From positions 1 to 29,649 of IMG/VR virus record IMGVR_UViG_3300006735_000144: a stretch of DNA of 29,649 nucleotides; one strand, 5' to 3'. The stretch's first letter is position 1. Each line of letters begins with the position of its first letter. The notes under the pieces were generated by a model. The model searched no databases and was not told the DNA's origin. It saw only the letters and a program-made list of their open reading frames with translations. Origin of the DNA: a virus. Below, in pieces: positions 1-29,649 of the stretch. The position numbers were made by a program, and so were the translations under genes.

Positions 1-207
1 AGTGTAACAGGAACATCGGTAGGGCAAACTACAATTGAATATAATTTCACAATTAGAGGAAGTGACTTTTTAGGACAAACAATTAAAGAAGTAGGAATAT
101 TTGATTCAGGAGGAACGGAGATGTTAATTAGGGCAAACTATGATGGCTTCGGTCCTCTTTCAGCAACAGATGAAATAAATTTTATTATCACAATAGAGGT
201 AGATTAA
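1..207 (+). CDS. Tail-associated protein, 3' end only
   Basis: An open frame runs in from the left edge and stops with TAA at 205-207; only the last 68 residues are visible. They contain 'KEVGIFDSGGTEMLIRANYDG', an extracellular-type beta-rich segment like those at the C-termini of phage tail-fibre and baseplate-associated proteins (typically 'EIGLFD..G.LIARA..'). The next tail gene starts one base after the stop, so the two are cotranscribed. Calling it tail protein rests on this short motif and on the neighbour; the domain that would name it exactly lies outside the window. Confidence 0.6.
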   Translation, partial: SVTGTSVGQTTIEYNFTIRGSDFLGQTIKEVGIFDSGGTEMLIRANYDGFGPLSATDEINFIITIEVD

Positions 208-208
208 T

Positions 209-1861
209 ATGGTAGCAAATCAGGGAAAAATAACAACACTAGCGGTAGATGGTTCAGTAAATAAGGGGCTTGTAGATGGAACGGATAAATTGCATTCTGG
301 CATTATTAAAGTGCTAGAGTCATTCGCACAGGGGGATATGTGCATTAGTCATGCGGGATTCACAATTACAGATGGGGGAACTTATACTCAATATAATCTA
401 GCCCAACCTATTAAGTTTTACAAAAAGGGGGAATTTGTTAGTCATACAGTTACACTTACAGAAGCATATACTTCAACTGTTCAAGATGCATCACATAGTA
501 GATATGATTGGGTATTGATAAATCCCGCCACTCCAGAACTTGTAATTGTTCAGGGAACTGCGGGAACAACTCCATTGGTTTCAGATATTACCGCAGGTTA
601 TATTCCGATTGCATTAGTGCATATTTCAGCAGGAACTGATGACGATAAATTTGATTATTCATTCCAAACCTACACTATGAACGTAGCAAAAAATTCTCTT
701 TCAATTGGCTATGATAATAGCGAATATACTGAGGCCATGTCTATTGTCGCCACTGCTGATAGAACCACGTTTAAAAATAAAGTAGCCAATGCGGACATTA
801 GATTTATTTTGGCCGATAATACTGCTGATGAAAAGTTTGAAATTTTATCAGACGATGACTCAGATGGAGATGAAGGAGATACGGAAATATTTTCAGTAGA
901 TGGAACGGGTGTAACTAATGTTAAATCTTTAAGTTTGGGAACTGCGGGTGAACTAACAATTACAGAGTCTAGCGACGATATTACGATTAAAAATACAGTC
1001 TCGGATAAAGACATTATTTTTAATATAAATGACGGTGGCTCAGATACAGAAGTATTACGCATTGACGGTTCAACAGGAAATGTAGGTATTCGACTTAATC
1101 AAAATGTTACTGCCGATGAAAGATTAGATGTTGAAGATGGCAATATTTCTTTAACTACTACAAGTAGAACAACAGAACGACTTATTAAATTAAGAAATAG
1201 CGGAAGCACTACTTCTTTGTCTGAAATAGCGATGGCAGGTGCTAACAGCAATAACTATGAAGGTTATATTGCTTTTAAAACAAAAGGCCCATTAGATGTG
1301 TTTGACCAACCATTAAATGAAATAATGAGAGTTGATGGTAATGGTAATGTTGGAATAGGAACAGCCAGTCCTAGTAATAAACTTGAAATTGTAGGAAATA
1401 CCGTTTCCACCAACGTTACTGCAACTTCGGCATTAGTAGGAGATACTGCCACTATTACTACTGCTTTAACAAATAATGGTTTAGCGTTTAATAGAGGTGA
1501 GGCGTTTAGTGGAACTCTTGGTGGTGCTGTTCCTGTCGTTCCTTCATTTACGACTAGTATTATTTATATTCACGATGCTACAGGTAATGCCTTAGATTTA
1601 CCGCCACCTGCTTCAATTCCTAATGCAGTTTTTACAATAAGAAATTTAGGAAATGCCCCTACTGTTATTACTGTTGCTGGCGGAGGTAAAATTGATTTTG
1701 TTCCTTCTCTTACGGGAGGAACAACGGGTTTAACAACTCATCGTTTGGTAAATACCCCTGACCAAATAGATTTACCTGTTGGTGATACTGTTGTTGTTCA
1801 CGCTGTTTCTGACGGTAATCCAGCACCATTACAAGATTCTTATTATATCATAAGTCCATAG
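209..1861 (+). CDS. Tail-fibre-like structural protein with beta-helix repeats
   Basis: A 550-residue protein, probably a virion tail fibre or appendage. The N-terminal 160 residues look like an attachment domain. The middle, about residues 170-400, holds degenerate repeats built around 'xVDGxGxVxxxxL' (IFSVDGTGVTNVKSL, VLRIDGSTGNVGIRL, IMRVDGNGNVGIGTASPSN), the pattern seen in shaft domains of many marine viral fibres. The C-terminal 150 residues are Gly/Thr/Val-rich and beta-structured, probably the receptor-binding end. There is no signal peptide or membrane segment. ATG at 209 lies one base after the preceding stop. No chaperone or peptidase domain is evident at the C-terminus. Role inferred from composition, repeats and position; receptor unknown. 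Confidence 0.7.
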   Translation: MVANQGKITTLAVDGSVNKGLVDGTDKLHSGIIKVLESFAQGDMCISHAGFTITDGGTYTQYNLAQPIKFYKKGEFVSHTVTLTEAYTSTVQDASHSRYDWVLINPATPELVIVQGTAGTTPLVSDITAGYIPIALVHISAGTDDDKFDYSFQTYTMNVAKNSLSIGYDNSEYTEAMSIVATADRTTFKNKVANADIRFILADNTADEKFEILSDDDSDGDEGDTEIFSVDGTGVTNVKSLSLGTAGELTITESSDDITIKNTVSDKDIIFNINDGGSDTEVLRIDGSTGNVGIRLNQNVTADERLDVEDGNISLTTTSRTTERLIKLRNSGSTTSLSEIAMAGANSNNYEGYIAFKTKGPLDVFDQPLNEIMRVDGNGNVGIGTASPSNKLEIVGNTVSTNVTATSALVGDTATITTALTNNGLAFNRGEAFSGTLGGAVPVVPSFTTSIIYIHDATGNALDLPPPASIPNAVFTIRNLGNAPTVITVAGGGKIDFVPSLTGGTTGLTTHRLVNTPDQIDLPVGDTVVVHAVSDGNPAPLQDSYYIISP

Positions 1862-1865
1862 AGTT

Positions 1866-1878
1866 AAAAGTTTAAATA
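1866..1878 (+). promoter_or_regulatory. Candidate archaeal promoter (BRE/TATA)
   Basis: AAAAG followed by TTTAAATA at 1871-1878 matches an archaeal TATA box with a purine-rich BRE. It sits about 23 bases before ATG 1901, so transcription would begin at or just before that codon. It is in the only real gap of the plus-strand module. A promoter here could give the two membrane-protein genes separate late control. Seen by pattern only; AT-rich DNA yields such matches by chance. Confidence 0.35.
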
Positions 1879-1900
1879 GTTGAATAGGGGAGTCTTATAT

Positions 1901-2110
1901 ATGGATGATTTGGATGAGGTTCTAAATCGAGATACTGATGGCAAGATTAATTGGCTAGTTTCTAACTTCAATGAATTGCATCAATCGGTTGAAACAATCA
2001 AAAATAATCATCTCTACCATATCGAGAAAGACATAAATTTATTAAAGAAGACTGTTCTTTCAATAGTGTTGGTAGGTGTTACCGCATTGACGGGGGTTAA
2101 TTTACTATGA
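1901..2110 (+). CDS. Small membrane protein (holin-like candidate)
   Basis: A 69-residue protein with a soluble charged N-terminal half predicted to be helical and one hydrophobic segment at the C-terminus (TVLSIVLVGVTALTGVNLL), which places the body on one side of the membrane. A TTG at 1880 would add seven residues, but ATG 1901 has AGGGGAG at 1886-1892 at the right distance and is preferred. Its stop overlaps the next ATG (ATGA), so the two are translationally coupled. Small tail-anchored proteins next to tail genes are often holins or antiholins in head-tail viruses; this is inference from topology and place. No homologue recognised. Confidence 0.6.
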   Translation: MDDLDEVLNRDTDGKINWLVSNFNELHQSVETIKNNHLYHIEKDINLLKKTVLSIVLVGVTALTGVNLL

Positions 2111-2514
2111 ATAAAAGTTTTAACGATAAAATGATGTTGCTAATTGGTGTGCCTATTGTATTGTCATGGGTGGCCTTTGCTTGTCTTGTTATCTATTCTG
2201 GATTGCAAGATGATAAAGTTATTAATGATATTGACGGATATGCCACTCTATTGGCTATTATTGGTGGACCTGCTCTCCTTATTGTAACTTCTATGCTTGA
2301 ATTGTGGAAGTCCGAACAACAAGGTGAAATTAATCTACATCCAGATTTAGTAATGCAAAATCAACAAATTGCTAACCTAAGGGCTGAACATGACCGTATG
2401 ATGGCACATAAAGAACTTGACCATCGCAACCTAATGGATGCAGAAGAAAGAAGAGTAAATTTGGGCATTATGACAAGTCCAGTTGAAGAAAAAGAAATAT
2501 TGGAGGACGAGTAA
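2107..2514 (+). CDS. Two-helix membrane protein, possible holin
   Basis: A 135-residue protein with two hydrophobic segments, about residues 9-31 (MLLIGVPIVLSWVAFACLVI) and 45-65 (YATLLAIIGGPALLIVTSML), then a long charged, probably coiled-coil C-terminal half ending in acidic residues. Two closely spaced helices and a charged tail fit a class II-type holin, but no lysis enzyme is recognisable in the window. The start codon overlaps the upstream stop and the 45-residue gene follows directly. Function is inferred; it could equally be a virion or host-membrane protein. Confidence 0.6.
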   Translation: MNKSFNDKMMLLIGVPIVLSWVAFACLVIYSGLQDDKVINDIDGYATLLAIIGGPALLIVTSMLELWKSEQQGEINLHPDLVMQNQQIANLRAEHDRMMAHKELDHRNLMDAEERRVNLGIMTSPVEEKEILEDE

Positions 2515-2652
2515 ATGACATGGGAAAATATCCTAAAGAAAGACGTTAAAGAATTGGAAAAGATTGCTAAAGAATTAGATAAGGCTGTTGAAATGCACAA
2601 AAGTCAAGCCGAAAGAATTAGAGAACACATTAAAGAAATGAAAGAAGATTAG
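2515..2652 (+). CDS. 45-residue coiled-coil protein
   Basis: ATG follows the previous stop codon without a gap and is preceded by GGAGG at 2502-2506. The protein begins MTWENILKKDVKEL and is almost entirely charged amphipathic helix with a leucine/isoleucine heptad-like pattern and no cysteine or membrane segment. Strong ribosome binding site, exact abutment to both neighbours and helical periodicity support a real gene. Function unknown; possibly an oligomerising or partner-binding helix. Confidence 0.55.
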   Translation: MTWENILKKDVKELEKIAKELDKAVEMHKSQAERIREHIKEMKED

Positions 2653-2660
2653 GTGGTTAA

Positions 2661-3293
2661 ATGGATTGGCGCACCATCCTTAAATTTGACGAAAATTTGT
2701 ATAATCATACAGATGAACAGTCTAAGGAAAAGCACCGTAGGATTTTAGAATTTATTAAAGATAGACCTAAGACAAATAGGACAGGACAAAAAATTCAAGA
2801 GTTTTTACAAACAGGAAATATTTCTGATAAATTTGATTTAGACGATTTACCAACCACAAAATATGGACCTGTGGCTAGAGAGTTTTATGAACGAGTGGCT
2901 CAAAAGGTGGGCTATGATAGAGACATTAAGCAATATATTGTAAGTCGTGTAAATGAGATAATTAGTCAAATGAGTTTAAACATTAGGACTATGGGAAGAG
3001 AATTACTAAATAATATTACATATTATGAAACGGGTGTTAGAAAACTTATCAGACATATATATTATGACATCATTCCTAAGAATTTTGATTTAGAAAAAGA
3101 CGAAATTGATATTTCAGGAAATACAAGAATGCCTCAAAATGTTTTAAATGCGATATATGATTATTTTGATAAATTTGATAATGATAATAGAGAAATAAAC
3201 GTCACCTTATCCATGATAGATAGAATAATGGGTGGAGTATTTTTACCAGATAGACAAGTTAGGTCAAGAAATCTGAGGGATTTAAATGAGTAA
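2661..3293 (+). CDS. Unknown protein at end of structural module
   Basis: A 210-residue soluble protein with no motif I recognise. It is strongly helical, rich in Asp, Arg, Lys, Ile and Tyr (several 'YYDI', 'YDYFDKFD' segments) and has no cysteine. ATG 2661 has AGGTGG a few bases before it. It is the last clear gene of the plus-strand module and is followed by hairpins at 3312-3343 and 3467-3500. Position suggests a virion-related or late protein. Confidence 0.65.
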   Translation: MDWRTILKFDENLYNHTDEQSKEKHRRILEFIKDRPKTNRTGQKIQEFLQTGNISDKFDLDDLPTTKYGPVAREFYERVAQKVGYDRDIKQYIVSRVNEIISQMSLNIRTMGRELLNNITYYETGVRKLIRHIYYDIIPKNFDLEKDEIDISGNTRMPQNVLNAIYDYFDKFDNDNREINVTLSMIDRIMGGVFLPDRQVRSRNLRDLNE

Positions 3294-3468
3294 CCTTAAG
3301 GTTTGTATAACTGCCTTAAACGAAACAACGTGTTTTACAGGCAAAAATTTTTTAATGTTAGTTGCGCTCGAATGTTCATTTTACTTTTTACTTTTTGCTA
3401 TTTCTAAAACGCTTTTTTCTAGGTCTAAAAAAATGCGCTTAAATCGGGTCAGAAACGAAAAAAAATAG
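3286..3468 (+). CDS. Doubtful 60-residue membrane ORF
   Basis: The ATG overlaps the upstream stop (ATGAGTAA) and is preceded by GAGGG at normal spacing, as in other coupled genes here. The product has one hydrophobic stretch (residues 22-44) and a very basic tail ending RVRNEKK. Against it: composition differs from its neighbours, it has no family, and a hairpin plus T-run (3312-3353) lies inside it. Either a late small membrane protein or a non-coding tail of the transcript. Confidence 0.3.
   Translation: MSNLKVCITALNETTCFTGKNFLMLVALECSFYFLLFAISKTLFSRSKKMRLNRVRNEKK
3312..3353 (+). terminator. Hairpin plus T-run, possible first terminator
   Basis: TGCCTTAAAC at 3312-3321 can pair with GTTTTACAGGCA near 3332-3343 (about ten pairs, two one-base bulges), followed by AAAAATTTTTT ending at 3353. 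It starts 19 bases after the stop at 3293. Its layout copies the stronger element at 3467-3512, so the two may act in tandem. It overlaps the doubtful 60-residue ORF; at most one of the two readings need be right. Confidence 0.35.
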
Positions 3469-3512
3469 GATGCCCCTCCCCCGAAAGGGAAGGACACCCT
3501 AAAAATTTTTTT
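3467..3512. terminator. Bidirectional terminator at the convergent junction
   Basis: An imperfect hairpin, AGG.TG.CC.T.CCC at 3467-3483 against GGG.A.GG.CA.CCT at 3487-3500, is flanked by T-runs on both strands: TTTTTTT at 3506-3512 on plus, and the complement of the A-run at about 3458-3465 on minus. It sits between the plus-strand structural genes and the end of the long minus-strand array, where transcripts converge. A T-tract after the hairpin suits archaeal termination. It is also the only markedly GC-rich spot in this part. Confidence 0.65.
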
Positions 3513-3521
3513 CATAAATAT

Positions 3522-4115
3522 TTACCAATCTAATTTGGTAATAACATAATCGCCCGCTTCTTCATCAAAGAATTTAAGGCTTTTATTCTCAACACCCATC
3601 TTATATACATTTAGGCTCAATTGAGAATCTAAAAGGCAATACTTCGCAACCTCTTCATACTTGCCTTCTCCCCACCATCTTACTGCGGTCAAACCATCAC
3701 CGCTTTTCTTTTCACCCAAATTACACTTAGCCAAATTATCTAACTGCACTCTCTTACCACTAGCCTTTGTCATAAGACGACTAGTATCAATGCATCTAAT
3801 ATCTTTACCTTCAAGATATTTTCTTGTAATAAAGATGTCCATTGAATCTCTCAATGCGGGTAAATCAAAGGCTACAATATTGTGACCCAACAATTTACCA
3901 CCCTTTTGAAAGTGGTCATCCAAATCGTACTTCAATTGTCTTAGCGATTTTACAACCGCATTATCTACATTTACAGGTTCGTCAATGTAAATCGTGTTAT
4001 TAATTCCATCCGTTGTCGTTACACATGAAATTTTCCACATGTGAGTATTCTGCCAACCTCCAATGTCAGCCGCAGTATTCGCTGTTTCTATATCAATCGC
4101 TAGTATATCATTCAT
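3522..4115 (-). CDS. DnaQ-like 3'-5' exonuclease (DEDD family)
   Basis: A 197-residue RNase H-fold exonuclease. ExoI is AIDIET (Asp8, Glu10), ExoII is GHNIVAFDLPAL, ExoIII is YCLLDSQLSL with the conserved Asp (Tyr and Asp as in DEDDy enzymes). It would remove nucleotides from DNA or RNA 3' ends for proofreading, repair or degradation. ATG at 4113-4115 is chosen over a TTG nine bases upstream because GGGTGG lies at proper distance; the ATG overlaps the stop of the preceding gene by eight bases. It ends TKLDW, one of several aromatic tails in this replication module. Last gene of the minus array. Polarity and substrate are inferred from family. Confidence 0.85.
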   Translation of the reverse strand: MNDILAIDIETANTAADIGGWQNTHMWKISCVTTTDGINNTIYIDEPVNVDNAVVKSLRQLKYDLDDHFQKGGKLLGHNIVAFDLPALRDSMDIFITRKYLEGKDIRCIDTSRLMTKASGKRVQLDNLAKCNLGEKKSGDGLTAVRWWGEGKYEEVAKYCLLDSQLSLNVYKMGVENKSLKFFDEEAGDYVITKLDW

Positions 4116-4299
4116 TATATTCAACCACCCTTCTCATAACATCGAGTATGTCTTGATGATTATAACCAGATAATACAAGTTTATTAACCTTTTCCGCTAG
4201 TTCTGCATCAACACAATATAGAAACAAGTCAATAATTTGTTCCTTGTCTAACTCCTTTCTGAGATAATTAGCAATGTCCCTCGCTACTTCACTTCTCAT
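4108..4299 (-). CDS. Small helical protein, unknown
   Basis: A 63-residue, all-helical acidic protein (begins MRSEVARDIANYLRKEL) with no cysteine or membrane segment. It overlaps the AAA+ gene upstream by 11 bases and the exonuclease downstream by eight, so it is coupled to both. No family recognised; it may be a small partner of the helicase or nuclease. Confidence 0.6.
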   Translation of the reverse strand: MRSEVARDIANYLRKELDKEQIIDLFLYCVDAELAEKVNKLVLSGYNHQDILDVMRRVVEYNE

Positions 4300-5803
4300 T
4301 TTGTTTCCTCCTTACTTGAACTCTATTACCGTTTATTCTTCTTTCATCAAAGAGATGCTCCACATTATCCCACTCTCGATAGAAAGTTGCTCTACCCTTC
4401 TGTGTCAATTTCATATAAGTGTTTACCATTTGTGTTTTAGAAACCCAACCATCTTTTTTAGGGCAATTCTCAAACACCTTGATGATAATTGCTTCTCTTC
4501 CCTTTTCCTGTATTCTCTTAGGGTTCTTCTTTAATTTATTGCTAAACCATGTTGTGATTGAATCAAAACTTCTGTCTGTTAAAGTCTTTGCTTGCATAAC
4601 GTGTCGTCGCTCAATAGTAGAACTCTTTTCAGCAATAGCGCAAATACCTGCGGCTATACTGACATTGTTCAAAGTATTCATCAAGAAAGTATTCAATGCT
4701 TCAAAGATGTGGTCTGAAAAACCATCCATGTATTTACGCATACTTTTCCAAACAACTTTGAGAGCCTTCTTTGCATCATCAGTCCAGATAACAACCTTTC
4801 GCTTATCACCAGTCTTTTCATGTCGGGCTTTACACCACTTATAAATATCATACATCATGGTTGCAAACTCTTCTGCAAATACATCAGAATCATCCGACGA
4901 CTCATCAATAACTCCCACGTTATCAATATAATCTTCTTCCATTTTCATCTTCAAAGACTCAGGAACTTCTCTAACATAAAGCCACATTCTTTGGAATACA
5001 CCTTTTGTGAGAATTACCTTTTCTAAACCTTGAGGAGGTAGAGTAGTAGCCCATAGACTTCTTTGACAATCTACAACTAAATCTCTTCCCCATTCGGTCA
5101 ATCTTTTCTTAATCAAATGTGTATCAGAATCAAGTCTATTCATGAACTTCTGAAACATCATTACTGTGTCCTGCTTATGTTGCGTTTCTTTAAAAATACC
5201 AGAATGTTCAAACTCATCAAAGGCAATAATGCCAGAACCAAATAATGCACCTGCAATTGGTACATCAATAAGTTCTGGTATGGGGTTGCCTTCAAAGTCT
5301 ACGTTATCAGCACCTCTAGCAAATTCAGGATTAGGTTGGTCAATCTTAATTGTTCCCAATAGGGCTTGGTCTGTAAATGCGTCAGGATTTGATAGAGTAA
5401 ATTCATTTACACCGTTTAGTGGTCCTCTCGGTCTTTCTAATGTGAGAGGGTGGTCGTTAATCAATTTGAAAACTCTATCCCATACGGGAGATAAAAAGTC
5501 AAACATTGTTGTCTTACCACTTCTCGCTGTTTGAATCCAACAGAAATGAATCCTAGTATCAAGGGCTAACTTCCCAACAGGTATTCTTACATGGTCTTTG
5601 ACCAATTGTCCGACCGTTGTATAGAAAGCCATTGTAGCCGCATAATCATTATGTAATGAAAATTGACCAACAACCTCAACCCATCTATTTACAATGGGAG
5701 GCAATTCAACCTTTTCTCTTATTTCTTTTATGGTATCACTTTGGGCCACCTTTTCCATAGCCTCATAAAGTTCCCATTCGTCTACGTTTAAATCTTCTGG
5801 CAT
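4289..5803 (-). CDS. MCM-like AAA+ ATPase, probable replicative helicase
   Basis: A 504-residue P-loop ATPase. Walker A is QTARSGKTT (91-99, with Gln where Gly is usual), Walker B is GIIAFDEFE (191-199), a sensor-1-like WATTLPP lies near 251-257 and GVFQRMWLYVRE near 268-279 resembles the 'SRFDL' arginine-finger segment of MCM proteins. A helical lid (about 385-425) and a winged-helix-like C-terminus (about 440-500) follow. This order fits MCM or related viral helicase ATPases, though the N-terminal DNA-binding part is much shorter than in cellular MCM (about 650 residues or more). No other helicase candidate is in the window and it lies beside primase and ERCC4 nuclease, so replicative helicase is the likely job. 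Its ATG overlaps the stop of the nuclease gene by one base (TAATG). ATPase confident, helicase inferred. Confidence 0.7.
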   Translation of the reverse strand: MPEDLNVDEWELYEAMEKVAQSDTIKEIREKVELPPIVNRWVEVVGQFSLHNDYAATMAFYTTVGQLVKDHVRIPVGKLALDTRIHFCWIQTARSGKTTMFDFLSPVWDRVFKLINDHPLTLERPRGPLNGVNEFTLSNPDAFTDQALLGTIKIDQPNPEFARGADNVDFEGNPIPELIDVPIAGALFGSGIIAFDEFEHSGIFKETQHKQDTVMMFQKFMNRLDSDTHLIKKRLTEWGRDLVVDCQRSLWATTLPPQGLEKVILTKGVFQRMWLYVREVPESLKMKMEEDYIDNVGVIDESSDDSDVFAEEFATMMYDIYKWCKARHEKTGDKRKVVIWTDDAKKALKVVWKSMRKYMDGFSDHIFEALNTFLMNTLNNVSIAAGICAIAEKSSTIERRHVMQAKTLTDRSFDSITTWFSNKLKKNPKRIQEKGREAIIIKVFENCPKKDGWVSKTQMVNTYMKLTQKGRATFYREWDNVEHLFDERRINGNRVQVRRKQNEK

Positions 5804-6489
5804 TAATACTTCACCTCTTCTCTACTTCTTAGTGCATCTAATATATTTGATGCGGTAACTTTTCCTATTCCATCTATAACCATAATATCTTTTATATCTA
5901 ACCCTGCTATCTCATAAACAGAACCAAATTGTTCTAAAAGAGCCTTAGCCTTTTCTACGCTAATACCCGTTATGTTTGTCAGTATATCAACTCTCACGTC
6001 ATCACTTCTTGTTTTCTTTGGTAACATCTTTTGTAAATCAACATCTTTATCCATGTTATATCTCATAGCAGTAATAATATTAGCCGCTTCTTGAGATGAT
6101 GTAACCCATATTGGTGTTGTGTTTGTATTCATGGCTATTGCTGAAAATGCGCCATAAACCATACGTTTTAACTTCTCGCCCCATTGTTTTTGTTGGTAAT
6201 AAGTCATATTTCTCACCGTATTCAAATATTCTATGGCTTGAGACACATGACCATAAATAATTACATAACATTTCTCATAATTATCTTCCATGTTGCTTAT
6301 CTGATTAAAAATTCTCTTATTTCTAACAGAAGCGAGGAAATCAGACATGCTTTTGGCTTCAATTACTACATTTCCAAAGGTATAATCACCAACTTCAATG
6401 AATTTCTTTTCATATTTGATTCCCGCTAGATTACAACACCCAATCACGGACTCACTTAGCGAGGAATTTTCTCTAGAATCAATTATCAC
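5803..6489 (-). CDS. ERCC4/XPF-type nuclease with helix-hairpin-helix domain
   Basis: A 228-residue structure-specific endonuclease. The N-terminal ERCC4 domain shows IIDSRE (Asp4, Arg6, Glu7), VGDY (Asp35) and IEAKSMSD (Glu44, Lys46, Asp50), the GDY...ERK...D signature with Ala for the central Arg. The C-terminal 60 residues have tandem helix-hairpin-helix motifs (NITGISVEKAKALLEQFG and VIDGIGKVTASNIL). Unlike archaeal Hef it has no helicase half. Such proteins cut flaps, forks or branched intermediates; here it probably trims recombination or replication intermediates. It is followed directly by the AAA+ gene and preceded by the primase. Confidence 0.88.
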   Translation of the reverse strand: MIIDSRENSSLSESVIGCCNLAGIKYEKKFIEVGDYTFGNVVIEAKSMSDFLASVRNKRIFNQISNMEDNYEKCYVIIYGHVSQAIEYLNTVRNMTYYQQKQWGEKLKRMVYGAFSAIAMNTNTTPIWVTSSQEAANIITAMRYNMDKDVDLQKMLPKKTRSDDVRVDILTNITGISVEKAKALLEQFGSVYEIAGLDIKDIMVIDGIGKVTASNILDALRSREEVKY

Positions 6490-7521
6490 TTAATCACCAC
6501 CCGAATATCGCCAACATTTGCCCACACAATAACCATTATTGATTAAAGTTTGACATGAGGGGGCTAAATATCGCTTTTTTACAACATAATCTACTGCTTT
6601 TCTGGTTTTTGGGGCATTATAATCAATCCAAACGTCTTCATTAGAGGCAATATCGCCAATTTCTTTACAAATTATGTCTACAATGTCCTCTAAAGCCTGT
6701 CCACCGACTTCATCTTGTCTGCAATTAAGATTTTCTTTGAAAATAACCATATCTGTTAAGATTTCGTTATACCATTGGACTAAATAGTGTCTAACTTGAT
6801 GTAAAGGGTTGTGAGTCATTACTGCCGACTTTAAACAAGGTAAAATTGGTAAAGTAGCGGGACTTTCAACACTTTTAATCTCAATTTCAGCAACTTCCAT
6901 CTTTTTTACGTTAGGCCAATCAACTTTACGACTTCCATAAGTTACTTTAGGCATATGTCTTGGTTTTTTCGACAAATTTAGTATAATATCTAAATCAATT
7001 AAATCTTCACTTCTCAAGTTAATAGAAAACTTTCTAGCACCCATATGATATGTATTTTGCACTCTTCTTAGTCTGGCCGTATTAATTACTCTACTATCTA
7101 AGGTCTTCGACTTGTTAATCACATCATGACATATATTGTAAAAGGCTTTTACTCTTCTTAAATCAAATGTTCTTACACCATAGACAAAAATATAGAAACC
7201 TCTACCGCTAAAAGCCATGGTATGCTTGTAATCTTCTTTTAAAAGCCATCTGTGTAACTTCTTCAAGTCTTCAAACGCCTGTTCCAATTCTCCATCATGT
7301 GCATCAATATCCAAAAAGATACGGTCAATATTTACTGTATGCTCTAAGCCTCTATTGTTAGAAAACTCATCATAATCATACACAGACGTATAGACATTCA
7401 TTTTACCATTGTGGTCTAAAACGAATTGTCTAAAGTAACTTTCATCATTAACCACTATTCTTTTTGGTTGTATAGCATTATCAACAGGGCTTCCCGCCCA
7501 TACTTCTCTAGGAAATTTCAT
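6490..7521 (-). CDS. Archaeo-eukaryotic primase, PriS-PriL fusion
   Basis: A 343-residue primase that makes primers for the viral polymerase. Motif I is FLDIDAHDG (Asp71, Asp73), motif II is SGRGFYIF (105-112), motif III probably is LDSRV (Asp142) followed by the RRVQNTYHMG and RKFSINL segments. Motif II has Tyr where the usual sxH histidine stands. After about residue 220 comes a PriL-type iron-sulfur region with cysteines in LPCLKS, PSCQTL, GYCVG and GKCW, so catalytic and Fe-S parts are joined in one chain. Start: an ATG 15 bases upstream exists, but the ATG at 7519-7521 overlaps the stop of the 37-residue zinc gene as ATGA, the coupling used throughout, and is preferred. Confidence 0.85.
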   Translation of the reverse strand: MKFPREVWAGSPVDNAIQPKRIVVNDESYFRQFVLDHNGKMNVYTSVYDYDEFSNNRGLEHTVNIDRIFLDIDAHDGELEQAFEDLKKLHRWLLKEDYKHTMAFSGRGFYIFVYGVRTFDLRRVKAFYNICHDVINKSKTLDSRVINTARLRRVQNTYHMGARKFSINLRSEDLIDLDIILNLSKKPRHMPKVTYGSRKVDWPNVKKMEVAEIEIKSVESPATLPILPCLKSAVMTHNPLHQVRHYLVQWYNEILTDMVIFKENLNCRQDEVGGQALEDIVDIICKEIGDIASNEDVWIDYNAPKTRKAVDYVVKKRYLAPSCQTLINNGYCVGKCWRYSGGD

Positions 7522-7631
7522 ATCAAATCCAACCATTTTTTTATTTCTTCGTGATTTTCTATTGCTTCACATATACTGCATAACTTTTTTTCTTCTTTAG
7601 TTACTGTCGCTTTGCACTTCTGGCACTTCAT
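7518..7631 (-). CDS. 37-residue zinc-ribbon protein
   Basis: Begins MKCQKCKATVT and has a second pair in KLCSICEA (CxxC-x11-CxxC), enough for one zinc-binding ribbon, followed by a charged helix. GGTGGG lies six bases before the ATG. Its stop overlaps the primase ATG (ATGA); its first 35 bases overlap the end of the upstream gene. Too short for most gene callers, but the paired cysteines, ribosome site and coupling argue it is real. Function unknown; perhaps a nucleic-acid or primase partner. Confidence 0.6.
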   Translation of the reverse strand: MKCQKCKATVTKEEKKLCSICEAIENHEEIKKWLDLI

Positions 7632-8016
7632 TTTTACCCACCATCTTTGTGTCTTTTCTAATCTGTTCTTTCAATTCTTCTTTGCTTGGAATTTTAGACT
7701 CATCATCTGAAACAAACTCCTGCAATATTTCATCCATCTGGTAATCAGCGTAAGAAACTTGTTCTGAATCCCTATCTAAAACGATTACCGCATTTTCTAA
7801 TTCCTTCACGACTTCACGCTTCATATCCTGTATTACGGCTACTTGAAACTCTTCCATAATGGATTCTCTTTTACCTAGATAGTCCACTACAAAGTTTATG
7901 TCAAAACTAGCCTGTTCGATAATATGATACAGTATAGATTCAATCTTCATTACTTCAGCAAAGGTCCATTGGCGGTTTAATATATGATTGACCAAATCAG
8001 ACTTAGAACCAATCAT
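7597..8016 (-). CDS. Unknown acidic helical protein
   Basis: A 139-residue protein, mostly helical, with an acidic second half (for example FVSDDESK and PEVQSDSN) and no cysteine. No family recognised. It overlaps the Cas4-like gene by 14 bases and the small zinc gene by 35 bases, so it belongs to the replication operon. Confidence 0.6.
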   Translation of the reverse strand: MIGSKSDLVNHILNRQWTFAEVMKIESILYHIIEQASFDINFVVDYLGKRESIMEEFQVAVIQDMKREVVKELENAVIVLDRDSEQVSYADYQMDEILQEFVSDDESKIPSKEELKEQIRKDTKMVGKNEVPEVQSDSN

Positions 8017-8917
8017 AAGTGTTCACGCCCCCTGTTGCATCACAATGTTCATAATGACCACACTTCTCACACTTCTTGTAAAAGAACTTGTGAGGGAACT
8101 CCTTCTCAAAGTATGCAGTAACTAACTTCTTTAATGAATTCATAACAGAAGTCATTGACCTAGACTTTACTTCTTCCACATAGATATAATTAGAGGCAGG
8201 GAAAAACCAACCCCAACTTGTAATACCGTGAGTCGGGTCAATACCCTGCTTAATCAAATCCTCGGCCTCACATTCTTCAAATAGTAGTTGGTAAAAGGCC
8301 ATCTCTTTTCGCATGTTAGTTTTCTTACTGTCTTTCCACGGACCTGTTTTTAATTCAAGTGGGACATAGCCATCACCGTCAAAGAACATTCTGTCAATAA
8401 TTCCCTGTAAGTGAATATTGACACGCCCGTATTCTTCTGTTTCTAATACATAAGTAGCGTCAAGCATTACCTCATTAGCAATGGGTTTGTAAAACTCTAG
8501 CGTTCCTTCCTTAACTGAATCAATAAAACGTTCAGCCGACCATGCGCTCATAGCCCTGTAAATTGCCACAGATATTTCATCTTGAGCCTCAGGATAATAT
8601 TCTCTAAAGTGCTTTACTAATGCATTAGGGTCATCAATATATTCCATAGCCTTTTCAATATTCATTTCATCCCAAAACTTTTCTTGAGCGTCGTGGACTC
8701 TTGTTCCTCTTAACATAGCCTCGCTAGTTTTTTGCTTTCTTTTACCCTCTCCAAAGGGGTCATAGGAATAAACGTATGATGCAGGACAAAAGTTAAATGT
8801 TCCAATAGAAGATTTAGTAATCTTCAACGTTGGTCCATCTTCTGCCGATGGATTCCATTGATAGGTAAATCCATTTTTTGTATCTCGCTCGCTCCATTCT
8901 TCTACATATTCTTTCAT
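8003..8917 (-). CDS. Cas4/RecB-like PD-(D/E)XK nuclease with iron-sulfur cysteines
   Basis: A 304-residue exonuclease. An N-terminal cysteine in FNFCPASY (Cys44) and a C-terminal trio KCEKCGHYEHC (Cys283, 286, 292) match the four Fe-S ligands of Cas4 and AddB-type nucleases. The active site shows GTRVHDAQEKF (His75), GIIDRMFF (Asp175) and VPLELKTG (Glu188, Lys190), followed by a MAFYQLL segment like the QhxxY motif. There is no CRISPR array or other cas gene, so this is the stand-alone type found in many archaeal viruses, probably resecting DNA ends for recombination. Starts with AAGGAGG upstream and an ATGA overlap with the HNH gene. C-terminus TYDWF is aromatic. Confidence 0.85.
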   Translation of the reverse strand: MKEYVEEWSERDTKNGFTYQWNPSAEDGPTLKITKSSIGTFNFCPASYVYSYDPFGEGKRKQKTSEAMLRGTRVHDAQEKFWDEMNIEKAMEYIDDPNALVKHFREYYPEAQDEISVAIYRAMSAWSAERFIDSVKEGTLEFYKPIANEVMLDATYVLETEEYGRVNIHLQGIIDRMFFDGDGYVPLELKTGPWKDSKKTNMRKEMAFYQLLFEECEAEDLIKQGIDPTHGITSWGWFFPASNYIYVEEVKSRSMTSVMNSLKKLVTAYFEKEFPHKFFYKKCEKCGHYEHCDATGGVNTYDWF

Positions 8918-9396
8918 TTTGATTCCTCCTTTAGTACATCAATTAGTTTTGAGGCTTCGCCTCTTGTCATGTTTGTTGTTATTCGGTTTTCTCCGCCTAA
9001 TTTCTTAATATACTCTTCTTGTCTTATAGTCATCGCTCCATTAGGATTCTTTACAGTTTTAGCACCACCGCCATTCTGTTCAATGTGTTTTCTTCTCAGA
9101 CTCGCAGTAGTTTCATCATGACAACTTCTACAAATCTCAATCACGTTGGTTCTAGAATGTATTAGATATTCTTTGCTTATCTCTCTACATCTATGTTGGC
9201 TGATAATGTGATGCCATTCTGTTTCACCTTCGGTTAGACAAACTGTGCATCTACCAATCTTTACCCACATTTCTCGTTCTTTCTTAACTTCCGCTAAGAA
9301 TTCTTGTTCAATTTCTCCGACTTCTCCCTTTTTCTTTTGAATACGCTCATGTATATTCCTAAGGGTCTTTAAATATGTTCCTTCTTTCTTTCCCAT
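8914..9396 (-). CDS. HNH endonuclease with C-terminal helical domain
   Basis: A 160-residue protein. The centre is a zinc-type HNH: CTVC (Cys50, 53), EWHHIIS (His62, 63), Asn84 in SRTNVIEI and ICRSCHD (Cys89, 92, His93). The tail begins MTIRQEEYIKKLGG and continues TRGEASKLIDVLK, a small helical module seen attached to many phage nucleases and recombination proteins. ATG 9394-9396 overlaps the polymerase stop (TAATG) and is preferred over an upstream in-frame start at 9456 inside the polymerase gene. Could be a free-standing homing-type nuclease or a replication/recombination nuclease; its coupled position in the operon favours the second. Confidence 0.8.
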   Translation of the reverse strand: MGKKEGTYLKTLRNIHERIQKKKGEVGEIEQEFLAEVKKEREMWVKIGRCTVCLTEGETEWHHIISQHRCREISKEYLIHSRTNVIEICRSCHDETTASLRRKHIEQNGGGAKTVKNPNGAMTIRQEEYIKKLGGENRITTNMTRGEASKLIDVLKEESK

Positions 9397-11840
9397 TAAA
9401 ACCACTCCGTTAATGTTTTTTGATAAATGTCCTTTTTGATTAAACCAATGGACCACCCTAAACTCTCAAAAATTAGTTCTGATTTCTTTATCACTTCGGC
9501 TTGGGCAATAAACTGCCAATCTGGAGTGTATTTATCATCCACTTCATGAAAGTTTCTGAATGCAATATAATTTGCTTCATTGGACTTTCCACCCCAAATA
9601 TAATACTTCTCTCGCAGTTCCGCATTATCCATTTTGAAATAGAAATATGAATCACCATTTTCTATTCTACCAATCTTCTGTTGATTGTAATAAATAATAC
9701 CCGCAACGCCCCCAGCAATTGATTTGTAATCTTCTAACTTTTGACGCAATCTACTTCTTTTGCTTATATCTCTAAGACTAACATCACCTGTATATAATTG
9801 TTTATACGAATCATTACAGTATTTGATAATTTCTTCACTATCTGTAAAAGATGATACCATCTCCAATAGTTTCCTTTGATATGTTTTTGCAAATTTAGTT
9901 TCATTACTTTTCTTCATTTCAAAACCCATGACAAAGAATTTATCCTCATCGAGATATTCTCCATCTTTCCATGATAACCAACCGCAGTAACGGTTCTTCT
10001 TAGTAGATAAGAAAAACTTACTGGCAAACTTTTCAAATTCAAGTTCAACAGGTTCTCTAAAAACCTTCTTAATATAATCATTTAATTCAACTCGCAATAA
10101 ATGAGCCTCCGCTACTCCAGATACTTTCACAAAGATTGAATCTGTGTGTCCATAAATAACTTCATAGCCCAACTCTTGAGCCTTAAATGCAGTTTCACGC
10201 ATAGCCCTTCTCGCTGATGCGGTAATAGATTTAGCCATTTCCATATCGCCCCATCCATAATTATCCTTAGCAAGAATACCGTAGAAAGCATTAACGACAC
10301 GCTTTGTAGCCATTTGTGCTGAATCCCACTTTCTATACTCTTCATCAGTATTGGCCTCTTTACGCAACTTCTTATATTCATCACGCATAGCCATTAACTC
10401 TTTTACAGCCTTTGGTAGTAAGCCATCCTTTTTACTGCAATAGTGAATATCTGTTTTACCTTCCCAAAGCATTAGGTTCTTTGGAGTCTGATACCACACA
10501 GGATAATCACCCTCTTCGGGCTTTCTCTTTTTGGTTTCCCATGAGATATTCATTGATGCCATCATTGAAGGGTATAGCGATTTAAAATCAAATACGGCTA
10601 CATTTTCATGTAGACCAAACGTTCCTTCAATCTTAGGATTCATAACGAAAGCGGCTTCAAAGTTTTCCTTTGTTCCCTTTACACCAGAAGGCGCAATCCA
10701 ATCAGCAACACGCATAAAATAAACACCTGCCATTTGTGAATTATGGAACGTAGATTCAAATGGACATTTAATCAATCTTTGTAGTGCCAAACTGTTCTCA
10801 CTAATGTTCATCTTTTCATCAATATCCACACACAATTTTACGTCCTTTATTGCATACTCTAAATACACTTTAGTATCTTCTAGCCACGCACGTTCATAGA
10901 ATTCAGAATCCTGAAACTTAGAAGTGCTAACCTTTCCTTCATCTTCACCTAAAACCAACTTAGAACAATCATCTAATTTTAGACTAGGTAATGTACCCAT
11001 TTGTGAATCAGTCCATAGTCTCTCAAATCTATCCATTAAACAGAATGTAAGACGACCTCTAATTGGTTGTGCGCTATTGATATACTTGTCAATGTTAGAA
11101 TGTATGGCATTCCCACGTTTATATACACCCTTAATATTTCTAAGAGGTGAAAGGCGAGTAGCATCTATTCCCATCTCAACTAGTCGGTTGATAACTTTGG
11201 GAATATCATAACCTAAAACATACCAACCTAGAATCATATCAGGGTCATGTTCTTCCATTAGAGATACAAAGTCTTCCATCATATCTTCTTCTGTCTTATG
11301 GAAATGGTTCACAATATTTAAACCTTCAAAGTCTTTAATCTCTTCTGGAAACTGTTCTGGAAACCATGCAAATAAATGGTATGTTTCCGTATAATTATCA
11401 TACACAGATAATACTGTAATTGCATCATGATAAATACCCTGTTGTTGAACCTCGATGTCAAAATACCATTTACGCAAATTGTATTCTTTTACCTCCTCAA
11501 GTTTGTCCACGCAGTAAAGCCTTCTCATATCTACATCGCCTTGATAGGTTCTGATTCCTCTATTCTCAAGACCTTTCTTGACATTGTATCTATTGTCGGG
11601 ATGACCATAGAAAACTTTCTTTAGCGGATAACCCTCCAAAGAACGAGCATCAGCAAAGGACATTGTTTGTAACTTGTAATATTTATCACCATATCTGCCC
11701 TTGAATACCAATTGTCTTGGAACTTTTTCGTCAATTTTGACATAAAAGTATGGCTCAAATGGCTCTCTATCTATCACACGTTCATTGTTTTCATCTCGAT
11801 AAATAAGTTGTATTTCAGTTCCCACATAATCAATTATCAT
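9396..11840 (-). CDS. polB: Family B DNA polymerase with 3'-5' exonuclease
   Basis: The viral replicative polymerase, 814 residues. Exo motifs: YFDIEV (Asp128, Glu130), GWYVLGYDIP (Asp212), YAIKDVKL (Asp333). Polymerase motifs: A, VFDFKSLYPS (Asp418); B, KRVVNAFYG (from 513); C, YGHTDSIF (His565, Asp567). Motif C has His where the first Asp of DTD normally sits; the second, essential Asp is kept. The C-terminus is QKTLTEWF, a textbook PIP box for binding a sliding clamp. ATG 11838-11840 is chosen because AAGGAG lies nine bases upstream; further in-frame starts (11849, and a TTG at 11873) lie too close to or beyond it. It overlaps the upstream gene by 11 bases. No protein-priming insertions, so replication is RNA/DNA-primed, agreeing with primase and clamp genes nearby. 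Confidence 0.95.
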   Translation of the reverse strand: MIIDYVGTEIQLIYRDENNERVIDREPFEPYFYVKIDEKVPRQLVFKGRYGDKYYKLQTMSFADARSLEGYPLKKVFYGHPDNRYNVKKGLENRGIRTYQGDVDMRRLYCVDKLEEVKEYNLRKWYFDIEVQQQGIYHDAITVLSVYDNYTETYHLFAWFPEQFPEEIKDFEGLNIVNHFHKTEEDMMEDFVSLMEEHDPDMILGWYVLGYDIPKVINRLVEMGIDATRLSPLRNIKGVYKRGNAIHSNIDKYINSAQPIRGRLTFCLMDRFERLWTDSQMGTLPSLKLDDCSKLVLGEDEGKVSTSKFQDSEFYERAWLEDTKVYLEYAIKDVKLCVDIDEKMNISENSLALQRLIKCPFESTFHNSQMAGVYFMRVADWIAPSGVKGTKENFEAAFVMNPKIEGTFGLHENVAVFDFKSLYPSMMASMNISWETKKRKPEEGDYPVWYQTPKNLMLWEGKTDIHYCSKKDGLLPKAVKELMAMRDEYKKLRKEANTDEEYRKWDSAQMATKRVVNAFYGILAKDNYGWGDMEMAKSITASARRAMRETAFKAQELGYEVIYGHTDSIFVKVSGVAEAHLLRVELNDYIKKVFREPVELEFEKFASKFFLSTKKNRYCGWLSWKDGEYLDEDKFFVMGFEMKKSNETKFAKTYQRKLLEMVSSFTDSEEIIKYCNDSYKQLYTGDVSLRDISKRSRLRQKLEDYKSIAGGVAGIIYYNQQKIGRIENGDSYFYFKMDNAELREKYYIWGGKSNEANYIAFRNFHEVDDKYTPDWQFIAQAEVIKKSELIFESLGWSIGLIKKDIYQKTLTEWF

Positions 11841-12057
11841 TTCTGTCATCTCCTTCTCGCCATTCTCTATCAACCTTTACTCTAACAGTAAATAGTTCTA
11901 AGTCATTGAATAGTTCTATGATAGCCCATTCAATATTATCCTTTACTGAATCTATAATATTAAGTTCAGTTGCTTTTTCAGGATTAGGGTCATAAATAAC
12001 TTGATAGTTTTCATCATTAAGATTAGCCCTAATCGTTACTTCTATTCCTCGCTTCAT
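11830..12057 (-). CDS. Small unknown protein
   Basis: A 75-residue protein with predicted beta-alpha pattern (begins MKRGIEVTIRANLND) and a charged tail ending DDRNDN. AGGTGATG precedes its ATG. It overlaps the upstream gene by 28-29 bases in another frame and the polymerase by 11. No family recognised. Confidence 0.55.
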   Translation of the reverse strand: MKRGIEVTIRANLNDENYQVIYDPNPEKATELNIIDSVKDNIEWAIIELFNDLELFTVRVKVDREWREGDDRNDN

Positions 12058-12277
12058 TTACATCACCTGTTAATCCAACCAATTCTATCATAATCTTTTC
12101 AACGTCTTCCATGAGTCTTTCAACATAAACAGCCGCATCCATCAATTCTTCTTGTAGATGGGTTAGCCAATCATGTAGGCTTAAATCCCCACGTTCCATT
12201 GTTACTCCGTATTTTCCTTTACCGACCTTTGCTCTTTCTCTTATCTTAGCACAAACTTGTTCTTCAAATCTACTCAT
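12029..12277 (-). CDS. MazG-like small protein
   Basis: An 82-residue helical protein with the segment GKYGVTMERGDLSLHDWL then HLQEELMDAAVYVERL. The 'KYG...EE..DA..Y' pattern recurs in short marine viral proteins and resembles one helical hairpin of all-alpha NTP pyrophosphatases (MazG/dUTPase-like). If so it could bind or hydrolyse nucleotides, which would suit a virus with its own ribonucleotide reductase, but only half the usual catalytic set is visible. ATG 12275-12277 is preferred over a GTG nine bases earlier because GAGGTG sits at proper spacing. Confidence 0.5.
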   Translation of the reverse strand: MSRFEEQVCAKIRERAKVGKGKYGVTMERGDLSLHDWLTHLQEELMDAAVYVERLMEDVEKIMIELVGLTGDVNEARNRSND

Positions 12278-12278
12278 T

Positions 12279-12617
12279 CTATGCACCTCTTATAGTAAAA
12301 TGGTTTATTCCGTTCATTTTAAAAATTTCCAGAGGGGCATTTCTAGAACGCACATATGCGGCAAAGTCTACAATCATACGATGGTATCTATATCTCATAA
12401 ACTGTCCAACCTCTGAATTTTGAATATTATCTTTTTCTCTAACAATTTGTAATAGTTGATTATAGAGAGCATTTTTAAATCTATCTTCTTTTAAACTATG
12501 AAGGTTAAATGTATTACCCAATATATCTCTTCCCTGAGTTAAAATCAATTGTATAACTATGTCCATTACGGGTAGTTTCTTATTCAGTCTTTTATCTCCT
12601 GTTCTATTTCTACTCAT
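12279..12617 (-). CDS. Unknown basic protein
   Basis: A 112-residue basic, helical protein (begins MSRNRTGDKRLNKKL), with no cysteine or membrane segment. Its ATG overlaps the stop of the small zinc gene (ATGAGTAG). No family recognised; positive charge is compatible with nucleic-acid binding. Confidence 0.55.
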   Translation of the reverse strand: MSRNRTGDKRLNKKLPVMDIVIQLILTQGRDILGNTFNLHSLKEDRFKNALYNQLLQIVREKDNIQNSEVGQFMRYRYHRMIVDFAAYVRSRNAPLEIFKMNGINHFTIRGA

Positions 12618-12765
12618 TAGATTCGCCTCTCATATTTTTGTAAAAGTCCATATCTGCAATAGATTTCAAAATCATTTTAGAAACACAAGTAAAACAAACT
12701 GCCAGACCTTCTGTGTGTAAAAAGCCAACTTGTCCACCCGAAGCACCACAAACTGCACACTTCAT
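12610..12765 (-). CDS. 51-residue zinc-finger protein
   Basis: Begins MKCAVCGASGG and has a second pair in AVCFTCVSK (CxxC-x17-CxxC), a small treble-clef or ribbon-type zinc site, followed by a helix. GGAGG lies about seven bases before the ATG. The start overlaps the stop of the upstream membrane gene (ATGA) and its own stop overlaps the next ATG. Coupling on both sides and paired cysteines support it. Function unknown. Confidence 0.6.
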   Translation of the reverse strand: MKCAVCGASGGQVGFLHTEGLAVCFTCVSKMILKSIADMDFYKNMRGESNE

Positions 12766-12920
12766 TCATCTTCCTCCAATTTATATTCTACACCATAAAG
12801 AAAGTCTGTCTTAATCCTTTCTCGTTGTATCGGTCTTTGTGGTTCATCGGGGTAGAGAAATCTACCCATAACATACAAGCAAATCATGGTTATAATTCCA
12901 ATAAATAATTCCTGCATCAT
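12762..12920 (-). CDS. 52-residue single-pass membrane protein
   Basis: Begins MMQELFIGIITMICLYVMG, a hydrophobic N-terminal helix, then a charged soluble tail ending LEEDE. ATGA overlaps join it to the genes on both sides; GGAAG precedes the start. Probably membrane-anchored with the tail in the cytoplasm. Function unknown. Confidence 0.55.
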   Translation of the reverse strand: MMQELFIGIITMICLYVMGRFLYPDEPQRPIQRERIKTDFLYGVEYKLEEDE

Positions 12921-13108
12921 TCTTCCTCCAATACTTCTTCCACATTCTCTAGCAATTGTCTAGCCAAACTTCTACTACCCATAGCATAGGCAATTTGAAT
13001 GGGCTTACTATGCTCATACTTTCTGAGGAATGTAGCCTCATCCATATCATTTAACATAGTAGCAATTACAGCATCTAAATTTTCAATTATCAATAGTATT
13101 TCTCTCAT
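12917..13108 (-). CDS. Small acidic helical protein
   Basis: A 63-residue protein beginning MREILLIIENLDAVIA and ending NVEEVLEEE, helical and acidic, without cysteine. It starts one base after the stop of the clamp gene and ends in an ATGA overlap with the membrane gene. No family recognised. Confidence 0.55.
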   Translation of the reverse strand: MREILLIIENLDAVIATMLNDMDEATFLRKYEHSKPIQIAYAMGSRSLARQLLENVEEVLEEE

Positions 13109-13109
13109 A

Positions 13110-13886
13110 TCAATTCCTCAATCTTGGCGCACGAAGTACGGTAACTTTTCTGTTAGCAAATACTGTTGGCCTTTCATCATCAAAAAGAATGACCAATTCA
13201 TCATCATCTTTGATAATATTACTAATCGGTAAAGACAACTCAACAGTAGCATCACGGTTTGTAGTAGAATCACCATAGCCCTCGACAAGTGTTTCAACCA
13301 TCTGATTGTTTTCAGAAGAAGAAATGTTCAGATTAGGATAACTCCAATCTAGTTTGTAAATTGAATTACCTACACGTTCAGCCAGATTAACTGCCTTGAC
13401 CACAGTATCAGAACGTAGATTTACAACTGTCTTCAACTTTAATGTATCTGTAACGGCTATACCATCTTCATCCTCATTTGCTAGAATAGTCCTGTTATCC
13501 AAATCTCTAAGTCTAGCACCTAACTTTTCTACCACACTCATGTTATTATGAGTATTTGCAGGGGGAATGGTAATAATGCTACCATCACACCTAACTTCTA
13601 GATTCTTACCAAAGCGTAATTCCATGTTATCAGACTTGACAATATATTTCAACAGAATATCTGTATCAATAATAAACGTACCTTTACCTTCATGGCTAAC
13701 TACATCTGCTCTATAACAAACATATGTAAATTCGTTAGCGTTTTGAAAATACACATCATCGTCAATTTTAATAACAACATTGGAAGATAAAGAACCTGTC
13801 TTATTACTTCTCCCATCATTGTATTTACCTCTTAGTGTGCAAATCTTAATTGCTTTTTCTAATTCGTTTCCTTCTATCACTATCAT
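13110..13886 (-). CDS. PCNA-like DNA sliding clamp
   Basis: A 258-residue protein of the right length for PCNA (about 245-260). The C-terminus DDELVILFDDERPTVFANRK followed by VTVLRAPRLRN aligns with the end of archaeal PCNA (acidic strands, then 'YLLAPR'). The N-terminal part has the alternating strand/helix pattern of a clamp domain (ELEKAIKIC as first helix). Overall divergence is large, so the call rests mainly on the C-terminus, length and neighbours (RFC, Sak4-type ATPase, SSB, polymerase with PIP box). ATG 13884-13886 is chosen over a GTG nine bases upstream because AAGGTG is then at proper spacing. Confidence 0.75.
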   Translation of the reverse strand: MIVIEGNELEKAIKICTLRGKYNDGRSNKTGSLSSNVVIKIDDDVYFQNANEFTYVCYRADVVSHEGKGTFIIDTDILLKYIVKSDNMELRFGKNLEVRCDGSIITIPPANTHNNMSVVEKLGARLRDLDNRTILANEDEDGIAVTDTLKLKTVVNLRSDTVVKAVNLAERVGNSIYKLDWSYPNLNISSSENNQMVETLVEGYGDSTTNRDATVELSLPISNIIKDDDELVILFDDERPTVFANRKVTVLRAPRLRN

Positions 13887-13895
13887 TTTTCTCAC

Positions 13896-13943
13896 CTTCT
13901 CTACATATCATAACAGCACCCCTTAAATTAAACAGACTGAGAA
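13896..13943 (-). promoter_or_regulatory. Gap before clamp gene, possible promoter
   Basis: One of few intergenic gaps in the minus array (48 bases). On the minus strand it reads GTTTAATTTAAGG about 40 bases before the clamp ATG, an AT-rich box that could act as a TATA element. No clear terminator for the upstream gene. Weak evidence. Confidence 0.2.
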
Positions 13944-14852
13944 TCAAAGTTTATTATCTTTGATTTCCTCCAATCCGTTCCATGTAACCTCTCCCTTATT
14001 GTTCTCAAACAAAAGGAAAGATTGACCTTCATTTTCTGCGTTTGTTTTGGACTTCAAAACCTTAGCAAAAAGTTTTGTAACTCCTGCACGTTCTTCACGG
14101 TAAGTGTGAATATGTTGGAACAACTTTGCAGTAGTTGATTTTTCCCAATCTGGCTTTTGACCTACAATCTCAAATCCATCATGCATATCCTTCATATGTG
14201 TAATGAAGAATTTATGACAATTTAATTGACAAGCCGCTTTAAACAAACGCTGATATTCCTGTGTTCTAGCAAACCATTGAGTCGGGACCATCTTAACTTT
14301 ATCAGCCAATCGAGGGTCATTACCCTTAATGTGATTAAGTCTAGCAATCATGTTTGTAGTATCAAGCCATGTATCTAGTCCGTCAAATACAATTGCTTTA
14401 ACTGCCTTAACTTCAATCTCTTCATCCTCAAAAGTAATCTTCTTTTCTTCGATGGCTTCTTTTACCATACCCATAAAGAAACGTGCCATATCAGCAGTAG
14501 CCATATAATCTACTGTCATGTCTTCTTTGTAGACATGAGGATTGTAGATAAACACTTTATCATCACTTGACCAATGTTGTCTCCATGTAGGTTCAGCACC
14601 TTCGTCAAAATCTAGAATAAATACCCAATGAGTATCTCTTTCTTCTTCTGTTCGACAATCAATTGATAGTCCTGTTTTACCAGTTCCAGGGTCTCCACTA
14701 ATACCACATAATAGATAACCAGATTGTTGGTCAATTAGTTTCTTTCGTTGCATAAAGGCTTCACGCTTTGCATTAATAAATGCGTTCTTAGCGTCCTCCT
14801 TTACGGCTTTTTCGTTCAGTCTGCTTGCTTTTCCTTGTTTTCCAATTCCCAT
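13944..14852 (-). CDS. Sak4/RadA-type P-loop ATPase
   Basis: A 302-residue RecA-fold ATPase. Walker A is GDPGTGKT (53-60), Walker B is KAIVFDGLDTWLD (Asp near 158), and the C-terminal half keeps the strand order of the core without a DNA-repair HhH domain. The form matches phage-type AAA_24/Sak4 proteins, single-strand annealing or strand-exchange helpers acting with SSB. It lies between the clamp and a probable SSB gene, the usual Sak4 company. ATG 14850-14852 is preferred over an ATG 12 bases earlier because GGTGA lies six bases upstream. DNA annealing is inferred from family. Confidence 0.75.
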   Translation of the reverse strand: MGIGKQGKASRLNEKAVKEDAKNAFINAKREAFMQRKKLIDQQSGYLLCGISGDPGTGKTGLSIDCRTEEERDTHWVFILDFDEGAEPTWRQHWSSDDKVFIYNPHVYKEDMTVDYMATADMARFFMGMVKEAIEEKKITFEDEEIEVKAVKAIVFDGLDTWLDTTNMIARLNHIKGNDPRLADKVKMVPTQWFARTQEYQRLFKAACQLNCHKFFITHMKDMHDGFEIVGQKPDWEKSTTAKLFQHIHTYREERAGVTKLFAKVLKSKTNAENEGQSFLLFENNKGEVTWNGLEEIKDNKL

Positions 14853-14857
14853 TGTTT

Positions 14858-15055
14858 TCACCATTCCGTTTTATTTGTAGTTTTTTCGTTGGGGTCTACA
14901 CCCAATGCTTCTAATTCATCATCTATTAATTTAAGAGACTCTAGAATCGTAGTTCTAATTTCTAATAAAGTTCCGATAATCAGTTTTCTGTCCTCAGCCA
15001 CATTAGCCAATAGATTCTCCATTTCAGCCTCTAGCATTTCCAAAGGTGTAACCAT
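14858..15055 (-). CDS. Small coiled-coil protein
   Basis: A 65-residue helical protein (MVTPLEMLEAEMENLL...) with heptad-like Leu/Ile spacing and no cysteine. TAATG overlap with the upstream gene; its stop lies just before the Sak4-type ATPase start. No family recognised; may be an accessory of that ATPase. Confidence 0.55.
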   Translation of the reverse strand: MVTPLEMLEAEMENLLANVAEDRKLIIGTLLEIRTTILESLKLIDDELEALGVDPNEKTTNKTEW

Positions 15056-15243
15056 TATTCATCACCTTCAAAATATGCTTCCAATTGCTTCAATTGATTC
15101 TCATGAACCATGCGAGAGAACATCTTTCCACTTTTCATATGAAATCTTACATTGTAATTGTCCATATGTTCGTCGTTTTCTTTCCATTCGATACTTTCCA
15201 CTTCGGTCATATCGAGTAATATTTCGTTTAATTTTACAATCAT
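15055..15243 (-). CDS. Small unknown protein
   Basis: A 62-residue beta-rich protein beginning MIVKLNEILLDMTEV. ATG 15241-15243 has AAGGAG ten bases upstream and is preferred over a start at 15303 that would add 20 residues without homology signal. It is the first gene after the 120-base gap at 15244-15363. No family recognised. Confidence 0.5.
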   Translation of the reverse strand: MIVKLNEILLDMTEVESIEWKENDEHMDNYNVRFHMKSGKMFSRMVHENQLKQLEAYFEGDE

Positions 15244-15363
15244 TTTTCTTTCTCCTTTTTGTATAGGCTTCGCACCCACACGAATGTCATTCAACCGCCA
15301 CATTTACACGGCTACTGCGTCTTTTAACTGTCATAAATTGCAGTAAAGACTTACAGTATGAGT
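15244..15363 (-). other. Structured 120-base intergenic leader
   Basis: The longest gap inside the minus array. On the minus strand it can form AGACT...AGTCT with a short loop (15342-15361 region), TTTACTG...CAGTTAAA just after it, and GCC...GGC further on, then the AAGGAG ribosome site. It may hold a terminator/promoter pair or an RNA leader; no tRNA fold fits. An in-frame extension of the 62-residue gene could also use its last 60 bases. Confidence 0.3.
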
Positions 15364-15516
15364 CTAAAGTTCATCCAACCTCTCAGAAAGTAGCAAAAGT
15401 GCTGATGCCCAAAGACCGACAAAGATACCTAAGTCATGGTCATGTAGAGCATAAATAGCAATACTACCAACAATCGAAACTAGACTACTTACCAAACCAA
15501 TCTTTCTGTAATTCAT
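15364..15516 (-). CDS. 50-residue two-helix membrane protein
   Basis: Begins MNYRKIGLVSSLVSIVG; two hydrophobic segments (about 6-23 and 29-43) separated by a HDHD turn, ending ERLDEL. TTGGTGATTTG precedes the ATG, which is five bases after the stop of the SSB-like gene. Good ribosome site and clean hairpin topology support it. Function unknown; a holin-like or host-membrane role is possible but unsupported. Confidence 0.55.
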   Translation of the reverse strand: MNYRKIGLVSSLVSIVGSIAIYALHDHDLGIFVGLWASALLLLSERLDEL

Positions 15517-15521
15517 TCAAA

Positions 15522-16760
15522 TCACCAAAAGGTTAGGTCTTCTCCTGCTTCTTCAACTTCTTCAACTGCACCCATTGATGTTCTTACATAAACACCGTAT
15601 AGGTTAATTGAAACAGGATTGTATTCACCTTCAATTGGCATTCCATCATCATCCTTCTTTTGAGTCTGATTTGTTCGACCAACAACGATAACGTCAGAAC
15701 CTGCTCCAAAGTCAATCTTCACATTAGATGGAATCCAAACAGGAGTTGAATCAGGAATATCATCATCATCAAATCCATAAGATGCATCTAGTGGTTCAAT
15801 CCACATTACACGGTTTCCCGTCTTTTCATTAACTGTGAGGTTTTGACTTGTAACAATACCGTCAGTAACAATCAAACGTGTTCCCTGCTTTTGGCTAATC
15901 ATTTCATGGAATGATTCAAGTTCCATCAAATCACCCAAATATTCAGCCATACATTCAACCAATAATGTTTCAACATCTTGACCCGAAGTATCTACATAAC
16001 GTGGGTCTTCTTCATCAAGATTACCCAAAGCGGTTAGGCTTTGTAGTGTCTTGTTTTGAATACCATAAATGGCATTACGCTCGTCGTTAAAGATACCATA
16101 TAGGGTAAGCCATTCAAATGTATTAGCCTTGAAATTCTTAGCCGCATCATTCTTCAATTGCAAAGTCCACAATTGGTAATCTTCTCCTTCCTTAGCACCA
16201 ACAAAATGCGCTCTCAATTGGAACTGTTCTTTAGGAAGAGGACGACCATAATTCTTATTCTTATCACCACTAGCCCAAGTCTTCACAGCATCAACAGGAA
16301 CAATCCATGTATTTTCGCTAACTTCAATAGCGGCATCTGGTAATCCACCAATAGTCTTTGTTTGCCATTCTCCGTTTAATACTTGAGTCTTGACATACTT
16401 ATCATCTTCAATAACAACCTCAGCAACAATTTCATCATTTAGGGCTTGAGAAGAATCTGAGCGATACTTACTCAATACGTTCTTACGTCGCCATTCCATA
16501 ATATCCCGTGTTGGTTCAATTGCAACAAAGAAACCATGACCATGATTACCATAGCCTGTTGATGTGGAAGAACGGTTTGAGGACAATACCCCACGCACAT
16601 GGTTTCTAACCAAAGTTAGTGCAACCAATTGCTGTCGTTCTTCGCTAACATCAATTCCATTCGCTGATGCAATTTCGTTATACTTGTTCACCATTTCGTT
16701 TTCTTCAATCTGGAGTCTGTTTGCAAGACCCTTCAATTCTTTTTCTACTCTTTCAATCAT
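15522..16760 (-). CDS. Probable single-stranded DNA-binding protein (RPA-like)
   Basis: A 412-residue acidic protein. After a helical N-terminal region (about 1-60) come two or more beta-rich stretches with the spacing of OB folds (for example WIVPVDAVKTWASG with EDYQLWTLQLKN near 150-210, and TRLIVTDGIVTS to VIVVGRTNQ near 290-365). The C-terminus is acidic and ends EEAGEDLTFW, like the acidic-aromatic protein-docking tip of SSB proteins. Lying between RFC small subunit and a Sak4-type ATPase and being the only SSB candidate, it most likely coats single-stranded DNA. No invariant motif confirms the fold, so this is a contextual call. Confidence 0.5.
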   Translation of the reverse strand: MIERVEKELKGLANRLQIEENEMVNKYNEIASANGIDVSEERQQLVALTLVRNHVRGVLSSNRSSTSTGYGNHGHGFFVAIEPTRDIMEWRRKNVLSKYRSDSSQALNDEIVAEVVIEDDKYVKTQVLNGEWQTKTIGGLPDAAIEVSENTWIVPVDAVKTWASGDKNKNYGRPLPKEQFQLRAHFVGAKEGEDYQLWTLQLKNDAAKNFKANTFEWLTLYGIFNDERNAIYGIQNKTLQSLTALGNLDEEDPRYVDTSGQDVETLLVECMAEYLGDLMELESFHEMISQKQGTRLIVTDGIVTSQNLTVNEKTGNRVMWIEPLDASYGFDDDDIPDSTPVWIPSNVKIDFGAGSDVIVVGRTNQTQKKDDDGMPIEGEYNPVSINLYGVYVRTSMGAVEEVEEAGEDLTFW

Positions 16761-16789
16761 TTTTTTTCACCTTTTTTGTTTTTGTTTGT

Positions 16790-17698
16790 TCATTGTTTTA
16801 TACTTGCCACGAACCATGCCACCAAAACTTTCGGAGTTACACTTCTGCTTCTCCATTCTGTTTCTCCTACTAGGGCTACTACCTTAAACTTAGTGCTAGG
16901 TGGTAAATCCATATCTAATACAGATTGTAGGAGTTTATTGCATATATCCTTTACAGAATGTCCTGCCGTTACAAGACGGTTTAGGAAATCCAAAGATTCC
17001 CCATGCTTGTCATCTAAAGCATTCTGAATACATAATTTGTAAGGGACGATGTTTTCTCGATGCAAATTCTTTGGTGTTTTGCCAGAATAAATACACGCTT
17101 GTAATTCATTGATTGCTCGTCGCATATCGCCTCCAGAAATCTCCACCAAAGTTTCAACATCTTCCAACGCCATCATCACATCATTTTTCTTCGCTATTTC
17201 TAACAGCATATCTTCAACGATATAACTGTTAATTGGTTCAAAGAAATAGTTTGCACAACGACTTCTCAAAGCCTCGTCTACTCCATAAACATCGTTGCAG
17301 GTAATAATAAATCGAACATTGGTTGCCCGTTCCATTGTTCTCTTCAACGCTCTTTGTGAATCTCTTGTCATGCCTTCAATTTCGTCCAACAAAACAATCT
17401 TGATTTTGTTATCAGAAACTGAACCATAATTAACAAAGTTTGTAATAGTTTGTCTAACTGTTTCTAGTTTCCTATCTTGACTGGCGTTAATCTCCAAGAA
17501 ATCAGCGTCTTTGTCATCGCCTAAAAATTCATTACCGATAACATGACTCGCTGTTGTCTTTCCTGTTCCAGGTCTTCCTGCTAATAATAGATTAGGGAAG
17601 TCGCCTTTGTTTTTCCATGTACGGGCATCTTCAGTAAATTTAGTCTGCCCTACAATCTCTTCAATCCTTTTTGGTCTATATTTTTCTGTCCAATTCAT
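16790..17698 (-). CDS. rfcS: Clamp loader small subunit (RFC-S)
   Basis: A 302-residue AAA+ protein that opens the sliding clamp and loads it on primed DNA. It begins MNWTEKYRPKRIEEIVGQ, the RFC N-terminal signature, then Walker A GRPGTGKTT (41-49), Walker B IVLLDEIEG (DEIE instead of DEAD), sensor 1 FIITCND, the SRC arginine-finger motif in LRSRCANYFFEP, and the GGDMRRAINELQ lid motif. A helical collar follows; total length is slightly under the archaeal norm (about 320). ATG 17696-17698 has AAGGAG nine bases upstream; an ATG nine bases earlier lies directly on that site. Confidence 0.95.
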   Translation of the reverse strand: MNWTEKYRPKRIEEIVGQTKFTEDARTWKNKGDFPNLLLAGRPGTGKTTASHVIGNEFLGDDKDADFLEINASQDRKLETVRQTITNFVNYGSVSDNKIKIVLLDEIEGMTRDSQRALKRTMERATNVRFIITCNDVYGVDEALRSRCANYFFEPINSYIVEDMLLEIAKKNDVMMALEDVETLVEISGGDMRRAINELQACIYSGKTPKNLHRENIVPYKLCIQNALDDKHGESLDFLNRLVTAGHSVKDICNKLLQSVLDMDLPPSTKFKVVALVGETEWRSRSVTPKVLVAWFVASIKQ

Positions 17699-17795
17699 TT
17701 TCTTCATCTCCTTTCAATACCCCTTTTCCTTTACAAGCGGGGCAACTCATTTCGATAGCCATTCCTGAGCCATCACAGTAATTGCATTTTTTCAT
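17676..17795 (-). CDS. 39-residue DnaJ-type half zinc finger
   Basis: Begins MKKCNYCDGSG and continues to CPACKGKGV: two CxxCxGxG motifs (Cys4, 7, 18, 21), i.e. one of the two zinc centres of the DnaJ/Hsp40 cysteine-rich domain, without J domain. It overlaps the end of the GroEL gene by 23 bases and the start of RFC-S by 23, in separate frames. Next to a chaperonin pair, a substrate-binding or redox helper role is attractive, but isolated CxxCxGxG modules also occur in unrelated small viral proteins. Confidence 0.6.
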   Translation of the reverse strand: MKKCNYCDGSGMAIEMSCPACKGKGVLKGDEENELDRKI

Positions 17796-19326
17796 CCTTA
17801 ACACCAATAATGCAATCAGCCGTCATCACATAACTAGCCACACTAACTGCGGCTTTTAGTGAAGACTTTACTACATCAACAGGGTCAATAATTTGCCCTG
17901 ATATAATCCAATCTCTACTTCTCCCATCATACTGATAACCTGCCTTTAGGTTATCCAATACAAGTTCAGGCTTAACAGTTTGACCCGTTAAATTGTAATA
18001 TAGTTTGTTAAACACGGAACGACACGCTACAATAAATGCCTTAGTAATTTCATCACTATCAAACATAAGAGCCGATACTCCGTAAAGAGCAAGTCCACTA
18101 CCTAAAACAACTCCATTGTTTAAAGCGGCTCTAGTAGCATTTAGACAATCATCAATTCTATCCATTTTATTTCTAATTTCTTGTTCAGAAAGTCCGTGAA
18201 TATAAATAACTGCACCGCTTCCTTTAATTCTAGAAATTCTATCTAGATATTTCTTTTGATAAAATTCGTTGTCAGTTAAATTCATGTCTTCTTCAATTGC
18301 GTTTAGTCTTTTCTCTATCAATTTGTCATCCTTTTCAAAGTCTACAAATGTTGAATAATCTTCTGTTACGGTGGCAACTCCACAAGTTCCCATATCTTCT
18401 AGAGATACATTCTCTAACTTCATATTCAAACCTGTATCGAAAAAGTTTCCACCCGTTAATGTAGCCAAGTCACCCATTCTATCATCCTGCCAGAATGAAA
18501 TGTCTTCCGCTTGTAAAATACAGGCATTAATGTTACCATTCATTTGATTCATCAGGTACGAATTTATTACAGGTAAAGTTACAGACTTTAGCATAAAAAT
18601 AATGGGTCGCTTTTCTTCGACAGAAATCTCCAATGCGGGTAACAATTCTGAGAAATTATTTACATCAGTATTTGAGAACACTAGAAGTGGATTCTCAAAG
18701 TTTTTCTTCTTACCCATTACTCTAGAAATAAGGGGACTAATATAACCCTTCTTACTTTCATACCCATCCGTAACTTTGTATTCATCTTTACCATACGGTG
18801 AAGGTTCAATTGTGATAATACCTTCTCGTCCAATTTCTTTAATTGCCGAAGATATTAGTTTCGCAATCCCTTCATCATTGTTAGCACTAACAAGAGCGAC
18901 TTCATACAAGTCATCAGACTCAATATCAATCTCTCTTTTCATTACATCTAAAGCAGCCAAAGTTTGCTCTAGTCTGTTTTCTAAAGTATCCCGAATTTGA
19001 ACACCGCTAATATCCTCAAACTTCATACATTCTTTAATCAATGCTTGAGCAATAACAATAGAGGAAGTCGTTCCATCTCCTGCACCCTGTTGGGCTTTAT
19101 TAGCAACCTCAATCAAAAGTTTAGCACCAATATTTTTCACCTTATCTTCAAGTGAAATATGTCGGGCTACTGTAACTCCATCGTTGATTACCAATGGGGG
19201 GAGGTCATCTCTTCTATCTATAATTACACTCTTTGTTGCAGGGCCAAGAGTTACTGAAACGGCATTAGCCAATTCATCAATACCCTCAAACAAATGTTGC
19301 TTTGCTTCATCTCCATGATAAATCAT
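17773..19326 (-). CDS. groL: Group I chaperonin (GroEL/Hsp60-like)
   Basis: A 517-residue chaperonin that would form a folding ring for virion or replication proteins. It is group I, not thermosome: INDGVTVARHISLEDKVKNI, GAGDGTTSSIVIAQAL (Asp84 at the ATP site), RIDDCLNATRAALNNGVV (aligning with GroEL RVDDALHATRAAVEEG and its ATPase Asp398), AGYQYDGRSRDW and GQIIDPVDVVKSSLKAAVSVAS all follow bacterial GroEL. It is about 30 residues shorter than GroEL (548) and lacks the GGM repeat tail. The ATG overlaps the stop of the GroES-like gene (ATGA), so both are made together. Archaeal hosts mainly use group II chaperonins, which makes this pair noteworthy. Confidence 0.93.
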   Translation of the reverse strand: MIYHGDEAKQHLFEGIDELANAVSVTLGPATKSVIIDRRDDLPPLVINDGVTVARHISLEDKVKNIGAKLLIEVANKAQQGAGDGTTSSIVIAQALIKECMKFEDISGVQIRDTLENRLEQTLAALDVMKREIDIESDDLYEVALVSANNDEGIAKLISSAIKEIGREGIITIEPSPYGKDEYKVTDGYESKKGYISPLISRVMGKKKNFENPLLVFSNTDVNNFSELLPALEISVEEKRPIIFMLKSVTLPVINSYLMNQMNGNINACILQAEDISFWQDDRMGDLATLTGGNFFDTGLNMKLENVSLEDMGTCGVATVTEDYSTFVDFEKDDKLIEKRLNAIEEDMNLTDNEFYQKKYLDRISRIKGSGAVIYIHGLSEQEIRNKMDRIDDCLNATRAALNNGVVLGSGLALYGVSALMFDSDEITKAFIVACRSVFNKLYYNLTGQTVKPELVLDNLKAGYQYDGRSRDWIISGQIIDPVDVVKSSLKAAVSVASYVMTADCIIGVKDEKMQLL

Positions 19327-19547
19327 TCAACCACCCCAATAATCTGTGTCTTGTTTAAAGCCAATAACTTCTCATGTCCCAAATAGAAATTTGAACCACC
19401 GAGATAAATTATTGTCTGTCCTTTTTCATACGTTTCAGAATCTACAACTGTGGCGAGATTAACTTCACCACTAACCATAATTCCTGTCTTCGTTTTGCTC
19501 TCCTTTTCCTTTGCTATTGTATAGCCATTTTCTGCTTTTATCTTCAT
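19323..19547 (-). CDS. groS: GroES-like co-chaperonin, shortened
   Basis: A 74-residue lid protein for the adjacent GroEL. The mobile loop is recognisable in KTKTGIMVSGE, with IMV in place of the GroEL-binding IVL tripeptide; the C-terminus LLALNKTQIIGVVE matches GroES 'vLimseSDIlAive'. GroES is 97 residues, so about 20 are missing, mainly around the roof hairpin and first strands, as in phage-encoded short lids. It precedes groL with an ATGA overlap, the bacterial groES-groEL order. GGTGATAAC precedes the ATG. Confidence 0.8.
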   Translation of the reverse strand: MKIKAENGYTIAKEKESKTKTGIMVSGEVNLATVVDSETYEKGQTIIYLGGSNFYLGHEKLLALNKTQIIGVVE

Positions 19548-19551
19548 GTTA

Positions 19552-19710
19552 TCACCATAATGTTATCATCAGCACCACAAGAGTAATCACGTTCACAACG
19601 GTTACGCTTACGGCAATTTTGTTTGTCATACTCAACTCATCCTTCATTTCTTTCAATGTTTGTAGAATTGATATTGACGCTTCTTCTAAAAAGTCAAATG
19701 TTCTCTTCAT
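19552..19710 (-). CDS. 52-residue tail-anchored membrane protein
   Basis: Begins MKRTFDFLEEASISIL: an amphipathic charged N-terminal helix, then one hydrophobic C-terminal segment (about 31-51). Four bases separate its stop from the GroES ATG, and its start lies inside the end of the preceding small gene. Topology resembles the 69-residue protein at 1901-2110. Function unknown. Confidence 0.55.
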   Translation of the reverse strand: MKRTFDFLEEASISILQTLKEMKDELSMTNKIAVSVTVVNVITLVVLMITLW

Positions 19711-19867
19711 ATTCCAACACCGCCTCTTCAGGTGTTTTATCCGACTCCCACTTCTCCCTTAAATATTTCATAGGGTAGTGGTCATGGGAACTTGATAAAC
19801 AACCCAACCATCTAGAAAAAGACACGCCCAAGAATCTCCTCAGCGTTTTGAAATTATTCGCTTGCAT
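19694..19867 (-). CDS. 57-residue unknown protein
   Basis: Begins MQANNFKTLRRFLG and ends VLEYEENI; an N-terminal basic helix and a charged acidic tail. The ATG overlaps the stop of the AAA+-like gene by one base, and its 3' end overlaps the next small gene by 17. No motif recognised. Supported only by continuous coupling and a full-length frame between known genes. Confidence 0.45.
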   Translation of the reverse strand: MQANNFKTLRRFLGVSFSRWLGCLSSSHDHYPMKYLREKWESDKTPEEAVLEYEENI

Positions 19868-20700
19868 CAAAAATCCTCCAACTTTTTTGTCCTGTCTTTT
19901 CTTACAGAAACTCTTCTTCTTTTCTCTTTCTTTATCCCCAAAATCTTACACTCCTTTTCATCTAATTTCTTAGCCGCCCACCGAGAATATTCTTCATCTT
20001 TCAATAAGTCTTTTACCAAATATCCATCTGATGACCGCAATCCCAACTTTCTACAAATGTCAGGAAACGGACTTACGCTTTTACGCTTTGGTGGAACTAC
20101 ACTTCCGTATGTTCCCAACTTTGAATATGCTAACAATGGGTAAAAGTAATCCCCACTATTCATCATCGCTTTTGAAACGTGCATCAACTTTTGATTCTTA
20201 GGCTGTGAAGCAACCACCCATGAAAGTATTTGCATTGGTGGCGGTTGATATGTTTTCAAAACCGATAAATATTCATCTCTATCTGGCATTCTAATATAGG
20301 CATTTGTCATAGCCCATATGTTGTCATCTACAACTTTGTAATCCTGCGAGTTTTTCGCTTTTGCTCTTAGGATAATTTGATTGTAATTCTTTCTACCTGC
20401 CATCTTAATTTGACAGCAATCAATTATCACTTTGCTTACATCTTTTTTGTTCTTACTAGTTAGGACAACATTGCGACCTGAGTAAATCAAATCCAATATC
20501 TTATCCTTATCGGGCTTGTAATGCACATCTTCAATGATAATGCCAATCTCCAAAGGCCAAGAATATACGTCACTAATTGGTATGTCGTTGGCATAGAATA
20601 TTCTATACTCTTTACAACCAATCAATGTCTTTGCCTTTGTAGTTACACCCGTTCCAGATTTACCTACTACTAAGAATGGTTTGTTCGTCTTCGTCTTCAT
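19867..20700 (-). CDS. Degenerate AAA+ protein, candidate RFC large subunit
   Basis: A 277-residue protein that starts like a P-loop ATPase, FLVVGKSGTGVTTKAK, but Val replaces the catalytic Walker A Lys; IGIIIEDVHYKP stands where Walker B should be and VVLTSKNKKDV where sensor 1 should be. Residues about 155-215 (QPPPMQILSWVVASQP, then SKAMMNSGDYF and LGTYGSVVPPK) resemble the collar of archaeal RFC large subunits ('WI.EN.P...A...LS.AD.....'). The tail is highly basic and ends TKKLEDF, which could be a reduced PIP box. The reading is a non-hydrolysing clamp-loader large subunit partnering RFC-S. Resemblance is weak; an unrelated inactive AAA+ is the alternative. GAGAGGG precedes the ATG; it overlaps the upstream gene by 41 bases. 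Confidence 0.5.
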   Translation of the reverse strand: MKTKTNKPFLVVGKSGTGVTTKAKTLIGCKEYRIFYANDIPISDVYSWPLEIGIIIEDVHYKPDKDKILDLIYSGRNVVLTSKNKKDVSKVIIDCCQIKMAGRKNYNQIILRAKAKNSQDYKVVDDNIWAMTNAYIRMPDRDEYLSVLKTYQPPPMQILSWVVASQPKNQKLMHVSKAMMNSGDYFYPLLAYSKLGTYGSVVPPKRKSVSPFPDICRKLGLRSSDGYLVKDLLKDEEYSRWAAKKLDEKECKILGIKKEKRRRVSVRKDRTKKLEDF

Positions 20701-21070
20701 TTAAAACCCTCTCAAATCTATACTTACTATCCTCTTCTAAATGTTCACCATTTCTAACCATGTTCATAACCCTCTTGAATTTACGCCATGACTTACTCTT
20801 TGTCGGTGAGTCTGGCATCAAATCACATACTCTCAGTATATCGAATCTTCTCCTAACAATAATTGAATCTACTCTACGACCACGTTCTCTAATCATCACA
20901 TGATGAATGTTCATCGCTGTTAATGACCTGCTAACAGGTTCAAGTAAATGTTCTGGCAATCTCATCATAATCTTATAACGAGGTTCATACCCACCCTTTA
21001 CTGTTGTCATAGAAAAAGATGGTATTGCTGTTAATATAAAAATTCCTTGCATTTGTCCTTCTGAATACAT
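20660..21070 (-). CDS. Possible LAGLIDADG-fold DNA-binding protein
   Basis: A 136-residue basic protein. GIFILTAIPSFSM, then YEPRYKIMMRLPEHLLEPVSRSLTAMNI and SIIVRRRFDILRVCDLM give the helix-strand-strand-helix-strand-strand-helix rhythm of one LAGLIDADG half, but the catalytic acidic residue of the first helix is not evident. It may have kept DNA binding and lost cutting. ATG 21068-21070 overlaps the stop of the zinc-finger gene and has GGTGG upstream. Fold call tentative. Confidence 0.4.
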   Translation of the reverse strand: MYSEGQMQGIFILTAIPSFSMTTVKGGYEPRYKIMMRLPEHLLEPVSRSLTAMNIHHVMIRERGRRVDSIIVRRRFDILRVCDLMPDSPTKSKSWRKFKRVMNMVRNGEHLEEDSKYRFERVLNEDEDEQTILSSR

Positions 21071-21297
21071 CACGGTCCACCTAAAGTATCATAGAGTGTG
21101 GTTTCCCACAAATGATACTCCTTGTGTCCTTTAATAAACATTCCTGCTTTATCTTTAGGTCCGATAAATGTTTCTCCACAAATAAGACAATGCACTTTGA
21201 CAATCTCGGACATTTCACGGATTCCGTCTTGTCCAATAATGTCTACAATGTTTCCTACTGTGAGGGGGCTATTAAAGTCTAATTCTTCATCCCACAT
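21070..21297 (-). CDS. C2H2-type zinc-finger protein
   Basis: A 75-residue protein with HCLICGETF and GHKEYHLW: Cys37, Cys40, His58, His62 (C-x2-C-x17-H-x3-H), longer in the loop than a classical finger. The N-terminal half is helical and acidic. Probably a small DNA-binding regulator of the kind common in archaeal viruses. Coupled by one base to the following gene. Confidence 0.65.
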   Translation of the reverse strand: MWDEELDFNSPLTVGNIVDIIGQDGIREMSEIVKVHCLICGETFIGPKDKAGMFIKGHKEYHLWETTLYDTLGGP

Positions 21298-21595
21298 ACG
21301 CTCTCATGTAATCTCTAATCGTCATAGACTTATTAAGATTTGTGGGAACATGTGAAACCTCCTTTACTTTTTCCTTAGTCAAATTTCCGTTTTCTAGAAA
21401 TTGTGATAACATTTTTGCCACTTTCTCACCAGATTTGATATATCTTTTCTTTTGAGCGTCATTCCAGTTTACATAGCAACAGTTTGGATATTCCAAATAT
21501 TCCTCGCCTTCTAAGAACTCAACCAAAATGCATTCTATAATTCTATTTACACCTTCCTCAATTGTATTGGGTGCTTTTTCATCATCATAATGCAT
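21287..21595 (-). CDS. Unknown protein
   Basis: A 102-residue acidic protein beginning MHYDDEKAPNTIEEGV, with two adjacent cysteines (NCCYVNW) and a helical C-terminal half. GGAG precedes the ATG; 11 bases overlap the zinc-finger gene. No family recognised. Confidence 0.5.
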   Translation of the reverse strand: MHYDDEKAPNTIEEGVNRIIECILVEFLEGEEYLEYPNCCYVNWNDAQKKRYIKSGEKVAKMLSQFLENGNLTKEKVKEVSHVPTNLNKSMTIRDYMRAYVG

Positions 21596-21600
21596 ACTAT

Positions 21601-21795
21601 CTACTCCAATGGATTTTCAACTTCATCCAAAACCCATCGCAAGGTTTTGACAACACCCCGAAGTGCAGTATAATTTCTAAGGCATTCAGCATTTTGCTGA
21701 GTATTCATTTCCCTAGAGTTCCACAAATCGAACCATTGTTTTTTCTTTTCAATTGCTTCTAAAAGCATCTCATGTATTTCTTCTCTTTCTTTCAT
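21601..21795 (-). CDS. Small coiled-coil protein
   Basis: A 64-residue charged helical protein (MKEREEIHEMLLEAI...). TAATG overlap with the upstream gene. No motif recognised. Confidence 0.5.
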   Translation of the reverse strand: MKEREEIHEMLLEAIEKKKQWFDLWNSREMNTQQNAECLRNYTALRGVVKTLRWVLDEVENPLE

Positions 21796-22034
21796 TATTT
21801 CACCCGATAATCTGGATGGTTTTTTGGCAATCTATGTTTGCGTCTTTCCATCATATTAGTTAGGAAAGTTCCGATAGATGCAACGCTTTGTGTAAAACGT
21901 TTTTCAGCAACTTCATCGTTAGTCGGAACCATGTCAAATTTTAGTCGTTCCAGATTTTCAGCAACCGCCAAAGAATCTAGAATGACATTTAGAACTTCGT
22001 ACTCTCCATGAGTTACCGTTCTAATCCTACTCAC
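21795..22034 (-). CDS. Small unknown protein, GTG start
   Basis: A 79-residue helical protein reading (M)SRIRTVTHGEYEVL from GTG 22032-22034, which overlaps the stop of the histone-fold gene as GTGAGTAG and has GGAG upstream. A TTG at 22055 would add seven residues. It ends basic (RRKHRLPKNHPDYRVK). Function unknown. Confidence 0.5.
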   Translation of the reverse strand: MSRIRTVTHGEYEVLNVILDSLAVAENLERLKFDMVPTNDEVAEKRFTQSVASIGTFLTNMMERRKHRLPKNHPDYRVK

Positions 22035-22317
22035 TATTCCACTCTCCGAATTCAATATCGTTCAGCGAGGTATTATCGTCGGCATCTGTTCTGTTTGACC
22101 TTATGTTATTAGTCAAATCCATTATGGACAAATAGGCCAATTGAACATCTTGTGTTCTTAATCTTGATGTCGGTCCTCGTTTGTTGGCTTCATAGTTTGC
22201 CAATCTCACTAGTGCTTCCAACAACATTTCAGCCCTGTCCTTAAATTCATGAACAGCGTCTTCCGTTATTCCTCTTTTTCCTTTCCACATTCTTCTTACT
22301 TCTCTAATGCTAACCAT
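22027..22317 (-). CDS. Histone-fold protein
   Basis: A 96-residue protein whose first 70 residues fit an archaeal histone: short helix SIREVRRMWKGK, long helix DAVHEFKDRAEMLLEALVR continuing LANYEANKRG, a basic loop PTSRLR, and last helix RTQDVQLAYLSI. Compare the HMf ends 'GRKTIKAEDIELAVRRF'. Arg and Thr before the last helix are the usual DNA-contact and pairing residues. A polar, acidic C-terminal tail of about 25 residues follows, absent from plain archaeal histones. It would package or organise viral DNA, or act as a small regulator. GGAGG precedes the ATG. It lies downstream of the TFB-E1-JAMM group. Fold inferred from pattern, not alignment. Confidence 0.6.
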   Translation of the reverse strand: MVSIREVRRMWKGKRGITEDAVHEFKDRAEMLLEALVRLANYEANKRGPTSRLRTQDVQLAYLSIMDLTNNIRSNRTDADDNTSLNDIEFGEWNSE

Positions 22318-22715
22318 TTTTTTAATCCTCCTTCGCTATAAAAGTGTCTTACATTTCCTACTATATCAACACAAATCCACATAGAACCCACAGGGCTATC
22401 AACCCTAAATGTAGTCCATCCTAACTTCAACATTCCCTCGCTTACAAATTCATAAGACGTTCCAAAAAGACGATTGTATTCCAAAGAAACAAACATCAAA
22501 TTGTCCCGTATGTATTGTATTACATGGGGATGTTGGATATTAACCCATAACTCTCCTTCAACTTCATAATTTCCATTGGTGCAAATTTTACAACCAGAAT
22601 TACATTCCATAGGACAACTTATCACCCTATGTTCAGTAGTGGGGAATCTCACAACTTGAATTGTTCTGTCCACACTACCTTCGTCATTACTTCCTTGTCT
22701 TCCAATTTGTCCCAT
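22296..22715 (-). CDS. Cysteine-rich unknown protein next to E1/JAMM genes
   Basis: A 139-residue protein with a cysteine knuckle ISCPMECNSGCKIC (C-x3-C-x3-C-x2-C) and a C-terminal half of strands and aromatic residues (WTTFRVDSPVGSMWICVDIV). ATG 22713-22715 has AGGAG eight bases upstream but lies 67 bases inside the JAMM gene; a GTG at 22650-22652 overlapping the JAMM stop (GTGA) would give 118 residues without losing the cysteines. It follows E1 and JAMM in the same coupled run, so it could be their partner or target; no E2-like signature is secure. Confidence 0.55.
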   Translation of the reverse strand: MGQIGRQGSNDEGSVDRTIQVVRFPTTEHRVISCPMECNSGCKICTNGNYEVEGELWVNIQHPHVIQYIRDNLMFVSLEYNRLFGTSYEFVSEGMLKLGWTTFRVDSPVGSMWICVDIVGNVRHFYSEGGLKKWLALEK

Positions 22716-23350
22716 TTCAAATACTCCTGATTTCCAATAACAATTGCTTGGTCTAAGATAGGTCTCCAGTTACGCAAAGTATTGGTATCTGTTCCAGACC
22801 AAAATGCTGAACCAAATGGGTGAGTATGAATCCAACATTTAATGGGTATTTTCATACCTGCAACCATAACTCCACCATAGTCTACATACCCAGGCGAACC
22901 ACTATTCATAAATAAACGTCCATCTCGGTCAATAATTACTGATATTTCTAATCCAGGTAATATGTTCTTAGATGCATTCCAAATTGCTTCAATAAATCTC
23001 TCATCTGATGGGTCATCTTCTCCCTTAAAAGATAGATGTTTCCAGACTTCTTTTATTTCCTTTTGCCAGACCTCAGGTTCAATGTCAGTATAGCGGGCAT
23101 TTAGTGGCCCGCTTTTAGGTTCATTACCCTTGAAGAATGTTCCCATTTGTGAACCATGATAACCCTTGTCATCATTGAATTCTGTGATAGTGTATTGAAC
23201 AACATCAACAGCATCAGCGTAAATAATTCCACCTTCAACAAAGATTTGTTCAATCACTACATCTTCTTCTTGTTCTATTTCATCCAACCTTTGGTTTAAC
23301 AAAAGGTCATCCGAATATTCTCCTGCCTTTCCAACTCTAATTGTTTTCAT
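22649..23350 (-). CDS. JAMM/MPN-family metallopeptidase
   Basis: A 233-residue protein. The C-terminal half carries the JAMM motif WIHTHPFGSAFWSGTD: His175, His177, Ser185, Asp188 in exact H-x-H-x7-S-x2-D spacing, binding a catalytic zinc. Such enzymes cut isopeptide bonds to ubiquitin-like tags or process tags and tail proteins. The N-terminal 120 residues are of unknown fold. The gene overlaps the E1-like gene as ATGA; E1 plus JAMM neighbours are the core of prokaryotic ubiquitin-like modification modules. No ubiquitin-like substrate ending in Gly-Gly is recognised nearby. Confidence 0.85.
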   Translation of the reverse strand: MKTIRVGKAGEYSDDLLLNQRLDEIEQEEDVVIEQIFVEGGIIYADAVDVVQYTITEFNDDKGYHGSQMGTFFKGNEPKSGPLNARYTDIEPEVWQKEIKEVWKHLSFKGEDDPSDERFIEAIWNASKNILPGLEISVIIDRDGRLFMNSGSPGYVDYGGVMVAGMKIPIKCWIHTHPFGSAFWSGTDTNTLRNWRPILDQAIVIGNQEYLKWDKLEDKEVMTKVVWTEQFKL

Positions 23351-23910
23351 ATTGACAACCTCACATGTGTATGTGTTTTATCTCCAGCAAAGTATCTTTG
23401 AACCCATTGTGCGCCCATTCCTGCAATTGCAACGTGGGTAAAATGAACACCCATATTACTTCTGTCCCATTCATCACCTTGACAACTAAAGTTACCATCT
23501 GGTCCATTTGTCAATATGGCAAAGTTATCAGGGTTTTCTTGGAAACTAATTAGTAGACCATTACGGGCTTGCGCTCTCAGGTCTAACCATTTAATTTCTT
23601 CAATATCTACAAGATAAAGTAGTCGTCGCAGTTCAAGATTATCTACACAACAGATAACCAAATCATATCCTTTAAGTTGTTGCTTTGTAAGTACACGATA
23701 AGGATGACTATGCACACTATCATAGCGTTTAGCCATTACTTCTGTCTTGTGCTTTCCAACATCGTCTTCGTAAAAATCCTGATATGACAGGTTCTTTTTC
23801 TCTACAATGTCATCGTCCCACACATTAATGTGATATTCGTTCACTCGGTCAAGCAGGGGAATAAGGAAACTTCCAATTCCTCCTGCGCCTATTACCATTA
23901 TTTTCTTCAT
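23347..23910 (-). CDS. E1/ThiF/MoeB-like adenylyltransferase
   Basis: A compact 187-residue E1-like enzyme. VIGAGGIGS (6-14) is the nucleotide loop, WDDDIVEKKNLSYQDFY (31-47) with GKHKTEVM is the Mg/ATP segment, VICCVDN the metal-binding Asp, and Cys143 in FSCQGDE is a candidate thioester cysteine. It would adenylate the C-terminus of a small protein and perhaps carry it as thioester. It is shorter than ThiF/MoeB (about 240-250), with a reduced C-terminal half and no zinc CxxC pairs. Coupled by ATGA to TFB before and JAMM after it. Confidence 0.88.
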   Translation of the reverse strand: MKKIMVIGAGGIGSFLIPLLDRVNEYHINVWDDDIVEKKNLSYQDFYEDDVGKHKTEVMAKRYDSVHSHPYRVLTKQQLKGYDLVICCVDNLELRRLLYLVDIEEIKWLDLRAQARNGLLISFQENPDNFAILTNGPDGNFSCQGDEWDRSNMGVHFTHVAIAGMGAQWVQRYFAGDKTHTHVRLSI

Positions 23911-24521
23911 ATTATTTCCTCCAATTTTTTCTTTTTGTTTAGCACGTTAGTAGCACTTAGGTTGAACAGATTTGCGACCTTCCTATGCGACATATCATTA
24001 GTCATGTAGACTACTGCGGCTATTAATGATGGTGTTAAAACCATTTCATCCGCAACTTTCTGCATAACTTCTATGTCAAAATCTACTTCTAAGGTATCGC
24101 AAAGACTGTGGGCTTCTTCGATGTTGTAGTGCCAATCAACATCCCAAAAGTCCTTCAACCTATTAATCATTCTTTTTACTTTCGTCGTTCTTATTCCTAG
24201 ATATTTACAATGTTTGTAAAGATTAGTCGGCCTATTCAAATTACGCATATGAATATGTGCTACCGTTGCCGACATCTCAGCCATTGAAAATCTTCCACTA
24301 TGAATATATACATATGCTGAACGCATATACTTCTTCGCCTCATTAAGATGAGGTAAATCCCATTCCCTATACAATAATGTGAGGTCTATGAATTCTCTAT
24401 CAATATCTCTATTTTCAGAAAACGAGACAATTTTAGATACATTCACAAGACCACACTCCCCACAAACGTAGACCTCTTTTACTCTAGTTAAAAGACGGGA
24501 TTTGCAATTCAGACAGGGCAT
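23907..24521 (-). CDS. tfb: Transcription factor B (TFIIB-like)
   Basis: A 204-residue archaeal-type initiation factor. The N-terminus is a zinc ribbon, MPCLNC then VCGEC (Cys3, 6, 20, 23). Two helical cyclin-like repeats follow (about 65-135 and 140-204); the last, LTPSLIAAVVYMTNDMSHRK then VANLFNLSATNVLNKKKKL, matches the second TFB repeat with its helix-turn-helix. It would recruit host RNA polymerase to viral promoters with TBP. Shorter than cellular TFB (about 300), mainly through a reduced linker/B-finger. ATG 24519-24521 is preferred over an in-frame TTG; it overlaps the upstream gene by 38 bases. Confidence 0.85.
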   Translation of the reverse strand: MPCLNCKSRLLTRVKEVYVCGECGLVNVSKIVSFSENRDIDREFIDLTLLYREWDLPHLNEAKKYMRSAYVYIHSGRFSMAEMSATVAHIHMRNLNRPTNLYKHCKYLGIRTTKVKRMINRLKDFWDVDWHYNIEEAHSLCDTLEVDFDIEVMQKVADEMVLTPSLIAAVVYMTNDMSHRKVANLFNLSATNVLNKKKKLEEII

Positions 24522-25899
24522 CAAAATCAACTCTATATTTTGGTTTCATTTTCTTGTAACTTCTCATTGTTGAAACACGGTCAAAACTAGCAGTGTCATT
24601 TAGAAAAGCCATAACCCTTGACGCAAATTGGTCGCCAATAGATACATCTACATTCGATTGGTCAATACAAATACCACTCAGGGTAAGAAAGGCTTGACCA
24701 CTTTCTTTACAATAATACATAGCCCCAGTATTGCGTCTTAAGTTGATGGTAGTCATGCCATAGTAGTTATCCTTAGGAACTAAATCGTATCTAGAATCAG
24801 GGTTAGTTGCCATATTAACACAATTAGACATTAGATTATCCCAACTTTCTATTTCATAGGAATTAACTGAGTCCCATCCGTCTGCATCAAGAGCCTCATT
24901 GTTTGTAATTTGCAAGCGATAATTTCTAATATCAACAGCGACTTGACTCGAAACGTTTTGTCTACCTGTTGATACCTTTTCATAATTCACTCTACCAGAT
25001 ACAACCCAATCTAATTGATTACCCTTTACAACCATTACCGTGTTATACCTACTGTCATCTTTTTTAAAGTCAAACTTCTTGATTCTTGTAGGGAACATTT
25101 CTGGCAACCCATCCAATAATTCTAGACTTCTTTTTGTAACCAATTTTGTTGAAGTATTTTGGTCCAAATATGCATACATATATTTAATTTGCACATCCGT
25201 TAAATGTTCACCCGTGCAATTAAAATACAATTCCTCAGGACTCATAGTAGAATATTTGTTATTTCTACCCGCACCCGCATTGAACAAACTTCTGAATGAG
25301 GTTTGCTTCATAGGCATCCAACATCCTTCATACAATTGTATAGCGACTTCCTTACGGCTAATCAGACTGACCTTTAACAAAGAAGTTTCCCATCTATTAT
25401 TTAGGATATAATTAAACTTCAAATTGTTGGTCATAGAGGCCAAAACTTCTGGCACGGATTCCATAGAATTGTATACAAATTCATCCACTTTATCTTGATT
25501 CCATGACGCTAGTTTGCTAAAGCAACCTAAAAAGATTGGACCTGTCATGTAGGACTTGATAGGAAAACCATTGCAGTAAGTTTTGTTACCTACTCTAAAG
25601 AAATGTAGATAACTACTCCCCATTTCTAAGTCTACCTTTAGTGAGGGAACAGATGGCGTTCCAACGGGCTTTGTAAATGTAATCCAACCATAGGCTTTTA
25701 GAGTTCCATTCAAAATCTTTGAAACGTGTTTAGTAGCCATCGTTCCATCATCTTGTGTTCCTGCCCTATTATTGGGTTGTGAGATATTGTAGACGGTATT
25801 CCTACCTTCTCGCATTCTAGCATGAGGACTAGTATAGGTAAAGGTTGTATTACTTGTGGCCGTTCTGTAACCTGAGTTTCTCGATAGAACATATTTCAT
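24484..25899 (-). CDS. Large unknown protein (471 residues)
   Basis: The largest unassigned gene. No P-loop, nuclease or membrane signature is visible. The N-terminal 60 residues are Ser/Thr/Asn/Arg-rich and look disordered; the rest is mixed alpha/beta with many Asn, Tyr and Trp, and a Ser/Asp-rich end. Cysteines are scattered (CNGFPIKSY, GCFSKL, GICIDQ) without pairing. It lies just upstream of TFB in the same operon and is linked by ATGA to a small gene before it. Single-copy, full length. A DNA-metabolism, virion or host-interaction protein are all open. Confidence 0.7.
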   Translation of the reverse strand: MKYVLSRNSGYRTATSNTTFTYTSPHARMREGRNTVYNISQPNNRAGTQDDGTMATKHVSKILNGTLKAYGWITFTKPVGTPSVPSLKVDLEMGSSYLHFFRVGNKTYCNGFPIKSYMTGPIFLGCFSKLASWNQDKVDEFVYNSMESVPEVLASMTNNLKFNYILNNRWETSLLKVSLISRKEVAIQLYEGCWMPMKQTSFRSLFNAGAGRNNKYSTMSPEELYFNCTGEHLTDVQIKYMYAYLDQNTSTKLVTKRSLELLDGLPEMFPTRIKKFDFKKDDSRYNTVMVVKGNQLDWVVSGRVNYEKVSTGRQNVSSQVAVDIRNYRLQITNNEALDADGWDSVNSYEIESWDNLMSNCVNMATNPDSRYDLVPKDNYYGMTTINLRRNTGAMYYCKESGQAFLTLSGICIDQSNVDVSIGDQFASRVMAFLNDTASFDRVSTMRSYKKMKPKYRVDFDALSELQIPSFN

Positions 25900-26144
25900 T
25901 CTTCTTCACCTCGATTTATCATCCATGTCCATTCTTCATGTAGATTTGTTACATCTTCGTCAATGTCAGCAGAAGATGTTGGGTCGAAACTGAACACATA
26001 GGTTTCTCCTTCATGTTCAGCAAACATAAACACATTCCATGTATCTAGTTTCATTCCTAATCGTTGTGCTTCTTCCATATCAATTACTTTCAAAGTATTA
26101 ACTACCTTAACTTCATTAATTATTTCATATATTCTTTTATTCAT
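25896..26144 (-). CDS. Small unknown protein
   Basis: An 82-residue acidic alpha/beta protein beginning MNKRIYEIINEVKVV. GGAGG lies before ATG 26142-26144, which overlaps the previous stop (ATGA); an earlier in-frame start at 26189 is not needed. Segment GETYVFSFDPTSSADIDEDV suggests a small beta sheet. No family recognised. Confidence 0.5.
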   Translation of the reverse strand: MNKRIYEIINEVKVVNTLKVIDMEEAQRLGMKLDTWNVFMFAEHEGETYVFSFDPTSSADIDEDVTNLHEEWTWMINRGEEE

Positions 26145-26368
26145 TCTTCTCCCTCCATCCAATATCTTTGCTTTAGATATGAGTCGCAAATCTCGGTAAG
26201 TTTTGCTTTAAGGTTTTGTGTAATTCCAGGTATTGTATTGCGATGAATACTTAGCCACACACGGTTTTTACTATGTGCATTGATAGTAATTATGGGTCGC
26301 AAATCTTCGCTATCAATGAAGATAATCGGCAAATTCTCATCCTCGATAATCCTAAATTCAATTTCCAT
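26141..26368 (-). CDS. Small unknown protein
   Basis: A 75-residue protein beginning MEIEFRIIEDENLPI, beta-rich at first and helical at the end. ATG 26366-26368 is preferred over a TTG six bases upstream. It overlaps the genes on both sides by 11 and 4 bases. No family recognised. Confidence 0.5.
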   Translation of the reverse strand: MEIEFRIIEDENLPIIFIDSEDLRPIITINAHSKNRVWLSIHRNTIPGITQNLKAKLTEICDSYLKQRYWMEGEE

Positions 26369-26570
26369 CTCCAAGCCCCCTCAAGTATTCCAGATGTGGT
26401 TTCTTTAGCACTTGACGGCTAATCACCACATGGGGGTATTGTTCAATCAAGATTGGCATTACTTCGGCCAACTTATCCTTATCTTCATACGTCTTTGTCC
26501 ATACCGAGCCATTAGATTTTAGACTTGTTACCCGATACACAACATTTTCATTCAAACTTTCATTCTCCAT
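26358..26570 (-). CDS. Small unknown protein
   Basis: A 70-residue protein beginning MENESLNENVVYRV. AGGTGAAAGA precedes the ATG. It overlaps the upstream gene by 19 bases. No motif recognised. Confidence 0.5.
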   Translation of the reverse strand: MENESLNENVVYRVTSLKSNGSVWTKTYEDKDKLAEVMPILIEQYPHVVISRQVLKKPHLEYLRGLGDGN

Positions 26571-26782
26571 TCTTTCACCTTTCCATCTTTCATTTCATAG
26601 TTTTGGTTTAACCTAAGATAAGAACGTATTTCATTTACAGTTCCTATCATTTTTCTTTTTAATCCATCATGGCGAGGCAGGTCAATCCACGCCTTTTGGA
26701 TTTGTTCTTCGCTTCTCCAATTACCGTCTTCCATAATTGTATTGACGGGCTTGAAAAAAGTTTCTTTGTTTCTAGATTTCAC
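26552..26782 (-). CDS. Small unknown protein, GTG start
   Basis: A 76-residue basic protein read from GTG 26780-26782, (M)KSRNKETFFKPVNT. AGGTGG lies just upstream, and the GTG overlaps the reductase stop by 11 bases. A longer reading to 26839 would run deep into the reductase gene. Function unknown; coupling to the reductase may only reflect dense packing. Confidence 0.5.
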   Translation of the reverse strand: MKSRNKETFFKPVNTIMEDGNWRSEEQIQKAWIDLPRHDGLKRKMIGTVNEIRSYLRLNQNYEMKDGKVKEWRMKV

Positions 26783-28664
26783 ATAGACCACCTGCACACG
26801 CAATTTCACCTTGAAGGTCTGTATTGTCCTCCTGTTCAATAACTTGTGTCATGTCTAATCCCTTTAACATAGCGACCATTTCAAAATATTGTTCTTCTGT
26901 AATATCTTCAAATGGTGCTTGAGTATAAGTGCCACCATCATATGGAAGCACACTTAATCCATTGTAGTATTCTCGATTATTCCACATCCAATTACCTACG
27001 CTATCCCACTCGTTTTCTTTAACAGAAATAGTAGCGGAAACATTGTGAGTATTGAGGCCATCTCGGTGTCCATTCTTTACCCAATGTTTTGAATAATTTC
27101 GCACACGTTCTAGGAACTCGAAAACATTTTCTGTTCTTGTACTTGCACCTTCAGGAGCCTTTTGTGGAATTGATATTACCGCAGTATCATGTGGACGGAA
27201 TGCTTCATCTTCTACAATTTCTGGCAATGTGTTTAGCAAGTAATTGTAAATGGCTTCATTCTTACCAACCCTAATGCGACGGATGTAATAATCATTATGC
27301 CATGCGTGAATGCCTGAGGAAGTTCCCAAAACTAGAGAAGTAGTTCCCGCAGGTTTAACGCAAGTTGTTCTAGCCGCAGGATTGATACCAAAGTCTTCAG
27401 CAAATTCAGCATTACAATCACGGATTAAATCATTAGACGCTTCCATCAATTCTTCAAAGTTGTAATTGTCCAAGATTCCACTAGCAATACCTGTCATACT
27501 GATACCCAAAAGAGCATCCTTTTCTGTATTCTTTTTCCAAATATCTCTTAAGTAATGGAAGTCTGTATATCCTGCTTGCATTGTTGCAATTAGTGTAGCA
27601 TATTTTACACGTCGAAGGAAGTCTAATTCAGACTCAACGGACGACGCATTTATCTCTACAAGATTACAGAATTGATAAGGTCTTAGAGCAATTTCACAAC
27701 ATGGATTTGTCCCCCAATCTTTATCGTTGCTAAAGTAAATCCCAGGTTCACCAGAACCAGACTCTTGAATTCTTTTCCACAGTTGCAGGAAGAAAGACTT
27801 TGTGATTCTGTTCCTAAGTAATACTGCTGAATTGTTAGCCCTTCCTCTTTGTGGATTCAATTCCCACCAATTGCCAGACTTACAAGTAATCATTTCCATA
27901 TCGTCAGCCGAGAATAAACTAATTAGAGCCGCACGTCGAATACCGCCAGCCAAAACTGCATCAGCCAAATGACACATAACATCATGTGCTTGTAGTGGTG
28001 TAAGTTTATCACCATCATGCATTCCTTTTAGCATATTTTCTACCTTTACCAAACATTCTCTTAATGGGGCAGGTCCAGGTGCTTTACCTCCTGATGTTAC
28101 CAAAATAGAACCCTTTGGTCGAATGTCCGAATAATCAAAGACTGGTGTAGAAACGTTTTGACCAAAATAACTCTTAATCAATACCTTAACTGCATCAGCC
28201 CATCCTTCGATAGAATCGCTAATCAAATACCTTCGCTTTCGGTTAGGGTTAGGCTTTCGGATTTCTGGTAATTGTTCAACGTGATGTCGTTGAACAGAAT
28301 AACCCACACCTGTTCCTCCCAAAAGTAAGAAAATTGATTCAGAAAAACTCTCCAAAGAATCAACAGGCAAATATGCACAGTTGTAAATTCGGTTAGGTGC
28401 AACTTCGATGGACTTTCCACCAAATTGCAAACTTCTCATGCTTGGCAGGATTTTCTTTTCTTCCACCATTTTGTAGGCAGTTTCAATCAATTCCGTATAG
28501 CCTTCAATTTTCCCATACTTTTTGAGATGCATTTGCTTATTTCTCTCAATCAATTCGTTCCATGTTTCTCTTCTATTTTGCTCGTTTAGATACCGTGCAT
28601 ACTTCATATGAACAGTAATGTCGCTCAAAATCGCTTTATCGTCTATTGTTGTTGTTGTTGTCAT
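26772..28664 (-). CDS. nrdJ: Class II (adenosylcobalamin-dependent) ribonucleoside-triphosphate reductase
   Basis: A 630-residue enzyme that makes dNTPs from NTPs using B12. Active-site residues match the Lactobacillus leichmannii reductase: Cys96 (NCAYLP, like C119), Cys322 and Glu324 in NPCCEI (C408, E410) and Cys333 in FCNLVE (C419); the 11-residue spacing is identical. The C-terminal redox pair is CAGGLC (Cys623, Cys628; five apart, as C731/C736). CVKPAGTTS, a nucleotide-binding loop, is also present. It is about 110 residues shorter than the 739-residue monomeric enzyme. Needs host cobalamin. GAGGTGA precedes the ATG. Confidence 0.95.
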   Translation of the reverse strand: MTTTTTIDDKAILSDITVHMKYARYLNEQNRRETWNELIERNKQMHLKKYGKIEGYTELIETAYKMVEEKKILPSMRSLQFGGKSIEVAPNRIYNCAYLPVDSLESFSESIFLLLGGTGVGYSVQRHHVEQLPEIRKPNPNRKRRYLISDSIEGWADAVKVLIKSYFGQNVSTPVFDYSDIRPKGSILVTSGGKAPGPAPLRECLVKVENMLKGMHDGDKLTPLQAHDVMCHLADAVLAGGIRRAALISLFSADDMEMITCKSGNWWELNPQRGRANNSAVLLRNRITKSFFLQLWKRIQESGSGEPGIYFSNDKDWGTNPCCEIALRPYQFCNLVEINASSVESELDFLRRVKYATLIATMQAGYTDFHYLRDIWKKNTEKDALLGISMTGIASGILDNYNFEELMEASNDLIRDCNAEFAEDFGINPAARTTCVKPAGTTSLVLGTSSGIHAWHNDYYIRRIRVGKNEAIYNYLLNTLPEIVEDEAFRPHDTAVISIPQKAPEGASTRTENVFEFLERVRNYSKHWVKNGHRDGLNTHNVSATISVKENEWDSVGNWMWNNREYYNGLSVLPYDGGTYTQAPFEDITEEQYFEMVAMLKGLDMTQVIEQEDNTDLQGEIACAGGLCEI

Positions 28665-28689
28665 AGTTTTTTCACCTCAAATCTTCTTT

Positions 28690-28929
28690 TTAAACGTTTC
28701 TCCAAATGGTAATTTCAGCCTTATTATTCAAGGCTGTTCTTACTTCAACCAAACCAACCTTTGCAAACTTTGACTTAGTTTTACACAAAACGTTGGTCAA
28801 TTGTCGTAGAGTTACACCCCAATGGGTATGTTCGTTCATCCAATCATAAATTTCATTGGTACTTGCCTTTTTCTTTTCTTCCAAAAACTGATGAATCAGT
28901 TCAATGTTTTTCTTGTTTCTTCCTTTCAT
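28690..28929 (-). CDS. Winged-helix DNA-binding protein
   Basis: A 79-residue basic protein, NKKNIELIHQFLEEKKKAS, then STNEIYDWMNEHTHWGVT and LRQLTNVLCKTKSKFAKVG with a beta wing KAEITIWRNV: the three-helix plus wing layout of a small winged helix. It may regulate the reductase gene that follows or other promoters. GAGGGATG precedes the ATG. The same kind of small wHTH protein is common in archaeal viruses. Confidence 0.65.
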   Translation of the reverse strand: MKGRNKKNIELIHQFLEEKKKASTNEIYDWMNEHTHWGVTLRQLTNVLCKTKSKFAKVGLVEVRTALNNKAEITIWRNV

Positions 28930-28932
28930 ATT

Positions 28933-29094
28933 TCATCCCTCAAGTATTGAGTTAATGTAGTCACCTAGTAGAGAGATGACGTAATTTTCGCCTTTACTTC
29001 TCACTACCAGTTCTATTAGTTCTTCGACTAATTCATTTATATCTTCATCATTTGCTATATCTTTCAATGTTCTCCAATTTTCCCATAGTAACAT
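28933..29094 (-). CDS. Small acidic helical protein
   Basis: A 53-residue protein from ATG 29092-29094, beginning MLLWENWRTLKDI. AAGGAG lies nine bases upstream. A reading from 29124 would start inside the tRNA acceptor stem and is rejected. No family recognised. Confidence 0.5.
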   Translation of the reverse strand: MLLWENWRTLKDIANDEDINELVEELIELVVRSKGENYVISLLGDYINSILEG

Positions 29095-29114
29095 ATTTTT
29101 CATCTCCTTTGAAT

Positions 29115-29189
29115 TGGCGGGCATAACAGGAATCGAACCCGTATCTTCGGCTTAGAAGGCCAAAATGCTATCCATTACACCATATGCCC
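29115..29189 (-). tRNA. tRNA-Arg (anticodon UCU), CCA encoded
   Basis: Acceptor strands GGGCATA (29183-29189) and TATGCCC (29119-29125) pair fully. Anticodon arm TTGGC-CTTCTAA-GCCGA gives anticodon UCU, reading AGA. T arm is ACGGG-TTCGATT-CCTGT. Discriminator is G (29118) and CCA (29115-29117) is encoded. Total 72 bases without CCA. D arm is present but I did not settle its pairing. It lies within the minus-strand array, nine bases from the gene upstream, so it is probably cut from a long transcript. AGA is common in this AT-rich sequence, which gives a plausible reason for carrying it. Confidence 0.92.
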
Positions 29190-29197
29190 AATTTGTC

Positions 29198-29443
29198 TTA
29201 TTCCTCATCCTCCAATTGGTGACAAGGACAATTACAATCTTCGTTGCATCTTCGGATAGCGGGTGAACCGTTTCCTAAAATCCAACAACCGTAATCCATG
29301 CGAACAAAGTTTCCACAACCTTTGTCGTTTTCACAATGTTCTCTCAATAGACCTGTCTTGTTTTTCGATTGACATGCACATGCCATCTTTTGACATTCAA
29401 GAACAGGTTTCCATTTAATCCATGTTGGAATATTATTGGACAT
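29198..29443 (-). CDS. Cysteine-rich small protein
   Basis: An 81-residue protein with ten cysteines, including MACACQ, HCENDKGCG and CNEDCNCPCH, enough for two or more zinc or Fe-S sites. ATG 29441-29443 has GGAGG upstream and is preferred over a start at 29473. It immediately precedes the tRNA. No family recognised; probably a zinc-binding nucleic-acid or adaptor protein. Confidence 0.6.
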   Translation of the reverse strand: MSNNIPTWIKWKPVLECQKMACACQSKNKTGLLREHCENDKGCGNFVRMDYGCWILGNGSPAIRRCNEDCNCPCHQLEDEE

Positions 29444-29633
29444 TGGTTTTCCCTCCGTCAAAAATCTCCTCATAAAAATAGTAAATCGGAATCAAATACA
29501 GAGTAGAAACTACTGTAAAAAATCCCAAATTTGCCATATAGTTAATGTTCATCATCCAAGCCCACCAAAGGGCTAGGGGTTGTAGGGCTAAAGTGCCTAC
29601 AATGGGCCTCATAATATCTTTATTTGTAATCAT
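29433..29633 (-). CDS. Two-helix membrane protein
   Basis: A 66-residue protein with hydrophobic segments at about 10-28 (PIVGTLALQPLALWWAWM) and 33-53 (MANLGFFTVVSTLYLIPIYYF), then a short charged tail. GGAGATG precedes the ATG. It overlaps the cysteine-rich gene by 11 bases and is the first gene of the array inside the window. Function unknown. Confidence 0.55.
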   Translation of the reverse strand: MITNKDIMRPIVGTLALQPLALWWAWMMNINYMANLGFFTVVSTLYLIPIYYFYEEIFDGGKTNVQ

Positions 29634-29649
29634 ATTTACATCTCCTGCG

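Follow-up and report, generated by a model that had tools for sequence, protein, structure and literature searches.

The window, that is, the whole stretch of 29,649 nucleotides analysed here (IMG/VR record IMGVR_UViG_3300006735_000144), carries on its minus strand a gene proposed to encode the A subunit of a viral clamp loader, together with the genes of its putative partners. The features of the locus are listed below, with residue numbers of the target protein.

19867..20700, minus strand: proposed clamp-loader A subunit gene (reduced RFC large subunit), 277 aa, ATG at 20700
20638..20664, minus strand: Walker A GKSGTGVTT, residues 13-21, with Lys19 replaced by Val in the sequence
20521..20541, minus strand: Walker B, IIEDVH region, residues 54-60, with the order E-D instead of D-E
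20449..20469, minus strand: sensor-1 strand VVLTSKN, residues 78-84, Thr81-Ser82 invariant in 60/60
20413..20421, minus strand: SRC arginine-finger position, residues 94-96, Cys96 in 59/60
20278..20280, minus strand: Arg141, candidate sensor-2 arginine by position, invariant in 60/60
19951..20244, minus strand: helical collar-like region in the predicted model, residues 153-250, with a weak collinear profile match to the C-terminal half of RFC-L
19870..19890, minus strand: C-terminal PIP-like motif TKKLEDF, residues 271-277, after the family consensus
19323..19547, minus strand: short ORF, probably a co-chaperonin, judged GroES-like from its context and without a match in Pfam
17773..19326, minus strand: chaperonin (Cpn60), which in the window virus separates the A-subunit gene from RFC-S
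16790..17707, minus strand: RFC small subunit, proposed partner, with Walker A GRPGTGKT, Walker B LLDE and SRC all intact
13110..13895, minus strand: probable sliding clamp, 261 aa, weak profile match to bacterial beta-clamp
9396..11873, minus strand: family B DNA polymerase, ending in YQKTLTEWF, a canonical PIP box

A sequence-only reading had described 19867-20700 as a P-loop protein of 277 residues, and this was borne out by an uninterrupted minus-strand ORF with conserved homologues. In 20 simulated windows (first-order base transitions) the longest stop-free run was 205 codons, against 277 in this ORF; given these simulated runs and the abundant homologues, it is not a chance ORF. One further locus (L001) encodes an identical protein, and two others (L002 and L003) encode proteins of 96 and 95% identity. 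Divergence among the window, L002 and L003 amounts to a dN of about 0.02 and a dS of 0.25-0.40, and the dN/dS of about 0.07 therefore places the protein, valine included, under strong purifying selection. When the protein was used as a single query, Pfam, PHROGs, PDB sequences and phage records all returned nothing usable. The start of the gene is overlapped by 41 bp by a 137-aa ORF (20660-21073, minus strand), which has homologues in 117 family loci and no match in Pfam or PHROG.

Scans of IMG/VR with a broadening query were employed to collect the family, and the number of encoding stretches rose from 11 to 114, 279 and 374. At least 129 distinct full-length proteins, extracted from the loci kept, were obtained from marine magrovirus-type contigs, which reach 86-97 kb. 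The sole match to the family in genome_contigs is gene L090:9023-9850 on the magrovirus-type contig NZMJ01000073.1, filed in a bin of the bacterium Maricaulis; this is probably a virus contig misassigned to that bin. Magroviruses are viruses of abundant ocean archaea. They are reported to have a replisome of their own and are described as encoding PolB, a primase, a clamp, a clamp loader and chaperonins (PMC10768690). The target gene shares the window with a family B polymerase, RFC-S, a probable clamp, Cpn60, an ERCC4 nuclease and a primase-like gene, and because this setting fits that description the window virus appears to be a magrovirus.

Several other genes of the window, all on the minus strand, deserve mention in their own right. 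At 22649-23910, a ThiF/E1-like gene (PF00899, E 1.6e-17) immediately precedes one whose product carries a JAMM-like HxH-x7-S-x2-D motif (HTHPFGSAFWSGTD); the two possibly serve as a pair for ubiquitin-like conjugation and deconjugation in a virus of archaea. The pair is adjoined by a gene (23907-24530) in whose product a TFIIB-type zinc ribbon is weakly recognised, and 26772-28664 encodes a ribonucleotide reductase carrying the class II (B12-dependent) insertion domain.

The change of the Walker A lysine to valine in GKSGTGVTT, noted at first sight of the sequence, was confirmed, and the Val codon is GTA in all four copies. Among the 129 relatives, the residue at this position is Lys in 125, Val in three, which constitute the window clade, and Arg in one. 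In a maximum-likelihood tree the three Val sequences form one clade with full support and the Arg sequence falls elsewhere among Lys-bearing relatives; these separate placements make the two replacements look independent. The further claim of a non-hydrolysing large subunit stands in part: the lysine is lost in the window clade, whose A-position ATP site would not be active, but the loss is not a trait of the family, whose P-loop is intact in 125 of 129. The description "degenerate" thus holds for the window clade and not for the family as a whole.

The remaining AAA+ motifs were compared across 60 family representatives. Walker B in the family reads IIIED, with Glu57 invariant (60/60) and the following residue D in 51 and E in 9. 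Arg is absent among the residues listed for the family at the SRC position, whereas RFC-S keeps SRC in 60 of 60. Clamp loaders require no arginine finger in the end subunit at the A position, which has no neighbour to serve, and its absence from the family agrees with such a placement. In the predicted model, Arg141 stands at the start of helix three in the lid-like region; since it occupies the same place as the sensor-2 Arg of RFC proteins, it is a sensor-2 candidate by position.

Structure prediction with AlphaFold2 from 69 homologues gave a model with a pLDDT of 85.4 and a pTM of 0.53, an earlier prediction from 7 sequences having been poor (pLDDT 64). In a Foldseek search against the PDB, nearly all of the best 50 matches were clamp loaders, the top including T4 gp44, MgsA, Ctf18, RFC1-5 and the E. 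coli loader, and a viral library likewise returned RFC and clamp-loader proteins. VIA-align placed T4 gp44 first (Z 11.2, residues 5-200) and aligned RFC1 over residues 1-265 (Z 9.7, rmsd 11.8), while the AAA+ cores of RuvB, FtsH and p97 scored nearly as well, but only over residues 1-124. Clamp loaders dominate the structural matches. The pTM, together with TM-scores of 0.3-0.46 between the model and clamp loaders, leaves the domain arrangement of the modelled A subunit uncertain. Within the model, the AAA+ fold is secure and the collar is likely; the collar-like segment proposed earlier corresponds to a predicted helical region at residues 128-254.

A profile of 60 family members was searched against 2,528 proteins. 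Outside the family, RFC-L ranked first, with a best E of 4.2e-6 spanning the AAA+ core, compared with 0.028 for RFC-S and 0.029 for gp44, and the best outside relatives were viral and haloarchaeal RFC large subunits. For HH profile comparison, RFC-L was represented by sequences of haloviruses, of two haloarchaeal plasmids and of four viral contigs. Over the AAA+ half, RFC-L was matched at 97.6% with a score of 74, and the controls RFC-S, gp44 and a RadA-like ATPase encoded by the same virus scored 50, 49 and 36; single-pair hhalign E-values are uncalibrated and served for ranking against controls only. The profile-profile check suggested by the sequence-only reading thus returned RFC-L as the closest known family. 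The C-terminal half gave a weak collinear match to RFC-L. With a profile of six sequences the score was 28.0, the highest of 60 column shuffles being 22.9; with a profile of ten sequences it was 21.9, a value equalled or exceeded by 1 of 200 shuffles. The converse search with the RFC-L profile retrieved family members at E 1.6e-7 and weaker; it shows just AAA+ kinship, because many other AAA+ proteins match too.

Among curated models, the NCBIfam RFC-L models were weak matches to the family (best 7.8e-4) and the clamp-loader family phrog_168 matched 13 of 28 members (best 2.4e-6). No family match reached any curated RFC-family cut-off, and no family gene came near the 280 bits of the NCBIfam RFC-L model. 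The family lacks the N-terminal RFC box (W-V-E-K-Y-R-P) that RFC-L and RFC-S share, its proteins beginning about 10-20 residues before the P-loop. Because of the missing box and the curated cut-off, the target protein is not filed as a canonical RFC-L.

The gene neighbourhood ties the family to RFC-S. Wherever the contig extends far enough downstream of the family gene, as it does for 121 distinct genes, RFC-S follows on the same strand, at a gap of -10 to 2504 bp (median 405 bp, n=121), and in some viruses the stop codon of the family gene adjoins or overlaps the RFC-S start. In the window, the two genes are separated by the chaperonin pair. RFC-S keeps its Walker A in 60 of 60. Each of 20 contigs of 86-97 kb holds one family gene and one RFC-S, and in none of them was a canonical RFC-L found above the RFC-L model cut-off; that model picks up RFC-S and, in a few contigs, a faint signal inside the family gene. 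This absence of RFC-L is strong, although not final, since the 20 large contigs carry no completeness estimate.

At the C-terminus, the PIP-like LEDF pointed out earlier proved to belong to a longer motif, KKLEDF being the end of the family-conserved QxxLx[DE][FYW]. About half of the members end in this motif, and most others, the window included, in a version without the Q. Haloviral and haloarchaeal RFC-L end in QSVLDF (KSQSVLDF in Druskaviridae), QSGLSDFM and QTGLGQF, and the clamp-loader protein RFC-B of Haloferax has a PIP box (PMC7776575). A profile of 26 homologues of the probable clamp, searched against the PDB, gave a weak match to the N-terminal domain of the bacterial beta clamp 1vpk (E 2.3e-4) rather than to PCNA. 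As the viral polymerase ends in a canonical PIP box, the clamp would evidently accept this type of motif.

The target protein is very probably a shortened and divergent homologue of archaeal RFC-L that takes the A position in a clamp loader encoded by the virus itself. The original identification as an RFC large subunit is supported by the RFC-L profile, the fold, the constant synteny, the lack of a canonical RFC-L, the missing arginine finger and the PIP box, and the protein most likely works like RFC-L as a divergent homologue of it. An improbable alternative is that this AAA+ protein interacts with the clamp in order to regulate or unload it, or is the loader of a helicase, with RFC-S pairing with the RFC-L of the host. 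The resemblance of the core to RuvB, FtsH and p97 would agree with such a role, as would the weak matches of the DnaC-like phrog_3277 to 11 of 28 members and the fact that PIP boxes are common to many clamp clients. However, the closest profile is that of RFC-L, the clamp-loader matches reach residue 200-265 whereas those to RuvB, FtsH and p97 stop near 123, the one-to-one pairing and adjacency with RFC-S is strict, and the arginine-finger pattern is complementary to that of RFC-S.

True homology to T4 gp62 rather than to RFC-L is more doubtful still. The two would share the proposed job and adjacency to a gp44/RFC-S gene, and both have a short hydrophobic-aromatic C-terminal end, that of gp62 being KKKALEW; yet the target has an AAA+ module and gp62 has none (PMC3331839). 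Homology to gp62, expected from both C-termini, was searched for and rejected, with an HH probability of 0.3% and a family-profile E above 1. Least credible is decay of the gene in the window clade, with host RFC-L taking over: Lys19Val in an otherwise conserved P-loop could be read as loss of function, but the dN/dS after the substitution disfavours decay, the ORF is intact, gene order is maintained, and the PIP-like end, Walker B and lid Arg are kept in all window-clade members.

As the A-position subunit, one copy of the protein would cap a spiral of four RFC-S chains, in a proposed 1:4 stoichiometry. Its AAA+ module and collar may hold the end of the ring, and its C-terminal PIP box, observed as a motif, would bind and position the viral clamp. 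RFC-S, which retains intact Walker A, Walker B and SRC motifs, would supply the ATP hydrolysis that drives loading. ATP binding by the A subunit at the A/B interface probably persists in most relatives but should be abolished or greatly weakened by the Lys to Val change of the window clade, and loading would there be left to the RFC-S sites, as in phage T4. On balance, we favour by a modest degree the reading of an evolutionary intermediate, namely that magroviruses swapped RFC-L for a reduced A subunit that keeps its AAA+ module, that in the window clade this module is structural and ATP-free, and that ATP sites confined to RFC-S arose here independently of T4.

A clamp loader requires an A subunit. 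RFC-S is the only clamp-loader subunit named in the ICTV genome map legend for magroviruses (PMC10768690), and the family described here would fill this gap in abundant ocean viruses. It would also indicate the extent to which an RFC large subunit can shrink, and, since one clade has lost the Walker lysine naturally, the contribution of A-site ATP binding to loading could readily be compared within the family.

Compared with known systems, the nearest profile match to the AAA+ half of the family is RFC-L of archaea and Druskaviridae (HVTV-1 gene 87, 417 aa). The two have in common an LT-type sensor 1 followed by xVPxxIxNxC, the lack of an SRC arginine and a PIP-like C-terminal end, and both RFC-L and the target gene are encoded beside PolB and RFC-S. 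In contrast, the target has 277 aa and RFC-L 417-508 aa, a reduction by a third or more; the target starts about 10 residues before the P-loop, with no RFC box, the family has Walker B in the order E-D instead of D-E and a shorter collar, and the window clade, unlike RFC-L, has lost the Walker lysine. RFC-S and T4 gp44 resemble the family in their AAA+ fold and are the leading clamp-loader matches in Foldseek, but they have the RFC box and the SRC arginine finger, both absent from the family, and RFC-S is present as a separate intact gene. The loaders of T4 and archaea combine four copies of one ATPase subunit with a single, distinct A subunit; in archaea that subunit, RFC-L, is itself an active ATPase, whereas T4 gp62 lacks an AAA+ module (PMC3331839). 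The proposed role resembles that of gp62, as does the pairing with the gene of the small, ATPase subunit, and the window-clade A subunit would likewise be ATP-independent; gp62 differs in that it is devoid of an AAA+ module and shows no recognisable sequence similarity to the family. The family is intermediate between archaeal RFC-L and gp62, with the AAA+ module kept, the N-terminal box gone and the ATP site lost in one clade.
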